Shown: piece by piece, positions 1 through 64,000 of the stretch
Position numbering within the stretch: position 1 is the stretch's first letter
How the letters are laid out: each line of letters starts with the position of its first letter
Made by a program: the position numbers and the translations under genes
Assembly (NCBI RefSeq): GCF_022984075.1
Contig: NZ_JALAAD010000001.1
Span: 1,902,455-1,966,454, forward strand
Source: Synechococcus sp. C9
GTDB taxonomy: Bacteria; Cyanobacteriota; Cyanobacteriia; Gloeomargaritales; Gloeomargaritaceae
Length of the DNA: 64,000 bases
Direction: 5' to 3'
The notes under the pieces: model-generated
What the model was told of the DNA's origin: nothing
Databases searched by the model: none
Seen by the model: only the letters and a program-made list of their open reading frames with translations

Positions 1-651
1 GCCGGTGCCGTGATGCGTGCCCTGGATTTGGAACCCCATTACACCAACCTATCCCAGGGGTTACGCACCCAAAAAACCACCCCCCCTGCGCCCCTGCCCA
101 CCCCCCCCGAAGCCACGAGTGGGGACAGTCAAGCCAGTCGGTTGGCGGCGGCGATTCGTGCCCGCAAAGCCCGTGCCCTCAACCTGGAAAGCGGGGAAAC
201 CGACAGCGGCAAACTCACCCCCAGTCGCTTGAAAGATGCCCTGCGCCGGGGCAGAAAAGATTTTGCGGGTCAGGACTTTCGGGAGTATGACCTCCAGGGG
301 GAAACGATGGTGGGCTGTATCCTGACGGAAGCGATTTTGAGCAAGGCGAATTTGCGGGAAAGTATTTTGGAAGAGGCGAATTTGGGGCGGGCGAATTTGC
401 AGGGGGCGAATCTGCAAAAGGCGAATTTACACAAGGCTTATCTCAGTTTTGCCAACCTCCAGGGTGCCGATTTGCGGAATGCGGATTTAACCGAAGCCTA
501 TCTCCGCAATGCCAACCTCCGGGATGCCAACCTGTGCGGGGCGAATTTGGAGGGGGCTTTGGTCGCCGAGGACCAACTGGCGGGGGCACGTACCAACTGG
601 GCAACCAAACTGCCTGTGGGTATCAAACGGGGCAACTGGTGGCCGCTTTAG
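1..651 (+). CDS. Pentapeptide-repeat protein, 5' end outside the window
   Basis: The frame is open from the first base, so the true start may lie upstream; in-window starts are GTG at 10 and ATG at 13. The first 70 residues are a Pro/Ala-rich low-complexity stretch. From about residue 75 to 190 there is a run of A(D/N)LXX pentapeptides (ANLRE, ANLGR, ANLQG, ADLRN and so on), which in known proteins form a right-handed quadrilateral beta-helix. No signal peptide or membrane segment is visible. Such proteins are abundant in cyanobacteria and most lack an assigned role. The gene ends 74 bp before the TolC-like gene on the same strand, so co-transcription is possible. Confidence 0.8.
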   Translation, partial: AGAVMRALDLEPHYTNLSQGLRTQKTTPPAPLPTPPEATSGDSQASRLAAAIRARKARALNLESGETDSGKLTPSRLKDALRRGRKDFAGQDFREYDLQGETMVGCILTEAILSKANLRESILEEANLGRANLQGANLQKANLHKAYLSFANLQGADLRNADLTEAYLRNANLRDANLCGANLEGALVAEDQLAGARTNWATKLPVGIKRGNWWPL

Positions 652-725
652 GAGCCGAGGCACTCCCGAATTGTCAAAAAATGAAGCCAGGGGGTATGGT
701 GGGAATGGTGTGAGGGTACAGCGGC

Positions 726-2321
726 ATGAAGTGGAATCCGGTACGCTGGTGGCTGTCTGGCATGGTGGCAGTGGGAATCGCCTACGGAGTCCTGCCTCCG
801 GGGATAGCAGAAACGAACCCCCCTGGGGAGGTGCCGGGATTACCCAACCTACCACCGGTGACCCCCGTACCCCCCAATTCCCCTGGCAGTCAGGATTTTC
901 GCAATTTACCGCCCCTGTTAGCCCCAGTTTTACCGGCGGCAAACCCCCTCGATACGCCTACCGAGCCAACCCAGGTGGAGATCAAAACCGACCAGGCCCT
1001 GAGTTTGCGCCAAGCCCTGGAACTGGCGGCCCAAACCAACCGGCAGTTACAGGCCGCCCGGGCCCAGATTGAAGCCGCCCGCGCCGGGTTACGCCAAGCC
1101 CAGGCCGCTTTGTTTCCCACCCTGGAGTTCCAGTCCAATTTTCAGCGCAGTGAGTCGGCGCAAGCGGAAATTTCCGCCCGGGTTGCCCGGATCAACGCCG
1201 CTCAAAATCCCCTCGCCCGTTTGGTGGGGGGTGGGGGCAACGATGGCCCTTCCCTGACCTGGGATGGCACCTTACGCTTGAATTACAACATCTATACGGG
1301 GGGGCAACGGGGTGCCCGGATTCAACAAGCCCAGGAACAACTGCGGCAAGCGATCCTGAATGGGGTGCAGGTGGCGCAGGAGTTGCAGTTGAATGTGGCG
1401 AGAGCCTACTACGACTTGCAAAATGCGGATGCCCAGGTCAACATCGGTCAGTCGGCGGTGCGGAATGCACAGGTGAGTTTGCGGGATGCGGAGGCGCAAT
1501 TGCGGGCGGGGGTGGGGACCCAGTTTGCCGTCCTGCAAGCCCAGGTGCAGTTGGCGAATGCCCAGCAACAATTGGTGAATGCCCAGCGGGATCAGCAGGT
1601 GGCTCAGCGAAATTTGGTACAAATTCTCAGCCTGGGGAATCAGGTGACCGTGACCGCTTCCGACCCGATTGAAACGGCGGGGGAATGGACGATTCCCTTG
1701 GATCAAAGCATTATTTTGGGGTGGCAACAGCGCCCGGAATTGGTCACCCAACTCTCCCAACGGCGGTTCCAGCAGGCACAGCGGGAGTTGGCGCTCTCCG
1801 GGATTCGCCCTAATTTGAGCCTCTTTGCCCAGACGGACTACCTGCGTTTTTATGAAAGCCCGACGGGTTTGGAGCAGGGCGGTTTTGGGCAGGGCTATGT
1901 GTTCGGTGTGCAGTTGCGGTTTAGCCTGTTTGATGGGGGGGCAGCCTTTGCGGGGGCACGGCAAGCGGAGGCGAACATCGCCGTGGCGGATATTAACTAC
2001 GCTAATGTCCGTAACCAGGTGCGCTTCCAAGTGGAGCAGGCGTTTAGTGACCTGCGGGCAAATCAGACCAATATCAAAACCGCCGCCCTTGCCCTAGAAC
2101 AGGCGAATGAAAGTTTACGGCTGGCACGTCTGCGCTTCCAGGCGGGGGTGGGCACCCAAACCGATGTGATCAACCAGGAAAATGCCCTCACCCAAGCCCA
2201 GGGAAATTTGGTGACCGCCGTATTGGGTTACAACCGGGCGTTGGCGGCTTTGGAGCGAGCGGTGGGGAATGCGCCGTTTAATTTTGCCCCTCCGCCGGAA
2301 CTGCCTACCAATTCCCCTTAA
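726..2321 (+). CDS. TolC-family outer membrane efflux protein
   Basis: A 531-residue protein with an N-terminal hydrophobic export signal (residues about 8-28), a Pro-rich linker to about residue 80, then two repeats of the outer membrane efflux protein fold. The repeats are long Gln/Ala-rich amphipathic helices such as LRQALELAAQTNRQLQAARA near residue 95, with beta segments such as LRLNYNIYTGGQRGARI and VQLRFSLFDGGAAFAGARQA. The YTGG/FDGG transitions from strand to coiled coil are characteristic of TolC. TolC trimers form the outer-membrane channel for type I secretion and RND efflux. No adaptor or inner-membrane pump gene lies next to it, so the substrate cannot be inferred. A GAGG motif lies about 11 bp before the ATG. 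Confidence 0.92.
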   Translation: MKWNPVRWWLSGMVAVGIAYGVLPPGIAETNPPGEVPGLPNLPPVTPVPPNSPGSQDFRNLPPLLAPVLPAANPLDTPTEPTQVEIKTDQALSLRQALELAAQTNRQLQAARAQIEAARAGLRQAQAALFPTLEFQSNFQRSESAQAEISARVARINAAQNPLARLVGGGGNDGPSLTWDGTLRLNYNIYTGGQRGARIQQAQEQLRQAILNGVQVAQELQLNVARAYYDLQNADAQVNIGQSAVRNAQVSLRDAEAQLRAGVGTQFAVLQAQVQLANAQQQLVNAQRDQQVAQRNLVQILSLGNQVTVTASDPIETAGEWTIPLDQSIILGWQQRPELVTQLSQRRFQQAQRELALSGIRPNLSLFAQTDYLRFYESPTGLEQGGFGQGYVFGVQLRFSLFDGGAAFAGARQAEANIAVADINYANVRNQVRFQVEQAFSDLRANQTNIKTAALALEQANESLRLARLRFQAGVGTQTDVINQENALTQAQGNLVTAVLGYNRALAALERAVGNAPFNFAPPPELPTNSP

Positions 2322-2483
2322 CGTCAAAGGTCAAAACGCATCCGCAGGGTCAGAACCCACGTTCCCTTTTTGTATGGGTAATTGCAGTAAGGTCGGGGCA
2401 CCCAATTCCACCCCTGGGGTTTGCAGTTGTTGGGATTCCGCCTCAATTTTTTGAACTTCCGGGGGGTCGCCACTGGATTCTAA

Positions 2484-2543
2484 TTCTAATGTTCCAGAAC
2501 CAAATACGGAACCCCTATTCCATTTTCATTTAGGATTGCTATA
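2484..2543. repeat. Truncated family B MITE-like repeat
   Basis: This carries the right end of family B: the segment from CCAGAACCAA through CCATTTTCATTTAGGATTGC to the terminus TAGGATTGCTATA matches the reverse complement of the complete copy at 29576-29694. The other terminus is missing. It lies in the 299-bp gap between the TolC-like gene and the next gene; I see nothing else there except short G/C-rich inverted stretches around 2397-2420. Confidence 0.6.
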
Positions 2544-2620
2544 ACTAAATTAATCCCCAAAAGGGCGTGCTAAGATTGGACAATTTAATTCTATTATGGT
2601 TTACCTACAGGGCACAAAAC

Positions 2621-3151
2621 CTAAATTCCCAGGCGCACAAACCGGTCATTTTGCCAACGCAAACGGTAGAGCTTTTGGTTGCGGCGATTTACCACAATAA
2701 TGTCCCGTCCCACTCTGGGTAATTGGTAGGTTAGGGTGGGATCAAAAGGTACGGGTAACAATTCCCGGGTCACATTTCGCCATTGTCCCTGACGATAGTC
2801 CAACAAAATTAACTGGGATAAACCGGGTTGTTCTGGGAAAGAAACCGGGTCATAGGGCACGCTATACGCCGCTAAATATTGCCCATTATTTTTGCGGAAA
2901 ATAGCAAACTCAAACTGTTGGGGATTATCGCTGGCTTGATAGCGAATATAACCATTCGGAACATCCACGGTGGCATAATGCAAATAACGCTGACGGTTTT
3001 CAGTAGAACCCAAGGGCAAGAGGGGGGCGGGAATTCCCAGGAAATGTTCTTGGACAGAGCGAAACGGACGGGTCAGCCCAGGACTGCCTTGCAGGAATAA
3101 CACGATAGTCATGGTTACTATGCCGGTCAAAATAGAATGGGAAGTCTTCAT
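2621..3151 (-). CDS. Exported hypothetical protein
   Basis: A 176-residue protein I do not recognise. The N-terminus (MKTSHSILTG followed by a hydrophobic stretch to about residue 27) looks like a signal peptide or anchor. The rest is soluble and contains many Tyr/Arg/Gln residues, ending in strands such as IIVVNRRNQKLYRLRW. I chose the ATG at 3151; a TTG four codons upstream extends the frame slightly. It is a lone gene on the minus strand, divergent from the riboswitch-cbi operon, with mobile repeats on both sides. It may be a periplasmic or surface protein of lineage-restricted distribution. Confidence 0.6.
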   Translation of the reverse strand: MKTSHSILTGIVTMTIVLFLQGSPGLTRPFRSVQEHFLGIPAPLLPLGSTENRQRYLHYATVDVPNGYIRYQASDNPQQFEFAIFRKNNGQYLAAYSVPYDPVSFPEQPGLSQLILLDYRQGQWRNVTRELLPVPFDPTLTYQLPRVGRDIIVVNRRNQKLYRLRWQNDRFVRLGI

Positions 3152-3265
3152 AAGCTCTAGCAAACCAACACCCTATAAACGTTAGATATTTTATCTTAAT
3201 CTTAACTGAATATGGTCTGAATCATGGGGTTCCAAGGTTTATAATAATCTTAATCCAGTTGATAA

Positions 3266-3375
3266 TCGGGGTCACCCCCGTCCTTGGTTTTGGATAGCCT
3301 GCGTAGCGTAGCCATGAGTATGGGTATTCCGGCGAAATAATCTTCTAGTAATGCAAATACATAGAGGTGCCCTTA
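3266..3375 (+). repeat. Family A MITE-like repeat, left end lost
   Basis: The core GGGGTCACCCCCGTCCTTGG and the right part (GGCGAAATAATCTTC through ATAGAGGTGCCCTTAA) match the family A copies at 35436-35554 and 59859-59976. The left terminal inverted repeat is not recognisable. A nested 22-bp element (3294-3315, beginning ATAGCCTGCGTAGCG) is inserted in the centre. The copy ends about 60 bp upstream of the cobalamin riboswitch. Confidence 0.7.
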
Positions 3376-3435
3376 ATTATTATTTACATGAGAATTGATC
3401 TGGGGAAAGAATAGTATTGTAAGCTATAAATCTAG

Positions 3436-3565
3436 CCGTCGGTTTCGTTGGGGAACAGCCAACGGATGTGAAGGGGAAAGCACGGTGTGAATCCGTCACT
3501 GTCCCGCAACTGTGATGAGGTTTGGTGCCTCTAAGTCAGGATGCCCGCCGCCGGTTGACAACATA
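3436..3565 (+). promoter_or_regulatory. Cobalamin riboswitch upstream of cbiM
   Basis: The conserved core is present in order: GCCAACGGATG, GGGAAAGCACGGTGTGAATC, CACTGTCCCGCAACTGTGAT and the closing AGTCAGGATGCCCGC. These are the B12-box and peripheral elements of the adenosylcobalamin riboswitch class. It ends about 25 bp before the cbiM ATG, so control of translation initiation by sequestering the start region is the simplest mechanism; I do not see a clear terminator hairpin. When corrinoid is plentiful, cobalt uptake would be shut down. Confidence 0.93.
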
Positions 3566-3589
3566 GACCAATCTGCGAGGTACGGATTG

Positions 3590-4348
3590 ATGTTCCAGAT
3601 ATTGCGGCGTTCCCGGCTGGCTCTGTTGGCTGGGTTGGGTGTGTATTGGGTGGTTGGGGCGGCACAACCGGCACAGGCGATGCACATTATGGAGGGGTAT
3701 TTGCCCCCTGCCTGGGCGATTTTTTGGTGGGTGGTTTTTTTGCCGTTTTTGGTCTGGGGATTTTTTGCCTTGAGGCGCATCACCCGTGAATTTCCCGAGG
3801 CCAAGTTGTTGTTGGCTTTGGCTGGGGCGTTTACGTTTGTGTTGTCGGCGTTGAAATTGCCTTCGGTGACGGGGAGTTGTTCCCATCCGACGGGGACGGG
3901 GCTGGGGGCGATCCTGTTTGGCCCTGGGGTGATGTCGGTGCTGGGGGGGCTGGTGTTGCTGTTCCAGGCGTTGCTGTTGGCGCACGGGGGGCTGACCACC
4001 TTGGGGGCGAATGGGGTTTCGATGGCGGTGGTGGGGCCGTTGGTGGCCTATGGGGTGTATCAGGGGGTGATGCGGATGACCCGGCGGCAAACGGTGGCGG
4101 TTTTTTTGGCGGCGGCGCTGGCGGATTTGATGACCTATGTGGTCACGTCTTGGCAGTTGGCACTGGCATTCCCGGCGGTAACAGGGGGAGTTGGTGCCGC
4201 TTTTGCCAAATTTGCCACGATTTTTGCCATCACCCAGGTGCCTTTGGCGGTGAGTGAGGGTCTGCTGACGGTGCTGGTGTGGAATTGGCTCCAGACCTAT
4301 AGCCGACCGGAGTTGGAGTCGTTGGCGTTACTCAAAGAAGGAGCGTGA
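3590..4348 (+). CDS. cbiM: Cobalt ECF transporter, substrate-capture subunit CbiM
   Basis: A 252-residue integral membrane protein with the CbiM signature [17 protein letters not shown] placed after an N-terminal hydrophobic leader ending in AQA. In this family the processed N-terminus including His coordinates Co(II). Several Gly-rich membrane helices follow, with the motif [19 protein letters not shown] conserved in CbiM/NikM. The frame is open upstream to 3512, but that stretch is the riboswitch, so I set the start at ATG 3590. It is the first gene of cbiMNQO. The riboswitch argues for cobalt rather than nickel. Confidence 0.95.
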
Positions 4349-4353
4349 GGGCG

Positions 4354-4665
4354 ATGCAGAATTCTTCCAAATCCATGACCGGGCTAAATTGGCTATTGCT
4401 GGCGGGGGTGGTAGGGCTGGCGGTACTGCCGTTGGTCATTACCCGGAATGGGGCGTTTGAGGGGGCAGATGGTGCGGCTACGGAGGCGATTGAGGCGATG
4501 CGACCGGATTACCAGCCCTGGGTGAACCCGGTTTTGGAACCGGCCAGTGGGGAACTGGAGTCCCTGCTGTTTGCGGTGCAGGCGGGGTTGGGGGCCGGGG
4601 TGATCGGCTATGTCCTGGGGCGGTATCAGGGGCGCAGTGCGTCCGCTCGGGATGAGCAACATTAA
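4354..4665 (+). CDS. cbiN: Cobalt transport protein CbiN
   Basis: A 103-residue protein with two membrane segments (about residues 10-30 and 70-90) flanking a short extracytoplasmic loop with the CbiN hallmark GADGAATEAIEAMRPDYQPW. CbiN is the small auxiliary subunit that assists CbiM in loading cobalt. ATG 4354 has an AAGGAG motif 11 bp upstream, inside the end of cbiM; the overlapping GTG at 4345 is too close to that motif. It sits five bases after cbiM, in the same operon. Confidence 0.93.
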   Translation: MQNSSKSMTGLNWLLLAGVVGLAVLPLVITRNGAFEGADGAATEAIEAMRPDYQPWVNPVLEPASGELESLLFAVQAGLGAGVIGYVLGRYQGRSASARDEQH

Positions 4666-4698
4666 GGCTCGCCCTGGGCTTAAGGCGGATGAACCGGG

Positions 4699-5487
4699 AT
4701 GCACCATCATCTGGATGTTTATGCCTATACCAATGCCCTGAGACCCCTGCCGCCGACGCAGAAGGTGGGGTTTGCCCTGGGGATGCTCACCCTGGCATTG
4801 GTGGGACAGCCGGTGACCCAAGGGGTGATTGGGCTGTGGATGAGCCGTTGGATTCTGGGGGCGGCGGGGATTCCCCTGGCGGTTTATGGGTCGTTGGTGG
4901 GGGGAATGGTGCTGTTTTGGTTAGCGAGTCTACCCGCTCTGGTGGTGGAGGTTGCGCCCATGACATCGGCTGTGCCTACCCCTGGCGTTGCCGTCGGTGC
5001 CTGGTGGGTTTCCCTGAGTGGGGCGGGGATGACCCTCGCCTTGGGCATTGGTCTGCGGGGTTTGGCAACGGGGGTGTGTCTGCTGTTTCTCCTGCTGACG
5101 GTGCCCTTTGCGGAATTGCTCCAGGTTTTGCGGGGTTGGCGATTGCCCGCTATTTTGCTGGATATTTTACTGCTGATGTACCGCTTTATTTTTCTGGCGT
5201 TGGAGGAACTGGTGCAGATGCAACTGGCGCAACGGGCACGGGGGGGTGACCGGCACTGGCGACGCAGGATGTACAGTCTGGGGTTGTTGACCAGTCAGTT
5301 GGTGGTGCGGTCGTTGCAGCGGTATCAGGGGTTTCGCCTGGGGCTGGCCGCCCGGGGGTTTGCCGGGTCTCTGCGGGTGGAATCGTTTGCCACCTATCGC
5401 CGTTGCCGCCGTTATGAATGGGAGGTGCTGGTGGGTGTTGTCGCCTTGCTGACGGGGGAATTGTACTTACGTTGGGTCGGGGTGTGA
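4699..5487 (+). CDS. cbiQ: Cobalt ECF transporter transmembrane subunit CbiQ
   Basis: A 262-residue membrane protein with about five hydrophobic segments. It shows the two Ala-Arg-Gly motifs of ECF T components, one in MQLAQRARGGDRHW (about residue 175) and one in LGLAARGFAGSLR (about residue 215). These coupling helices contact the ATPase. The start ATG 4699 is followed by MHHHLDVYAYTNALRPLPP, where the D-Y-ANALRP-like segment is usual for CbiQ. It follows cbiN by 33 bp and overlaps cbiO by four bases. Confidence 0.93.
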   Translation: MHHHLDVYAYTNALRPLPPTQKVGFALGMLTLALVGQPVTQGVIGLWMSRWILGAAGIPLAVYGSLVGGMVLFWLASLPALVVEVAPMTSAVPTPGVAVGAWWVSLSGAGMTLALGIGLRGLATGVCLLFLLLTVPFAELLQVLRGWRLPAILLDILLLMYRFIFLALEELVQMQLAQRARGGDRHWRRRMYSLGLLTSQLVVRSLQRYQGFRLGLAARGFAGSLRVESFATYRRCRRYEWEVLVGVVALLTGELYLRWVGV

Positions 5488-6314
5488 ATGGTGCTTTACT
5501 GACATTGCACGCCGTGACCTACACCTATCCGGGCACTTCTGAACCCTGTTTACGGCAGGTGGATGTGGCGATTCCGGCGGGGCAAAAAACGGTGATTTTG
5601 GGGCGGAATGGCTGTGGCAAGTCCACCCTTTTGCTGGTGGCGGCGGGCTTATATCCGGTACAGCAGGGGGTGATTATCTGGCGGGACAGTCCCTTACCCC
5701 GGGGCGGGCATTTGGCTTGGGAATGGCGACGGCGGATTGGGCTGACGTTGCAAAACCCGGAACACCAACTGGTGGCGGCGACGGTGGCGGAGGATATTTC
5801 CTATGGTCTGTGCAATTTGGGGTTCGACCGTTCTACGGTTTTGGATCGTTTGACCCGAACCTTGACGGATTTTGATTTAGAGGATTTGGCGCACGTCCCT
5901 TTGCATCATCTCAGTTTGGGGCAAAAACGCCGGGTGGCGCTGGCGGGGGTGATGGCGCTTGAGCCGGAATTGCTCCTGTTGGACGAACCGACCACCTATC
6001 TGGATGACCCGCAAACCCAAACCCTCCTGCAACACCTGGCACGGATTCACGCCCAAGGGACAACGCTGGTGATGGCGACCCAGGATTTGGATTTGGCCTA
6101 CGCCTGGGCGGATTGGGTGATTCTTTTGGAGGCGGGGCGGGTGGTACTGGCGGAGCCGGCGGAACGGTTTTGGGCTAATCGGGAACTTTTGGCGGCTTAC
6201 CCTCTAGCATTGCCGACCCTGTTGGCGGCGTGGGAGGCGCTCCCGGCGGTTTGGCGGGGGGGTCGGGTGCCACCGAAAACCCTGACCGCTTGGCAACAGT
6301 GCTGGCAGTCCTAA
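5484..6314 (+). CDS. cbiO: Cobalt ECF transporter ATPase CbiO
   Basis: A 276-residue ABC ATPase with Walker A GRNGCGKST, Q-loop LQNPEHQL, signature LSLGQKRRVALAG and Walker B LLLDEPTTYLD. The Q-loop form NPEHQL is typical of ECF A components. I chose the GTG at 5484, which forms a GTGA overlap with the cbiQ stop, because upstream sequence in the same frame lies inside cbiQ. It completes cbiMNQO, all probably under one B12 riboswitch. Confidence 0.94.
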   Translation: MNGALLTLHAVTYTYPGTSEPCLRQVDVAIPAGQKTVILGRNGCGKSTLLLVAAGLYPVQQGVIIWRDSPLPRGGHLAWEWRRRIGLTLQNPEHQLVAATVAEDISYGLCNLGFDRSTVLDRLTRTLTDFDLEDLAHVPLHHLSLGQKRRVALAGVMALEPELLLLDEPTTYLDDPQTQTLLQHLARIHAQGTTLVMATQDLDLAYAWADWVILLEAGRVVLAEPAERFWANRELLAAYPLALPTLLAAWEALPAVWRGGRVPPKTLTAWQQCWQS

Positions 6315-6377
6315 ATTTTAGGTTGAATTGAGGTTGCTCAATGTTTTGGGGGAAACTTTTACTTGTGGGCTACTTAT

Positions 6378-6601
6378 AGGGCACCTCTCTAAATTGCAAA
6401 TTGGCGGTCCCAGGGGGGCAACCCCATCCTTTGTTGTGGGGAATAGGGGCATTCCCAGGATGGGATTGATGATTGGTTTAAATAAGTCAAGGTTTCCTAT
6501 AGGCACTATGGCAATATCCCTTAAATCGAAATGTGAGTACAAGTTTCAAATTTTATGGTTGGAACATCAAGGGTCGCAGTTCTGGTTCTCAGAGGTGCCT
6601 G
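6378..6601 (+). repeat. Family A-like repeat, long and diverged
   Basis: Left terminus AGGGCACCTCT at 6378 and right terminus AGAGGTGCC at 6591 are inverted copies of each other, and the left one is preceded by TA. The interior has a diverged core (GGTCCCAGGGGGGCAACCCC) and is about 100 bp longer than other copies. It fills most of the 336-bp gap between cbiO and the DUF3134-type gene; no convincing gene is present there. Confidence 0.55.
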
Positions 6602-6650
6602 CCTAATTTTTTTGTTATGATTAAGGGTGGCTTTCGTAACCTTTCCAACC

Positions 6651-6950
6651 ATGACCAACCCCGAATCTGGGGCATTAAACCCCTTGGCGGATACGCCGAT
6701 TGTGATTCCCACCCTGCGGGAAACGCCGATCAATGAACCGGCGGGCTTGATCCCCACCCCTGCCAACGCTTCGATTGTGAATTGGCTGGAGGCGACCGGG
6801 CGGATGGATGTCAACCCGGTGCAGGATTACCGTTCCCTCTACGATGAGGACGGGGAAGCGATTGATGACTTTACCGCCGATGAGGTGGATTTGTACGACG
6901 AAGATGAATTGGGGGATGAGTTGGCAGAGGACGAGGGCGATGATTATTAG
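6651..6950 (+). CDS. DUF3134-type small acidic protein
   Basis: A 99-residue protein with a conserved-looking central part (residues about 15-55, including IPTLRETPINEPAGLIP and SIVNWLEATGRM) resembling the cyanobacterial DUF3134 family, and a very acidic tail of Asp/Glu to the C-terminus. Function is unknown. ATG 6651 fits the family; an in-frame GTG at 6627 could add eight residues. No strong ribosome binding site is visible for either. It precedes mraY by 25 bp on the same strand. Confidence 0.7.
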   Translation: MTNPESGALNPLADTPIVIPTLRETPINEPAGLIPTPANASIVNWLEATGRMDVNPVQDYRSLYDEDGEAIDDFTADEVDLYDEDELGDELAEDEGDDY

Positions 6951-6975
6951 GTTGTTTCGCCCCTAATCCCTGTCC

Positions 6976-8037
6976 ATGAGTGCCCCTGCCTGGTTGGTCA
7001 TAGGATTGGCGGCGGGTCTCGTCCTCGCCCTGGGATGGTTTGCCCCCAATGCGCCTTGGCTACTGTTAACCCTGGGGTTGGCAACGGGGGGGGCGGCGGG
7101 GATGGGAGCTTTGGTTCTGCCCTGGTTGCGCCGGTTGAAAATGGGGCAGATCATTCGCCGGGAGGGACCCCAAGCGCATCTCAAAAAAGCGGGTACGCCC
7201 ACGATGGGGGGCATTTTTTTCCTGCCGGTGGCGCTGGTGGTGACGCTGTTCGTTTTACTCATCCAACCGCAAGGGGTATCGGCGCATCTGTGGGCGGTGA
7301 TGGCTTTGACCTTGGCTTGCGGGGCGATTGGGGCGTTGGATGACTGGTTGATTTTGCAGGCGCAGTCCAATCAGGGCTTGGCTCCCAAGGGGAAATTGGC
7401 TTTGCAAATCCTGGCGGCGGTGGGGTTTACCCTTTGGCTGTGGTGGCAGGGGACAACGCCCACGACCATTGCCCTGCCCTGGGAAATCACCCTCAATCTG
7501 GGGCTGGGGTTTTGGGTGCTGGCGGGGTTTGTGCCGGTGGCGCAGAGCAATGCGGTGAATTTGACCGATGGGTTGGATGGTCTGGCGGCGGGAACCTGTG
7601 CGGTGGCTTTGACGGGGTTGGGGGTCGCCGGTGCTGGTACCCAGCCGGATGTGAGTGTGTTTGCGGTGGCGATGGCGGGTGCCTGTCTGGGGTTTTTGGT
7701 GCATAATCACCATCCCGCCCGGGTGTTCATGGGGGATACGGGTTCCCTGGCGCTGGGGGGGGCACTGGCGGGGATTGGCATTGTCACCCAACAGTTGTGG
7801 TTACTGCTGATCCTGAGTTTGCTGTTTGTGTGGGAAACCCTGACGGTGATGGCGCAGGTCTTTTATTTCAAAGCCACTAAGGGACCCGATGGGGTGGGCA
7901 AACGCCTGTTCAAAATGACCCCTTATCACCACCACCTGGAACTGAGCGGCTGGTCGGAAACCCAGATTGTCGCCTGCTTTTGGGGGATTGAAGCGATCCT
8001 GTGGGGGGGGTGGCTGTGGGGACACTACTGGGGCTGA
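6976..8037 (+). CDS. mraY: Phospho-N-acetylmuramoyl-pentapeptide transferase MraY
   Basis: A 353-residue polytopic protein that transfers phospho-MurNAc-pentapeptide to undecaprenyl phosphate, making lipid I. Family motifs visible: [14 protein letters not shown] (about residue 70), the ALDDW acidic pair (about residue 118), [15 protein letters not shown] (about residue 193), [12 protein letters not shown] (about residue 253) and the histidine cluster [11 protein letters not shown] (about residue 315). About ten membrane spans are expected and the hydrophobic pattern agrees. It is not inside a dcw cluster, as is common in cyanobacteria. Its 3' end overlaps the convergent acetyl-CoA synthetase gene by 13 bp. 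Confidence 0.96.
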
Positions 8038-9995
8038 TCCCGCAGGGCTTCCAGGACTCCCTGATCCTCCAGAGTGGAAATGTCGCCCTTGGGGGATTCC
8101 CCCGCCGCCAAAGCCCGCAGTAACCGGCGCATGATTTTCCCGGAGCGGGTTTTGGGCAGTACATCCGTAAATTGCAGACTACTGGGACGGGCAATGGCAC
8201 CGATTTCTTTGACAACGTGGTCGAGCAATTCCTGCTTGAGGGCATCGCTGGGTTGGTAATGGCTTTCTAGGGTGACAAACGCCACCACCGCTTCCCCTTT
8301 GATCTCGTCCGGTCGCCCCACCACCGCCGCTTCCGCCACCGCCGGATGGGACACCAACGCCGATTCGATTTCCATCGTCCCCAAGCGATGACCCGCCACG
8401 TTGATCACATCATCCACCCGCCCCATCACCCAAAAGTAGCCATCCTCATCCCGGCGTGCCCCATCCCCGGCAAAATAAAAATACTGCCCATTGCGGGGGG
8501 GAATTTGCTCCCAGTAGGTGCGGCGAAACCGTTCCGCATCCTGATACACCGTCCGCATCATCCCCGGCCAGGGGTGGGTGACTACCAAATACCCCCCCTG
8601 GTTGACCGGCACCCGTTCCCCCCGCCTGTCCACCACCTGCGCCTGAATCCCCGGCAACGGTAAGGTCACGGAACCCGGTTTGGTGGGCGTGGCTCCTGGT
8701 AAAGGCGCAATCATAATCCCGCCGGTTTCCGTCTGCCACCAGGTATCCACAATCGGACAACGTTCACCCCCAATCACCCGGTGGTACCACATCCAGGCTT
8801 CCGGGTTAATCGGTTCCCCCACTGTACCCAGCAACCGCAGGCTGGATAAATCCCGTGCCTTTGGATGTTCATCCCCCATCTTGATAAATGACCGAATCGC
8901 CGTCGGTGCCGTGTAAAAAATGGATACCTTATGGGTTTGGATCACATCCCAAAAACAGCCGGGATTCCCCGCATGGGGTGCCCCCTCGTACATCAGGGTC
9001 GTCGCCCCATTGGACAGGGGACCATACACCACATAACTATGCCCCGTGATCCAACCCACATCCGCCGTACACCAATACACATCCTCTTCCCGCAGGTCAA
9101 ACACCCATTGGGTCGTCATGTGGGTGTACAAATTATATCCTGCGGTTGTATGAACAATACCCTTGGGTTTCCCCGTCGTTCCCGAAGTATAGAGAATAAA
9201 CAGCATCTCTTCGCTATCCAGGGCTGTGGCGGGACAATCCGGGGACATCTGGGGTTGGAGTTCATGCCACCAGACATCCCGTCCGGCGGTCATCGGGCAA
9301 TCCCCCGCCCGTTGCACCACCAACACCCGCTGTACCGAAGGCACCTGCCCAGCCGCCAACGCCTGATCCACCTGGGGTTTGAGGGGTACCACCGCCCCCT
9401 TGCGCCACCCCCCGTCCGCCGTCACCACCACCTTCGCCTGCGCCGCCCGCAACCGTTCCTGCAACGCCTGGGCACTAAAGCCCCCAAAGACTACCGTATG
9501 CGCCGCCCCAATCCGGGCACAGGCCAACATCGCCATCGCCGCCTCGGGAATCATGGGCAAATAAATCCCCACCCGGTCGCCCCGTTGCACCCCCAGGGCT
9601 TTGAGGGCATTCGCCATCTGACAGACATCGTGATGCAATTGTTCATAGGTAATCACCCGCACCTCCCCCGGTTCCCCCTGCCAGATGATTGCCGGTTTCG
9701 TGCGACGGGGGGTGTCCAGATGCCGGTCTAAACAGTTGTAGGATAAATTAATCTGCCCACCCACAAACCAACGCACCTGGGGCGGTTGCCAGTCCAACAC
9801 CTGTTCCCACCGCCGAAACCAGTGCAATTCCCGCTCCGCCAGCCCTCCCCAAAAACCCTGGGGATCACGTTGAAATTGCTCGCACAACTGCTGATATTGT
9901 TCTAAAGATGCAATCCTCGCCTGGGCACGGAACCCATCCGGGGGTGGAAATTGCCGCTGTTCGTGTAATACGGATTCAATCAGGATGTCGCTCAT
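8025..9995 (-). CDS. acs: Acetyl-CoA synthetase (AMP-forming)
   Basis: A 656-residue enzyme that activates acetate to acetyl-CoA via acetyl-AMP. It has the N-terminal ACAS domain, the P-loop motif [20 protein letters not shown] (about residue 270), the [17 protein letters not shown] segment, the WWQTETGG motif, the hinge region [16 protein letters not shown], and the C-terminal [12 protein letters not shown] whose Lys is the site regulated by acetylation in known Acs. Length matches the family. It is a single-gene unit, read toward mraY. Confidence 0.96.
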
Positions 9996-10183
9996 CGCTA
10001 CCGGTTTCGCCCATGTTTGTAATATGATATCGCACTTTGGGGATAGGCTCTGTTAGTACAAAAGATTTAATCATCATTGCCATTAGGAAAAATTTTAATT
10101 TTCGGCGATCCCCACCCCTAGCCCTCTGATCCCTGACCTGTTATCATAAAAACACTTTACAAACGCCCATTAGGATTTCTACC

Positions 10184-10534
10184 GTGAAACTCATTTCAGA
10201 AGCTGACTTTACCCCCCAGGTTTTACAGGCGACCGTACCGGTGATTGTGCATTTTTCCGCCCCTTGGTGCGGTCTGTGCCGGTTGATTGAACCCCTGCTG
10301 ACTCAATTACAAGAGCAGTACGGGTCACAGATGCGGGTCTTTACGGTGAATGCGGATGAGAGTTTGCATTTGGCGAACCGTTACCGCCTGCGGATGTTGC
10401 CGACGTTGCTGGTGATTCGGGATGGGCAAGTCCAGCATCGCTTGGAAACCTTCCAAACTCGGGATCAACTGTACCAGCAATTGCACCAAGCTGTACAGAC
10501 GGTTTTGACCCTGCCTAAGGTGGCTTCGGTTTAG
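10184..10534 (+). CDS. Thioredoxin-fold protein with WCGLC active site
   Basis: A 116-residue thioredoxin with the redox motif AP-W-C29-G-L-C32 and the cis-proline loop MLPTLLV. Canonical thioredoxins have WCGPC; Leu in place of Pro usually raises the redox potential and changes partner choice. The rest of the fold (FSAPWC strand, VNADE, DGQVQHRLETF) is intact and no export signal is present, so it is cytoplasmic. The start is a GTG at 10184; no other in-frame start fits the fold. Probably a single transcription unit followed by a hairpin terminator. Confidence 0.88.
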   Translation: MKLISEADFTPQVLQATVPVIVHFSAPWCGLCRLIEPLLTQLQEQYGSQMRVFTVNADESLHLANRYRLRMLPTLLVIRDGQVQHRLETFQTRDQLYQQLHQAVQTVLTLPKVASV

Positions 10535-10573
10535 GGATTCATGCACCGAGTCCGGCAGTTACCAAGATGATGC

Positions 10574-10627
10574 TCCCCAGGTTCCCCACTTGGGAATTTT
10601 CGCCTCCTGGGGATGAATTTTTTCAAC
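10574..10627. terminator. Candidate bidirectional terminator hairpin
   Basis: TCCCCAGG (10574-10581) pairs with CCTGGGGA (10606-10613), with a second small hairpin TTCCC-CACTT-GGGAA followed by TTTT inside the loop, then a T-run at 10618-10623. It lies between the convergent thioredoxin and pentapeptide genes and is the clearest terminator-like structure I found. Confidence 0.55.
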
Positions 10628-10647
10628 TCCCTGCTCTTAGCCGCACC

Positions 10648-11817
10648 TTACCCCTCCGCCCGGTACAATTTGCTGGGGATGCCCTGACAACCGCCGGGGA
10701 TGGTATTGCGGGTGCGTGTCCCCCCCCAGGAGCAGAGGTAAAACCGTTGTTCCGCCGATAGGTTGTAAACGCCGGTGAAATCCGCATCTTCCACAATCGC
10801 CCCAGTAAATTCGCCGGTCTGGAAGTTGGGGCGTTCCCCATTCGTCCAGGGCTGGTAGGGGCTGGCGTAATCCAATTTTTCCGGCTCCCCGTAGAAGAAA
10901 ATTGCCCCCTGGAGATTGGCACCGGTGAATTTGGCACCCTGGAGGTTGCTCATGGCGAAGTTGGTGCGGGTGAGATTGCAATTGCTAAAATTGGTGCCGC
11001 TCAAATCCGCCTTACTAAAGTCCACCCGGCGCAAATCCGTACCACTCAAATCCGCCTCGGACAGCATATTTTCCAGGTCAATCACCCGCTCCCCAAACTC
11101 CCGATCCTCCTGGTAGAGACCATTCCCATCCAAAATCGGTCGCCCTAGCCGTTGATCCCGTTTGAGGGGCGTGAGCAACTTCGCCATGGACAAAAACCGC
11201 ACCACCTTGGCTTTCCCTTCGGCGTTGACACTGCTGAGTAGGGCCGCCGTCCGTCCCTCCGCAATCATCCGCTCCTGGGGCCAATCTTCTAAAAACCCAT
11301 CTTCATCCAGTGCTAATTCCGAAATGCCCTGGAAATAGGCATCAATCGTCTGCTGTTGGGTAATGCGGTTTTGTTGCTCGGTTAATACCTTGGAAATCAC
11401 ATACTGTTGCCAGGAAATCACGGCGGCTACCAACGCCACCAAAATTTGCCCCACCGCCCCCAAACTGTCCCCCAAAGCCGAGGCAACATTCCAATCAATC
11501 CGCAGTCCCCCCCGCCCCCAGAGCCAGACCAGGAAACCCACAAACCCGGTAAACAGGGTTACGCCCCCCAGGAAAAACGAAGATTCCTCGGGATGGACGA
11601 CTTGGAAAATCTCCCGTAAGGAGTCCCAAAAAAGTTCGATAGTCAACAGAATGGACAATAGGGTCACCAAGCCCGCCAACCAATACCACCCCGCCAAAAT
11701 CGCCACCATCAGCAGGGCGACCGTTCCCAAGGTGAGGGGAACTTGGGCTTTTTTGAACCATTTGCGAAAGGGGAAACGGGAAGATTTAACCGGCGGGGAA
11801 TAGGACATCTCGGTCAT
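10648..11817 (-). CDS. Membrane-anchored pentapeptide-repeat protein
   Basis: A 389-residue protein with three hydrophobic segments in the N-terminal half (about residues 27-47, 49-66 and 82-102) and a further helix near 120-140, followed by a soluble linker. The C-terminal part (about residues 255-320) carries pentapeptide repeats such as ADLSG, TDLRR, VDFSK, ADLSG, TNFSN, ANLQG. The layout places a beta-helix on the cytoplasmic side of a membrane anchor. Function unknown; similar architecture is common in cyanobacteria. It is transcribed in the same direction as the ugd-uxs-galE operon, 44 bp after galE. Confidence 0.78.
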   Translation of the reverse strand: MTEMSYSPPVKSSRFPFRKWFKKAQVPLTLGTVALLMVAILAGWYWLAGLVTLLSILLTIELFWDSLREIFQVVHPEESSFFLGGVTLFTGFVGFLVWLWGRGGLRIDWNVASALGDSLGAVGQILVALVAAVISWQQYVISKVLTEQQNRITQQQTIDAYFQGISELALDEDGFLEDWPQERMIAEGRTAALLSSVNAEGKAKVVRFLSMAKLLTPLKRDQRLGRPILDGNGLYQEDREFGERVIDLENMLSEADLSGTDLRRVDFSKADLSGTNFSNCNLTRTNFAMSNLQGAKFTGANLQGAIFFYGEPEKLDYASPYQPWTNGERPNFQTGEFTGAIVEDADFTGVYNLSAEQRFYLCSWGGTRTRNTIPGGCQGIPSKLYRAEG

Positions 11818-11861
11818 GGGTTGCCAGGGTGGAATGAATCGTTACGGCAGGCATGGCTCAA

Positions 11862-12842
11862 TCATTCAACCTTAGCATAGGTCTTACGGTGCCAATGCCA
11901 GGCGGTTTCCACGATGGTGGGCAGGTCAGAATACTGGGGTTGCCAATTGAATAACGCTTTTGCCAAACTCACATCCGCCACCAACATGGGCGCATCCCCC
12001 GGTCGCCGCCCCATCTCCCGCACCGGCACCCGTTGCCCCGTCACCTGCTCCACCGTAGTAATCACCTGCCGCACCGAATAGCCCCGCCCCGTGCCCAAAT
12101 TGACCGTGAGATTCGCCTGCTGATTTTGCACATGGTCCAAAGCCCGTACATGCGCCTGCGCCAAATCCGTGACATGGATAAAATCCCGCACCGCCGTCCC
12201 ATCCGGGGTATCGTAATCCGTACCAAAAATCGGCACCGGTTCCCCCCCCAACAGGGAAAACAAAATCCGGGGAATCAAATGGGTTTCCGGGTCGTGGCAC
12301 TCCCCCAACGCCCCATCTAAATCCGCACCGGCGGCATTGAAATACCGCAGTGCCCCATAGCGCAACCCATAGGCGTGGCTGAACCAATGGAGCGCCCGTT
12401 CAATCGCCCGCTTCGATTCCCCGTAGGGATTGACCGGGTTTTGGGGGTGGTTTTCGGTCAAGGGCAACCACTGGGGTTCCCCATAAATCGCACAGGTGGA
12501 GGAAAAAATACAGGTCTTTACCCCGCTGGACACCATCGCTTCCAAAAGATTTAACGTATTGACAAAATTATTACGATAATACTTAGCAGGGTACTGCATG
12601 GATTCCCCGGCTTCGATGCTGGCGGCACAATGGATCACCGCTTGAATGTCGTAGTTTTGGAACACCGCCTGTAGCCATTCCCGGTCGGCTAGATCGCCGG
12701 TGAGGGCTTCCCCCCATTGCACTGCCCAGGGGTGTCCTGTACTAAAATTATCCAGCACAAGGGGGGTTAAACCCGCCTGCGCCAGGGCTTTGCAGGTGTG
12801 GCTCCCGATATAGCCCGCCCCGCCGGTCACAAGAATCAACAT
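11862..12842 (-). CDS. galE: UDP-glucose 4-epimerase
   Basis: A 326-residue short-chain dehydrogenase/reductase that interconverts UDP-glucose and UDP-galactose using bound NAD. The Rossmann motif [16 protein letters not shown] is at the N-terminus, the catalytic YGESKRAIE (Tyr-x-x-x-Lys) is near residue 146, and the family segments RYFNAAGAD and [21 protein letters not shown] follow. I set the start at ATG 12842, which overlaps the end of the upstream gene by seven bases; the open frame further upstream is inside that gene. Third gene of ugd-uxs-galE. Confidence 0.95.
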
Positions 12843-13771
12843 CGCCGCTGTAAATCCGCAATCGTGTGCCTCAACCCGGTACGCAAATCCACCCGGGGGT
12901 ACCAATCCAGTTTGGTGCGGGCGAGGGTAATGTCCGGTCGCCGTTGTTTCGGGTCATCCTGGGGCAAGGGGCAAAAGTGAATCGGGGATTGGGTGCCGGT
13001 CAATTCCTGAATCACCTGCGCCAAAGCCAATACGGTCAACTCCTCGGGGTTGCCCAAATTCACCGGGTAGGGATAGTTCACCCCCATCAACCGCACAATG
13101 CCCTCGATCAAATCATCAATATATTGAAAACTGCGGGTCTGACTGCCGTCCCCATAAATCGTCAGGGGTTCCCCCCGCAACGCCTGCTGGATAAAATTGG
13201 TCACCACCCGCCCGTCGTCGGGGTCCATCCGGGGACCATGCGTATTGAAAATGCGAATAATCCGTACTGCTAAACCGTACTGCCGATGAAACGCTAATGT
13301 AATTGCTTCCGCATAGCGTTTTGCCTCGTCATAGACACTGCGGGGACCCGTACAGTTCACATGACCCCAGTAGTCCTCCCGCTGGGGATGCTCCAACGGG
13401 TCGCCATAGATTTCGCTGGTGCTGGCTAAAAAAAACTGCGCCCCCTGCTGCCGAGCCAACTCCAGCAGGTGATAGGTGCCCTCACTGTTCACCCGCAACG
13501 TCGCCAAGGGCAACCCCAGATACTTGGGCGGAGAAGCCGGGCTGGCAAAGTGCATCACCCAATCCAAGGGTTCCGTCACCGCCAATGGGGTAATGACATC
13601 GTGTTGAATTTTTTGCACCTGGGGATGGTTGTCCCAATGGGCTAAATTGTCCCAGGAACCCGTACTGCAATTGTCCACCGCAATCACCCGATAGCCCTCC
13701 CGCACCAGGCGATCCGTGAGGTGACTGCCCACAAACCCTGCCGCCCCGGTGAGCAGTACCGTGCCCCCCAT
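12836..13771 (-). CDS. UDP-glucuronate decarboxylase (UDP-xylose synthase)
   Basis: A 311-residue SDR-family enzyme. It has the Rossmann motif [18 protein letters not shown], the UXS-typical stretches [15 protein letters not shown] and [19 protein letters not shown], the catalytic [11 protein letters not shown] (Tyr-x-x-x-Lys) and [18 protein letters not shown]. It converts UDP-glucuronate to UDP-xylose, consuming the product of the UDP-glucose dehydrogenase encoded just upstream. The ATG at 13771 overlaps that gene's stop (ATGA). The two steps make UDP-xylose for extracellular polysaccharide or glycan. Confidence 0.93.
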
Positions 13772-15129
13772 CAGCGTCCCAGCCCCACGTAGGTAAAGCC
13801 CGCCCGCCGCAAGCGTTCCCGGTCCAAAAAATTCCGCCCATCCAACAGCAGGGGGGAGCGCATCAGGGTGGCCAAATGCTCCCAGGGCAAATTCCGATAT
13901 TGGGGCCAATCCGTCACCAACACCAACCCATCGCAGTCCTGGGCGAGGGTCTCCACCGCTTCGCAGTACTGCACCTCCAGCTTGGGCCATTCCCGTTGCG
14001 CCCGGGGTAAGGCCACCGGGTCATGCACCCGCACCCCCACCCCCCGTTCTAACAACTGCTGGGCAATGTCCAGAGCCGGGGCATCCCGCAGGTCGTCCGT
14101 GTGGGGCTTAAACGCCAATCCCAACAGGCCAATCCGGCGGCCTTTGAGAATTTTCAGGGTGTGTAGGAGTTTTTCCACCACCCACTGTCGTTGCTGGGCA
14201 TTCACCAACCGGCTGGCCTGGACAATCCCCATCCCCAACCCGTAATCCCGGGCCGTGGCAATCAGCGCCGCCGTGTCCTTGCCAAAACAGGACCCCCCCC
14301 AGCCGATCCCCGCCTGCAAAAACTGACTGCCAATCCGTTTATCCAAGCCAATCCCCCGGGCAATTTGGGTCACATCCGCCCCCACCCGTTCCGCCAACTG
14401 CGCCATTTCATTGATGAAACTGATTTTCAACGCCAAAAACGCATTGGCCGCATATTTAATCAATTCCGCCGAGGTCAAATCCGCCGTGATCAGAGGCACC
14501 GCCGCCACATCCACCGGTCGGGGCAAAAAACTGGGCGGGGTAAAGGTTTGTTCCAGAATTGGTTGGTACAACGTATAGAGCACTTCCAGGGCTTGGGGGT
14601 TTTGGGTGCCGAGGACCACCCGGTCAGGGTAGAGGGTGTCGTGCAGGGCAGAGCCTTCCCGCAAAAATTCCGGGTTAGAAGCCACCGCAAACCGCACGGC
14701 AGGATTGGTACGGGTTTTCAGGGCTTCTTCGATCAGGGTTTCCACCCAGTTGCCACTGCCGATGGGCACGGTGGACTTATTCACAATCACGGTAAACGCC
14801 TGCCCCAAATGCCACCCCACCCCCTGGGCGGCCTGGCGCACGTAGGTCAAATCGGGATTGCCATCCGGGAGGGACGGGGTACCGACGGCAATAAACACCA
14901 CCTGGGCCGGGGGAATGGCCGTGGCATAGTCGGTGGTAAAGGTGATGTTGGGGCGGGCCAGTTGCAGTAATTCCGCCAGATGGGGTTCATAGATGGGAAT
15001 TTCCCCCCGTTGCAGGCGGGCGACTTTCTCCCCATCCACATCCAACCCCACCACCTGATGCCCTAAGTAGGCTAGAGCCACCCCCGTGGTCAACCCGACA
15101 TAGCCCGTACCGATGATGGCAACCTGCAC
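13771..15129 (-). CDS. UDP-glucose 6-dehydrogenase
   Basis: A 452-residue NAD-dependent enzyme oxidising UDP-glucose to UDP-glucuronate. Visible are the N-terminal nucleotide motif [18 protein letters not shown], the IAVGTPS loop, [10 protein letters not shown], the [11 protein letters not shown] substrate segment, the [13 protein letters not shown] helix and the catalytic-cysteine motif [10 protein letters not shown] (about residue 265). The C-terminal domain has [17 protein letters not shown]. Length is normal. It is the first gene of a translationally coupled three-gene operon (ugd-uxs-galE) supplying activated sugars. Confidence 0.95.
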
Positions 15130-15177
15130 GCCAGCCCCTCGCCAAGGATTTCCTTATTTTAATCGCCAAGGGGTCGC

Positions 15178-18100
15178 TCACGGTGCGTGCCAACGCCCGG
15201 GTTGGTGCAGGAGGGCCGTGGCCGCCGCCGCCGGTAAGGGGGGTGCAAACCAATACCCCTGGCCGTAAATCCTGGTTTGGGGGCTGAAACTGCGTAGGAG
15301 TGCCAATTGTTCCTGGGTTTCGATGCCCTCCGCCACCACCTCCTTGTCCAGGGTCAAGGCCAGGGTGACAATCGCCCGCACCAAATCCCCCCCCTGGGTA
15401 AGCTGTTGGATAAACGAGCGGTCAATTTTCAGGCAATCCACCGGCAACCCCTGCAACCGGGCAAGGGAGGAATAACCGGTGCCAAAATCATCAATACTCA
15501 CCTGCACCCCCTCCTGACGTAAGGCATTCAACGCCTGCCCCACCGTCTGCGGGTCGGCCATCAACACCCCCTCCGTCACCTCCAGCACCAACGCCTGGGG
15601 GGGCAAATGCCATTGCTGCAGGACTTCCCGCACCTGCGCCACCCATGCCTCGGCCCGGCGGAACGAGCGACCCGACACATTCACCGCCAGGGTCAAATCC
15701 GGTTGTACCTGCCGCCATTCGGCTAACTGGGCGCAGGCCGTCTGCATTACCCACTGGCTCAAGGGGTGAATCAACTCCGACTCCTCCGCCACCGGGATAA
15801 ATACCCCCGGGGACACCAACCCCACCCCTGGCCGTTGCCAGCGCACCAGGGCTTCAAACCCAACAATACTGCCCCGCTGTACATCCACCACCGGCTGGTA
15901 GTGCAAGACCAATTCCTGTTGCGCCAAACCCTGCCTGAGGGCCGTTTCCAGTTCCAACTGTCCCTTGATCTGGGCGTGCATCCCCGGGCGGAATACCTCC
16001 ACCCCACAGCGTCCCACCAGTTTCACCCGGTACATGGCAATATCCGCATTGCGGAGAATATCGGCGGGGTCATAGTCCGGGTCGTCATTCACACACACGC
16101 CAATACTGGTGCTGACCACCAACTCCTGCCCCTGCACCCACAACGGGTTTTGTAATGCCTCCAAAAGTCGCTGAGCCACCTGTACCGCCTCCGCCACCCC
16201 CGTCACCGGCTCGAGCAAAACCACAAATTCATCCCCCCCCAACCGTGCCAGCATATCCCCTGGCCGCATTTGGGACTGCAACCGGTTGGCCACCTGCCGG
16301 AGCATTTCATCCCCCACCGAATGCCCCAGGCTGTCATTGACCAATTTGAATCGGTCTAAATCCGCAAACAGCACGGCGTAGTACGTCCCCGCCCGCACGG
16401 CCCGCTGGTGTACCTGGTGCAGACGGTCCATCAAAAAATTCCGGTTGGGCAGACCCGTGAGGGCATCGTGCAGGGCATCGTGGAGCAGACGGGCTTCCAT
16501 CCGTTTGCGGGCCGTGATGTCCCGGTACACCCACACCCATTCATCGGTCCGGGCCGCCGAACTGGACAGGGATAACACCGTCAATTCCACCCAAAAATCC
16601 TGATGGTGTTTGTTATACAGCACCAATTCGGTACGCACTGAAGCCCCCTGTTGGCGGGAATGTTGCAGATATTCCCACTGGGTGAGGTCGGTTTTTTCGC
16701 CACACAATTCCCCCAACCCCAACTGTTGAATTTCCTCCCAGCCATAGCCGGTCATCGCCAAAAAGGTGGGATTGGCGTAGATCACCTGCTGTCCCTGGGT
16801 AATGACAATGCCATCGTTGGCACAGACCACCACCGCTTCCATCAACTGCAACTGTTGCTGGACTTGGTGCGCCTGGGTGACATCCCGACCGACCCACTGC
16901 ATTTCTACCAATTCGCCCCGGTCGTTGAGAATTTCCTGGGCTTGCCATTCCACCCAGCCCAGTTCCCCGTTCCCCCGGCGCAGGGGCTGTTTCCGCACCG
17001 CCAAGCCCAATTCCTGCCGGGAGCGTTGGAGCACTTCCGTGGCCGGCTGTCCCAGATAACGGCATAGCGCCGGATTGGCAAAGGTCAAGCGTCCCTGGGG
17101 GTCATGGCGACAGATGAGTTCGGTTTGGGCGTCCACAATCTCCCGGTAGCGGGCTTCCTGTTGGCACAACCGTTCCACCAACTCCGTCCGGTGCAAGGCC
17201 AACCCCAGGTAATTGGCCACCTGCTGGGCTAGGTCAATTTCCCCCTGTTGCCAAATATGGGGACGGGTGCAGTGGTGCAGGATGAGCAGACCCCACAGGG
17301 ATTCCCGATGGCGGATCGGCAAAACCAAATTGGCTTGGACGCCAAACCGTTGCAATAGCTCCCGGTGACAGGCTTCCAGCGGTGCCGTCGCCACATCCGC
17401 AATGGCTAACACCCGCCCCCGGCGATAGCGTTCCAGGTACTGTGCCGTAAAACAATGATCCTGAATTTGGGTGTGGAGCATCTGGAATTGGGGGTCACTC
17501 AGGGCTTCCACGGCAAAATAGACCGACCCATCCGCCCGCACCGGTGTAATCGCCACCCGATCCGCCCCCAACAACTGCTGGAGTTTGGTCACCGCACATT
17601 GCATCACCGGTTCCACCTCGAGGGATTCTAAGATTTCCGTGCTGAGTTTCACCAAAAATTGGCTGGCGGAATCCTGGATTTGGGTAAGCTGTTCCGCCTG
17701 TTTGCGCTTGGTAATGTCCCCACAGGCCCCAATTAACCCCATGACTTGCCCCTGGGGATGGCGTTGGGGGTAGCCCATACACTCCAGCCAGAGGTCGGTG
17801 TTGTCCGCACAACGCACCCGAAAATCCACCTGGTAGGGCACCCCATCCCGCACCGCCTGCTGATAAACCGCCGTGACCGTCGCCCGTTCCTCCGGATGCA
17901 CCAGGTCAAACCAGTTGTGCCCCAACGCCTGCGCCACCGGCCAACCCGTCATCACCGTCCACTGCCGGTTCACATAGGTGACGTGCCCCTGGGTATCCGC
18001 CAACCAGATCAAAACCGGTGCCTCATCCACCCCCGCCCCCGCCACCATCGGGAGCCACACCCCCACCGCCGTCGTTGCCGATACCGGGGTACATTCCACC

Positions 18101-18327
18101 CAATAGGGTTGCCCCTGCCAGAAACAGGCTTGCGCCTGGGGGGTTTGGGAGCGCAGACAGTCCGCCGCCATTGCCACTAGGGGGGACTCCTCCTGCCCGC
18201 TAATCTTTTCCCAAGCCGGATTCAGGCTCTGAACATCATAGGTACCGTCGGCTTTCTGCTCGATCCAGACCAAGGGATAGGGCAACCCGTGCAAGACTTT
18301 TTGAAAAATGGTTTCCCCCCCATTCAT
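15178..18327 (-). CDS. Cyanobacteriochrome-type PAS/GAF/GGDEF/EAL protein
   Basis: A 1049-residue cytoplasmic signalling protein. Domains in order: a PAS-like segment (about 10-85), PAS (100-210), GAF (220-385), PAS (390-490), PAS (492-610), GGDEF (617-780) and EAL (785-1040). The GAF has the features of a DXCF cyanobacteriochrome: D290-H-C292-F293 and the canonical bilin-attaching C320-H321 exactly 28 residues later, in a context EACHRELLQRFGVQANLVLP. The cyclase motif RLGGDEF (Gly697-Phe701) is intact, and the phosphodiesterase has EAL 825-827 and DDFGTGYSSL. I infer a light-responsive c-di-GMP enzyme. It is a single gene on the minus strand. Confidence 0.9.
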   Translation of the reverse strand: MNGGETIFQKVLHGLPYPLVWIEQKADGTYDVQSLNPAWEKISGQEESPLVAMAADCLRSQTPQAQACFWQGQPYWVECTPVSATTAVGVWLPMVAGAGVDEAPVLIWLADTQGHVTYVNRQWTVMTGWPVAQALGHNWFDLVHPEERATVTAVYQQAVRDGVPYQVDFRVRCADNTDLWLECMGYPQRHPQGQVMGLIGACGDITKRKQAEQLTQIQDSASQFLVKLSTEILESLEVEPVMQCAVTKLQQLLGADRVAITPVRADGSVYFAVEALSDPQFQMLHTQIQDHCFTAQYLERYRRGRVLAIADVATAPLEACHRELLQRFGVQANLVLPIRHRESLWGLLILHHCTRPHIWQQGEIDLAQQVANYLGLALHRTELVERLCQQEARYREIVDAQTELICRHDPQGRLTFANPALCRYLGQPATEVLQRSRQELGLAVRKQPLRRGNGELGWVEWQAQEILNDRGELVEMQWVGRDVTQAHQVQQQLQLMEAVVVCANDGIVITQGQQVIYANPTFLAMTGYGWEEIQQLGLGELCGEKTDLTQWEYLQHSRQQGASVRTELVLYNKHHQDFWVELTVLSLSSSAARTDEWVWVYRDITARKRMEARLLHDALHDALTGLPNRNFLMDRLHQVHQRAVRAGTYYAVLFADLDRFKLVNDSLGHSVGDEMLRQVANRLQSQMRPGDMLARLGGDEFVVLLEPVTGVAEAVQVAQRLLEALQNPLWVQGQELVVSTSIGVCVNDDPDYDPADILRNADIAMYRVKLVGRCGVEVFRPGMHAQIKGQLELETALRQGLAQQELVLHYQPVVDVQRGSIVGFEALVRWQRPGVGLVSPGVFIPVAEESELIHPLSQWVMQTACAQLAEWRQVQPDLTLAVNVSGRSFRRAEAWVAQVREVLQQWHLPPQALVLEVTEGVLMADPQTVGQALNALRQEGVQVSIDDFGTGYSSLARLQGLPVDCLKIDRSFIQQLTQGGDLVRAIVTLALTLDKEVVAEGIETQEQLALLRSFSPQTRIYGQGYWFAPPLPAAAATALLHQPGRWHAP

Positions 18328-18559
18328 CGTGTTTGTCCGTGACCGTGAGGCAGAGAAGCATTGTTAAACATGGTCAGCATGGGAAAATTGTCTGAAATTA
18401 GACATTTATATTGGACATCTAAGGTTCCTTTATGCCTATCCTAGCCCAACGCCGCATTTTTTGGCTTGCTGGCCGCTTCCCCGCTGGCGTGACTTTTTGG
18501 GTAAATTTTAATTACTATTAATACTATTAATAATCAACAGCCCCAAAGGAGTAAGACGC

Positions 18560-18772
18560 ATGGCCATCAAAAAAGGCGGGTTGGTACGGGTGCAACGGGA
18601 ACGCCTGGAAAATAGTCTGGAAGCCCAGGCGAATGATACCCGCTGGTCCGCCTACATCTTTGAATCCCCGGCGGAAGTGCTGGACATCCGGGGCAACTAT
18701 GTACAGCTGAAATTCCGGGTGCCGACCCCGCCCGTGTGGTTGCGGTTGGATCAGGTCGAGGAATGCACCTAG
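18560..18772 (+). CDS. ndhO: NAD(P)H-quinone oxidoreductase subunit O
   Basis: A 70-residue protein matching NdhO, a small oxygenic-photosynthesis-specific subunit of the NDH-1 complex on the thylakoid membrane. The start [14 protein letters not shown], the central [18 protein letters not shown] and the C-terminal [11 protein letters not shown] are family features. It takes part in cyclic electron flow and CO2 uptake complexes. An AAAGGAG motif lies about seven bases before the ATG. The 230 bp upstream are AT-rich with several possible -10 boxes and no other gene. Its stop overlaps the next start by ten bases. Confidence 0.93.
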
Positions 18773-19419
18773 ACCCGACCCTGCTGGCCGTCGGGGGGGT
18801 AACTGCCTGGTTGGCACTGGTGCTGACGATAGCTGGCGTGGTGGCGCAGAGAACCACGGTTGCCCCGGAGACCGTTCGCAAAATTGTCCACATTGGTACC
18901 GGGAATGTGATTTTGCTGGCCTGGTGGTGGCGGGTACCCACCTGGATGGGGGTAGGGGCGGCGATTTTGGCGGCAGTGGTGACCTTGATTTCCTACTGGG
19001 TGCCCCTTTTGCCGGGGATTGATAGCGTCAACCGCCGCAGTGCCGGGACGTTTTTTTATGCGGTCAGTATTGGCATACTCATGGCCTGGTTTTGGCCCCA
19101 CGCCCATTATCAGTACACCGTCCTGGGCATTCTAATCATGGTCTGGGGGGATGGTCTGGCCGCCGTGGTCGGGCAACGCTGGGGCAAACACCCCTACGCC
19201 TTGCTGGGAATTCACAAAACCTGGGAGGGTTCCCTGACGATGGCGGGGGTGGCGGGGCTGGTGGCGGGCTGTGTCTTGGGCTGGACACCCCTGGTGCTGG
19301 TGGTGGCGGGGGTGGCGGCGGTGCTGGAGATTTTTTCCTACTACGGCTTAGACAATCTCACGGTGCCGGTGGGGACGGCGGCAGTGGCGTTTTGGTGGCA
19401 ACAGGTATGGCCGGGGTAA
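18763..19419 (+). CDS. Phytol/dolichol kinase-family membrane protein
   Basis: A 218-residue protein with about six to seven membrane segments. The motif [12 protein letters not shown] near residue 35, the [18 protein letters not shown] segment near 128 and [10 protein letters not shown] are typical of the SEC59/VTE5 kinase family, which phosphorylates phytol or other polyprenols with CTP. In cyanobacteria this recovers phytol from chlorophyll for tocopherol and chlorophyll synthesis. ATG 18763 has GAGG directly upstream and lies within the end of ndhO. The 3' end overlaps the ABC ATPase gene by 13 bp, implying one operon. Exact substrate is inferred. Confidence 0.82.
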
Positions 19420-20426
19420 CGCTAGAGCAGGTGACGCAACGGTTTGGGCGGCAGGTGGCGGTGGCAGAGGTGTCCCTGCGGATTCCCGACGGGGAATTTT
19501 GGGTGTTGATGGGGCCTTCCGGGTGCGGTAAATCCACCTTGCTCCGCACCGTGGCGGGGTTATTGCCGGTGCAGGAGGGGCGGTTGTGGCTGGGGGAACG
19601 GTGTGTGAACCAGGTACCGGCCCGGGAGCGGGATGTGGCGATGGTGTTTCAAAACTACGCCCTCTATCCCCACCTGAGCGTGGCGGAGAATCTCGCCTTT
19701 GGCTTGAAAATGCGGGGGGTGCCCCCGGCGGTGCGCCAACAGCGGGTGCAGTGGGTGGCGGAATTGTTGGGGTTAACCCCCTTACTGGGGCAAAAACCGG
19801 GGCAACTCTCCGGCGGTCAACAACAGCGGGTGGCCTTGGGGCGGGCGATCGTGCGTTCCCCCCAGGTATTTTTGATGGATGAACCCCTGTCGAATCTGGA
19901 CAGCCGCCTGCGGGATCAGACCCGGGCAGAATTGAAACGCCTGCATCAGCAGTTAAAAATCACCACCCTCTACGTCACCCACGACCAAACCGAGGCCATG
20001 ACCCTGGCGGAGCAACTGGTCATCATGCACCAGGGACGGGTACAGCAGGTGGGCACCCCCCAGACCTTGTACCATCAACCGGCTAATCAAATCGTCGCCT
20101 CTTTTCTGGGCAATCCCCCCATGAACTTCCTGCCCGCCTGGTTTTTGCCCAATGGTCCCCCCGATGTCACCATCGGCATCCGCCCGGAAGCCATCCGCAT
20201 CACCACCCCAGAAGCGGGAATGCGCCGGGGGCAGGTCACCGTCGTCGAACCCCTAGGGGATGTCACCCTGGTGCAGGTGCAGTTGGAAGCCGTCAGTCTG
20301 TGGGTCAAAACCCAGACCCTGCCCACCGTTGGGGAATCGGTGGGACTACTGCTACCGGCCAGCCATTGTTATTACTTCCACCCCCAGACCGGCCAACGCT
20401 TAGAACTTAAAACTGTAATTGGCTGA
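19407..20426 (+). CDS. MalK/UgpC-type ABC transporter ATPase
   Basis: A 339-residue ABC ATPase with Walker [11 protein letters not shown]-loop VFQNYALYPHLSV, signature [17 protein letters not shown], Walker B VFLMDEPLSNLD and H-loop YVTHDQTEAM. After residue about 235 it has the TOBE-type regulatory domain of MalK/UgpC (IGIRPEAIRI, VVEPLGDVTLVQVQ). Such ATPases often serve several sugar or glycerol-3-phosphate importers encoded elsewhere; no permease or binding protein is adjacent here. The start overlaps the phytol-kinase-like gene. Its 3' end overlaps the convergent SH3-like gene by 20 bp. Confidence 0.92.
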   Translation: MAGVTLEQVTQRFGRQVAVAEVSLRIPDGEFWVLMGPSGCGKSTLLRTVAGLLPVQEGRLWLGERCVNQVPARERDVAMVFQNYALYPHLSVAENLAFGLKMRGVPPAVRQQRVQWVAELLGLTPLLGQKPGQLSGGQQQRVALGRAIVRSPQVFLMDEPLSNLDSRLRDQTRAELKRLHQQLKITTLYVTHDQTEAMTLAEQLVIMHQGRVQQVGTPQTLYHQPANQIVASFLGNPPMNFLPAWFLPNGPPDVTIGIRPEAIRITTPEAGMRRGQVTVVEPLGDVTLVQVQLEAVSLWVKTQTLPTVGESVGLLLPASHCYYFHPQTGQRLELKTVIG

Positions 20427-20820
20427 CGTGAATCCACCCCATGGGCCCGCACACATCGGTTTGGTGCCATGACCCCTGGCGTTCGTACAGGTTAATCATC
20501 ATTTTTTCCCGCACCGCGCAAATAATTTGGCCATTGGGAAAAGCCCGCACATTCGAGGGTGGATCAAAGACCAAAGCTACCCCTGCCCGGGTAATCGGCG
20601 GTTGGACGGGCGGCTGTGGCGGCACCCCAGCGACAACCCCACCCCTGCCTGCCACGGGCACCGTAGGGTCGGTCACGACTGGACTCGGCGTTGGGCTAGG
20701 GGAAAAGGTCAAACGCTGGTCAGCAGTAGGGCGGCGCTGTCCCCATACCAAGACAATCAGAATGCCCAACACCAGACATACCCCCCCGGAAATCAACGAC
20801 CAGAGTAAAGCCTTGGGCAT
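20407..20820 (-). CDS. Membrane-anchored SH3-like domain protein
   Basis: A 137-residue protein with one N-terminal membrane helix (about residues 6-26), a Pro/Thr/Val-rich linker (30-75) and a C-terminal bacterial SH3-like domain (about 80-137: DPPSNVRAFPNGQIICAV and GWIHVSQLQF). Such domains usually face the periplasm and bind peptidoglycan or peptides. The specific role is unknown. It is a single gene convergent with the ABC ATPase. The 127 bp before the next gene are AT-rich and show no further gene. Confidence 0.75.
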   Translation of the reverse strand: MPKALLWSLISGGVCLVLGILIVLVWGQRRPTADQRLTFSPSPTPSPVVTDPTVPVAGRGGVVAGVPPQPPVQPPITRAGVALVFDPPSNVRAFPNGQIICAVREKMMINLYERQGSWHQTDVCGPMGWIHVSQLQF

Positions 20821-20947
20821 GGCGCATTTAATTACGGCGAGGCAATAGTAATTTAATTTTAATTCCCTTGGGATTGCGGTTTCCCTAACTCCTGGATTAG
20901 CATTAACTTAATTTAATAACCCCCTGGGCAGATATTGCTAAAAATTC

Positions 20948-21613
20948 ATGAGCGAACCCGACCCCAAAATTCAAGCCAAGCTTCGTAAGTTGGAGCGAGA
21001 ACTCTCATCCCAACCCGCCCGTGTCAGTCCTGATGCTTCGCCAGTACAAGAACGCCCCATTTCCCATCGGTTTGCCATCCCTTTGTATTTTTTAGCTATT
21101 GCTTGGGGGCAACAGATCATTGACCAAATTGCCTTTGCCGGACGGTGGAACCTGCCCCTTATTCCCCGGCGGGTGGTGGGTATCCCTGGTATTATCTTTT
21201 CTGCTTTTTCCCATGCGGATTTTGCCCATTTAATCGCCAATAGTATTCCCTTTATGATCTTCAGTTGGTTAATCTTAATCCAAAGTTTTCGAGACTATTG
21301 GATTACCCTTTTAGTGGGCTGGCTAGGGGGTGGTTTTTGCTGTTGGTTGCTTGGCCCCAAGCCAGTGCATGGGTTAAGTGGTGTTGTTTATACATTGTTT
21401 GGTTATTTACTATGGATTGGCTGGCAGGAACGACGGATCATTCCCCTAGTGATTTCCGTATTTGTCTTGGTGAATTATGGGGGATTTATTTGGGGCGTAT
21501 TACCGCAGGACCCACGGGTGGCCTGGTGGGGACATCTTATCGGTTTTATTTTGGGAATTGGCACCGCTTACCTTTTGGGAAAAAATCAACCGAAGGATTT
21601 GGCAAATCAATGA
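20948..21613 (+). CDS. Rhomboid-family intramembrane serine protease
   Basis: A 221-residue protein with a charged N-terminal tail (about 35 residues) and six hydrophobic segments. Catalytic features of rhomboid proteases are visible: the GxSG motif HGLSG with Ser144, and His196 in WWGHLIGF of the last helix. The preceding HADFAHLIANS provides the conserved His94/Asn98 of the oxyanion region. These enzymes cleave membrane proteins within the bilayer; the substrate here is unknown. GT61 starts 44 bp downstream on the same strand. Confidence 0.85.
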   Translation: MSEPDPKIQAKLRKLERELSSQPARVSPDASPVQERPISHRFAIPLYFLAIAWGQQIIDQIAFAGRWNLPLIPRRVVGIPGIIFSAFSHADFAHLIANSIPFMIFSWLILIQSFRDYWITLLVGWLGGGFCCWLLGPKPVHGLSGVVYTLFGYLLWIGWQERRIIPLVISVFVLVNYGGFIWGVLPQDPRVAWWGHLIGFILGIGTAYLLGKNQPKDLANQ

Positions 21614-21657
21614 TCAATTTATCCATAATCTATCCGTAAAATATTCTCCAAACTTTG

Positions 21658-22794
21658 ATGAAATTAGGTGATAAAATTCAGCGCAGTTGGCGTAAATTAC
21701 TAACCCCCCTGATCGGTAACATTCCGGCGCAAGGGTATTGGTCAAGTGCCTGGGATTATTATCAACATTACCAGCAGGAGGGGCTACCAGGTTTGTGCTA
21801 TTACCCCTACTGGTCCACCTATCAGGAATATTACCCGGTTCCCCGTTCCATTTATCCCCAACCGCATGGGGCTTTTTACTGGACAACTGTTACCATGCCG
21901 GAAAGTTATTGGGTCAGCATTCCCAAGGCTAAAGTATTAAGTGGTCGGCAGTCGGTGGGCAGTGTAATTGCTCATGATGGCAAGGTGATTCATGATTCCT
22001 CCCGACAATGGGCAAACCAGCCTGAACAGAATGAAGCCTGCTATCGCAAATTTCCCAAGCCAATTCCTACTGAAAAAACGATTGCCGTATTGGGCATTGG
22101 CGGGGGTGGCATGAATTATTACCATTGGTTGACGGATGTACTACCCCGGATTCATCTGTTAAAACATGGGCATATTTGGTCGAAAATTGACTCCTTTTTG
22201 GTGGATGAACCGAGTTCAAACTTAGCCATCACGTTAGATATACTCGGCATTAGCCCCTCCCAAATAATTTATACCCATCATTATTTCACCTTAGCCAGTC
22301 CGCTGGTGGTCATGCCCCAATTTCCCCGGGCACAATACCGCTGGCGCATTGATTTTTTAAGAGAGACATTTCTATCCCACCGAGATACCACAGCAACTAA
22401 AATTGAAAAGATTTATATCAGTCGTTCTAAAGCCAGTCGCAGACGTGTCTTAAACGAAGCAGAAATTTTAGATTACCTCACCCCTTTGGGGTATGTCCCC
22501 TGTTGGTTAGAGGATTTGAGTTTCCTAGAGCAAGTGAGCTTATTTTCCCAAGCTAAATATGTGATTGGATTGCATGGGGCTGGGTTGACGAATATCGCTT
22601 GGTGTCCAGCGGGGGCACGGGTGCTAGAGATATTTCCCAGTGAGTCTATTCCCAGTTATTATTGGGTGTTAGCCAGTCAGGTTGGTGTGGATTATTATTA
22701 TTTACTTTCCCTCCATTCCCCCCCCTTACCCCAGGATGATACGGTGCTCAATCTCAAACAATTTCAACAAGCCGTAGAACATTTGGAATCTTGA
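21658..22794 (+). CDS. GT61-family glycosyltransferase
   Basis: A 378-residue protein with the glycosyltransferase family 61 (DUF563) features GGGGMNYYHWLTDVLPRIHL (about residue 145) and, near the C-terminus, VIGLHGAGLTNIAWCPAGAR followed by VLEIFP. The middle SRSKASRRRVLNEAEI also fits. Bacterial members are thought to add sugars to capsular or exopolysaccharide. No membrane span is evident. The base composition is more AT-rich than the flanking genes, which could reflect transfer but is not proof. ATG 21658 chosen; a TTG directly precedes it. It shares direction with the rhomboid gene. Confidence 0.85.
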   Translation: MKLGDKIQRSWRKLLTPLIGNIPAQGYWSSAWDYYQHYQQEGLPGLCYYPYWSTYQEYYPVPRSIYPQPHGAFYWTTVTMPESYWVSIPKAKVLSGRQSVGSVIAHDGKVIHDSSRQWANQPEQNEACYRKFPKPIPTEKTIAVLGIGGGGMNYYHWLTDVLPRIHLLKHGHIWSKIDSFLVDEPSSNLAITLDILGISPSQIIYTHHYFTLASPLVVMPQFPRAQYRWRIDFLRETFLSHRDTTATKIEKIYISRSKASRRRVLNEAEILDYLTPLGYVPCWLEDLSFLEQVSLFSQAKYVIGLHGAGLTNIAWCPAGARVLEIFPSESIPSYYWVLASQVGVDYYYLLSLHSPPLPQDDTVLNLKQFQQAVEHLES

Positions 22795-22896
22795 GACCCT
22801 TTTTAGCCTGTTTTATGCCCTGGGAAGATGGTGCGACACCAGTGGACTCGATAGAATAGAATATGGGTCGTTTATTCCTTCATTTACTGTTAGGTT

Positions 22897-23328
22897 ATGC
22901 CTGAATCCCTAACCCATTTGCCCGCTCCCCTGACCAAAATTGTGGAACGCTTGCAACGGGCGAACCCCGCCCGGATGAAATACGAATTGCTGATTCGCTA
23001 TGCCCAGCAGGTGCCCCCCCTGCCCATAAGTGCCAAAATTCCCGCCAATCAGGTGCAGGGCTGTACCTCCCAGGTGTGGTTGGTGACGGATTTGGATGCG
23101 CAGGGCAAGGTGCAGATCAGCGGCGATGCGGATTCCCAGTTGGTCAAGGGGTTGTTGGCAATGCTGGTGCTGGGTTTGGGGGGAGCGACCCCGCAGGAGA
23201 TTATCGCCCTGTCGCCGGATTTTATTCAACTCACCGGGTTGGATGTGAGCCTCACCCCGTCCCGCAACAACGGCTTTATCAGTATGGTGAATTTTTTGAA
23301 AAAACAAGTGATGGCGTACCTGGATTAG
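22897..23328 (+). CDS. sufE: Cysteine desulfuration protein SufE
   Basis: A 143-residue protein with the sulfur-accepting cysteine in VQGCTSQVWL (Cys56), followed by the SufE fold segments GDADSQLVKGLLAMLVLGLGG and LTPSRNNGFISMV. SufE receives persulfide sulfur from the cysteine desulfurase SufS and passes it to the SufBCD scaffold for Fe-S assembly. Length is typical for the family. No suf genes are adjacent. A TAGAAT box at 22854-22859 could be the -10 element. A family A repeat follows about 45 bp downstream. Confidence 0.94.
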   Translation: MPESLTHLPAPLTKIVERLQRANPARMKYELLIRYAQQVPPLPISAKIPANQVQGCTSQVWLVTDLDAQGKVQISGDADSQLVKGLLAMLVLGLGGATPQEIIALSPDFIQLTGLDVSLTPSRNNGFISMVNFLKKQVMAYLD

Positions 23329-23374
23329 GCGGCGTGAAGGGAAAAACCCCGGTGGGAGATGAATCGGAAACGAA

Positions 23375-23511
23375 AGGGCACCTCTATCAATTCAAACAAA
23401 GTTAGCGGTCGTAGCACCCTTGGGTTCTGGGTACTATGGGTATGCCAACGATGAAATTGATGGCTACGCCACGCAGGCTATGGGTTGGCTTAAATAAATA
23501 CAGATGCCCTA
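23375..23511 (+). repeat. Family A MITE-like repeat, diverged copy
   Basis: Starts AGGGCACCTCT and ends AAATAAATACAGATGCCCT, a degenerate inverted terminus. The interior keeps the CTTGGGTTCTGGGTACTATGG part of the core. A nested 22-bp element (23460-23481) is the reverse complement, with one mismatch, of that at 3294-3315. It lies between sufE and the candidate Pho box of pstS. Confidence 0.7.
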
Positions 23512-23530
23512 ACGCCAACGATGGCACCGC

Positions 23531-23560
23531 CATAACCTTTTCTTTACCTGAACGTGTTAA
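23531..23560 (+). promoter_or_regulatory. Candidate Pho box upstream of pstS
   Basis: Two 8-bp units CATAACCT (23531-23538) and CTTTACCT (23542-23549) are separated by three bases and each differ by one base from CTTAACCT, the type of tandem repeat bound by the phosphate regulator PhoB/SphR in cyanobacteria. A weaker third unit containing GTTAAG follows (23556-23561). The site lies about 120 bp upstream of the pstS start. The spacing of the third unit is not ideal, so this is a candidate. Confidence 0.5.
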
Positions 23561-23679
23561 GTTGCCTTTGAAAGCTGGTTGACGGTTTTCATCCCACCAA
23601 GCGGTAACGTTTGGCTTTGGATTTTTGATTTGTACTGTGTTTGTTTGTACTATGCCTGCAAAAAGTTGAGGAGTGGATT

Positions 23680-24792
23680 ATGCTCAAGCGGTTCGGCTTG
23701 GCTCGGCGGTGGATGAGTTTTGTGACCCTTTTCCTCTTGGTGGCGGGGTTGACAACGGCTTGTGATTTTGGGGGGCAACCACCAGAGGGTTCTAAGTTAC
23801 CCATTACTGGTGAGGTGAGTCTGACGGGTCTGGGGGCTTCCTTCCCGGCACCTTTGTACCAGAACTGGGCGGTGGGGTTGAACCGAATGCACAGCAATAT
23901 CCGGGTGGATTACCAGTCCCAGGGGAGCGGCGCGGGGATTGAGAATTTTATCCAAGGGAATGTGGATTTTGCCGCCAGTGATATTGCCATGAAGGATGAG
24001 GATATTCCCAAGGTGCAGCGGGGGGTGTTGATGTTGCCCATGACGGCGGGCAGTATCGTTTTGACCTACAATTTGCCGGGGGTGCCGGAGGGGCTGAAGC
24101 TGAGCCGAGACGTGTATGTGGGGATTTTCAGTGGTCAAATTCGCCGCTGGAATGACCCGAAAATTGTGGCGTTGAATCCGGGGGTGACCTTGCCGGATCA
24201 GGGGATTACGGTGGTGCATCGTTCCGATGGCAGTGGGACGACGGCGGTGTTTACCAAGCACCTGAGTGCGATTAGCCCGGCGTGGCAAAAAGCCTTTGGG
24301 GAAGGGACGACGATTCAGTGGCCGAAAACGGGGAGTTTTGTCGGTGCCAAGGGCAATGAAGGGGTGACGGCGCAGATTCAACAAACGCCGGGTGCCATTG
24401 GCTATGTGGAATTTGGCTTTGCCCGCAACAATAAGCTGACGACGGCGGCGTTACAAAATAAGGCTGGCGAGTATGTGATTCCCACACCGGAATCGGGAGC
24501 GGCAACCTTAGCGGCGGGGGCACTGCCGGAAAATCTGCGGGCATTTATCAGCGACCCGGAAGGGAAAGAGTCCTACCCGATTGTCACCTACACCTGGCAG
24601 TTGCAGTACCAAAAGCAACCGGATGCCAATAAGGCGGTGGGGTTAGAAGTTTGGGTTGAGTATGGACTGAATGAAGGTCAAAAAGCGGCGCCGGAATTGG
24701 GATATATCCCTCTGCCCAAGGTGGTGCGGGAGCGGATTGCCAAGGCGGCTGATACCATGAGTGACAAGTACACGATCACCCTGAAGGATTAG
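23680..24792 (+). CDS. pstS: Phosphate ABC transporter substrate-binding protein PstS
   Basis: A 370-residue binding protein exported by a signal peptide ending in a lipobox-like LTTAC, so probably lipid-anchored on the periplasmic side of the plasma membrane. Phosphate-binding family segments are visible: TGLGASFPAPLYQNW, YQSQGSGAGIENFI, FAASDIAMKDEDI and VHRSDGSGTTAVFTKHL. ATG 23680 has GAGGAG seven bases upstream; the frame extends further upstream without a good start. First gene of pstS-pstC-pstA-pstB, behind a candidate Pho box. Confidence 0.95.
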   Translation: MLKRFGLARRWMSFVTLFLLVAGLTTACDFGGQPPEGSKLPITGEVSLTGLGASFPAPLYQNWAVGLNRMHSNIRVDYQSQGSGAGIENFIQGNVDFAASDIAMKDEDIPKVQRGVLMLPMTAGSIVLTYNLPGVPEGLKLSRDVYVGIFSGQIRRWNDPKIVALNPGVTLPDQGITVVHRSDGSGTTAVFTKHLSAISPAWQKAFGEGTTIQWPKTGSFVGAKGNEGVTAQIQQTPGAIGYVEFGFARNNKLTTAALQNKAGEYVIPTPESGAATLAAGALPENLRAFISDPEGKESYPIVTYTWQLQYQKQPDANKAVGLEVWVEYGLNEGQKAAPELGYIPLPKVVRERIAKAADTMSDKYTITLKD

Positions 24793-24809
24793 GAAAAGGA
24801 CGGCCAAGG

Positions 24810-25766
24810 ATGACCCCAAGCACCGCTCTACCGGAACGTCGTTCCCGCTCCCCCCAGGAACGGTTGATTGACCGCTTGTTTGTCCGCTCTACCCTGGTCT
24901 TGGCGGTGCTGACCGGGGTACTCTTGGCTTTCATCGTTTTGGTGATTGCCTGGCGGTCTCTCCCGGCGGTGCAAGCCTTTGGGTTGAATTTTATTACTGG
25001 TTCGGCCTGGAATCCGGTGCCGGGACGGGAGGATTTTGGGGTCTTTCCCATGCTGTACGGGACGTTGGTCAGTTCGATTATTGCCCTGCTGATTGCGGTG
25101 CCTCTGGGGTTGGGGACGGCGATTTTTTTGAGTGAGGATTTTATTCCCCCCCAGCCCCGGTTGGTGATTTCGTTTTTGGTGGAATTGTTGGCGGCGATTC
25201 CCAGTGTGGTGTATGGACTGTGGGGGATTTTTGTGTTGATTCCCCTGATTCAACCCGTGGCGCAGTGGTTGCACGCCAATTTGGGCTGGATTCCCCTGTT
25301 TGGGACGGAGCCGGTGGGGCCGGGGATGTTGCCCGCTTCCCTGGTGTTGGCCATTATGATTTTGCCGATCATGACGGCGATTGCGAAGGATTCTTTGGCG
25401 GCACTGCCCCCGGAGTTGCGGCAGGCGTCCATGGGGTTGGGGGCGACCCGCTGGTGGACGATCTTTCGGGTGTTGATCCCGGCGGCGATTTCGGGGATCG
25501 TGGGAGGCACGATGTTGGGTCTGGGGCGGGCGTTGGGGGAAACCATGGCGGCGACCATGCTGATTGGGAATGCCAACCAGTTTCAGTGGTCCTTGTTGGC
25601 ACCGGCGAATACGATTGCTTCCCTGTTGGCGAACCAGTTCCCGGAGGCGCGGGGGATTCAGGTGTCGGCGTTGATGTATGCCGCTGTGCTGTTGATGCTG
25701 ATGACCCTGATTGTGAATATCCTGGCGGAAGTGATCGTCAACCGTCTGAAAGCGAAGTACGAATAG
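24810..25766 (+). CDS. pstC: Phosphate ABC transporter permease PstC
   Basis: A 318-residue permease with six membrane helices. It has the ABC-permease coupling (EAA) loop LPPELRQASMGLGATRWWTI near residue 200, the family segment LAAIPSVVYGLWGIFVLIP near residue 127 and the short charged N-terminus with RSRSPQERLIDRLF. It forms the transmembrane pathway with PstA. It begins 17 bp after pstS and is intact. Its partner gene pstA, 13 bp downstream, is interrupted. Confidence 0.95.
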   Translation: MTPSTALPERRSRSPQERLIDRLFVRSTLVLAVLTGVLLAFIVLVIAWRSLPAVQAFGLNFITGSAWNPVPGREDFGVFPMLYGTLVSSIIALLIAVPLGLGTAIFLSEDFIPPQPRLVISFLVELLAAIPSVVYGLWGIFVLIPLIQPVAQWLHANLGWIPLFGTEPVGPGMLPASLVLAIMILPIMTAIAKDSLAALPPELRQASMGLGATRWWTIFRVLIPAAISGIVGGTMLGLGRALGETMAATMLIGNANQFQWSLLAPANTIASLLANQFPEARGIQVSALMYAAVLLMLMTLIVNILAEVIVNRLKAKYE

Positions 25767-26031
25767 GAGGGGGAAAATCATGACCACCGCAACCCTAAAT
25801 CCGCAAGTGGCTGGGCTGATCAAACGCCCCCAACTCCGCAACTGGGTGGGGGGTATCATGACGGGGCTGGTGGGGTTATGTGCCCTATGCACGGTTATTC
25901 CTTTGTTTGCGGTACTGGGGTTCGTGCTGGTGCGGGGGATCAGCCGCTTTAGTTTGACCCTGTTTACCCAACTGCCACCGCCACCGGGGTTGTCGGGGGG
26001 GGGGTTTGGCAATGCGTTTATTGGCACGATT

Positions 26032-27118
26032 CAGTAGTGTTGAATGTTAACGAAAGGGTGGAAAAGGGAGACTAAAAATGGTATTTTAGATTGGTAGAAA
26101 CCACGAGTAACAGTATTTTTATGAGACGACAAATTCAGGGACTTATCAAGCCCTTGCTGAACCTTCTTCCCAAAAACGACTATCCAGTCTTGGATACTCG
26201 CTTGTTTGTACTCATATGGATGCACTTCATTTTAGATGCAAGAGTCGCCACCATGCGGGGCTTATTCTTCCTCTTGAATCATCTCAATTTTAAAGTTGAC
26301 ATATCAACGTTTTCTAAGGCGTGTAAACATCGTAGCACCGAGCCGTTTCAAGTGATCCTAAGAGAACTGCAAAAACGGCTTAAACATCATCAAGGTGAAT
26401 TTAAGCACTTATTCCCATTAGATTCTACCATTATCACCCTGACCAGCAAATTATTCTGGCACTACAAGCAGGTAAAATTGACGCTTGGCCTGGATATAAA
26501 TGAGGGCAATATCGGTGACGAATCAATTATATTTGGAAAGACTAATGACCATAAAATTGGGCATCTTGTGATTGGGACGATACCTGAGAATGCCGTTGGT
26601 ATCATGGATAGGGGTTTTGCTTCCTGGAAATTAATGGACGAAATGTGTAAACGAAATACATTGTTTATTGTGCGGATTAGAAATAATATGAAGTTGCAAC
26701 CTGACAATCCGGATATTCGGGTAATTCAATTTTTTAATGAAGAGGAAAACACAGAATATAGGCTAGCGACTAACGTGACTTCGATGACGGATGAAGAGAT
26801 TTGTTCAGCCTATCGTTTGCGCTGGCGAATTGAGTTGCTTTGGAAGGCACTAAAGATGCACTTGAAATTGGATAGAATCATTACCAAGAATGAGAATGGT
26901 GTGCGGCTACAGATTTATGCCGTATTGATTGGTTATCTAATTTTAAGATTGCTGGAGATAGGTCACAATAAGACCTATGAATTGATTGACAAGTTGCGAT
27001 ATTTACAAATAGAAATAGGCCGACACTGTAGCTTCATGGAACTCGTAGGGGTAGAGCCGCTCGTAGGATAACCCTGACCCCTTATGTTAAGTTTTATTAC
27101 GGACATTCAACACTACTG
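26032..27118 (+). mobile_element. Complete IS4-family insertion sequence in pstA
   Basis: A 1087-bp element bounded by perfect 16-bp terminal inverted repeats: CAGTAGTGTTGAATGT at 26032-26047 and its complement at 27103-27118. It is flanked by a perfect 9-bp target duplication, GGCACGATT, at 26023-26031 and 27119-27127. It contains one transposase gene in the same direction as pstA. Its lower GC content contrasts with pstA. Intact ends, intact transposase and identical duplications show a young, potentially active insertion. Confidence 0.97.
26121..27071 (+). CDS. IS4-family DDE transposase
   Basis: A 316-residue transposase. The catalytic acidic residues are visible in order: FPLDSTIITL (first Asp, about residue 95), GIMDRGFAS (second Asp, about residue 157) and the Y-x2-R-x3-E-x6-K signature YRLRWRIELLWKALK (about residue 237) carrying the catalytic Glu. 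That YREK signature defines the IS4 family. No frameshift or stop interrupts it. I chose ATG 26121; a TTG at 26091 could add ten residues. Confidence 0.93.
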   Translation: MRRQIQGLIKPLLNLLPKNDYPVLDTRLFVLIWMHFILDARVATMRGLFFLLNHLNFKVDISTFSKACKHRSTEPFQVILRELQKRLKHHQGEFKHLFPLDSTIITLTSKLFWHYKQVKLTLGLDINEGNIGDESIIFGKTNDHKIGHLVIGTIPENAVGIMDRGFASWKLMDEMCKRNTLFIVRIRNNMKLQPDNPDIRVIQFFNEEENTEYRLATNVTSMTDEEICSAYRLRWRIELLWKALKMHLKLDRIITKNENGVRLQIYAVLIGYLILRLLEIGHNKTYELIDKLRYLQIEIGRHCSFMELVGVEPLVG

Positions 27119-27802
27119 GGCACGATTATTGTTGTTTTGCTGGGTACTCTGATTTCGGTGCCGTTTGGGGTGTTGACGGCGGTGTATCTGTCGGAATTTA
27201 GTAGCACCAAAGTCCAAAAGGAAGTGGCTCGCTGGGTGCGGTTTGGCATCAATGTGTTGGCGGGGGTGCCTTCGATTATTGCGGGGGTGTTTGCCTATGG
27301 GCTGTTTGTCACCACCGGGATTTTTGGGTATTCGGCGGCGGCGGCGGGGGTGGCTCTGGCGGTGTTGATGTTGCCGACCATTGTCCGTACCACGGATGAA
27401 GCCTTGAAAATTGTGCCCCAGGAGGTGCGGTGGGCGTCGGTCGGGTTGGGGGCTTCCAACTATTACACGACGTTGCGGGTGGTGATACCGGCGGCGTTGC
27501 CTTCGATTTTGACGGGGGTGATTTTGGCGATGGCTCGGGCGGTGGGGGATACGGCGGCGTTGATCTTCACGGCGTTGTTTTCCAGTTTCTGGCCCCGGGG
27601 ACTTTTGGAGCCGATTGCCACCCTATCCGTGCTGGTGTACAACTTCGCCTCGGTGCCGTTCAAACCCCAGCAGGAGTTAGCCTGGGCGGCTTCGTTCTTC
27701 CTGGTTATGCTGATTTTGGTGGCGAGTGTGGCGTCCCGTTTGGTGATTCGTCGCCAGCCCATGCGTTAGGTTTATAGTCCTATAGTTTCTGGAGGTGTCG
27801 TG

Positions 27803-28603
27803 ATGGTGAATGGAGCGTCCCCCCAAGGGCAACCGGTGTTCCGGGTGGAGAATGTCAATATTTACTACGGTAATTTCAAGGCGGTGCGGGATGTTTCCAT
27901 GACCATTCCCAAAAATCAGGTGACGGCGTTTATCGGCCCTTCGGGTTGTGGGAAAAGTACGATTTTGCGGTGTCTCAATCGCTTGAATGACCTGATTGCT
28001 TCCTTCCGGCTGGAGGGAAAAATTACCTACCACGATAAAAATATCTATGACCCAGATATTGACCCGGTGGAGGTGCGCCGGAAAATTGGCATGGTGTTTC
28101 AAAAGCCCAACCCTTTTCCCAAGTCCATTTACGACAATGTGGTGTACGGGGCGCGGGTGATCAATTACCAGGGGGATTTGGATGAATTGGTGGAGCGTTC
28201 CCTGCGGCGGGCGGCGCTTTGGGATGAGGTGAAAGATAAGTTAAAACAAAGTGGGTTTTCCCTTTCCGGGGGGCAACAACAGCGCTTGTGTATTGCCCGG
28301 ACGATTGCGGTGGAACCGGAGGTGGTGTTGATGGATGAACCCTGCTCCGCCCTTGACCCGATTTCTACCCTCAAGGTGGAGGAATTGATGCATGAATTGA
28401 AGAATAATTACACGATTGTGATTGTCACCCACAATATGCAACAGGCGACCCGGGTGGCGGATATGACGGCCTTTTTCAATGCGGAAGCCACGCCCAAGGG
28501 GGGCAAGGTAGGCCATTTGGTGGAGTTTGATTTGACCAAAAATATCTTTGGTTCCCCCAAACAACAGGCGACGATGGATTATGTGAGCGGGCGGTTCGGC
28601 TAG
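27803..28603 (+). CDS. pstB: Phosphate ABC transporter ATPase PstB
   Basis: A 266-residue ATPase with Walker [13 protein letters not shown]-loop [20 protein letters not shown] (the PNPFP form is typical of PstB), signature [16 protein letters not shown] and Walker [17 protein letters not shown] 27803 has GGAGGT six bases upstream, better than the GTG at 27800. It is intact although the upstream pstA is interrupted; polar effects of the insertion may lower its expression. The stop overlaps the convergent sulfurtransferase stop in a shared CTAG. Confidence 0.95.
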
Positions 28604-29403
28604 GGTTGGGGGTGACGGCACCACTCGCTCCAACCCCCCACGTAGAGGCGGCCAGGGGCATACCCCGCCCATTCCAGGGTGAGTAAATTCACGCAGGCGG
28701 TGACCCCGGAGCCACAATAGCAGATGACTTCCCGGGGGGGTGTATTCAGGGCGTGCCAGCGTTCCCGGTAGGGTTGGGGGGGCAGGAGTTCCGTCCAGGG
28801 CAAATTCACTGCGCCAGGGATGTGACCAGCGACTGGGTCAATCGGCTCCCATTCCCCCCGATAGCGGCGGGGTTCCCGGGCATCCACCAGCAGAACATCC
28901 GGGTTATTTGGGGCGGCGACCACCTCTGCCCGACTAGCAATGTACTGATTTTGGACATGGGGGGTAAAATCACCGGGGCGGGGGGTGGGCAGGGCATGGC
29001 TCACGGGATAACCCGCTTGGACGTAGGCTTCCCAACCGCCAGCCAAGAGACTGATCCGGGGGTGCCCCAGGTAGCGCAACAGCCACCAGAGTCGGGCGGC
29101 GTAGGGCAATCGTCCCTGGTCGTAGGCAATCACATGGGTGGTGGCAGTTAAACCCATTTGATTTAGTTTGCTGGTCAATGTATTTACATCAGGTAGGGGA
29201 TGCCGTCCGCTTTGGGCTGTTACCGGGCCGGATAAATCCCGATTCAAGTCCAGGTAAAAGGCTCCGGGAATATGGCTGGTCTGGTACTGGGTTTGTCCCC
29301 AGTCCGGTTGCGCCAGGTCAAACCGGCAGTCCAGGATCAGGAGCGCCGGGTCATCCAAACGATCGGCTAAGGCGGCAGGGGTGATTAGATTTGTTAAGGA
29401 CAT
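28600..29403 (-). CDS. Two-domain rhodanese (sulfurtransferase)
   Basis: A 267-residue protein of two rhodanese domains. The N-terminal, inactive-type domain contains ILDCRFDL and [11 protein letters not shown]. The C-terminal domain carries the active-site loop [11 protein letters not shown], whose CGSGVTA form is typical of 3-mercaptopyruvate or thiosulfate sulfurtransferases. The segment [29 protein letters not shown] also fits. Start set at ATG 29403 (MSLTNLI); upstream codons add ten residues with less support. Single gene, convergent with pstB. Confidence 0.92.
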
Positions 29404-29509
29404 GGGGCATGGGGTTTCGTTTATGGGTATCACCAGGGTTGCGACCCTTGATTTCCAGTTATCAAATTTTTATCAAATTTTGTTCAGAATATCACGTGTG
29501 CTTGCCATG

Positions 29510-29575
29510 TAGGGCACCTCTGTCAATTCAAAGTTAGCAGTCGCAGGGGAATGCCCACAATTCGATGACAGTGGT
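29510..29575 (+). repeat. Family A repeat fragment (left end)
   Basis: TAGGGCACCTCT followed by GTCAATTCAAAGTTAGCAG and TCGCAGGGGAATGCCCA matches the left part of the copy at 23375. It is cut short at the start of the family B element beginning at 29576, suggesting that family B inserted into an older family A copy. Part of the 448-bp gap between the sulfurtransferase gene and pheS. Confidence 0.6.
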
Positions 29576-29694
29576 TATAGCAATCCTAAATGAGCATAGA
29601 ATAGGGGTCGCAGGGGCACCCCCGCCCTTGGTTCTGGAGAATTTTTGTATGCCTACGGTACGCAAGCTAACGTTAAACAAGTAGGATTACTATA
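29576..29694 (+). repeat. Complete family B MITE-like repeat
   Basis: About 119 bp with inverted termini TATAGCAATCCTA and TAGGATTACTATA. The interior carries AGAATAGGGGTCGCAGGGGC and the CACCCCCGCCCTTGGTTCTG core shared with family A, then GTATGCCTACGGTACGCAAG. Right of it, to 29851, the sequence is AT-rich with no gene that I can support. Confidence 0.7.
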
Positions 29695-29851
29695 TAGCAA
29701 TTTCATTTGAAATTATGCGTAAATTTTATATTTTTTTATGCTTAGAAATTCAGTGGTTTTAAGTAGCCTGGTTATTCACAATAAATTGCCTGGGATTCTC
29801 AGCATATAAATCCCTGAACAGGAACTACGGATTGAACCGATTTTGCCCTAC

Positions 29852-30856
29852 TTAAAACTGACGCAGAAACCGTAAATCACTGGTGTAAAAACGGCGAATG
29901 TCATCAATTTCATGGAAAATCATCGCCAGCCGTTCCACCCCTAAGCCCGCCGCAAAGCCAGTATATTGCTCCGGGTCGTAGCCCACCGCTTGCAGTACAT
30001 TGGGGTCCACCATGCCACAGCCCAAAACCTCTAACCACCGCCCCCGCCATTGCAAATCCACCTCCGCCGACGGTTCCGTAAACGGGAAATAACTCGCCCG
30101 AAACCGCACCGGCACTTGCCCAAACAACGCCTGGATAAACGTTACCAGGGTGCCTTTCAAATCCGTAAACGTCAAACCCGGCGCTACGGCTAAAATTTCC
30201 ACCTGATGAAACATGGCGGAATGGGTCGCATCCACCGCATCCCGGCGATAAACCCGCCCTGGCACCACGATCCGCACCGGGGGTTGGTGGGCTTCCATAT
30301 ACCGAATTTGTACTGTTGATGTATGGGTACGCAATAACCGTCCATCCGGGAGATAATAGGTGTCCTGCATATCCCTAGCCGGGTGGTCGGGCAGAAAATT
30401 CAAAGCCGCAAAATTGTAATAATCCGTTTCCACTTCGGGGCCTTGCACCACCTGGTACCCCAACCCCACGAACACATCCAGTACCCGGTGCATCATCTGT
30501 TGCAAAGGATGGGCGTGACCGGGCGTTTGACCCAACCCCGGCATGGTCACATCCAGGGTTTCTGCCTGCAAACGAGCCTGCATTTGTACTGCTTGTACTT
30601 GGGCGACCCGTTCCGCCAACGCCTCCTGGAGCCGGTCTTTCACCTGATTCGCCAATGCCCCCACCTGGGGTCGCTCCGCCGGGGGTAGTTGTCCCATCCC
30701 CCGCAAAACCTGGGATAATTCCCCCTTTTTACCGAGATAGTCCACCCGCAACTGCTCCAAAACCGCCGGGGTCGTCGCCTCCCGAATCGCCGCTAAACCA
30801 TTGCGCTCCAAATCCTGTAACGCCTGCGCCAAATCCGCCAACGTTGGTGCCCCCAT
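29852..30856 (-). CDS. pheS: Phenylalanyl-tRNA synthetase alpha subunit
   Basis: A 334-residue class II aminoacyl-tRNA synthetase subunit that charges tRNA-Phe with PheT. An N-terminal coiled-coil arm (residues about 1-90) precedes the catalytic core. Class II motifs are visible: motif 2 as [10 protein letters not shown] and motif 3 as [16 protein letters not shown], plus [10 protein letters not shown]. pheT is not adjacent, as in many cyanobacteria. It lies 25 bp after the M50 peptidase gene on the same strand. Confidence 0.97.
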
Positions 30857-30880
30857 CAGCCCCGATTCCTCCTATTCATC

Positions 30881-32263
30881 TCATCGCCGCAGTAGTTGGA
30901 CACAAGCATACCGCCAGTAGTTTTGGTAACGATAAAGTCCCCAAGTCGCCAGGGGGGTCAATACACATAATAGCCCAAAAAGCACCACCACTAGGGACAA
31001 ATTCACCCGTAAAAATTCCCGGGCAATCCGCACAAAGTCATGGTCTAAGACATCCCCTTTCCCCATAAAATATAATTCTCGCATCACGGGGTCAAATAAT
31101 AATTGGCGGACAAAATTTAAGTCATAAAATAACATGAAAAATCCCAAAATGCCATATAGAGATTGTTCTCCGGGTTGTTGACAAGACCAGCCGGTTATTG
31201 CCCTGTATAAAAAAATGCCGATAAATAATAATTCCAACCCATGCCCCATCGAAATGACCAGTAATTGGCTCAAACGGGTGAAATAAATGAGGGTATAAAA
31301 GAGCGCAACAATTACTAGGGTGATTAGCGTTAAACGATTGCGGCGAAAATAATAGATTAACCCGCCCAAACCGCTGTAGATAACTAGGGGAATGAATGCC
31401 CACCGTTCGCTCAATTGCAAGGTAATCCCTCCCCCATAGATAAAATCAAAACTAGGAATGGAAGGATAACCCATCAACCAGCCCGCCACCGTATGCCCCA
31501 ATTCATGAATGATAATCACCAGGTAACTTAATATAAATCTTATCCAAGGAGTTAAACATAATAAAAAGCCCGTAATCGCTCCTACCAGCAAGATATTTTT
31601 CCCGGTTGGATCGAGGGAATAGAGCGGCAAAGTTCGCCATGTATGGGAAGCTGGTTTTGGGGAATGAGTTTTTTTGTCAACCGCTGAGGAATGGGGGGGT
31701 AAATGCCCTAGAGTAAATTCTGTTTCCCAGGTGTGATGGGCATCGTGAGCCGTTACTTGAATTTGGGTTAAAGAAGGCATTTTATAGCAACGTAATTCCT
31801 GGTCAATCAGTTTAACCAATAATGCCTGTTCCGGCAGTTGATGGGCGTTTAATTCAATGTGAAATATACCGTTAATTTGTTTAATTTTTACTTGGATATT
31901 TTTGTGCGTTAATGCCCGTTCTAATATGGTGGTCATCGCTTCCATATCCCCCTGTTTCACCCTTTGCCATAGGGGTATTGGTTGTACCGGTGGCGGTTGA
32001 AATGATTGACCTAGTTCACCTTCGTATTCCCAAACCGGAAAGGGGTCATCCGGGGTTTGGGCGTAGATTTTTAACCCCGTAATTCCTGGGGGTGGAGATT
32101 CATTGAGGCAGTTAATAATTTCGGGGATAATCTCATGTTGATTGGGTATTTTTGTCCCTTTAAGTGCCAGATGTAAGGTATGATTTTGCAGAAAAATAGT
32201 GCAATCAAAACCCTTACCCATTAAGCGAGTTTGCAAGGCGGTTTGCCATTGGGATGCGGACAC
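30881..32263 (-). CDS. M50-type membrane metalloprotease
   Basis: A 460-residue protein. The N-terminal half (about 1-215) is soluble and contains two similar modules of roughly 70 residues with LxGLxIYAQTPDD- and LTQIQVTAHDAHH-like strands. The C-terminal half has about eight membrane segments. The zinc motif HELGH sits in the second of them (YLVIIIHELGHTVAGWLMGYPS), as in site-2-protease/M50 enzymes, which cleave within the membrane. The start is a GTG at 32263, five bases after the ferredoxin stop; a longer frame from ATG 32350 would overlap the ferredoxin gene. Substrate unknown. Confidence 0.75.
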   Translation of the reverse strand: MSASQWQTALQTRLMGKGFDCTIFLQNHTLHLALKGTKIPNQHEIIPEIINCLNESPPPGITGLKIYAQTPDDPFPVWEYEGELGQSFQPPPVQPIPLWQRVKQGDMEAMTTILERALTHKNIQVKIKQINGIFHIELNAHQLPEQALLVKLIDQELRCYKMPSLTQIQVTAHDAHHTWETEFTLGHLPPHSSAVDKKTHSPKPASHTWRTLPLYSLDPTGKNILLVGAITGFLLCLTPWIRFILSYLVIIIHELGHTVAGWLMGYPSIPSFDFIYGGGITLQLSERWAFIPLVIYSGLGGLIYYFRRNRLTLITLVIVALFYTLIYFTRLSQLLVISMGHGLELLFIGIFLYRAITGWSCQQPGEQSLYGILGFFMLFYDLNFVRQLLFDPVMRELYFMGKGDVLDHDFVRIAREFLRVNLSLVVVLFGLLCVLTPLATWGLYRYQNYWRYACVQLLRR

Positions 32264-32268
32264 GGTTT

Positions 32269-32493
32269 TTAGGGGTTTTTTTGTAAGTCCGGGCGTTCCT
32301 CGGGCAGAATTGCGCCTTCTACTGGGCACACCTGCAAACAAATGCCGCAATCAATGCAAATGCCAAAATCAATCCAGTACCAGTCGGTGCCTTTGGCATT
32401 TTTACCGGAGCCGGGATGGATGCAGGCGACTGGGCAGGCGGCGACGCAATCGGCTACCCCTTCGCACACATCGGTCACAATCGTATGCGCCAT
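32269..32493 (-). CDS. Small 2x[4Fe-4S] ferredoxin
   Basis: A 74-residue ferredoxin. Two cysteine clusters are visible: C-x7-C-x3-C-P near residues 9-24 (VCEGVADCVAACPVACIHPG) and C-x2-C-x2-C-x3-CP at GICIDCGICLQVCP. The first cluster has the longer spacing used for a [3Fe-4S] or [4Fe-4S] site in seven-iron-type ferredoxins. It serves as a small cytoplasmic electron carrier. ATG 32493 (MAHTIV) is the conserved start; upstream sequence in frame is unrelated. The M50 gene starts five bases downstream. Confidence 0.9.
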   Translation of the reverse strand: MAHTIVTDVCEGVADCVAACPVACIHPGSGKNAKGTDWYWIDFGICIDCGICLQVCPVEGAILPEERPDLQKNP

Positions 32494-32533
32494 AGTGCAG
32501 ATGGATACAGAGTTTTTTCTAGGGTAACATTTG

Positions 32534-33475
32534 CTAGACCAGGGGTTCCCGGTGCAACTGTTCATAGACCCGGCGGCTCAGGTCGGGCAGTAATTTGGCA
32601 TTACGGCTTTGTGCCTCCCCCACCGTAAACACCACCAGCATATAGGCTTGGTCACTGCCCCATTCCACGTAGGCGCAGTCGTGGCGGACTTGGCTGGTAT
32701 AGCCCGCTTTCGACCACAGTTTCACGTCCGGGGGTAATCCCTCCCCCAAAAAACCCTGCACCTGATTTTCCGGGTCGTTTTCATAGTCCGCTGGCACCAG
32801 GGAACGGCGGCACACATCCACCATCTGCTGGGAACGGCGGGGGGAGACGGCAATGCCCCCCAAAATCGTGTGGAATAACCGGGCGGTGGCGAGGGGGTTC
32901 AGGCGGTTGCGGCTTTCCCCGTTGGGTCCCAAAAATGCCCGCTCCCGTCCGTAGGGACCGTCACACCAGGTTTTTTGATTGAGATTAATGCCCGCAAATT
33001 CCGCCCATTGCCAGGACTGGAAATAGCGGTTAATTAAATTGCGCTGGTACTGCCAGGTGCTAAAGGGACCGGGGGCTAAATCGGGTCCACTGGTGGTGCC
33101 GGTCAAGACATCCACAAGGTAGCTGGTGGCATCGTTGCTGGAGTGTTGGATCATGTCGGTGATGGCTCGGTCAATTTCCGGCTCCGGGGGGATCATGCCC
33201 CGTTCCAGCCATTCATGAATCGCCACCAGGTAAAACAATTTCACAATGCTGGCGGGATAAACATTCACCTCTCCCCGATGGCTCCAGCCCCAAGGGCGTT
33301 GTTGCCAAAAGGTTTGCGGGTCGAGGGCACCCCCCGTATTTACCCGCACGCCGCCCCCATAGACCAGCCAAGTGATGCCGATGTCCGCCGGGGTCAGGGC
33401 ATGGTCAGCGCATATTGCTTGCAGTAGGGTTTCCCCCCAGTGGGCGAGGGTGTGATGGGGTTGATAAAAAGGCAT
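32534..33475 (-). CDS. Class A beta-lactamase-like serine hydrolase
   Basis: A 313-residue protein of the penicillin-recognising serine hydrolase fold. The active-site motifs are present: Ser-x-x-Lys in YPASIVKLFYLVAIHEWL (about residue 85), Ser-x-Asn in QHSSNDATSYLVDVL (about residue 115) and Lys-Ala-Gly in LWSKAGYTSQV (about residue 255). No signal peptide is visible, unlike true secreted beta-lactamases, so antibiotic resistance should not be assumed; a cytoplasmic or housekeeping hydrolase is possible. Start ATG 33475 chosen because upstream codons run into the divergent gene. Confidence 0.8.
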   Translation of the reverse strand: MPFYQPHHTLAHWGETLLQAICADHALTPADIGITWLVYGGGVRVNTGGALDPQTFWQQRPWGWSHRGEVNVYPASIVKLFYLVAIHEWLERGMIPPEPEIDRAITDMIQHSSNDATSYLVDVLTGTTSGPDLAPGPFSTWQYQRNLINRYFQSWQWAEFAGINLNQKTWCDGPYGRERAFLGPNGESRNRLNPLATARLFHTILGGIAVSPRRSQQMVDVCRRSLVPADYENDPENQVQGFLGEGLPPDVKLWSKAGYTSQVRHDCAYVEWGSDQAYMLVVFTVGEAQSRNAKLLPDLSRRVYEQLHREPLV

Positions 33476-33513
33476 TTGTTTACAATAAATATCGTTCTCG
33501 TATTTATCATCCC

Positions 33514-33960
33514 ATGATTGGCTCTGCACCTTTAAGCCCTGGGGAACGCCGCCATCGCTGGTTGTTGGTGGGTATCCTATTTTCCCCGGTGGTGGGTGCA
33601 TCGTTGTATAATCAGGGGTTCCACATTCCGGGGCTGATTTGCCCCATGTACCATTTCACGGGCATCCCCTGCCCCAGTTGCGGGCTGACTCGCTCGTTTA
33701 TGGCGGTGGCACGGGGGGACTTGATGCGAGCGGTGCAATTTCACGCCTTTGGACCCCTGCTCTACGGGGTGTTTTTGCTGTTGGGAGTACATATCATTCT
33801 GGAATTACTGCTAAACCGGGTCATTACCGTCCCCTACTGGCGGTGGCTCGAGCGGCAACGGCTCCAGTGGGGCATTTTGGGCGTATTTTTGGGCTATTAT
33901 CTCCTGCGGCTGAGTATCTGGCACCAGCGGGGGGAATTGCCGGGGCGGGTGGTGTGGTAA
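33514..33960 (+). CDS. DUF2752 membrane protein
   Basis: A 148-residue protein with three membrane segments and the DUF2752 signature GIPCPSCGLTRSFMAVARGD, preceded by ICPMYHFTG. The two Cys of CPSC could bind metal or form a disulfide. Function unknown. ATG 33514 is 38 bp from the divergent beta-lactamase-like gene, so they share a short intergenic promoter region. Confidence 0.85.
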   Translation: MIGSAPLSPGERRHRWLLVGILFSPVVGASLYNQGFHIPGLICPMYHFTGIPCPSCGLTRSFMAVARGDLMRAVQFHAFGPLLYGVFLLLGVHIILELLLNRVITVPYWRWLERQRLQWGILGVFLGYYLLRLSIWHQRGELPGRVVW

Positions 33961-34032
33961 TCTTCGCCCTGGGGAACGCAGTATCATAAAGTAATTTAAG
34001 TAATTTCATTTCCATTTCCCCGGATAAACCCT

Positions 34033-35424
34033 ATGGTCGGTCGGCAACGGTTGATTATCCTGCTGGTGGTGGGGCTGGTTTTAGCCGCCCTGCTGGTGAT
34101 TAATCGCATTCCCGTGCGTCTAGGGCTGGATTTGCAAGGGGGAGCGCAGTTGACCCTCCAGGTGAAAACGACCGCTGAGGTGAAGGAGATTACGCCTGCG
34201 GTTTTGGAAGGGGTGCAACGGGTGGTGGAAGGGCGGATCAATGGGTTGGGGGTCTCGGAAGCCGTCGTCCAGACTGTTGGCAAGGATCAACTGCTCGTCC
34301 AACTCCCTGGGGTGAATGACCCGCAACAGGCGGAACGGGTTTTGGGGGGCACGGCGCAGTTGGATTTTCGCCGCCAAAAGCAGGGCACGGATGTTCAGCA
34401 AATTCAGCAATTGTACTTGGTACGGGAGCAAATTTTAGCCATTCGCAAACAACCCAACAGTGGGGCAGACCCGGAACAGTTACAAAAAGACCTAAAACAG
34501 GCGGAAGAGGCGTTGGCGGCTTTTTATGAACCGACGGGATTGACGGGCAAAAACCTCAAGGATGCGGTCGCCCAGCCCCTACCAGCGGGGAATCAATGGC
34601 AGGTGGCAATTCGTTTTGATGCGGAAGGGGGGAAAAAATTTGCCGAATTAACCAAGTCCATTGCGGGCACGGGACGCACCCTGGGGATTTTTTTGGATGA
34701 CACCCTGATCAGTTTTCCTTCGGTGAGTGCGGAATTTGCCGCCGCTGGGATCACCGGGGGAGCCGCTGTGATTACCGGGAATTTTACCGCCGAATCCGCC
34801 AACGATTTAGCCGTCCAACTGCGGGGGGGAGCCTTGCCGGTGCCGGTGGAAATTGTGGAAAATCGCACGGTGGGAGCCACCCTGGGGCAAGACAGCATCC
34901 AACGGAGTTATTGGGCGTTTGCGGGGGGGATGGTGTTGGTTTTAGCCTTTATGGTGTTTTACTATCGCCTACCGGGTTTGATTGCGGATTTGGCTTTGCT
35001 GATTTATGCGTTATTGACCTATGCGGCTTTTGTACTTTTGGGGGTTACGTTAACCTTACCGGGGATTGCCGGATTTATCCTCAGTATTGGGATGGCGGTG
35101 GATGCCAATATCCTAATTTTTGAACGCACCCGGGAAGAATTGCAAGCTGGAAAAAGCCTGTATCGCTCGGTGGAATCTGGTTTTTATCGTGCCTTTAGTA
35201 GCATTTTGGATGGGAATGTCACGACCTTAATTGCCTGTGCCGCCCTGTTTTGGTTGGGGACGGGTTTGGTCAAGGGTTTTGCCCTCACCTTGGGATTGGG
35301 TGTTTTAGTCAGTATGTTCACCGCCCTCACCTGTAGTCGCACCTTTTTATTATTTGTTTTGACCATTCCCAGCCTCAGACGGGTGGAATTTTATACCCCG
35401 AAATCCGCCCTGGTCAAAAGTTAG
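34033..35424 (+). CDS. secD: Protein translocase subunit SecD
   Basis: A 463-residue membrane protein that, with SecF, uses the proton gradient to help complete protein export through SecYEG. It has the N-terminal helix, the LGLDLQGGAQLTLQV motif, a large periplasmic P1 domain (residues about 60-290) and five C-terminal helices with the family segment GIAGFILSIGMAVDANILIFERTREE, where the Asp-Ala-Asn motif is conserved. The usual downstream partner secF is absent: a mobile repeat starts 12 bp after the stop and then an unrelated gene. Confidence 0.95.
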   Translation: MVGRQRLIILLVVGLVLAALLVINRIPVRLGLDLQGGAQLTLQVKTTAEVKEITPAVLEGVQRVVEGRINGLGVSEAVVQTVGKDQLLVQLPGVNDPQQAERVLGGTAQLDFRRQKQGTDVQQIQQLYLVREQILAIRKQPNSGADPEQLQKDLKQAEEALAAFYEPTGLTGKNLKDAVAQPLPAGNQWQVAIRFDAEGGKKFAELTKSIAGTGRTLGIFLDDTLISFPSVSAEFAAAGITGGAAVITGNFTAESANDLAVQLRGGALPVPVEIVENRTVGATLGQDSIQRSYWAFAGGMVLVLAFMVFYYRLPGLIADLALLIYALLTYAAFVLLGVTLTLPGIAGFILSIGMAVDANILIFERTREELQAGKSLYRSVESGFYRAFSSILDGNVTTLIACAALFWLGTGLVKGFALTLGLGVLVSMFTALTCSRTFLLFVLTIPSLRRVEFYTPKSALVKS

Positions 35425-35435
35425 TGATGGACTAA

Positions 35436-35554
35436 TTAAGGGGCACTTTTAAAAATAGGTCGCAGGGGCGTAACCCCCGTCCGTAGTTCTCCTGAATATA
35501 AGGGTTCCAGCGAGATAATTTTGTATCGTTGTGAATAAATAGAGGTGCCCTTAA
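35436..35554 (+). repeat. Complete family A MITE-like repeat
   Basis: About 119 bp, ends TTAAGGGGCACTTTTAAAA and GAGGTGCCCTTAA, with the core GGTCGCAGGGGCGTAACCCC and GCGAAATAATTTTG-like stretch before the right end. TA dinucleotides flank both termini. It occupies much of the 291-bp gap between secD and the aminotransferase gene; the rest (35555-35715) holds a possible -10 box TATGCT at 35648. Confidence 0.8.
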
Positions 35555-35715
35555 TTACTGATCAATTACCTGCATTTTGGTTGTCCCTGGCATTGTTTAG
35601 GTGAGAATGTTTGGTCAATCCAGGTGTCCTGTTTGGGGTAGGCGTGGTATGCTAGATTACTCAGGCAATGCCCAGTAAACAATTGGGACAGAAAACCAAC
35701 GGGAAAACCTGTACT

Positions 35716-36870
35716 ATGGCAGACCGCTCTTTGCTATTGATCCCTGGACCCACCCTGGTGCCCGAATCCGTACTCCAGGCGATGGCGCAACATCCCATCG
35801 GTCATCGGAGCGGGGAATTTAGCACCCTGATGGGGGAAGTAACCGCCGGGCTAAAATGGCTCCACCAAACGGCGGGGGATGTGCTGATTTTGACCGCCTC
35901 CGGCACCGGGGCAATGGAAGCGGGGATCATCAATTTTCTCAGCCCGGGCGACCGGGTGTTGTGTGGATGTAATGGCAAATTTGGGGAGCGATGGGCGGAA
36001 CTTTGTAAAGCCTTCCAATTACAAGTAGAAACCATCACTGCCCCCTGGGGGCAACCCTTGAATCCCGATGACTTTGCTGTCAAACTCGCCGGGGATCACG
36101 ATAAAACGATTAAGGCGGTGATTATTACCCACAGTGAAACCTCCACCGGGGTGATCAATGATTTAGAGGCGATTAATCGTCATGTGCAAGCCCACGGTCA
36201 GGCGTTAATCATCGTGGATGCGGTGACCAGTTTGGGGGCGACTTCGGTGCCGGTGGATGAATGGCAATTGGATGTGGTCGCCTCCGGTTCCCAAAAAGGC
36301 TATATGATCCCGCCGGGATTGGGGTTTGTGGCGGTGAGTGAGCGGGCGTGGCAAGCCTACAAAACCGCAAAATTACCTAAGTTTTACTTTGATTTGGGTT
36401 TGTATCGCCAGGATGGGGCGAAAAACACCACCCCCTTTACCCCGCCGGTGAACCTCTTTTTTGCCCTGCGTCAGAGCTTGGCGTTAATGCAAAAAGAAGG
36501 ATTACCCCAAATTTTTGCGCGCCACAACCGGACAGCGGGGATGGTACGGGCGGCGGTGTCGGCTTGGGATTTGCCATTACTTTGTCCTAGCGAATCTGCC
36601 AGTCCAGCGGTGACGGCGGTTGCGCCCAAGACGGTAGCGGCTGAGGACGTGCGGAGCCTGCTGAAAAAACAATTTGGCATTGCCATCGCCGGGGGGCAAG
36701 ACCAACTCAAGGGTAAAATTTTCCGCATCGGGCATCTGGGCTTTGCCGGGGAGCGGGAAATGTTGACGGTGATTGCCGCCCTGGAATCGGTACTCCATCA
36801 GCTTGGGCATCCCCTGACCCCTGGCAGTGGCGTGGGAGCGGCGATTCAATTTTTAGCGTCCACAACGTAA
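35716..36870 (+). CDS. Class V aminotransferase (serine/alanine-glyoxylate type)
   Basis: A 384-residue PLP enzyme. The start LLLIPGPTLVPESVLQAM, the ASGTGAMEAGIINFLSPGD segment, VDAVTSLGATSVPVDEW and the PLP-binding lysine in VASGSQKGYMIPPG are characteristic of the family that includes serine-pyruvate and alanine-glyoxylate aminotransferases. Cyanobacterial members were historically annotated as the small subunit of a soluble hydrogenase, without a metal site to support that. It may act in photorespiratory glyoxylate metabolism. ATG 35716 chosen; 16 upstream codons add no family sequence. Its 3' end overlaps the convergent methyltransferase gene by 18 bp. Confidence 0.92.
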   Translation: MADRSLLLIPGPTLVPESVLQAMAQHPIGHRSGEFSTLMGEVTAGLKWLHQTAGDVLILTASGTGAMEAGIINFLSPGDRVLCGCNGKFGERWAELCKAFQLQVETITAPWGQPLNPDDFAVKLAGDHDKTIKAVIITHSETSTGVINDLEAINRHVQAHGQALIIVDAVTSLGATSVPVDEWQLDVVASGSQKGYMIPPGLGFVAVSERAWQAYKTAKLPKFYFDLGLYRQDGAKNTTPFTPPVNLFFALRQSLALMQKEGLPQIFARHNRTAGMVRAAVSAWDLPLLCPSESASPAVTAVAPKTVAAEDVRSLLKKQFGIAIAGGQDQLKGKIFRIGHLGFAGEREMLTVIAALESVLHQLGHPLTPGSGVGAAIQFLASTT

Positions 36871-38217
36871 AAAACTGATGGATTCGACGTGGTGGGTTTG
36901 GGGAAAAAAATCGAACGGCACGACCGCTTCCAAAAGATAGGTATTTTGGTTGCACAATTGTCGTAAATCCCGTGCCAAGGTAGCGGGATTACAACTCACA
37001 TAAACCAAACGCTCCACTGGGTTAGTTATTAAAAAATCAATCACTTTGGGGTCACAGCCTTTGCGGGGTGGGTCGAGGAGAACCACATCTGGTTTTAATG
37101 CCAATTCGGGTAATAATTGCTCTACCGTACCGCAGTAAAATTCAGCATTGTTAATCCCATTAAATTCCGCATTAAATTGGGCTTGTTTGATGGCATTTAG
37201 CTGAACTTCTAAACCAATGATATTTCGCACCTGATGCGCTAGAGGTAAACTCAACGTACCGATCCCACAGTAGGCATCGAGGATACATTCATTCCCCTGT
37301 AAAGACAAATGATTCTTCAGATAATTCACTAGCAGTTCTGCCTGTTCCGTATTCACTTGAAAAAAAGTATCGGGGCGAATTTGCCACCGTAATCCGCAAA
37401 ACTCTTCCCACAGATAATCCCGTCCCCAAATACAGTAGGTTTTCCCGGCAAAAATCGCATTGCTGGGGTGAGGATTCACATGGACACAGACCCCCACGAC
37501 CTGCGGATACTGTTCCTGCCATTGTTGAGCTTGATTTTCTAAGTTAGTTAATTTTAATGTAGTTGTTACTAAAGTAATTAACACTTCGCCAGTGCGACGA
37601 CCAATCCGTAATCCGAGATAGCGTAGTTGCCCTTTTTGGGTCTGCTCATTATAGATAGACCAGCCCTGGGTTTTAATGTCTTTTTTGATTTGTTGCAACA
37701 GAGGATTAAATCCCTGATCCTGTACTGGGCATTGGTTGAGATTAATAATTTTATGGCTGTTTTTTTCATAAAATCCGATTTTAATCTCCCCAGTTAAACT
37801 CACTCCCAAGGGATAGGTAACTTTATTACGATAAGCCAAAGGCTGATAAGAAGACTGGATATTTTGTATGGGTGGGTCATCAAATCCCCCTAATCGGATT
37901 AGGGCTTGCTTGAGTTGATTTTGTTTGCTGATTAACTGATAACTATAATCAATATGTTGCCACTGACAACCACCGCAATCTTGAGCCAAAATACAGGGTG
38001 GTTTGATGCGATGGCAAGAAGGATTAGCGATAGCAATTAGTTTCCCATAGGCGTAACTTGATTTCACTCGAATTAAACGCACTTGAATTTGATCCCCCGG
38101 CACCGTATCGGGGACAAAAACCACCCGTTGTTCAAAACGTCCTACCCCCTCTCCTTGGTCATTGAGGTCGGTAATTTTTAAGCTAATGATCTGTCCCTGT
38201 TGCCAGCTTACATTCAC
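36853..38217 (-). CDS. 23S rRNA (uracil-C5)-methyltransferase, RlmD/RumA type
   Basis: A 454-residue SAM-dependent RNA methyltransferase. An N-terminal TRAM domain (about 1-60, ITDLNDQGEGVGRFEQRVVF) is followed by the [4Fe-4S] cysteine cluster (CHRIKPPC...DCGGCQWQH) and a C-terminal Rossmann domain with DAYCGIGTLSLPLA, the LLDPPRKGCD motif and the catalytic cysteine in VYVSCNPATLARDL. It makes 5-methyluridine in 23S rRNA; the exact position is not decidable by eye. Its ATG overlaps the stop of the ABC exporter gene (ATGA), so the two are coupled. Confidence 0.92.
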   Translation of the reverse strand: MNVSWQQGQIISLKITDLNDQGEGVGRFEQRVVFVPDTVPGDQIQVRLIRVKSSYAYGKLIAIANPSCHRIKPPCILAQDCGGCQWQHIDYSYQLISKQNQLKQALIRLGGFDDPPIQNIQSSYQPLAYRNKVTYPLGVSLTGEIKIGFYEKNSHKIINLNQCPVQDQGFNPLLQQIKKDIKTQGWSIYNEQTQKGQLRYLGLRIGRRTGEVLITLVTTTLKLTNLENQAQQWQEQYPQVVGVCVHVNPHPSNAIFAGKTYCIWGRDYLWEEFCGLRWQIRPDTFFQVNTEQAELLVNYLKNHLSLQGNECILDAYCGIGTLSLPLAHQVRNIIGLEVQLNAIKQAQFNAEFNGINNAEFYCGTVEQLLPELALKPDVVLLDPPRKGCDPKVIDFLITNPVERLVYVSCNPATLARDLRQLCNQNTYLLEAVVPFDFFPQTHHVESISFLRCGR

Positions 38218-40040
38218 AGTAAATCCCCCGATGCCTGCAGGGTATGCAAACGATGATAAATCCCCTCACCCTCAATGAGTTCCTGATGGGTTCCCACCTC
38301 CACAATTTGCCCTTTATCTAGCACCACAATCCGATTGGCTGACCGCACCGTACTCAGACGATGGGCAATAATAATCGTGGTTCTTTGCCCTTGAATTTCT
38401 GCCATTGCCCGTTGAATGGCTCGCTCCGATTCATAATCCAAACTCGAGGTTGCTTCATCAAAAATTAACACATCCGGTTGCACCAATAATGCCCGAGCAA
38501 TCCCAATTCTCTGCCGTTGCCCGCCGGATAAACGCACCCCCCGTTCCCCCACAATCGTGTAGTATTTTTGGGGTAATAAATCAATAAATTCATCCACCCT
38601 GGCAATGGCACAGGCGGCTTCCACTTCTGCCATCGTTGCCTGGGGATAACCATAGGTCAAATTGCTCAGTAATGTCCCATTAAATACATCCACGTCCTGA
38701 TGCACCACTGCTAAACGACGACGGTAGCCCGTGATGTCTAAATGTTGGATGTCGTATCCATCAATTAAAATACGTCCTTTCTGGGGAGCAAAATAGCGCA
38801 GAAGTAACTTGATTAAAGTAGATTTACCTGACCCAGAACGCCCGACCAAAGCAATGGTTTCATAGGGTTCAATTAAAAGGTTTATTTCCCGCAAAACTGG
38901 GCGACCAGGGGAATAGCCAAATTCTATATCTTCTAGGTTGATTTTGCCAGTGAATTTGTATTTTGTGTAGTGTAAATTAATTTCACGGTTGGGGAGAATC
39001 AATGGTTGGGAGTCCGGGGCATCGGGTAGGGCAAGAAATTCATGAAAGCGCACCATAGAAGCATAACGGCGAGCCAAAACCTCTAATAAATTGCTCATGG
39101 GTTCAATTTCCGCATACCCCATACTAGCAATAGTATATAGGGTGACAAAATGCCCTAGGGAAATGCGTCCGGCGACGGTTTCGGTGAGGGTAAAACCCAG
39201 AATAAAAAATAGGCAACTTTGGACAATGGTACGCTGATAGGTGGCTAACCGCACATAACCCAAATGAATCCGATGAATAATAAACTTCAATTCCCGATTG
39301 AGACGTTCGGTTTGCCGTTGCAGTTCCCAGGCTTCAGTGGCAAAAGCTTTCACGGTTTTGATGTTGGTAATTAACTCGGAAGTATGACTTTCGGTATTTT
39401 CTTGATGCACATCAACCGCTTGTTCTTTGTGAATCAGATAATTTAATTTGCGAAAGCTAAAACTGAGAATGAAAATAAACGAACATAACATGAACATAGC
39501 CATGCGCCATTCTAACCAAGCGGTTACCGCCACAATCCCCAGCACCCGCACCATTTTGGGAATGAGTAAACCGGCGATGTCAGGATAGGTCCAGGTATGA
39601 TTGGACAAACCCCGAGCCACCCTGCCTGCGATGCGTCCCGGATTATGGGTGTCATAAAAATCCAAAGGCAGACTCAGAATTTTGGCAATCGCCCGTTGGG
39701 TCTGTTGATGCCGAGACCGCAGGGTAATCTCCCAGTGAAAATAACCGCTGAACCAGGGTTGAAGGGGTGCCCGCACAACGGTCAATAAAAACATTAAAGC
39801 TAGTAATATATTTAGGCTAAAACTGGTATTAACCGTCCAGGAACCCCAAGCGGCAATCGAGTTAATTAAACCCTGTATCCCGCCATCCAAGGGTTGCTGG
39901 GAAAGCAAATTCAAGGTTTGTCCAATGAGGTAGGGAACCACTAAATCTAAAAGTTCAAAAACACTTGATGCGCTAATACTAAACAGGGCAAGTCCCCAGT
40001 AATCCCGAAAATAACAGATAATTTGCCACAGACCTTGCAT
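38214..40040 (-). CDS. ABC transporter, fused permease and ATPase (MsbA-like)
   Basis: A 608-residue half-transporter. Residues about 1-330 contain six membrane helices; residues about 360-600 are the ATPase with Walker A GRSGSGKSTLIKLLLR, signature LSGGQRQRIGIARALL, Walker B VLIFDEATSSLD and the H-loop IIIAHRLSTV. It works as a homodimer exporting lipid or drug-like substrates; the substrate is not evident. It is translated just before the RlmD-type gene with a four-base overlap, though the functions look unrelated. Confidence 0.94.
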   Translation of the reverse strand: MQGLWQIICYFRDYWGLALFSISASSVFELLDLVVPYLIGQTLNLLSQQPLDGGIQGLINSIAAWGSWTVNTSFSLNILLALMFLLTVVRAPLQPWFSGYFHWEITLRSRHQQTQRAIAKILSLPLDFYDTHNPGRIAGRVARGLSNHTWTYPDIAGLLIPKMVRVLGIVAVTAWLEWRMAMFMLCSFIFILSFSFRKLNYLIHKEQAVDVHQENTESHTSELITNIKTVKAFATEAWELQRQTERLNRELKFIIHRIHLGYVRLATYQRTIVQSCLFFILGFTLTETVAGRISLGHFVTLYTIASMGYAEIEPMSNLLEVLARRYASMVRFHEFLALPDAPDSQPLILPNREINLHYTKYKFTGKINLEDIEFGYSPGRPVLREINLLIEPYETIALVGRSGSGKSTLIKLLLRYFAPQKGRILIDGYDIQHLDITGYRRRLAVVHQDVDVFNGTLLSNLTYGYPQATMAEVEAACAIARVDEFIDLLPQKYYTIVGERGVRLSGGQRQRIGIARALLVQPDVLIFDEATSSLDYESERAIQRAMAEIQGQRTTIIIAHRLSTVRSANRIVVLDKGQIVEVGTHQELIEGEGIYHRLHTLQASGDLL

Positions 40041-40237
40041 GGTATTACCCTCCCTCCGTCTTCAGGGTAACATTTGAATTTTTACTTCGACAACTTCTGG
40101 GGGTAGGGATGATCCCTAAACCGAGCTATCCAAGATATTTTTATTCATGCAAAAGATAGGGTCACAGGGATATGGTTTCTGGATTTGATTCTCCAAAATC
40201 TCTGCTTTTTTAAGGATGGGATTTTTGGCAATTTGAA

Positions 40238-40355
40238 TTAAGGGCACCTCTATGTTATTGCCACCACTGGAAGATTATTTCGCTAAAATGCCCATATTAT
40301 TGAGAACCAAGACGGGGGCTACGCCCCTGCGACCCATTTTTAGAAGTGCCCTTAA
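40238..40355 (-). repeat. Complete family A MITE-like repeat, inverted
   Basis: Termini TTAAGGGCACCTCT and TAGAAGTGCCCTTAA. The copy is in the opposite orientation to those at 35436 and 59859: GAGAACCAAGACGGGGGCTA and GCCCCTGCGACCCATTTTTA are the reversed core. It lies in the 427-bp gap between the ABC exporter and the DUF1622 gene; the remainder of that gap holds no gene that I can support. Confidence 0.8.
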
Positions 40356-40467
40356 CTGGGGTAAAATTACTCTCTACGGTTGCATTTTTTATGAATGTTT
40401 GTGAAAATCAGTAACATTCCGGGGGCGGTATCCATGCCATAACCGGGTTGAATATGGGGTTTTTGCC

Positions 40468-40866
40468 ATGCGGATTAATGTACCTAGTATTGCCGAAGAT
40501 AGCTTATTTCGCCGTTTGGAAATGGGACTGGCGGAATTCGCAGGCGTCGTTAAGGTTTTTTTAGAATTGATTGCCATAGTTCTGATTGTCTATGCGATTG
40601 GGCTGGCTCTGCATCAATTTATCCGCCATTCCCGCCGTTCTAAGTTTGATACGGTACAGCGGGTTTTACGGTTGGAGTTGGGGCGGTATCTGATTTTAGC
40701 TTTGGAACTACTCCTGGCGGCTGACATTGTCGCCACTGCCGTTTCTCCCACCTGGGATGCGATTGGTCGGTTGGCGGCGATTAGTTTGATTCGCACGTTT
40801 TTGAATTATTTCCTGGAGCGGGAGGTCAGGGAGTTGGAGACGAGGAAGGGGTGGGAAATGGACTGA
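40468..40866 (+). CDS. DUF1622 membrane protein
   Basis: A 132-residue protein with three hydrophobic segments (about residues 25-47, 70-88 and 95-112) and the DUF1622 core VQRVLRLELGRYLILALELLLAADIV. Function unknown. The start MRINVPSIAED at ATG 40468 is the only good one. Single gene upstream of the M16 peptidase promoter. Confidence 0.85.
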   Translation: MRINVPSIAEDSLFRRLEMGLAEFAGVVKVFLELIAIVLIVYAIGLALHQFIRHSRRSKFDTVQRVLRLELGRYLILALELLLAADIVATAVSPTWDAIGRLAAISLIRTFLNYFLEREVRELETRKGWEMD

Positions 40867-40870
40867 ATCC

Positions 40871-40900
40871 GTGAACAAAATGGAATAAACACGCTATAAT
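40871..40900 (+). promoter_or_regulatory. Sigma70-type promoter for the M16 peptidase pair
   Basis: A perfect -10 box TATAAT at 40895-40900 with a -35-like GTGAAC at 40871-40876, spaced 18 bp. It is located 80 bp upstream of the first peptidase start. Confidence 0.6.
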
Positions 40901-40979
40901 GCAGAATTACTTGTCATCCGGTTGGGCGTGGGAATAGCGACATCGTGCCCCAAAATTGTCTCTGGGGGAAGGAGTCTCT

Positions 40980-42245
40980 GTGTCTCAATTGCTCTGCCCA
41001 ACCTCACCTATTCATACCACGACTTTACCCAGTGGTTTGCAGGTGGTTTATCAGTATGTCCCGGCACCAGTGGTGGCGATTGATTTTTGGGTGCGGGCGG
41101 GGGCGGCGGCGGAACCGGAATGTTACAACGGCTTGGCTCATGCCCTGGAGCACATGGTTTTTCGGGGCAGTCAAGACTTTCCGGCTGGGGCGTTTGACCA
41201 TCTGATTGAAAAGCATGGGGGGATGACGAATGCGGCGACCAGTCAAGACTATGCCCATTACTACATCCTGACCGCTCTGGAGTATTGGCGGGAGGGGCTG
41301 ACGGCGTTGGCAGATATTTTATTGCGGCCTAGTTTGAGGGAGCAGGAATGGGAGCAGGAACGGGCGGTGATTGCGGAAGAACTGCGGCAAGCCCAGGATC
41401 ACCCGGACTGGGTGGGGCAACAGGTGTTGTGGCGGCATTGCTACGGTGCCCATCCCTACGGACGACCGATTTTGGGAACGGCAGACAGTTTGGCTCGGAT
41501 TACCCCGGAGGTGCTACGGGAATTTCACCAGCAGTATTATCATCCGGGCAATATGACCGTGGTGGTGGTGGGAGCCATCCCCTGGGAGTCTTTGGAGGCG
41601 GTTTTGGAGCAGGTCTGTCCAACGGTGGCGGGGGCAGGAACGGTGCCGCCCTTGGTCTGTCCTCTGCCTCGGGTGATGCCCTGGCGTTCCCAACTCCATC
41701 TGCCCCAGGCGGAGCAGAGCCGGTTGTGGTGGGTGTGGCCAGTGGCGGGGGTTCGGGAGGTGACGACCGGGTGGGGGTTAGACCTGGTGGCGACCCTGTT
41801 GAGTGGGGGGCGGCTGGCGCGCTTGACCCAACGGCTCCGGGAGGAATTGGGGTGGGTGCAGGACATTGACTGCCATTATCATCAACAGGTGGCGGGGGGT
41901 CTCTGGCAAATCACTGCCTGGTTGAGCAACGCCGAGGGGTTGGAGGCGGTGGAGGCGGTTTTGCACCAGGAGGTGACGCTTCTCCAGGAAGAATTGGTGC
42001 CCCGGGAGGAATTGCGCCGTGCCCAACGGCAACTGTGCCATGCCTATACCTTTGGCACGGAAACCCCCCAACAGATGGCCCGCCTCTATGGTTATTATCA
42101 TCAGATGGGTTGGTTGGAGGAAAGCCTGGGATACAGGGAGCGGTTGCGCCAGTTCCGGCCCGAGGAGGTGCAACGTTTGGCGCAAATGTATTTGTCCCCC
42201 CAGCAGGTGGTGCGGTTGTGGCTGACCCCAGAGGAGTCGGCGTGA
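40980..42245 (+). CDS. M16 zinc peptidase, catalytic subunit
   Basis: A 421-residue M16-family protein with the inverted zinc motif His54-x-x-Glu57-His58 (GLAHALEHMVFRG) and the downstream glutamate region (VIAEELRQAQDHPDWVG). It corresponds to the catalytic half of the two-chain bacterial M16B enzymes that resemble mitochondrial processing peptidase. The GTG start at 40980 has AAGGAG five bases upstream; a TTG at 40956 is the alternative. It overlaps the partner gene by four bases. Confidence 0.92.
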   Translation: MSQLLCPTSPIHTTTLPSGLQVVYQYVPAPVVAIDFWVRAGAAAEPECYNGLAHALEHMVFRGSQDFPAGAFDHLIEKHGGMTNAATSQDYAHYYILTALEYWREGLTALADILLRPSLREQEWEQERAVIAEELRQAQDHPDWVGQQVLWRHCYGAHPYGRPILGTADSLARITPEVLREFHQQYYHPGNMTVVVVGAIPWESLEAVLEQVCPTVAGAGTVPPLVCPLPRVMPWRSQLHLPQAEQSRLWWVWPVAGVREVTTGWGLDLVATLLSGGRLARLTQRLREELGWVQDIDCHYHQQVAGGLWQITAWLSNAEGLEAVEAVLHQEVTLLQEELVPREELRRAQRQLCHAYTFGTETPQQMARLYGYYHQMGWLEESLGYRERLRQFRPEEVQRLAQMYLSPQQVVRLWLTPEESA

Positions 42246-43525
42246 CGCTGGAATTGCAGGCGAGTGGCTCCCTCCAGGGGCGGTGGTATCGTTGGGTGTT
42301 GGACAACGGGTTGACCCTGTTGGTGGTGGACAATCCGGCGGTGGACATTGTGGCGGCGCGGTTATTTTTGCGCCCAGGGATGTTGGGGGAAACGCCCCAC
42401 CAATGGGGGCTGAATCATCTGGTGGCGGCGACCTTGACCAAGGGGACCCACCAACGCTCGGCGCAGGCCATTGCCCTGGCGGTGGAATCCCTGGGGGCCA
42501 GTTTGGGGACGGAGGCGGCACCCGATTATTTTGTGCTGGGGTTGAAGGCGGTGGCGGGGGATTTTGCCGAATTGTTTGCCCTGGCGAGCGAGTTGTGGCG
42601 TTGTCCCAGTTTTCCAGCAACGGAGGTGGCTCTGGAACAGCAGTTAACCCTTCAGGGGCTACGCCTGCAACAGGAACAGCCCTTTACCCTCGCCTATGAC
42701 CAACTGCGGCGGGCCCTCTACCCGGATCATCCCTACAGTGTCAGTACCTTGGGCACCCAAGAATCGGTGATGAGCCTAACGGCTGAAGATTTACAGGCCT
42801 ACCACCAGCGGTATTTTTGCCCTGCCCATACGGTGGTGAGTATCTGTGGCCGGGTAGAACCCCAGCGGGTACGGGACTGGGTAGAACGCTGTTTGGGGGA
42901 TTGGCAGGTGCCCTGTGCGGATTGGGAACTGCCGGTTTTGCCCACCCCATCGCCCCCCCCGGCACCCCTAAGTCTGGCTCGCCCCACCCACCAAAGTCTG
43001 GTCATGCTGGGGTATCAGGGGCCAGCCGTTACCTCTGCCGATTACCCAGCCATGAAGCTCCTGAGTACCTATCTGGGCAATGGCCTGTCCAGCCGCCTGT
43101 TTGTGGAACTGCGGGAGAAACAGGGGTTAGCTTACGATGTGTCCGCCTTTTACCCCACCCGCTGGCAAGCCGCCCCCTTTGGGGTGTATCTGGGCACCGC
43201 CGCCGCCAACACCCGCCTGGCCTTGGGCAAACTGGCCGCCGAGATGCAGCGGTTACTGGCCGCCCCCCTGCCGGAAGCCGAACTGCTCACCGCCCGCAGT
43301 AAATTATTAGGACAATATGCAATGGGCAAACAGACCAACGCCCAGATTGCCCAACTCTTGGGGTGGTACGAGGTCTTGGGGTTGGGAGCCGACTACGACT
43401 TGGAATTTCCCCGCCTCATCCAGCAGATGACCCCGGAACACCTGTGGCGGGCGGCCCAACATTACCTGCGGCAACCCTGGGTGTCCCTGGTGGGGCCGGA
43501 ACCAGCCCTGGCGGAAATTACCTAA
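42242..43525 (+). CDS. M16 peptidase, non-catalytic substrate-binding subunit
   Basis: A 427-residue M16-family protein that lacks the zinc motif: the corresponding position reads WGLNHLVAATLTKG. It retains the C-terminal substrate-binding Arg/Tyr region (FVELREKQGLAYDVSAFYPTRW). Such proteins pair with a catalytic subunit to form the heterodimer. I set the start at GTG 42242, which overlaps the partner stop as GTGA; the open frame further upstream lies inside the partner gene. Its stop overlaps the convergent aroE by four bases. Confidence 0.92.
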   Translation: MTLELQASGSLQGRWYRWVLDNGLTLLVVDNPAVDIVAARLFLRPGMLGETPHQWGLNHLVAATLTKGTHQRSAQAIALAVESLGASLGTEAAPDYFVLGLKAVAGDFAELFALASELWRCPSFPATEVALEQQLTLQGLRLQQEQPFTLAYDQLRRALYPDHPYSVSTLGTQESVMSLTAEDLQAYHQRYFCPAHTVVSICGRVEPQRVRDWVERCLGDWQVPCADWELPVLPTPSPPPAPLSLARPTHQSLVMLGYQGPAVTSADYPAMKLLSTYLGNGLSSRLFVELREKQGLAYDVSAFYPTRWQAAPFGVYLGTAAANTRLALGKLAAEMQRLLAAPLPEAELLTARSKLLGQYAMGKQTNAQIAQLLGWYEVLGLGADYDLEFPRLIQQMTPEHLWRAAQHYLRQPWVSLVGPEPALAEIT

Positions 43526-44415
43526 CCCTGCCAGTAGGCTTCCAAACTCCGGGTCATCACCTCCACGGGAGCGGAACGTTGGAACCAGTAGGACCACGCC
43601 GCCGCCCCCTGGGCCACCAACATCGCCAGCCCATCCTGGGTGCGATAACCCCAAGCCGCCGCCATTTGTAATAACTTGGTCGGTCGGGGCGTGTAGATCA
43701 AATCGTACACCCAAGCCCCAGGGGGTAAGGTGTGCAATTGCTCTGCCGTTAACGGACTGGCGGTCACGTCGGGAGCCATCCCCACCGGCGTGGTATTCAC
43801 CAGTAATTCGCATTGGGGTAAATACTGCTCCACCTCTGACCAGGCATGGAACTGCACCGCAGGAGCCTCAACCGTTAATTTTTGTGAACGGCGGGTTATG
43901 ATGTGAATTTCCCGGCAACCCAACTGCCCTAAGCCCCACACCACCGCCCGTGCCGCCCCTCCATACCCCAACACCACCGCCCGGGTGCCCTGCCACTGCC
44001 GTAGGGGTTCCATAAACCCCAACCCATCCGTATTGGCACCACACCAACCCGATTCCCCTCGGTACAATGTATTCACCGCACCCATAGCAACCGCCTCCGG
44101 GGTGATCCGAGTTAAATGGGCCATCACCGCCTGTTTGTGGGGAATGGTGATATTCAAGCCGAGAAATTCCATATCCCATAGAGCCGTGAGAATACTCCCC
44201 AAGCCAGATTCGGGCACGGGCAAAGCCACATAACAGATATCCAGACCGGCTTGCGCCAAGGCCGCATTGTGCAGTACGGGGGAGAGGGAATGGCGCACTG
44301 GGTCGCCCAAAACCGCCAGTAAACGGGTGTGGCCAGTGATCACGGTCGCAAAGATGGAGCGAGGGGGCAATGGGGAATGATCATTTTCGCAAGGAAGTCG
44401 GGAACTATGGGTCAT
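43522..44415 (-). CDS. aroE: Shikimate dehydrogenase
   Basis: A 297-residue NADP-dependent enzyme reducing 3-dehydroshikimate to shikimate. Family motifs: VLGDPVRHSLSPVLHNAAL with the substrate-binding Ser-x-Ser pair, LNITIPHKQAVMAH carrying the catalytic Lys, NTLYRGESGWCGANTDGLGF with the catalytic Asp, and the nucleotide loop VVLGYGGAARAVVWGL. The start is ATG 44415 (MTHSS), giving about 25 extra residues before the core; a later start is possible. It feeds the pathway that leads to chorismate, the substrate of aroH near 61 kb. Confidence 0.95.
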   Translation of the reverse strand: MTHSSRLPCENDHSPLPPRSIFATVITGHTRLLAVLGDPVRHSLSPVLHNAALAQAGLDICYVALPVPESGLGSILTALWDMEFLGLNITIPHKQAVMAHLTRITPEAVAMGAVNTLYRGESGWCGANTDGLGFMEPLRQWQGTRAVVLGYGGAARAVVWGLGQLGCREIHIITRRSQKLTVEAPAVQFHAWSEVEQYLPQCELLVNTTPVGMAPDVTASPLTAEQLHTLPPGAWVYDLIYTPRPTKLLQMAAAWGYRTQDGLAMLVAQGAAAWSYWFQRSAPVEVMTRSLEAYWQG

Positions 44416-44454
44416 AATAATAGGTAACCGTGACCCAGCAACGGGGGCAGGGAC

Positions 44455-45939
44455 ATGAAAGCGGGCGACAAATTGGCGGGACGCTATTTGGTGGTCAAAA
44501 CCCTGGGAGCCGGTGGTTTTGGTACGACCTATTTGGCACAGGACACCCAACGACCCGGACAGCCCCTCTGTGTGGTGAAGCACCTGAAACCGGATAGCCA
44601 GGATGAATTTGTCCTCACCACCGCCCGTCGTCTGTTCACCAGTGAAGCAGAAATTTTAGAAAAACTGGGGAAACACGACCAGATTCCCGCTTTGCTGGCT
44701 TATTTTGAGGAAAATGGGCAGTTTTACCTCGCCCAGGAATTTATCGAAGGCCATCCCCTCAGCCAAGAAATCAAGCGGGGTGTCCCCTGGCCCCAGGACA
44801 AGGTGGTGCGGATGCTGGCGGATGTGCTGGGCACCTTGGATTTTGTCCACCAAAACGGCGTGATTCACCGGGATATTAAGCCAGATAATCTGATTCGGCG
44901 CAAAAGTGATGGCAAATTGGTCTTGATTGATTTCGGGGCGGTCAAAGAAATCCAAGACCCCAAGGCCGCCGCCCAGCAACGTACCGGGGCAACGGTAGCG
45001 ATTGGCACGGTGGGCTATGCCCCGGCGGAACAGGCGCAGGGAAAACCCCAGTTTGCCAGCGATATTTACAGCCTGGGAATTGTCGCCATTTGTGCCCTGA
45101 CGGGTAAAGAACCCGACCAACTGGAAAGCGACCCCCAAACCGGGGAACTGGTCTGGCGGCAGGGAATCACCGTCAGTCACGCCCTGGGCACCGTGTTAGA
45201 CCGGATGGTACGGTATCAGTACAGTCGCCGCTATGCCAATGCGGGGGAAGCCCTAGCCGCCCTGCGGAGTTTTAACTTAATTGGTACGACTGCGGTGGGC
45301 ACCCCGAGTACGACCTCCTCCAGCAAAGTGGCGGCAACCCCCAAAACCCAAATCCGCCGTGCCCCAACGACTACCCTGGTTTCCAGTAGCGGCGTGGATG
45401 GGGTGGTGTGGAAGTACGGCATTATCACCGTGATTGCCTTGGTCATCATGGGGATTTTATCCATTCCCCTGCAATCAATCCTGAATCAACGGGTGAGCCA
45501 AGTCCGATCGACACCCACAACATCGGCATCGGAGACGCAGCCGTCTGTCAAAGAATACGATGTGCCAGATGAACTGTTTACGGCAGGGTCTTGGCGTACG
45601 GAAAATATCATCCGAGGGGAACAACGGCACATCTACCGGATTTTAAGCAACATCACCGAGATTAAGCTCTCCTGGCGGGTGGAAACTCCCAATGTAGTTG
45701 CCGCATTATTCGACCCCTATGACAACCTACTCGAATCGGCGGCGCAACGGGGTTCTAAGACCCTGCGGCGGGAGGACACGCCCTATCTTTTGGTGATTGG
45801 TGGACAGCCGGGGCGGTATGGTTTGTCATTACGGGTCAGCCGGGTGGAACCCTCCCCTACTCCCACGCCAGAAAAAGAAGAAGAAGAACCTCTCCGTGTC
45901 CCTGACAATACGATTGAACCCCGGTTACCCGGACGTTGA
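44455..45939 (+). CDS. Membrane-anchored Ser/Thr protein kinase
   Basis: A 494-residue eukaryotic-like kinase. Gly loop GAGGFG (18-23 region), ATP-binding Lys42 in VVKHLKP, catalytic HRD (138-140) in VIHRDIKPDN, DFG (159-161), and the P+1 region GTVGYAPAEQAQGKPQFASDIYSLG are all present, so it should be active. After a Thr/Ser-rich linker (residues 280-315) there is one membrane helix (about 322-342) and a C-terminal extracytoplasmic domain of about 110 residues (VPDELFTAGSWRTENIIRGE...) ending in a Pro/Glu-rich tail. The external domain may sense a ligand. Divergent from aroE by 39 bp. Confidence 0.93.
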   Translation: MKAGDKLAGRYLVVKTLGAGGFGTTYLAQDTQRPGQPLCVVKHLKPDSQDEFVLTTARRLFTSEAEILEKLGKHDQIPALLAYFEENGQFYLAQEFIEGHPLSQEIKRGVPWPQDKVVRMLADVLGTLDFVHQNGVIHRDIKPDNLIRRKSDGKLVLIDFGAVKEIQDPKAAAQQRTGATVAIGTVGYAPAEQAQGKPQFASDIYSLGIVAICALTGKEPDQLESDPQTGELVWRQGITVSHALGTVLDRMVRYQYSRRYANAGEALAALRSFNLIGTTAVGTPSTTSSSKVAATPKTQIRRAPTTTLVSSSGVDGVVWKYGIITVIALVIMGILSIPLQSILNQRVSQVRSTPTTSASETQPSVKEYDVPDELFTAGSWRTENIIRGEQRHIYRILSNITEIKLSWRVETPNVVAALFDPYDNLLESAAQRGSKTLRREDTPYLLVIGGQPGRYGLSLRVSRVEPSPTPTPEKEEEEPLRVPDNTIEPRLPGR

Positions 45940-45988
45940 TTCGGTACCATTTCGTGTCAGGATCAAAACAGGAGTTATTGTATCCATC

Positions 45989-46231
45989 ATGAGTCAGGAA
46001 TCAACCTTTACCGTTGGGCAAAAAGTACGGGTAAAAACCAATGTTATCGTGTACCACCATCCCCAGCACAAGGGCAAACCCTACGACCTCACAGGTCATG
46101 TGGGCGAAGTGGTGGAAGTGATTGAGACTTGGCAGGGTCGCCCCCTGACGGCTAACCTACCTGTAGTGGTGAAATTTGACGCTAAATTTAAGGCGCATTT
46201 AGAAGCAGAGGAGTTAGAACCTGTAGATTAA
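45989..46231 (+). CDS. ftrV: Ferredoxin:thioredoxin reductase, variable subunit
   Basis: An 80-residue protein matching the FTR variable (alpha) chain, an SH3-like beta-barrel. Conserved stretches are VGQKVRVKTNVIVYHHP, LTGHVGEVVEVIETWQGRPL and NLPVVVKF. With the catalytic subunit FtrC (not in this window) it passes electrons from photosynthetic ferredoxin to thioredoxin. ATG 45989 begins MSQESTF; the longer frame upstream runs into the kinase gene. GGAG lies about 15 bp upstream. The stop overlaps the convergent CoBaHMA-like gene by four bases. Confidence 0.92.
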   Translation: MSQESTFTVGQKVRVKTNVIVYHHPQHKGKPYDLTGHVGEVVEVIETWQGRPLTANLPVVVKFDAKFKAHLEAEELEPVD

Positions 46232-47142
46232 CCGTTGGCGGGCGGTTCAGGTTTTTTGCGAGTGCGGGGTTTGCGGGGACTGGTACGGCGGGATGGTTTC
46301 GTTGGCGGTGGGGTATTTACCCGTTCTGGGGTGATTTCAGTAGTCGCTGTGGACGAAACTTCATCAGCAATTACTGCCGGTTCTGGGTCGGGGATCAGGG
46401 ATTCTGAGGTAATTTCAGTGGTTGATGTAGAAGAAATATCATTAGTAACTTCTGTTAATTTCGCATCGGTTAATTCCGTAGCAATTACTGCCGGTTCTGG
46501 GTCGGGGATCAGAGATTTTGAGTTAATTTCAGTGGTTGTTGTAGAGGAAATATCATTCGTTAATTCTGTTAATTTCGCATCGGTTAATTCCGTAGTAATT
46601 ACTGCTGGTTCTGGGTCAGGGATCAGAGATTGTGCAGTAAGTTCGGTGGTTGCTGTAGAAGAAACATCATTCGTTACTTCTGCTAATTTCGCATCGGTTG
46701 ATTCCGTAACAATTACTGCCGGTTCTGGGTCAGGGATCAGGGATTCCGGTTGGGTAATGGCTGGGTCGTCAGTCACTGGATTCGCCATTTCTGCAAGGGC
46801 AACCGTTCGTTCTTGATAGGTGCCATTTGTCTCAGAAACAGCCATTTCCTCTCGGTCTTGATGATTAACGTTAGGCGCAAAAAACTCCTGGGTAATTTGG
46901 GTAATCAGTTGATAAATTTGTGTCTGAGTCATCCCTTCTGCCTGGGGACGATAATTAATAATAATCGAATCGGTAGCATGACTGATACGCACGGTTTCCA
47001 CCGCCGGTGTCGCCTTCATCTGGGCTTCTAACGTGGCTTTCAAATCAGGACTGGTCTGCAAACTGGGTACTCGTACCCGCAAACGACCGGGGATACCATG
47101 AATAATCTTTGGCTGGAATAACGGACGAGCCATCAGGGACAT
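46228..47142 (-). CDS. CoBaHMA-like domain protein with 38-residue tandem repeats
   Basis: A 304-residue protein. Residues about 8-90 form an HMA-like ferredoxin fold without the metal-binding CxxC; the basic first strand in HGIPGRLRVRVPSLQ and the later ISHATDSIIINYRP resemble the cyanobacterial CoBaHMA family. Residues 134-247 are three units of 38 residues that each begin SLIPDPEPAVI, followed by a shortened fourth unit. The tail (about 275-304) is rich in Pro, Arg and Lys. No membrane span is visible. Function unknown; CoBaHMA domains occur in calcyanins and other proteins but the glycine zippers of calcyanin are missing. A second ATG lies at 47133. Confidence 0.72.
   Translation of the reverse strand: MSLMARPLFQPKIIHGIPGRLRVRVPSLQTSPDLKATLEAQMKATPAVETVRISHATDSIIINYRPQAEGMTQTQIYQLITQITQEFFAPNVNHQDREEMAVSETNGTYQERTVALAEMANPVTDDPAITQPESLIPDPEPAVIVTESTDAKLAEVTNDVSSTATTELTAQSLIPDPEPAVITTELTDAKLTELTNDISSTTTTEINSKSLIPDPEPAVIATELTDAKLTEVTNDISSTSTTEITSESLIPDPEPAVIADEVSSTATTEITPERVNTPPPTKPSRRTSPRKPRTRKKPEPPANG
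46340..46743 (-). repeat. 114-bp tandem repeat inside a coding region
   Basis: Three units of exactly 114 bp (46743-46630, 46629-46516, 46515-46402) and a fourth that is shortened by about 17 codons (from 46401). All keep the reading frame of the CoBaHMA-like protein. Confidence 0.9.
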
Positions 47143-47231
47143 GGAAATAAACCTATCTTAGAAGCGTAACAGAACCTGACCCCAAAGTACATTCTTGCTC
47201 TTTACTATAGCACTACATTTTGCGACATTTT

Positions 47232-48914
47232 CTACCACTGGGGCGGATGGGTAAGCAATGCTTCCGCTTCGGCAACATCCACCGGGGGCGAAAAAAGATA
47301 CCCTTGCCCGTAGGCACAACCCATTTCCCGCAATTGCGCCAGTTGGTCCTGGGTTTCAATACCCTCAACCACCACCGTTTTACCGAGGGAATGGGCAAGG
47401 GCAACGATCCCCCGCACAAAGGCAAGATTTTGATCATCCAACGATTGAATCAGGGATTTGTCCACCTTCAACACATCCGTAGGCAAGGTTCGCATCCGTG
47501 CCAAATTGGAATACCCCGTGCCAAAATCATCCATCAAAATCTGCACCCCCAGTTCCCGCAGTTGGGACAACATGGCAATCGCCGCCTCTTCACTTTCCAT
47601 CAATAAACTTTCGGTCAATTCCAATTTGAGATGATTCCCCGGCAAACCGGTCTTTTGTAAAACTTCGGTAATCTGTGCCACCAAATCCGTCTGGATAAAT
47701 TGCTTACTGGAAACATTGACACTCACGGTCAGGGGATGGGCATGGGGGAAGCGCATTTGCCATTGGCACAACTGTTGACAGGCAGTTCGCAGAACCCACA
47801 GACCGATGGGCATGATTAACCCAGTTTCCTCGGCAATGCTAATCAATTGGTCAGAGGGAATCCAACCCGTCTCCGGATGATGCCAACGCACCAGGGCTTC
47901 AAAGCCGACAATCTGACCACTAATCAAGGACACAATCGGCTGATACCGCAGGGACAATTCCCCTCGTTCGATGGCACGGCTCAGGTCGGTCTCCAGGCGT
48001 AACCGATTCCCCGAATCCTCCATCCCAGGTCGAAAAATTTCCAAACGCCCCCGTCCCAAGTGTTTCGCCCGATTGGTCGCCGCCCGGGCAAACCGCAACC
48101 AGTCCTCCGGCTGAGTCACGGGCACATGGCTAAATGCAACCCCCATACTGACGGTGATAAAGGCTTCCTTGTCCTCCAGGGTAAAAGCGGCGGCTAAATC
48201 CCGCTGGATGGCTTCCGCAAGGGCAAGGGCATCCTCCGTATTCGCCACACTTTCCAACAGCAGGGCAAATTCATCCCCCTCCAACCGCACCGCCGTATCC
48301 CCTGGTGCCAACCGCTGGCGCAACCGCCGGGCAATGGCGGCTAACAGTTTATCCCCCACCCGGTAGCCCAAACTGTCATTCACCTGTTGCAGGCGGTCAA
48401 TATCCAAATGCACCACCGCAAACAGTAAACTGGTTTCCACCGTCAACCGCTCCCACAGGGTTTGCAGGAGGGACATGAACATATTCCGGTTGGGCAGACC
48501 GGTGAGCGAGTCATGGTACACCCCCGGCAAAACCGCTGTACTATCGGCGGGTAAACGCATGGACGGGGAGGGGGGGAGGGTGCCTATCGTACTGAGGGCG
48601 ATTTTGTAGGGTCCAATTTGGAAGCGGTCCCCATCCTGAATCTGGCGGTTGGTGCCCAGAAAGTGTTGCCCATTCAAAAACGTGCCGTTGGTACTCTTAT
48701 CCACCAATTCCAGTTCGCCCTCTTTGCCCACAATCAGGGCATGACACCGGGAAACCTGCTTATGGGGCAAAACCACCAGGGTGCCCTCGCTGTCATTAAT
48801 CGCTGTCCGCATGGCTTGTTCATCCCGCCCAAATGCTACCGGTACCGTGACCAGCCGTTGTTCCACAGTGCTTGTGGCTGGGTCTTCCCAACTCAATTGC
48901 AGTTCCACTGCCAT
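47232..48914 (-). CDS. FHA-GGDEF-EAL protein, degenerate cyclase site
   Basis: A 560-residue cytoplasmic protein: FHA domain (about 20-108, with SRCHA and STNGTFLNG for phosphothreonine binding), GGDEF domain (about 130-295) and EAL domain (about 302-555). The cyclase signature reads EGDEF at 212-216, so the first Gly is replaced by Glu and cyclase activity is doubtful. The phosphodiesterase keeps EAL (339-341) and MDDFGTGYSNL. I infer a c-di-GMP phosphodiesterase controlled by binding phosphorylated partners, possibly a target of the Ser/Thr kinase encoded 1.3 kb away. Single gene. Confidence 0.92.
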   Translation of the reverse strand: MAVELQLSWEDPATSTVEQRLVTVPVAFGRDEQAMRTAINDSEGTLVVLPHKQVSRCHALIVGKEGELELVDKSTNGTFLNGQHFLGTNRQIQDGDRFQIGPYKIALSTIGTLPPSPSMRLPADSTAVLPGVYHDSLTGLPNRNMFMSLLQTLWERLTVETSLLFAVVHLDIDRLQQVNDSLGYRVGDKLLAAIARRLRQRLAPGDTAVRLEGDEFALLLESVANTEDALALAEAIQRDLAAAFTLEDKEAFITVSMGVAFSHVPVTQPEDWLRFARAATNRAKHLGRGRLEIFRPGMEDSGNRLRLETDLSRAIERGELSLRYQPIVSLISGQIVGFEALVRWHHPETGWIPSDQLISIAEETGLIMPIGLWVLRTACQQLCQWQMRFPHAHPLTVSVNVSSKQFIQTDLVAQITEVLQKTGLPGNHLKLELTESLLMESEEAAIAMLSQLRELGVQILMDDFGTGYSNLARMRTLPTDVLKVDKSLIQSLDDQNLAFVRGIVALAHSLGKTVVVEGIETQDQLAQLREMGCAYGQGYLFSPPVDVAEAEALLTHPPQW

Positions 48915-49063
48915 GTTTGCCTGGGTGATTTGTCCATACTAATAGATAGTAGTCTAACGGGGGAGACCGCCTTACGGAAATCTAACCTTATACTAGAGCC
49001 AGAGTCCCGTGCCAATTCAGGTGTGGGCTTGTTTATCCGTGTCATCTTTGGGGATGAGGAGTT

Positions 49064-49372
49064 ATGACCAATTGTCCTGTTGCCATGTCCACGCAAGTGC
49101 TCCCGGAGAAAGGGAGTCAAATCGTTCGCCAACACTACCCGAACTACAAGGTGATTGTTTTGAACGATGATGTCAACACCTTTGAACACGTCGCCCGTTG
49201 CCTGGTGCAATACATTCCCTGCATGACCCCCGACCGCGCCTGGGAATTGACCAATCAGGTGCATTACGAGGGGCAGGCGGTGGTGTGGGTGGGTCCCCAG
49301 GAACCGGCGGAACTCTACCACGAACAACTCAAACGGGCAGGGTTAACGATGGCTCCCCTGGAAGCGGCATGA
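49064..49372 (+). CDS. clpS: ATP-dependent Clp protease adaptor ClpS
   Basis: A 102-residue adaptor that delivers N-degron substrates to ClpC/ClpAP. Conserved features are [20 protein letters not shown], the helix M-x-P-D-R-A-W-E-L and [12 protein letters not shown]. The N-terminal 25 residues are variable. ATG 49064 is two bases after AGGAG; ATG 49085 is an alternative. A TATACT box lies at 48989-48994. Its stop overlaps the uvrB start (ATGA), so the two are translationally coupled. Confidence 0.93.
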
Positions 49373-51363
49373 ACTTTCGGGTACAGGCTCCCTTTGTCCC
49401 CACCGGCGACCAACCCCGAGCCATTCACCAGATGGTGCGGGGACTCCAGGCGGGGCATACCTACCAAACCCTCCTGGGGGCAACGGGGACGGGGAAAACC
49501 TTTGTCATGGCGAAAGTCATCGAGCAGGTGGGGCGACCCACCTTAGTTTTGGCGCACAATAAAACCCTCGCCGCCCAACTTTGTAATGAATTGCGGGAGT
49601 TTTTCCCCGATAATGCAGTGGAATATTTTATTAGCTATTACGATTACTACCAACCCGAAGCCTATATTCCCGTCACCGATACTTATATTGCCAAAAGTGC
49701 TTCGATCAATGATGAAATTGATATGTTGCGCCATTCCGCCACCCGGTCTTTATTTGAACGGCGGGATGTGATTGTGGTGGCTTCCATTAGTTGCATTTAT
49801 GGGTTGGGGATTCCCAGCGAATATCTAAATGCTGCCATCCGTTTGCAGGTGGGTTTGATGGTGGATTCATCCCAAGTCTTGCGGGCATTGGTGAGCATTC
49901 AATACGAGCGGAATGATGTGGAATTGGGGCGGGGTAAATTCCGGGTGCGGGGGGATATTTTAGAAATTGGTCCCGCCTACGAAGACCGGGTGATCCGGGT
50001 GGAATTTTGGGGGGATGAAATTGAAAGTATCCAATTACTAGACCCAGTGACCGGAGCCATTTTAGAACGGGTTGAGCAAATTAATATCTATCCTGCCCGT
50101 CACTTTGTTACCCCCCAGGAACAGTTAGAGCAAGCCTGCATCAATATTGAACAAGAATTAGAAGCCCAGTTAGCTTATTTAGAATCCCAAAATAAACTCC
50201 TAGAAGCCCAACGGCTTAAGCAACGTACCCGCTATGATTTGGAACTTTTGCGTACTGTGGGTTACTGTAATGGGGTGGAGAATTATTCCCGCCATCTGAC
50301 CGGTCGTCCCCCCGGCTCCCCCCCGGAATGTTTGGTGGATTATTTCCCGGAAGACTGGTTATTAATTGTGGATGAATCCCATGTGACCGTGCCCCAATTG
50401 CGGGGGATGTATGAAGGGGATCAATCTCGCAAACGGGTGTTGATTGAACATGGGTTTCGCTTGCCCAGTGCCGCCGATAATCGTCCCCTGAAAGCCGATG
50501 AATTTTGGCAAAAGGTGAAACAGTGTATTTTTGTGTCGGCAACCCCGGGGGATTGGGAGCTAGAAATTTCCCAACAGGTAGTGGAATTAATCATCCGTCC
50601 GACGGGGGTATTAGACCCAGAAATTGATGTGCGACCTACTACGAACCAAGTGGAAGATTTGACTGGGGAAATTCACCAGCGGGTACAGCGAGGCGAGAAG
50701 GTTTTGGTCACCACGTTAACCAAACGTATGGCGGAGGATTTGACCAGTTATTTCCAGGAACATCACCTGCGGGTCAATTACCTCCATTCGGAAATTGATG
50801 CCATTGGGCGGATTGAAATTTTACAAGGACTGCGGGCGGATGAATGTGATGTGATTGTGGGGGTGAATTTACTGCGGGAAGGACTAGATTTACCAGAGGT
50901 TTCTTTGGTAGCAATTTTAGATGCGGATAAGGAGGGATTTCTACGTTCAGAACGCTCTTTAATTCAAACCATTGGTCGGGCGGCTCGGCATGTCAACGGG
51001 CAGGCGATTTTGTATGCGGATGTGATTACCGAAAGTATGGAACGAGCCATCCAGGAAACCCAACGCCGTCGCCAAAAACAAATCGCTTACAACCAAGAAC
51101 ATGGCATTACCCCCCAACCCATTCGCCGCCAAGCCACCAATCGCATTTTGCAAACCTTGGAATTTTCCCGGCGGGTACAGGCGAAAGAATCTCCAGGCAG
51201 TTATGAAACCGCCCCGATTCCTAGGAGTGAACTGCCGGGTTTAATTCAGGAATTAGAAGCACAGATGCAAACGGCGGCGCAAAATTTAGAATTTGAACAG
51301 GCGGCTCGTTACCGGGATCAAATCCAGAAATTGAAGCAACAACTCGCTTCCCCAGAACGATGA
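49369..51363 (+). CDS. uvrB: Excinuclease ABC subunit B
   Basis: A 664-residue DNA repair helicase-like protein that verifies damage in nucleotide excision repair. Seen are Walker [13 protein letters not shown], the beta-hairpin region [12 protein letters not shown], the DESH box, SATPGDWE and motif [14 protein letters not shown], and a C-terminal UVR domain (about 625-660, [20 protein letters not shown]) for UvrC binding. ATG 49369 is coupled to clpS; the longer open frame upstream is inside clpS. The stop overlaps the Anbu gene as ATGA. Confidence 0.97.
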
Positions 51364-52127
51364 CCTACTGCCTGGGAATTTTAACGAAATCAGGTTTGGT
51401 GATGGCGGCTGATTCCCGTACCAATGCGGGGGTTGATTACATTTCCACCTATCGGAAATTATTTGACTTTTCCGTACCCGGAGAACGGATTGTGTTGATC
51501 TGTACCTCTGGGAATTTAGCCATGACCCAGGCGGTGATCACCCAATTGCGCCAGGACATTCATCACCAACACCCGGAGAATTTGCATACCCTCGGTTCGC
51601 TCTATGACATTACCAATTATATTGGCAAAAAAATTCGCAAACTTCAGGAGGAAAATCGCCCTTGGCTGGAGCGGGATCACATTGATTTTCAGTGTAATTT
51701 ATTACTAGGGGGACAAATTCCCGGAGACGAACCAGAATTGTTCCTCATTTATCCCCAGGGAAACTGCATTCACGCCACCCCGGAAACCCCTTTTTTACAA
51801 ATCGGTGAAACCAAGTATGGGAAACCAATTTTAGACCGAACCTTAACCTATCATACGTCCCTGGAAGCGGCGGCTAAATGTGCTTTATTGTCCATTGATT
51901 CCACCATGAAATCGAATATTTCCGTAGGACCGCCCATTCATTTAGTTCGATATGAGCGGGATAGTTTTCGGCTTAACCATTGGCTGGAATTACGTTTGGG
52001 TGACCCGTATTTACTGCAAATGCGCCGCTCCTGGGAGCAGTCTTTGAAACAGGCGTTTGCTCAGATGCCTGACCCCCAGTGGCAGGGGAGTTCCCAGGAG
52101 GTTTCGGGCTGGGACTATCCTGGTTAA
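51360..52127 (+). CDS. Anbu proteasome-like peptidase
   Basis: A 255-residue Ntn-hydrolase of the Anbu class (ancestral beta subunit), related to HslV and 20S beta subunits. After removal of Met1, Thr2 would be the nucleophile ([20 protein letters not shown]). The stretch [19 protein letters not shown] and [12 protein letters not shown] are strongly Anbu-like. Anbu assembles into open helical rings; its substrates are unknown. It is usually found with an ATP-grasp, alpha-E and transglutaminase operon, but here it follows uvrB with a four-base overlap. Confidence 0.9.
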
Positions 52128-52136
52128 AAGCTCGGA

Positions 52137-53111
52137 ATGACAACGGATGGGACTACAGCGATCCTGATCCTCGGAGCCGCCATTTTAGATTACCTGGTGG
52201 GTGACCCGCCCCAATGGCTCCATCCCGTGCAGGTCATGGGTTGGATCATTAATCATTATTGCCGGTTAATTTGGGCAAGCAATTTGGGAAAAGCCGGGGA
52301 AAAAATCGCCGGTATTGTATTAGTTATTGTGCTGATTGGCAGTACCATTGCTAGTGTGATAATTTTAATTATCTTTACGCAAATACGGCATAGAAATTTA
52401 GCCCTAATTTTACAAATGATTCTGTTAGCGAGTTGCTTCGCAGGACGCAGTTTACACCGGGCGGCGATGGAGGTATTAGCCCCATTAAATTCGGGTGATT
52501 TACCCCAAGCTCGCCAAATTCTCAGTCAATATGTGGGGCGGGATACGGCACATTTGGATAGGGCAGAAATCCTGCGGGCGGTGCTGGAAACCGTGAGTGA
52601 AAATGCCACCGATGGGGTGATGGCTCCCCTATTTTATGCACTTTTGGGGGGATTCCTGGGGCAATCTCCGGCGGTGTGGGCTTTGGGCTACAAGGCTGTA
52701 AGTACATTGGACTCAATGGTGGGCTATCGTACCCCCCCCTACACCCACCTGGGTTGGGCAAGTGCCCGTCTGGATGATGTATTAACATGGCTTCCCTGTC
52801 GTTTGGTGGTCATGACGATTGGGTTCCTATCAGGAAAACCTCGGTATGTGTGGCGCATTTGTAGTCGCGATGCCCCCTTTGATCCCAGTCCCAATTCCGG
52901 TTGGAGTGAATGTTGTTATGCGGCGGCGTTGGGGGTGCAATTGGGCGGGGTGAATACCTACCGGGGGGTGGTGAAAATCAAGCCTAAATTGGGGGAATCG
53001 CACCGAGAAATTACCCCAACAGTGATCAAACAGGCATTGCACCTAACTCGATGGTGTTTTTTGATTTGGTTGGGGCTGGGACTGTTGCTCCTGGGGATAT
53101 TGCCAGGTTAA
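52137..53111 (+). CDS. cbiB: Adenosylcobinamide-phosphate synthase CbiB/CobD
   Basis: A 324-residue membrane enzyme that attaches the aminopropanol-phosphate arm to adenosylcobyric acid late in B12 synthesis. Features: LDYLVGDPPQWLHPVQVMGW at the N-terminus, YVGRDTAHLDRAEI, VSENATDGVMAPLFYALLGG and the MVGYRTPPYTHLGWASARLDD segment. About five membrane spans. It lies nine bases after the Anbu gene on the same strand. Together with the B12 riboswitch and cbiMNQO it supports a corrinoid-producing organism. The 3' end overlaps the convergent rqcH gene by 69 bp. Confidence 0.95.
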   Translation: MTTDGTTAILILGAAILDYLVGDPPQWLHPVQVMGWIINHYCRLIWASNLGKAGEKIAGIVLVIVLIGSTIASVIILIIFTQIRHRNLALILQMILLASCFAGRSLHRAAMEVLAPLNSGDLPQARQILSQYVGRDTAHLDRAEILRAVLETVSENATDGVMAPLFYALLGGFLGQSPAVWALGYKAVSTLDSMVGYRTPPYTHLGWASARLDDVLTWLPCRLVVMTIGFLSGKPRYVWRICSRDAPFDPSPNSGWSECCYAAALGVQLGGVNTYRGVVKIKPKLGESHREITPTVIKQALHLTRWCFLIWLGLGLLLLGILPG

Positions 53112-54851
53112 TTGTGCAATTGGGGCTTGGGCGGGTTCACCCCAAATCACCTGTTCGTGGCGGTAATGTACCGTGCCGGGGGGTTGACCTTTGAGCCGTT
53201 GCACATATTTAGCGGGGGTGTAAATCACAGGCACTTGCTGGCTGTGGCGACTGCGGCTGTAGTAGGCGGCAATGTTGGCGGTTGTCTGTAAATCGGCTGT
53301 ACTAGGGCGAGTGCCTGGGGGGAGGCGCAAAATCACATGGCTACCGGGAATTTCCTGGGCGTGAAACCAGAGGTCATAGTCGTTTGCATAGGTGAAGGTT
53401 AGGGCTTCATTTTGGCGATTGTTGCGCCCCACATAAATGGGATGACCGTCAGGGGTAGCAAAAGTTAAAAAAGGGATGGTTTTCGGTCGGGAATTCGGGC
53501 GATAGGTGCTGGGTTGCCAATCGTAGCCCTGTTGGGCAAGTTCGCTGTAAATTTCCGCCAAAATTGCCAAAGCATTGGGGGAAAGTTCCAATTGTTGCAC
53601 GAGGGTTTCCACCTGTTCTAGGTACGCTAATTGTTTTTTAACTTCTGCCAGCAGGGGTAATACGGTATCGTTGGCTCGTTTGAGTTTTTGATATTTTTTG
53701 TATAAATCCTGGGCGGTTTGCAGGGCGTTTTTCTCTGGAGGAATGAGGATGGTCATGAGGGTGCCAGTGCTAAAATCCGGTAGTTGCATTTCCCGCATGC
53801 CGGGTGCCCATTGGTGCAAGTGTGCCATGAGTAAATCCGCTTGGGTACGATAGGATTCGGCGTTGGTAACTTGGCTGAGTTTTTCGCTGAATAGTTGGGC
53901 TTTTTGGTGGAGTTTTTTTTGTTGATTTTGCAGTTTTTGCCCCAGTTGATGCACCTGCTGTTGGAATGTTTGTGTCCCCAAATGGTGCTGATAATAATCC
54001 TGAAGTAATTCACTCACGGTGGCATAGGATTGGGTGATGCCCCACCCCAACACGGTATAGCCTTGAGCCGTTAATCCGGGGGTAAACTTTTTCGCCTGCA
54101 ATGTTTCTAACCAGGTCTGCCAAAGTGCCCATAATTGCTCCCATTGCTGGGATGTTATTTGATTAACTGGAATGTCCGGGTCAAGCTGAAGCATATACCC
54201 CATTTCCCGTACCAATTTCATGCTCAGTCCCCGGTAGTTTTGGAGCAATGCCCGGCTGAGTGGGATGGGGATCAAGGTCAGCCGTTGGTGCCAACGCTCA
54301 AACGGTTCCTCCCGCTGGGGTGGGGGTTGGGTTAAGCTGGGGGGCAGTTGGTACAGGGTGCCGGTTTGCAGGGGGCGTACCCGGGACTCCTGGGCGCTGA
54401 CCTGGTGGGCGCAGGTGAGGATGGTGCCGTCAGCGTGGGTGAGGATGGCGTTGCTGTAGCGTCCCATCACTTCCAGGTAGAGGTGCCATTGGGCGGGTTC
54501 ACCGGGGCGGGGGGCAAAGTGCAAGTCCACCACCCGTTCCCAGGGGTCGCTCAGGCGCAGGTCGGTGAGCGCCAGATGCCCCAGTTTCTGCCACAGTTGT
54601 TGACTAAAGGTAAAGGTGTCCGGCTCGGCGGGGGGCGCAGGGCTGAGGTGGAGGCGGCTCGCCTGGGGATGCCAAGAGAGGAGCAACCAACCCCGTCCGT
54701 GCAGGGTACGCAGGTTCAAGTACAGATGATGTTTATCCGTTTGCAGTATTTTTTCAATACGACTAGGCACCCAATCCCGTTGCAATTCCTGGTATACGGC
54801 GACCAAGGTGGTGAGGTCGCAGGGTTGGAGGCTGGTTTTGGCAGGGTTCAT
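53043..54851 (-). CDS. rqcH: NFACT protein RqcH (ribosome quality control)
   Basis: A 602-residue NFACT-family protein related to eukaryotic Rqc2/NEMF and annotated in many genomes as fibronectin-binding FbpA. N-terminal NFACT-N domain (about 1-210), two helix-hairpin-helix and coiled-coil segments (about 280-430, KLQNQQKKLHQKAQLFSEKL), then NFACT-R (about 455-570) with the motif NDYDLWFHAQEIPGSHVILR. Bacterial RqcH binds stalled 50S subunits and adds alanine tails to the nascent chain. It is coupled by ATGA to the upstream TPR gene. Confidence 0.92.
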   Translation of the reverse strand: MNPAKTSLQPCDLTTLVAVYQELQRDWVPSRIEKILQTDKHHLYLNLRTLHGRGWLLLSWHPQASRLHLSPAPPAEPDTFTFSQQLWQKLGHLALTDLRLSDPWERVVDLHFAPRPGEPAQWHLYLEVMGRYSNAILTHADGTILTCAHQVSAQESRVRPLQTGTLYQLPPSLTQPPPQREEPFERWHQRLTLIPIPLSRALLQNYRGLSMKLVREMGYMLQLDPDIPVNQITSQQWEQLWALWQTWLETLQAKKFTPGLTAQGYTVLGWGITQSYATVSELLQDYYQHHLGTQTFQQQVHQLGQKLQNQQKKLHQKAQLFSEKLSQVTNAESYRTQADLLMAHLHQWAPGMREMQLPDFSTGTLMTILIPPEKNALQTAQDLYKKYQKLKRANDTVLPLLAEVKKQLAYLEQVETLVQQLELSPNALAILAEIYSELAQQGYDWQPSTYRPNSRPKTIPFLTFATPDGHPIYVGRNNRQNEALTFTYANDYDLWFHAQEIPGSHVILRLPPGTRPSTADLQTTANIAAYYSRSRHSQQVPVIYTPAKYVQRLKGQPPGTVHYRHEQVIWGEPAQAPIAQLTWQYPQEQQSQPQPNQKTPSS

Positions 54852-55738
54852 TTGTGCAGATAGGCAATCAGTCCCCGTGCCCGATGGTAGGCGGTGGTAT
54901 TGCCCTGTTTGTCGAAAATTTGGGCGGCGCGGCGGGCATCTTCTAAAGCGGCGGTGGTTTGCCCCAACAAAGAATAGACCAATCCCCGTTGAAACCAGGC
55001 TTCCCCGGCGTTGGGATTTAACTGCAACGCTTGGCTAAAATCCTGAATTGCCCCTTCCCGGTCGCCCTGTGCCGCCCGTACCGTCCCCCGCCCGTAGTAG
55101 GCTTTGGGTTCCTGGGGTTGGTGGCGCAACCAGAGGTCGTATTCCGCCAGACTGCGCTGGTAATCCTTCATCTCCTGGTAAAGGGTCGCCCGGTGGGCAT
55201 GGGCTTCGGTGAGTTCCGGTTGGAGCAGTAACGCCCGCCCCCAATACTCCAACGCCAATTCCTTCTCTCCCAGGGCGTGATAAACCAGTCCTAAATTGTA
55301 GCAAATTTCCCCACTGGTCGGTTCCAGGTGCAATGCCCGTTGTAAATCCTCCTGCGCCGCCTGCCAGCGTTCCAAACGGCTATAAACCCAGGCACGGATG
55401 GCATAAACTGTCCACCAGTCAGGGCGCAGGGCTTGTACCTGGTCTAAATCCGGGAGGGCACGGGTGGGTTTTTTGCCCAGGCAGTACAAATAGGCTCGCA
55501 GTACCAGGGCTTCCGTCAGTCCATCCTCCAGATACAACGCCCGTTGACAGGCGGCTAAAGCCTCTGGAAATTGCCCCTGTTGGGTGTAAATCAGTGCCTG
55601 GAGCAGATGGGTTTCCGCCTGCTGGGGTTGCAGGGCTAACGCCTGTCGCAGGGAAGCCAAAGCCGTTGAACTCTCCCCGCTGAGGGCTTGCTGAACCCCT
55701 TGGGCTAGATAGTGGGCAACTGGCGCCAGCGGTTCCAT
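54848..55738 (-). CDS. TPR-repeat protein
   Basis: A 296-residue protein made almost entirely of tetratricopeptide repeats (about seven), each with the helix pair pattern A-x-LxRAL-L-P as in AQEDLQRALHLEPTSGEICY. It ends with a short non-repeat tail (IFDKQGNTTAYHRARGLIAY). TPR proteins are assembly scaffolds. Its stop overlaps the rqcH start (ATGA), so it may take part in ribosome quality control or simply share the transcript; that is inference. Confidence 0.88.
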   Translation of the reverse strand: MEPLAPVAHYLAQGVQQALSGESSTALASLRQALALQPQQAETHLLQALIYTQQGQFPEALAACQRALYLEDGLTEALVLRAYLYCLGKKPTRALPDLDQVQALRPDWWTVYAIRAWVYSRLERWQAAQEDLQRALHLEPTSGEICYNLGLVYHALGEKELALEYWGRALLLQPELTEAHAHRATLYQEMKDYQRSLAEYDLWLRHQPQEPKAYYGRGTVRAAQGDREGAIQDFSQALQLNPNAGEAWFQRGLVYSLLGQTTAALEDARRAAQIFDKQGNTTAYHRARGLIAYLHK

Positions 55739-55791
55739 AGGGTCACCACAGGGATTACCCCCATGTTCGCACAGGCAGAACCGGGTCGCAA

Positions 55792-56244
55792 CTAGCGGGG
55801 CAGGGGGAACCGGCGCAGGGGTTGGGTAGGGGGGGGCATTTGCCGCAGGGTGGCTCGTCCGGGAATCTCAATGAATCCGCCGGTACGGATGGAGTCTTCT
55901 AGTTCCGTGCCCGTGAGGATGGCTCCGGTAAAGTCCGCTCCCCGCACGTCCGCCCCTTTCAAATTGGCATAGCGTAGGTTGGCGTTGCGGAAATTCACTC
56001 CCCGCAGGTCCGTATCGGCTAAGTTGGCACCGCTCAAATCCGCCCCGCTCAGGTTGGCACGGGTGAGGTCAGCCCCGGACAAATCCGCATTCCGCAGTTC
56101 CATGCGCCGCAGGTCGGCTTCCCGCAGGTCACAGTTGACACATTTGTTGGTACGCAGGAGTTGACGCACCTGTTCCGGTTCGGCACTGGCACCCGGCAGG
56201 GCGATCAGGGTGACTAAGGCAAGGGTGAGGATGGGGATTTTCAT
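55792..56244 (-). CDS. Exported pentapeptide-repeat protein
   Basis: A 150-residue protein with a signal peptide (MKIPILTLALVTLIALPGASA) and a pentapeptide beta-helix (about residues 38-115: ADLRR, ADLSG, ADLTR, ANLSG, ADLSG, ANLAD). A short CVNCD motif precedes the repeats. Thylakoid-lumen pentapeptide proteins of this layout are known in cyanobacteria, so a lumenal or periplasmic location is likely. ATG 56244 is seven bases from AGGAG; a GTG three codons upstream is an alternative. Function unknown. Confidence 0.85.
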   Translation of the reverse strand: MKIPILTLALVTLIALPGASAEPEQVRQLLRTNKCVNCDLREADLRRMELRNADLSGADLTRANLSGADLSGANLADTDLRGVNFRNANLRYANLKGADVRGADFTGAILTGTELEDSIRTGGFIEIPGRATLRQMPPPTQPLRRFPLPR

Positions 56245-56488
56245 GGCAAACACTCCTAAGTAGTAAGTGAGTTAAACATAACTAGAATTTCACCACTCAA
56301 GACGCTCAGGGTTCGGGAAAAGTTCCGTTGCGACGGGACGGGGGATTTAAGATGGACTATAGATGGCAAGGAATTTAGGGGCTGGGATACCTTGTCCATT
56401 CGATTCAATTTGCACCCTGTGGATACTATGATTTTAGCGATTGGGTCATCATGGGTTTGGATTTGATGCCTGTTCATCGTTCCTGCGG

Positions 56489-57793
56489 ATGCCCATTATG
56501 ATTGTGGAAAATTTCTTCATCCGGGCTTTTGATAAGGCACGACGAGGGGATTATCAAGGAGCAATTCTGGATTACACCCAGGCATTACAGGTGAATCCGG
56601 GGGATGCGAAGGCGTTTAATAATCGGGGGTTTGCCCATTTCATGATCGGGGATTACAGCCGGGCGGTCAGTGACTATACCAGTGCGTTACAGCTGGACCC
56701 CCGGTTTGGGGAGGCGTATTACAATCGGGGGATTGCCCGGTTCATGCTGGGGGATTACGAAGGGGCGGTGGCGGATTATACCCAGGCGATTCACCTGCGT
56801 CCCCGGGACCCCAAGGCGCATGGCAATCGGGGTTTTGCCCATTTGATGCTGAAGAATTATGCTCAGGCGATTGAGGATTACACGGCGGCGCTGGCATTGC
56901 ACCCGGAGGATGCCAAGGCGTATTACAACCGGGGGGTGGCGTATCTGGGGTTGGAGCAGTACCGGGCGGGGTTGGCGGATTTAGACCGGGCGTTGCAGAT
57001 CAATCCTGAGTTTGCGGAAGCCTACAACAAGCGGGGCAGTGCCTATTTTGAACTGGGACAGGTGCAGGAAGCCCTGCAAGACTACCAGGAAGCCCTGCGT
57101 TTGAATCCGACCCTGGCGGAGGCGTATTACAATCGGGGGGTCGCCTACGGGGAACTGGGGCAGGTACAGCGGGAGATTGAGGACTATTCCGAGGCGATCC
57201 GGTTTAACCCGGAGTTTGGGGAGGCGTATTACAATCGGGGGATTGCCCGGTTTATGGCGGGGGACAAGCTGGGGGCGGTGGCGGACTATACCAAGGCGAT
57301 CCAACTCAACCCGGAGGATGCCCGGGGGTATAGCAACCGGGGGTTTGCGTACCACAGTTTGAACCAGATTGCGGAGGCGGTGGCGGACTATACGGTGGCG
57401 TTGCAACTGGACCCGAATTTGGCGGAGGTGTACAGCAAGCGGGGGAATGCCCGGTTTGATTTGGGGGATGTGGCGGGGGCGATTGAGGATTACACGGAGG
57501 CGATTCGGATCAACCCGGATTATGCGGTGGCTTATTATAATCGGGCGACGGCTCGGTTTGATTTGGGGGATGTGTTGGGGGAAATTGAGGATTACAATCG
57601 CACGTTGCGCTTAGACCCAAATTTTGCGGATGCCTATTTGAACCGGGGGTTGGCTCGTCTGCGCTTGGGTAATAAACGGGAGGCGTTGGTGGATTTTCGC
57701 AAAGCGGCTTCCCTGTTTGAGCATCGGGGAGACCAGGTGATGCACCAGCAAATTCTTGAACTGATGCAGACGGTGACCAAAAGCAGTCTTTAA
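56489..57793 (+). CDS. TPR-repeat protein (about 12 repeats)
   Basis: A 434-residue protein consisting of about twelve near-consecutive tetratricopeptide repeats of 34 residues with the pattern A(Y/K)-YNRG-A-LGDY-GA-ADYT-AI-LNP. It has very regular units and a short terminal helix (LFEHRGDQVMHQQILELMQT). No signal or membrane span. Such superhelices bind partner proteins. Start chosen at ATG 56489; ATG 56498 and upstream ATG 56441 are possible, and no clear ribosome site decides. The preceding 244 bp, divergent from the pentapeptide gene, show no other gene. Confidence 0.88.
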   Translation: MPIMIVENFFIRAFDKARRGDYQGAILDYTQALQVNPGDAKAFNNRGFAHFMIGDYSRAVSDYTSALQLDPRFGEAYYNRGIARFMLGDYEGAVADYTQAIHLRPRDPKAHGNRGFAHLMLKNYAQAIEDYTAALALHPEDAKAYYNRGVAYLGLEQYRAGLADLDRALQINPEFAEAYNKRGSAYFELGQVQEALQDYQEALRLNPTLAEAYYNRGVAYGELGQVQREIEDYSEAIRFNPEFGEAYYNRGIARFMAGDKLGAVADYTKAIQLNPEDARGYSNRGFAYHSLNQIAEAVADYTVALQLDPNLAEVYSKRGNARFDLGDVAGAIEDYTEAIRINPDYAVAYYNRATARFDLGDVLGEIEDYNRTLRLDPNFADAYLNRGLARLRLGNKREALVDFRKAASLFEHRGDQVMHQQILELMQTVTKSSL

Positions 57794-57867
57794 CCGATAA
57801 TTTGTAAGTTTTTACCCTATACTAAGTCCTTTTTCAAGGGTATCTATAAAACTCTATAAAATTCAGT

Positions 57868-57952
57868 AGTTTGTCTGTTGCAGGCATATAGAAATTTTCC
57901 AGAACCAAGGACGGGGGCGGTGCCCCTGCGACCCCTATTCCATTTTCATTTA
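57868..57952 (-). repeat. Family B repeat truncated by IS630-type insertion
   Basis: The stretch GCATATAGAAATTTTCCAGA, the reversed core (GACGGGGGCGGTGCCCCTGC) and CCATTTTCATTTA match the reverse complement of the family B copy at 29576. The match stops at TA (57951-57952), where other copies continue GGATTGCTATA and this one continues TAGTCAAGCAGGG. Confidence 0.65.
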
Positions 57953-58208
57953 TAGTCAAGCAGGGTAAGGTCGTCCTATTGTAAAATAGATATTTTGAAG
58001 AAAAGCGATGGCAAGACCATACAGTTACGATTTGCGTCAAAAAGCAGTCGAAGCAGTCTTAAATGGGGCAAAACTAGTTGAGGTTAGTGAGTTACAGCCT
58101 ATTCATGAATTAAAGGATGCAGAGAATCTTATTTCCAAGGTCTATTTGCTTAGAGCCAGTGGGTTTACAGATGTATCCCTTAATCACTTAAAAGGCTGTA
58201 TTTTTTAA
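57953..58208 (+). mobile_element. IS630-family remnant (left end and transposase N-terminus)
   Basis: A non-repeat segment starts right after a TA in the family B copy and runs into a 66-codon frame at 58008-58208. The first about 27 codons (MARPYSYDLRQKAVEAVLNG) are the helix-turn-helix start of IS630/Tc1-mariner transposases, which target TA. The remaining codons do not look like transposase; the DDE core and right end are gone. It is a decayed fragment next to the convergent gene ending at 58205. Confidence 0.7.
58008..58208 (+). pseudogene. Truncated IS630-family transposase
   Basis: A 66-codon frame; only its first part is homologous to transposase, then it changes to unrelated sequence (HELKDAENLISKVYLLRASG) and ends after four bases of overlap with the convergent membrane protein gene. 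Not functional as a transposase. Confidence 0.7.
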
Positions 58209-59767
58209 TCTCTTTGAAATAGCTGGTAAAAAGTATTACTAACAATGACTTCAAAGTCAACAAATAAGCTATGATCATGAAGTTGGCGTGCTAGGGTATG
58301 GTGACGACGATTGCGACGAATAGCGGTCAAAGAATTTTGATTGGTATCAGCGTTCAAAGCCTGATCAACAATCGGTTGTATTCCCGTATTTCGACGGACT
58401 AAAATATAGTCAACTTGGGTTTCCGGTTGACTCAAAGCAACACTAAATTCATACTGATGAGGTAAGATAAATACATGGGAATCGTGCAGTAAGTAAATAA
58501 AGCTAAAATTCACCGCATCATCCAACAAAACCTTCTGCCCTGGACGCAGTCGCTGAAATAATACGTTACTGATTTCCTGCTGGTCTAGTTGCCTCTGTCG
58601 CCAACGAAAAACAGTTCCACTTTGGGGAATGTCTTGTCCGGTGATTTGTCGCCAAACTAAACTCTCATCAGGCATGAGCCAGTTACGATTTAATGAATTT
58701 CCAGCCAGATAGATACTTAAAATTAAACCAAAAACTGTGAACCAAAGAAATTTAGAATCCACTCGGTCAGGCTGTAGTAATGTGACTGGAATCAAAATGG
58801 AAAATGCACCAAAAATAGCTACTTGTGGCAGAAAATTATTTTGCCAAAACATAATAATTAGCAGTAAAATTGGTGAAACTATTAATAGAATTCTAGCTAC
58901 TAAAAAATTTCTGATTTGATAAAAAACCAGAATACATAATACATAATAAACCGGAAGCATTCGTCCCATCCAAACAATACTCGTTCCCAGGGCTGTTAAT
59001 CCCGGTGCTTGTTCCAATAAAAACTCCAGACTCGCCCACCGTAAACCATTACCGGGAGCATAGGTAAAATAAAATGGATCATCACTAATTAGCCAGTTGA
59101 CATATAGGAAACTAGCGATACTCACAAAACTCATAAACCCAGTGACTACGACCAGGGTAAATTTGAGTTGTAGATGATGACCTTGCACACAAAACCAGGA
59201 TAAAATCATAAAAACTGGTAGTAAAAACCAAAATTCGTAACGCAGGAGAAATAGGGGAGCTAAGGTCAAACCGAGTAACACTAAATTCACACTCAGAGGG
59301 TATTTACGGTCACGGGGATTGATTAAATGCCAATAAAAAAGCAGACTTAATCCCAGAAATAAACTGACTGCTGTCCAGGTGGGACTGGTCATTAACATGA
59401 TTAAGAAAGCTGGGTTAATAACCAATAAAATGAGAATAATTCCTCGCCATAACCTACTACATGGCAATTGACTCCCTAACCAGAGAATCAACCCGACCAA
59501 GCCCGTGCCGATTAACACTTGGGTAGAAATTGGTGAACCCAAGAGCATGGTTAAATAAATTAAAAAAGGGGGAAATGCAAATCCAATTGCACTCAAACGG
59601 GGGTCAGGACCTTGGGCGGCAATAATCGCTTTAGCCCCAATAAACTGAAATTCTAAGCTCAGCAAATTCTGAGTATCTAAAAATATCAAAATGCCTGTTA
59701 AAGCGATACTGACAACCGTGCCAATCCCAAAATTACGCCAGAAGTTAGGAAAAGAATTCATAACCAT
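58205..59767 (-). CDS. Multi-spanning membrane protein, glycosyltransferase-like
   Basis: A 520-residue protein with about ten hydrophobic segments in residues 10-370 and a soluble C-terminal domain of about 140 residues. The arrangement, including an early extracytoplasmic loop with DPRLSAIGFAFPP, resembles polyprenol-sugar-dependent (GT-C/PMT-like) glycosyltransferases, but I cannot see a decisive catalytic motif. The composition is AT-richer than average here. Start ATG 59767 or 59761. Single gene, flanked by an IS630 remnant and a family A repeat, so the locus may have been acquired. Confidence 0.65.
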   Translation of the reverse strand: MVMNSFPNFWRNFGIGTVVSIALTGILIFLDTQNLLSLEFQFIGAKAIIAAQGPDPRLSAIGFAFPPFLIYLTMLLGSPISTQVLIGTGLVGLILWLGSQLPCSRLWRGIILILLVINPAFLIMLMTSPTWTAVSLFLGLSLLFYWHLINPRDRKYPLSVNLVLLGLTLAPLFLLRYEFWFLLPVFMILSWFCVQGHHLQLKFTLVVVTGFMSFVSIASFLYVNWLISDDPFYFTYAPGNGLRWASLEFLLEQAPGLTALGTSIVWMGRMLPVYYVLCILVFYQIRNFLVARILLIVSPILLLIIMFWQNNFLPQVAIFGAFSILIPVTLLQPDRVDSKFLWFTVFGLILSIYLAGNSLNRNWLMPDESLVWRQITGQDIPQSGTVFRWRQRQLDQQEISNVLFQRLRPGQKVLLDDAVNFSFIYLLHDSHVFILPHQYEFSVALSQPETQVDYILVRRNTGIQPIVDQALNADTNQNSLTAIRRNRRHHTLARQLHDHSLFVDFEVIVSNTFYQLFQRD

Positions 59768-59858
59768 AGTTTGTAGTAATCTAGGTTTATACGCTAGGCT
59801 TCGCCATTTATTTTACGGGAAAAACCCCTAACAATCTATAGAACCTGTGGGCAATTAT

Positions 59859-59976
59859 TTTAGGGCACTTCTAAAAATAGGTCGCAGGGGGGCACCCCCG
59901 CCCTTGGTTCTGGGTAATATGGGTATCTCAGCGAAATAATCTGCCAGTGGTGACAATAAATAGAGGTGCCCTAAAC
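59859..59976 (+). repeat. Complete family A MITE-like repeat
   Basis: About 118 bp, termini TTTAGGGCACTTCTAAAAAT and ATAAATAGAGGTGCCCTAAA, core GGTCGCAGGGGGGCACCCCC followed by CCTTGGTTCTGGGTAATATG and GCGAAATAATCTGCCAGTGG. This is the best-preserved copy. It sits in the 319-bp gap between two minus-strand genes; no gene seen in the remainder. Confidence 0.85.
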
Positions 59977-60086
59977 TTAGTAAGGCTACTTTTTTATGCC
60001 CTTTTGTGAACATTTATGGTAATTTCAAACAAATTTGCGACATTCGCCTTTACCTGCAAACCTTGTCCTAGAAGGGGATACAGTGA

Positions 60087-61094
60087 TTACCAGTGCCTCA
60101 AAGTGTTGCATTTTCTTGTGAAACGACTATAACATTGCTGGGTTGGTGGATCATTGTGAACGGGAATCTCTTTGAAATGGCAATTTTTGAACCCCAAATG
60201 GTTTAAGAAACGCACCAAATGTTCCGGCAATGGTGCTACTACCGTCAACCATTCCCCTGATTGGGGGTGCTGGAAATGTAATCGCCAGGCGTGCAGGGCT
60301 TGCCCCGGTAATTGGGTTGTCCCTTTGCGACTGTACACCGGGTCGCCGACCAAAGGATGCCCCAAATGGCTCAGATGCACCCGAATTTGATGGGTTCGCC
60401 CCGTTTCCAACCGAAAGTACACCCAACTGTAGTTCCCCTGGGTCGCCAACACCCGCCAATGGGTCACCGCCGGTCGCCCGGTGGGAATCACCGCCATTCT
60501 TTGCCGTTGCTGGGGATGCCGCCCGATGGGAGCGTTGATGGTGCCCGTTTCCTGGGGCAATCGCCCGTGAATCACCCCCAGATATTCCCTGACCATCCGC
60601 CGGGTTTGGATTTGGTTCTGCAAATGCTGTTGCGCCAGCGCCGTTTTCGCCACCACCATCACCCCGGTCGTGTCCTTATCCAAACGATGCACAATGCCAG
60701 GACGTTGTTTGTCCGCCATCCCCAAAAAATGCGGGCAATGGGCGAGCAGGGCATTCACCAACGTACCGTCCCAATGACCGGGCGCCGGATGTACCACCAA
60801 CCCCGCCGGTTTGTTGAGAATCAGTACATAGTCATCTTCATAGAGAATGTCCAAAGCAATCGGCTGGGCGGGCGTATCCAGGGGTTGCGGGTCGGGAATG
60901 TGCAGATGCACCCAATCCCCCGGGCGCAGGGGGTAATTTTTGTCCGTTTGCACCTGCTGGTTGACCTGCACACAGCCCTGTTGGATCAGCTTTTGCAGGC
61001 GACTGCGGGAAAATTCTGGACATTGCTGTACCAACCCCTGATCCAGGCGGGACATGGGCTGAACCACCTGAAATGCCCGCACTTCCATTGGCAT
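60087..61094 (-). CDS. RluD-family pseudouridine synthase
   Basis: A 335-residue RNA-modifying enzyme with an N-terminal S4 RNA-binding domain (about 10-80) and the RluA/RluD catalytic domain. The catalytic Asp is in PGIVHRLDKDTTGVMVVAK (about residue 127); LNKPAGLVVHPAPGHWDGTL and ETGRTHQIRVHLSHLGHPLVGD also fit. It isomerises uridine in 23S rRNA; the exact target site cannot be assigned from sequence. Start ATG 61094 (or 61088), two bases after the aroH stop. Third gene after leuA and aroH. Confidence 0.93.
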   Translation of the reverse strand: MPMEVRAFQVVQPMSRLDQGLVQQCPEFSRSRLQKLIQQGCVQVNQQVQTDKNYPLRPGDWVHLHIPDPQPLDTPAQPIALDILYEDDYVLILNKPAGLVVHPAPGHWDGTLVNALLAHCPHFLGMADKQRPGIVHRLDKDTTGVMVVAKTALAQQHLQNQIQTRRMVREYLGVIHGRLPQETGTINAPIGRHPQQRQRMAVIPTGRPAVTHWRVLATQGNYSWVYFRLETGRTHQIRVHLSHLGHPLVGDPVYSRKGTTQLPGQALHAWRLHFQHPQSGEWLTVVAPLPEHLVRFLNHLGFKNCHFKEIPVHNDPPTQQCYSRFTRKCNTLRHW

Positions 61095-61096
61095 CC

Positions 61097-61477
61097 TTAG
61101 TGGCGGTAACTCCAATCTGGGCGCAACCGTTTGGCTCCCCGCAGATAGGGATGGACGAGCCGCTGGTGGGCTGGCAAATGGACGTGGGCAAGCAGGCGAA
61201 TGCACCGGGGCAGTTCCTCATGCACCCGCATATGCTGTACATCCAACATCGCCACCTCATCCCAGTGTGGGCGTTCCCGGGCAATGGTCGCCGGATAAAT
61301 CGCATCCAAATCCGCCGTCACACTAAACGTCACACTCAGCAATTGCCGGGGGTCAAGCTGATTTTCCCGCTCCAGGGTATCCAACAACTCCAACACCGCT
61401 TCCCGCATCGCCGGAATGGTATTGGCTTCCGCCGTCGTCGCCCCCCGCAGTGCCCGCCAAGTCCAGCCATCCACCAT
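61097..61477 (-). CDS. aroH: Monofunctional chorismate mutase (AroH type)
   Basis: A 126-residue protein of the Bacillus AroH class, a trimer that converts chorismate to prephenate for Phe/Tyr synthesis. Seen are the N-terminal ALRGATTAEANT with the active-site Arg, FSVTADLDAIYPATIARERP and the C-terminal ELPRCIRLLAHVHLP segment with its conserved Arg. This type differs from the AroQ mutases fused to other enzymes. It starts one base after the leuA stop and ends two bases before the RluD-type gene. Confidence 0.9.
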   Translation of the reverse strand: MVDGWTWRALRGATTAEANTIPAMREAVLELLDTLERENQLDPRQLLSVTFSVTADLDAIYPATIARERPHWDEVAMLDVQHMRVHEELPRCIRLLAHVHLPAHQRLVHPYLRGAKRLRPDWSYRH

Positions 61478-61478
61478 A

Positions 61479-63065
61479 TCAGGTCTGACTTGTGACTACC
61501 GGGGTGGGTTGCTGTTGCAGGGCATTGTACAGCCGATTCAGGGCATTCATATACGCCTGCGCCGAAGCCACGATGATGTCCGTATTCGCCGCATGACCGC
61601 TGTAGGTGCGCTGGTTGTGCTCCAGGCGAATCGTCACCTCCCCAATCGCATCAATCCCCGCCGTCACCGACTGGACGGAAAATTCCACCAACCGATTGGG
61701 CACAGGCACCACCCGGTTAATCGCCTTATAGACCGCATCCACCGGTCCCGTTCCCGTCGCCGCATCCGTCCGTTCCTCGCCACTGGGCAAGCGTACCGTC
61801 ACCGTTGCCGTGGGAATTTCATGGTCACCGCAGGACACCTGCACCCGCTCCAGGCGGAAATTCACCACCAGGGGGGTTTGCATCTCATCGCTGGCGATCG
61901 CTTCCAAATCCCGGTCGGTAATCTCTTTTTTCTTGTCCGCCAATTCCTTAAAGCGCAAAAACGCCCGGTTCAATTCCTGTTCATGCAGGTCAAACCCCAA
62001 CTCCTGCAGACGTGCCCGGAACGCATGACGACCGGAATGCTTGCCCAACACAATCTGATTCGCCTGCCAGCCGATGGTACGGGCATCCATGATTTCATAG
62101 GTCTGCCGATGCTTGAGTACCCCGTCCTGGTGAATCCCCGACTCATGGGCAAAGGCATTCGCCCCCACAATCGCCTTGTTGGGCTGTACCACCATCCCCG
62201 TCAAACTGGACACCAGACGAGAGGTTTTGTAAATCTGAGTCGTATCAATGCGGGTCAAAGGTTCAGTAGATTCCGCCGGTCGCCCCAAAAACGGATTAAA
62301 GTAACTGCGCCGCACGTGCAGAGCCATCACCAACTCTTCCAACGCCGTATTCCCCGCCCGTTCCCCAATGCCATTGATCGTCACTTCCACCTGCCGGGCA
62401 CCCTGCTTGATCGCTTCTAAAAAATTCGCCGTCGCCACCCCCAAATCATTATGTCCATGCACGGAAATCACCGCCCGGTCAATGTTCGGGACATTTTCTC
62501 GGATGCCTTTGATCAATAAACCAAATTCCTCCGGCATCAAATACCCCACCGTATCCGGGATATTTACGGTCGTCGCCCCCGCTTCAATCACCGCCGTCAG
62601 TACTTGGTACAGATACGCCGGGTCAGAGCGAGCCGCATCCATCGGGGAAAATTCCACATCATCCACATAGCTTTTCGCCTTTTGCACCATCGCCACCGCA
62701 ATATCCAACACCTCACTGCGGCTTTTGCGTAACTGATGCTCCAGATGAATATCCGAGGTGGAAATAAACGTGTGAATGCGAGGATGCGCCGCTGGTTCCA
62801 ACGCCTTCGCCGCCGCCTCAATGTCCGCCGGAATCGCCCGTGCCAGCGAGCAAATGATGGATTCCCGCACCTCCCGGGCAATCGTCTGCACCGCCTCAAA
62901 ATCCCCCGGACTGGCGTAGGCAAACCCCGCCTCGATAACATCCACCCCCAGCCGTGCCAACTGGCGGGCAATCACCAGCTTTTCTTCCGTGTTCAAACTC
63001 GCACCGGGGCACTGCTCGCCATCCCGCAAGGTGGTGTCAAAAATCAAAATCCGGTCACAGGTCAT
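61479..63065 (-). CDS. leuA: 2-isopropylmalate synthase
   Basis: A 528-residue enzyme that condenses acetyl-CoA and 2-oxoisovalerate, the first committed step of leucine synthesis. The TIM-barrel part has [17 protein letters not shown] at the N-terminus and the metal-binding HGHNDLGVA (about residue 205); the C-terminal LeuA regulatory domain (about 390-520) allows leucine feedback. Length is standard. The first gene of leuA-aroH-rluD-type operon with spacings of one and two bases. It uses acetyl-CoA, the product of Acs at 8-10 kb. Confidence 0.96.
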
Positions 63066-63251
63066 GGCAGACAGGGCAAAAATTCATCTTTTTATCATAG
63101 AGCAACCGCCGGGAACTTGGGAATAGATGCCGGGGAGAGTGTCAACGGAGACGAATGTTACCAAAAATTAAAAATTTACTCATGTCATCTATCTGTATGA
63201 AAAATCCGGGTGACAGAGAGTACAGCCCCAGACATAGAGGATAAACATTAC

Positions 63252-63280
63252 TTGACAAATAACGGGAAAGCAATTAATAC
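63252..63280 (+). promoter_or_regulatory. Strong sigma70-type promoter
   Basis: TTGACA at 63252-63257 and TAATAC at 63275-63280 with a 17-bp spacer, 29 bp before the next ATG. This places a transcription start about 20 bp upstream of the start codon. The rest of the 243-bp gap upstream holds no gene. Confidence 0.7.
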
Positions 63281-63308
63281 GAAGACATCCCAAGGTTAAG
63301 GAATCATT

Positions 63309-64000
63309 ATGACTAAAAAATGGGTACAAATCAGTCCTTATCAGGCTAAGGTTATTGAAGAGCCTCTTGGTATAGTAGCTAGTATTCGCCTTAGCATGGG
63401 TATTTTAAGTGAATTTATGTCTTTTTCCATTATGGGTTTGGATCTATTGAAGGTTATCTCGCTTCGAGAACCAAAGCCGGGGGCTACGCCCCTGCGACCT
63501 ATTTTTAGAAGTACCCTTATTTTATTTGTAATTTTTATTATACTTTTTGCGATTTTGTCTCGTCTTATAATCGAATTGATTGAATTCTATTTGCTACATG
63601 GTGAGCCTATTTCTAAGTCTGTAATAGATGTAATAGAGCTGTTACCACTTATATTTTCTTGCACTATTTCCATTGTCCTATCTATACTAATCTGTCTGGA
63701 TATACCAGTTAATGATGAGTTGATTTTTGATTTAGATCAAGGAACCTTAACACACCTTGTCCGCTCTCGTTTTGCCAAACTATTAAAACGCCCAAGTTCT
63801 ATAAAAAAAAGATTGCGTCTATCTAATTATTCTAAGGTTTCTTTGCGGGTTGACTCCGACTTGGATAGTGATAATAATCGGTACTATTTCTATTCCCTGG
63901 TGATGAGCGGTGATTCACAAAATAATTATTTCCAGATAGACTGCTCAAGTGGTTCTTATTCATTAGATAAACTAGACCGTAAAGAATTAGCTGAACTTGA
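63309..64000 (+). CDS. Hypothetical membrane protein, 3' end outside the window
   Basis: Open frame of 230 codons from ATG 63309 to the window end without a stop. Preceded by AAGGA about seven bases upstream and a good promoter. Two hydrophobic segments (about residues 70-92 and 110-132) are followed by a soluble part with basic and acidic stretches. I do not recognise the family. Residues about 53-71 (REPKPGATPLRPIFRSTLI) are encoded by a family A repeat fragment, so part of the protein comes from mobile DNA. The composition is AT-rich compared with neighbours. Confidence 0.7.
   Translation, partial: MTKKWVQISPYQAKVIEEPLGIVASIRLSMGILSEFMSFSIMGLDLLKVISLREPKPGATPLRPIFRSTLILFVIFIILFAILSRLIIELIEFYLLHGEPISKSVIDVIELLPLIFSCTISIVLSILICLDIPVNDELIFDLDQGTLTHLVRSRFAKLLKRPSSIKKRLRLSNYSKVSLRVDSDLDSDNNRYYFYSLVMSGDSQNNYFQIDCSSGSYSLDKLDRKELAEL
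63450..63522 (-). repeat. Family A repeat fragment inside a reading frame
   Basis: CGAGAACCAAAGCCGGGGGC, TACGCCCCTGCGACCTATTT and TTAGAAGTACCCTTA match the right half of the inverted copy at 40238-40355; a weaker match to its GGAAGATTATTTCGCT precedes it, with an internal deletion. It keeps the frame of the surrounding protein gene. Confidence 0.7.

Follow-up and report, generated by a model that had tools for sequence, protein, structure and literature searches.

The gene at 15178-18327 of the window, which is the whole 64,000-nucleotide stretch of Synechococcus sp. C9 DNA analysed here, encodes what is, by sequence and predicted fold, a dual-cysteine cyanobacteriochrome (CBCR) joined to domains for c-di-GMP turnover. 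The query protein is very probably a photoreceptor of the DXCF dual-cysteine type with c-di-GMP output, and its closest characterised relatives are SesA, SesB and SesC of Thermosynechococcus. The features of the gene and of its downstream neighbours are as follows.

15178..18327, minus strand: CBCR-GGDEF-EAL gene, 1049 aa
18034..18327, minus strand: N-terminal segment, residues 1-98, possible degenerate PAS with a weak PAS-like model fold
17689..18033, minus strand: PAS, residues 99-213 (PF08447, 8.1e-17)
17140..17685, minus strand: cyanobacteriochrome GAF, residues 215-396 (PF01590, PDB relatives, model and fold search)
17449..17460, minus strand: DHCF motif, residues 290-293, with the second Cys C292 (codon TGT)
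17365..17370, minus strand: canonical bilin Cys-His, C320-H321
16858..17172, minus strand: PAS 3' of the GAF, residues about 386-490 (PF08448, 3.2e-8)
16492..16857, minus strand: PAS, residues 491-612 (PF13426, 1.3e-10)
16003..16488, minus strand: GGDEF domain (PF00990, 1.4e-47; Pfam span 618-773)
16225-16239, minus strand: GGDEF motif
16255-16266, minus strand: I-site RPGD
15223..15951, minus strand: EAL domain with all catalytic motifs (PF00563, 7.1e-68; Pfam span 796-1030)
13771..15129, minus strand: UDP-glucose 6-dehydrogenase (UGDH) family gene (TIGR03026, over cut-off)
12836..13990, minus strand: NAD-dependent epimerase/dehydratase, UDP-glucuronate decarboxylase (UXS)-like (PF01370)
11862..12905, minus strand: UDP-glucose 4-epimerase GalE (TIGR01179, 408.8 bits, over cut-off)

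The open reading frame (15178-18327, minus strand; 1049 residues) contains no internal stops, the Pfam match to its GAF domain lies above the cut-off at residues 239-378, and GGDEF and EAL domains with intact motifs, both exceeding the Pfam cut-offs, stand C-terminal to the GAF as originally predicted. The same prediction had counted four PAS domains, three of which reach the Pfam cut-offs, while the segment of residues 1-98 is a probable fourth judged from its model (pLDDT 80), which resembles the PAS structures 3fc7 and 2r78 with a TM of about 0.55-0.62. This segment matched no Pfam family when the protein was scanned in pieces, and the fold search with its model returned no match at E <= 0.001.

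The GAF domain carries D290-H-C292-F293 and C320-H321, with C320 the predicted 28 residues from C292. Its phmmer matches are cyanobacteriochromes and phytochromes, including 6oap (2.3e-35), miRFP670nano and TePixJ (3vv4, 3.3e-22), and C292 and C320 fall opposite both TePixJ cysteines, gap-free, in the phmmer alignment and in a profile of 28 GAFs alike, which is the register on which the original prediction had staked its reading. In the 28-sequence alignment of CBCR-type GAFs, C320 is found in every sequence and C292 in 27. The DHCF/CH reading is not a product of chance, since the CBCR matches are in register and the alignment is conserved at these positions. An AlphaFold2 model run with the same 28-GAF alignment (mean pLDDT 90.6) adopts the CBCR fold, and every one of its top Foldseek matches in the PDB is a CBCR-type GAF (TM up to 0.87). 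The domain is a CBCR-type GAF by sequence and fold, in which C320-H321 supplies the canonical bilin Cys followed by His/Tyr, and D290-H-C292-F293 supplies the second Cys in DXCF. The Asp of WXDXXL is one that we take, from AnPixJg2, to be the Asp of DXCF. The WXDXXL position reads IQDHCF in the 28-sequence alignment (I288-Q-D290-H-C-F293), so that the motif defining the red/green XRG type is absent and the GAF belongs with the DXCF types as they have been defined (PMC11284453). The TePixJ GAF (3vv4, 4glq) is 32-33% identical to that of the query and shares its fold, with DXCF and CH in register, but TePixJ has an MCP output, unlike the GGDEF-EAL of the query.

Conservation of C292 and C320 within the genus is weak evidence alone, because the genus retains most of the protein's cysteines, 14 of the 19 being shared by five or all six of the relatives. 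It was therefore set aside as the main evidence, and the argument is carried by the register with characterised CBCRs.

The bilin should be PCB, since the genome encodes one heme oxygenase (over the Pfam cut-off) and PcyA as its sole bilin reductase (333 bits against an NCBIfam cut-off of 206). The GAF would bind PCB at C320 and probably isomerise most of it to PVB. C292 would bond the bilin at C10 in the dark, forming a blue-absorbing state; blue light would isomerise the bilin and break the C292-C10 bond, yielding a teal/green-absorbing state. The change, relayed by a helix and two PAS domains, would reach GGDEF and EAL and shift the balance between the making and breaking of c-di-GMP; both the colours and the sign of this regulation are what we infer. 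Raised c-di-GMP could then act on the one PilZ protein found in the genome, a cellulose-synthase-like transferase, possibly leading to extracellular polysaccharide and settling.

SesA, SesB and SesC are Thermosynechococcus CBCRs that act as light-controlled c-di-GMP enzymes; SesC is bifunctional, with c-di-GMP made in blue and broken down in green light, and SesB is reported to be a phosphodiesterase only, without cyclase activity (PMC5871770, PMC9090330). SesC (Tlr0911) was read as L095 in G062 from its size, domains and closeness to a SesA-like gene, SesA (Tlr0924) as L096/L043 and SesB (Tlr1999) as L094. The query protein is SesC-like by layout: L095 shares with it the order PAS-GAF(DXCF)-PAS-GGDEF-EAL, and the two form one continuous alignment over residues 111-1032 (499 bits, 35% identity). 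The query has one extra PAS; L095 has a counterpart of the PAS at residues 386-490, whereas that at 491-612 falls in an alignment gap, and L095 carries more N-terminal PAS domains. SesA has a DXCF GAF like that of the query but is arranged as CBS-PAS-GAF-GGDEF, without an EAL domain, and SesB combines a DXCF GAF with GGDEF-EAL but lacks a PAS between GAF and GGDEF. Despite the strong alignment with L095, orthology with SesC was not adopted, as it is supported by neither tree: the query is unresolved or weakly nearest to SesA in the GAF tree (88/83), and in the GGDEF-EAL tree L095 groups not with the query family but with L115, which the query's own genome encodes, and with a protein from G007, the sister genus. 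The grouping of the SesC-like output module elsewhere means that the activities of SesC are not simply transferable to the query.

In all seven Gloeomargarita species, the GGDEF active site, the I-site (RPGD or RPSD) and the DxDRFK metal-binding region are intact, as are the EAL, N, ExxE, DDFG, KxD, EGxE and QG motifs. Both cyclase and phosphodiesterase activities are possible because these motifs are kept in every orthologue, and GGDEF-EAL motifs alone cannot tell a net cyclase, a net phosphodiesterase or an enzyme with both activities apart. Many GGDEF-EAL hybrids are net phosphodiesterases, and there is a close to even prospect that this light-gated enzyme is not bifunctional but works in one direction, in which case a phosphodiesterase whose GGDEF is regulatory is the most likely form; this would be compatible with the photoreceptor reading. 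The lack of cyclase activity in SesB points the same way, as does the best NCBIfam match, the Tlr1612 phosphodiesterase family, although this lies far under its cut-off (535 vs 1600 bits) and the family name was rejected for the protein; the retention of both the GGDEF active site and the I-site in every orthologue argues against it.

The host genome belongs to the same genus as its relatives Gloeomargaritales cyanobacterium VI4D9 and Gloeomargarita sp. SKYG116, whose proteins are 93% and 64% identical to the query. An orthologue is present in all seven Gloeomargarita genomes, and no match at E <= 1e-150 was found in 52 other genomes drawn as relatives. C320-H321 is retained in all seven orthologues and the second Cys in six. 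In the seventh (L019 / L026), from the G004 genome, which is a single 3.05-Mb contig, a one-base change of TGT to TCT turns the motif into DHSF and the protein is otherwise intact, so that the family can do without the dual-Cys cycle.

This orthologue without C292 also favours a different photochemistry, in which the GAF photoswitches with a bilin but keeps PCB instead of converting it to PVB, or forms no stable C10 adduct, so that its colours are other than blue/green, for example blue/orange or green/teal. Such a domain would differ from the best explanation only in its photochemistry. Two cysteines alone do not reveal bilin chemistry, and AM1_6305g1 still isomerises PCB to PVB after its second Cys is changed to Ser (PMC11284453). 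Against this stand the PVB and the blue/green cycle typical of DXCF domains (PMC11284453) and the retention of C292 by all but one of the seven species, which make this alternative rather unlikely. For the G004 orthologue itself, a green/teal cycle is plausible, given the AM1_6305g1 result and the green/teal character of those XRG domains that carry PVB and form no C10 adduct (PMC11284453). It is highly improbable that the GAF attaches no bilin and instead has a structural role or binds another ligand, as might be supposed from the non-CBCR GAF of L115, another GGDEF-EAL protein of the genome, since the Cys-His is invariant in all seven orthologues, the Cys is present in all 28 aligned CBCR-type GAFs and the model structurally matches CBCRs.

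The predicted position of the CBCR gene upstream of UDP-sugar genes in the same direction holds here and likewise in all but one of the six other Gloeomargarita genomes. The UGDH gene starts 48 bp downstream of the CBCR gene, and the order CBCR-UGDH-UXS-like-GalE occurs in six of the seven genus genomes, the query included; in G005, the gene after the CBCR orthologue is unrelated and convergent. This arrangement suggests, short of proof, that the CBCR and UDP-sugar genes are co-transcribed. A scan for promoters and terminators gave matches no more numerous than in shuffled sequence. The UXS-like gene has no curated NCBIfam model above its cut-off, and its true start probably lies inside the open reading frame. 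A plasmid search returned only short GGDEF/EAL matches, from unrelated bacteria.

A receptor search for PilZ found one such protein in the genome, a cellulose-synthase-like (CelA-like) GT2 (TIGR03030, 3.1e-149, but under the model cut-off) with RGHVR and NISEGG motifs. It is of the same kind as the Thermosynechococcus PilZ cellulose synthase Tll0007, which binds c-di-GMP and is required for aggregation (PMC5871770). The originally proposed role of the query protein, controlling biofilm, motility or polysaccharide in response to light, is made more likely by this PilZ protein and by the Thermosynechococcus Ses proteins.

Several other proteins of related composition were observed. The window encodes a second GGDEF-EAL protein, with FHA, at 47232-48914 (minus strand), in which the GGDEF motif is EGDEF. 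L115 (L115:301-5520, plus strand; 1739 aa) has the layout CBS-PAS-GAF-PAS-GGDEF-EAL. Its output clusters with that of the SesC-like protein, but its GAF does not resemble those of CBCRs and its EAL seems degenerate (VEALVYW, ADFG). A PixJ-like chemoreceptor of 1379 aa at L097:1243-5382 (plus strand; G000:C1 about 1142742-1146881) combines HAMP and MCP domains with five tandem GAFs, in each of which DPCF and CH are present. A multi-GAF protein similar to this chemoreceptor occurs in the sister genus G007, which also has its own GAF-PAS-GGDEF-EAL proteins (L111 and L112) with DPCF/CY and DSCL/CC motifs.

Gloeomargarita is reported to be the closest living lineage to plastids, and none of the papers retrieved describes photoreceptors of this genus. 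What is newest is the naturally occurring Cys-to-Ser orthologue, the kind of protein itself being known from Thermosynechococcus. A tentative and somewhat doubtful extension of the dual-cysteine reading is that this is a Gloeomargarita-specific light/c-di-GMP photoreceptor beside UDP-sugar genes, in which the change of TGT to TCT retuned the colour in one species, probably replacing blue/green with green/teal, and left the output intact. The query protein offers a compact, testable route from light through c-di-GMP to polysaccharide with one PilZ target, and the serine orthologue makes it possible to test colour tuning by the second Cys in proteins whose own evolution included that change. Conservation across Gloeomargarita, together with the natural loss of one key Cys, makes the protein a useful, modestly new case.

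Follow-up and report, generated by a model that had tools for sequence, protein, structure and literature searches.

A stand-alone CoBaHMA-type protein with an acidic linker and a basic tail that co-occurs with calcyanin in Gloeomargarita

What would a cyanobacterium do with a calcyanin-like domain that is not part of calcyanin? CoBaHMA is the N-terminal domain in part of the calcyanins, and is defined by basic residues that are conserved on its first strand and an extra N-terminal strand ahead of the HMA core. The stretch of 64,000 nucleotides analyzed here (the window) contains an ORF for a 304-aa protein in which such a domain was predicted beside acidic repeats and a basic tail. Calcyanins are linked to the amorphous carbonate inclusions of cyanobacterial cells. 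In published accounts, calcyanin function is described as unclear, G. lithophora is described as making intracellular carbonate, and the nature of a layer of ~2.5 nm around the inclusions is described as unknown (PMC6087745).

A CoBaHMA-type domain in an apparently new architecture

The ORF is read from an ATG at position 47142 of the window (Table 1). The original prediction described its product as an HMA-like domain joined to an acidic repeat array and a Lys/Arg/Pro tail, and all of these parts were confirmed. The N-terminal domain scored well above the cut-off of the HMA_2 family in Pfam, and the same scan reported no match of the protein to classical HMA (PF00403) at E ≤ 10. A model of residues 1 to 95, built from one sequence (pTM 0.71), had a beta-beta-alpha-beta-beta-alpha fold. 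Its closest structural matches were copper HMA domains, the top 13 rows (chains) all being HMA with Z of 8.9 to 8.0; for ATP7B domain 6a71_B, Z was 8.9 and the rmsd 1.6 over 65 residues. Foldseek alone with this model gave no match with E < 0.001, its first row being an RNA polymerase subunit and the next ones HMA domains, and a PDB sequence search returned nothing significant. A strand at residues 12–17 precedes that at residues 20–24 in the single-sequence model; for most HMA chains the alignment begins at residue 17–19. Neither outcome that would have spoken against the prediction, a classical HMA score or an unrelated fold, was seen.

Table 1. Features of the 304-aa gene and its conserved flank (positions in the window)
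Feature	Coordinates	Strand	Evidence
Ser/Thr protein kinase gene	44455..45939	+	Conserved flank at 4/4 orthologue loci
FtrV (ferredoxin-thioredoxin reductase variable chain), convergent, 4-base overlap with the 304-aa gene	45989..46231	+	PF02941, E 8.1e-30; conserved flank
Whole ORF, 304 aa: CoBaHMA-type domain, predicted disordered acidic linker, basic tail	46228..47142	-	ORF list, Pfam, charge count, model
HMA_2 (PF19991) match, residues 13-83	46894..47106	-	E 3.5e-10, 40.5 bits, cut-off 30
CoBaHMA-type domain, structured part, ~residues 12-88	46879-47109	-	Model pLDDT 79.8; HMA fold, Z 8.9
Acidic Ser/Thr-rich linker, residues 93-275, net -30	46318..46866	-	pLDDT <50 over residues 92-278
38-residue repeat 1 (SLIPDPEPAVI...)	46630..46743	-	Tandem Repeats Finder + protein
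38-residue repeat 2	46516..46629	-	Tandem Repeats Finder + protein
38-residue repeat 3	46402..46515	-	Tandem Repeats Finder + protein
Partial repeat 4	46324..46401	-	Protein
Basic Lys/Arg/Pro tail, residues 276-304 (29 residues), net +8	46231..46317	-	Charge count
RKPRTRKKPEPP, invariant across 4/4 orthologues	46240..46275	-	Orthologue comparison

The predicted basic first strand was also borne out. H15, R20 and R22, which lie in HGIPGRLRVRVP (residues 15–26), were present in 97 of 97 related domains, with a basic residue at position 24 in 86% and at position 52 in 93%; these counts lean towards the domain of the 304-aa protein because the gathering profile was seeded on it. The 97 domains are what remained of 167 matched domains after removal of duplicates and of those shorter than 50 residues, and none contained CxxC. 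R20, R22 and R24 were invariant in the four orthologues described below, and an alternating strand would put them on one face.

Comparison with calcyanin upheld the proposed likeness to CoBaHMA. The domain aligned with calcyanin N-terminal domains in hhalign (98.3%, E 1.3e-14) when 3 Gloeomargarita domain rows, two of the genomes (G000 and G002) being identical there, were compared with 6 of 14 calcyanin domains. BLASTP with L033 gave an E of 5e-8, and both the calcyanin N-terminal domain and the domain of the 304-aa protein scored with PF19991. A whole-protein search of relatives also matched the N-terminus of a G021 protein with glycine-zipper repeats, which we take to be a calcyanin from its architecture. 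From the HMA_2 match, the HMA-like fold and the alignment to calcyanin domains we conclude that a CoBaHMA-type identity of the domain is supported at the level of sequence and model.

The HMA fold, the basic first strand, the lack of CxxC and direct homology are common to this domain and CoBaHMA. Elsewhere, CoBaHMA adjoins glycine zippers or a membrane ATPase, whereas here it stands alone with an acidic, predicted disordered linker and an invariant basic tail. Fused calcyanins have CoBaHMA in common with the 304-aa protein; however, glycine-zipper repeats were present in all four calcyanins scanned, whereas Pfam reported none in the 304-aa protein, which is encoded at a locus separate from ccyA. 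Classical HMA domains (CopZ, Atx1 and the ATP7B domains) share the fold but differ in their metal-binding Cys pair, as the entire 304-aa protein contains no Cys. Much of PF19991 consists of P-type ATPases and of small proteins encoded next to these. Closer in layout are L077 (G264) and L079 (G169), in which CoBaHMA is likewise followed by an Asp/Glu/Ser/Pro linker, but the C-terminal region of L077 differs from the invariant tail motif, and L079 is known from its extended match and domain alone. The 304-aa protein is apparently a new architecture inside a known domain family. Two further CoBaHMA proteins, L121 and L122 (G281 and G096), carry GEVIGE-type glycine-rich repeats and end in short basic C-termini (SSRKKK and SSRKPTRRKK) that resemble its tail.

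Conserved ends and a variable linker

Orthologues with the tail were found in 4 of 291 class genomes, all of them Gloeomargarita (G000, which is the window genome, G002, G004 and G005). A named match, from Gloeomargaritales cyanobacterium VI4D9, was 79% identical in its best segment. Over the 92 codons of the domain, the window genome and its sister G002 differed at 7 synonymous and 0 non-synonymous positions (dS 0.12). For G004 and G005, dN was 0.20 and 0.19 and dS was 1.18 and 1.73, with 46 of 66 and 44 of 63 domain residues identical, respectively. Judged by these codon comparisons, the ORF is a gene under purifying selection.

The kinase and FtrV genes provide a conserved frame for the locus. 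In G006 and on contig C42 of G001, FtrV is followed by the next conserved gene with the 304-aa gene cleanly missing in between; this next gene, presumably acyltransferase-like, also lies after the orthologue in G004 and G005. A different stretch follows FtrV in G003 and on contig C18 of G001, where the 304-aa gene is absent as well. As G001 contains two different kinase–FtrV loci (L066 and L069; contigs C18 and C42), its assembly may mix two strains.

Tandem Repeats Finder identified an array at 46366–46746 (114-bp unit, 3.3 copies, 89% matches) with a score of 595, by far the top tandem-repeat score in the window. It encodes three full 38-residue units (residues 134–247), which are identical pairwise at 28, 30 and 33 of 38 positions, and a partial fourth. 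Two other tandem repeats in the window, at 56610–56806 and 57452–57647, have a 102-bp unit in ~1.9 copies each, a length that, at a guess, would fit 34-residue TPR units; a cobalamin riboswitch (62.2 bits) lies at 3423–3566 on the plus strand. Asp and Glu make up 20% and Lys and Arg 4% of the 183-residue linker. In a full-length model made from an alignment of two sequences the domain was confident, and the linker is predicted to be disordered.

The repeats were present in only two of the four orthologues (G000 and G002), and they were rejected as a conserved functional feature. Across the orthologues, linker length varied between 64 and 183 residues and net charge between -7 and -30, and the linker sequence differed too. 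In contrast to this unconserved linker, RKPRTRKKPEPP was identical in all four. A search of 7 genus genomes with a 28-residue tail query matched these same orthologues; two weak additional matches in G005, one to a 61-aa frame (E 0.149) and one to a 46-aa frame (E 1.4), were taken as chance. A search of a plasmid collection gave no match. As the domain and the tail are kept while the length, sequence and charge of the linker are free to change, selection appears to keep the two ends of the protein rather than the repeats.

Distribution relative to calcyanin and CoBaHMA ATPases

The original prediction had proposed checking the genome for ccyA, and a calcyanin-type gene was found in the window genome at C1:2176261-2177244. 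Among the eight genomes G000 to G007, the 304-aa gene and calcyanin occurred in the same four (G000, G002, G004 and G005), and in no other genome of Gloeomargarita. A search with the G021 calcyanin among 20 relatives revealed no glycine-zipper calcyanin in G001, G003, G006 or G007. The calcyanins of Gloeomargarita have a helical-looking N-terminus in place of CoBaHMA. The 304-aa gene does not adjoin ccyA in this genus, and the link between the two is genomic. In all four ccyA-bearing Gloeomargarita (L061, L062, L063 and L064), the immediate neighbor of ccyA is a conserved gene of 874 aa that runs in the same direction and, judged by its start, presumably encodes topoisomerase I.

The count of PF19991 genes was three per genome in the four that have the 304-aa gene and zero in the three congeners that lack it; two further CoBaHMA ATPase genes (L003 in G000 and L028 in G005) fell below the PF19991 limit of that count. 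The two other PF19991 genes of each genome encode a CoBaHMA P-type ATPase and a relative of 413–437 aa. In the window genome, the CoBaHMA P-type ATPase gene (L147, G000:C1:2398500-2405500, ~2654–3631) is split by a DDE-transposase insertion, which leaves an N-terminal frame of 140 aa and a C-terminal one of 634 aa, and G002 has an intact 776-aa copy. The CoBaHMA ATPases at L148 1699–4026 and L146 5971–9015 contain TLDFGTGIR or TLDLGTGIR before DKTGT and no CxC; heavy-metal pumps carry CPC.

Strong calcyanin matches, defined by a best E < 1e-40 (weaker ones in G096, G210, G213 and G281 were set aside), were found in 19 of the 291 class genomes. CoBaHMA was carried by 13 of these 19 calcyanins, although the search favored such proteins because its query alignment held two CoBaHMA-bearing rows; the six without it are those of the four Gloeomargarita, G270 and G271. 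HMA_2 occurred in 19/19 strong-calcyanin genomes vs 69/291 overall, an overlap that is partly circular since 13 of the calcyanins carry the domain themselves.

G271 contains a stand-alone CoBaHMA gene (141 aa) ~180 bp from its CoBaHMA-less ccyA, in a cluster (L146 1415–9015) that comprises a CoBaHMA ATPase-like gene, ccyA, the stand-alone CoBaHMA gene and a CoBaHMA ATPase gene. This is an independent physical linkage of CoBaHMA in trans with a CoBaHMA-less calcyanin, observed on a single contig of 11.8 kb in a 750-contig assembly, so that mis-binning is possible. Among 38 genomes of the family of G271, its calcyanin was found in G271 only, and the linkage is therefore not replicable there. In G270, a CoBaHMA-like reading begins ahead of the CoBaHMA-less ccyA, in the same orientation; it was not counted as an intact gene, as the similarity stops after ~20 residues. 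In G014 and G119, whose calcyanin is of the fused type, additional mid-size CoBaHMA proteins of 342–354 aa occur, and provision in trans only where the domain is missing is thus a tendency rather than a strict rule. A tree of the 97 domains (62 columns, with many forks unresolved) placed the domain of the 304-aa protein in its own clade (97/88), which a weak fork (82/87) joins to ATPase-type domains. It does not group this domain with those of calcyanins, and an origin by split from calcyanin is unsupported.

Proposed role and alternatives

A tether is suggested by the layout of the protein, in which both ends are constrained and positively charged and the acidic spacer between them is variable, and the co-occurrence with ccyA points to the carbonate-inclusion system as its most likely context. 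Our tentative preference is that the 304-aa protein is a two-ended tether whose CoBaHMA domain is supplied in trans to the carbonate machinery of Gloeomargarita. The protein would be soluble, with a CoBaHMA-type end presenting a basic ridge (R20, R22 and R24 together with H15 and R52), whose likely counterpart is an anionic surface or ligand, or a CoBaHMA or calcyanin partner. The long, unstructured acidic linker would be a spacer of free length, expanded by repeats in the G000/G002 lineage; it would set the reach of the protein, and may prevent a fold-back of the tail or loosely bind ions. The invariant basic tail would dock on a second anionic partner. As the calcyanin of Gloeomargarita lacks CoBaHMA, the 304-aa protein may provide this domain in trans for the formation of intracellular amorphous carbonate. 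Fold and family, the conservation pattern, predicted disorder and co-occurrence with ccyA are observations; the partners, the tethering and a part in forming carbonate are inferred from them.

Some of the same genomic evidence would suit an accessory of the CoBaHMA P-type ATPases that docks on their CoBaHMA, or on their ligand or lipid, and adjusts cation transport with or without carbonate formation. The three PF19991 genes per genome, two of them the ATPase and the 413–437 aa relative, and their absence from three congeners are consistent with this role, as are small CoBaHMA proteins beside CoBaHMA ATPases in ccyA-less cyanobacteria (e.g. G054, G010 and G028). We regard it as rather unlikely, as the Gloeomargarita gene is not adjacent to an ATPase gene and stays strongly constrained in the window genome while the ATPase there is split by the transposase. 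Alternatively, the protein could be a lineage-specific CoBaHMA protein whose link to ccyA reflects nothing but the shared ancestry of one clade. The ccyA-less congeners G001, G003 and G006 do form one clade (support 97/98 in a tree of UvrB only), so one evolutionary event may account for the pattern in the genus, and several gene losses could accompany the smaller genomes (2.2–2.5 Mb) of that clade. This explanation is improbable, however, in view of the independent case of G271, where a CoBaHMA-less ccyA and a stand-alone CoBaHMA gene are physically linked.

The two remaining explanations each rest the function on one part of the protein, and we consider both very improbable. The original prediction suggested that the acidic repeats could bind cations; on this view the array would bind Ca2+ or nascent amorphous carbonate directly and the domain merely anchor it. 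Acidic disordered proteins are described as working in carbonate biomineralization elsewhere, and the predicted disorder and net charge of the linker would be suited to this. However, Asp and Glu account for just a fifth of its residues, half of the orthologues have no repeats, and the G005 linker has 64 residues with a net charge of only -7; the constrained parts are the domain and the tail, and the repeats did not hold up as the essence of the protein. The strongly basic, invariant tail motif could instead bind nucleic acid or the ribosome, making the protein a regulator unrelated to carbonate, but Pfam reported no nucleic-acid binding domain and nothing else points in this direction.

A more general model, which we put forward with greater doubt than the tether itself, is that calcyanin is modular and that, where CoBaHMA was lost or never present, it is contributed in trans by a CoBaHMA protein encoded separately, the partner in Gloeomargarita being a bivalent tether with the invariant basic tail. 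The ccyA, CoBaHMA P-type ATPase and 304-aa genes would then be co-inherited, separating the carbonate-forming members from the presumed non-forming ones. As a constrained stand-alone CoBaHMA protein that tracks ccyA, the 304-aa protein is a second candidate component of the carbonate-inclusion system, and its gene, ccyA and the CoBaHMA ATPase gene make up a small set that is testable in a cultured species.
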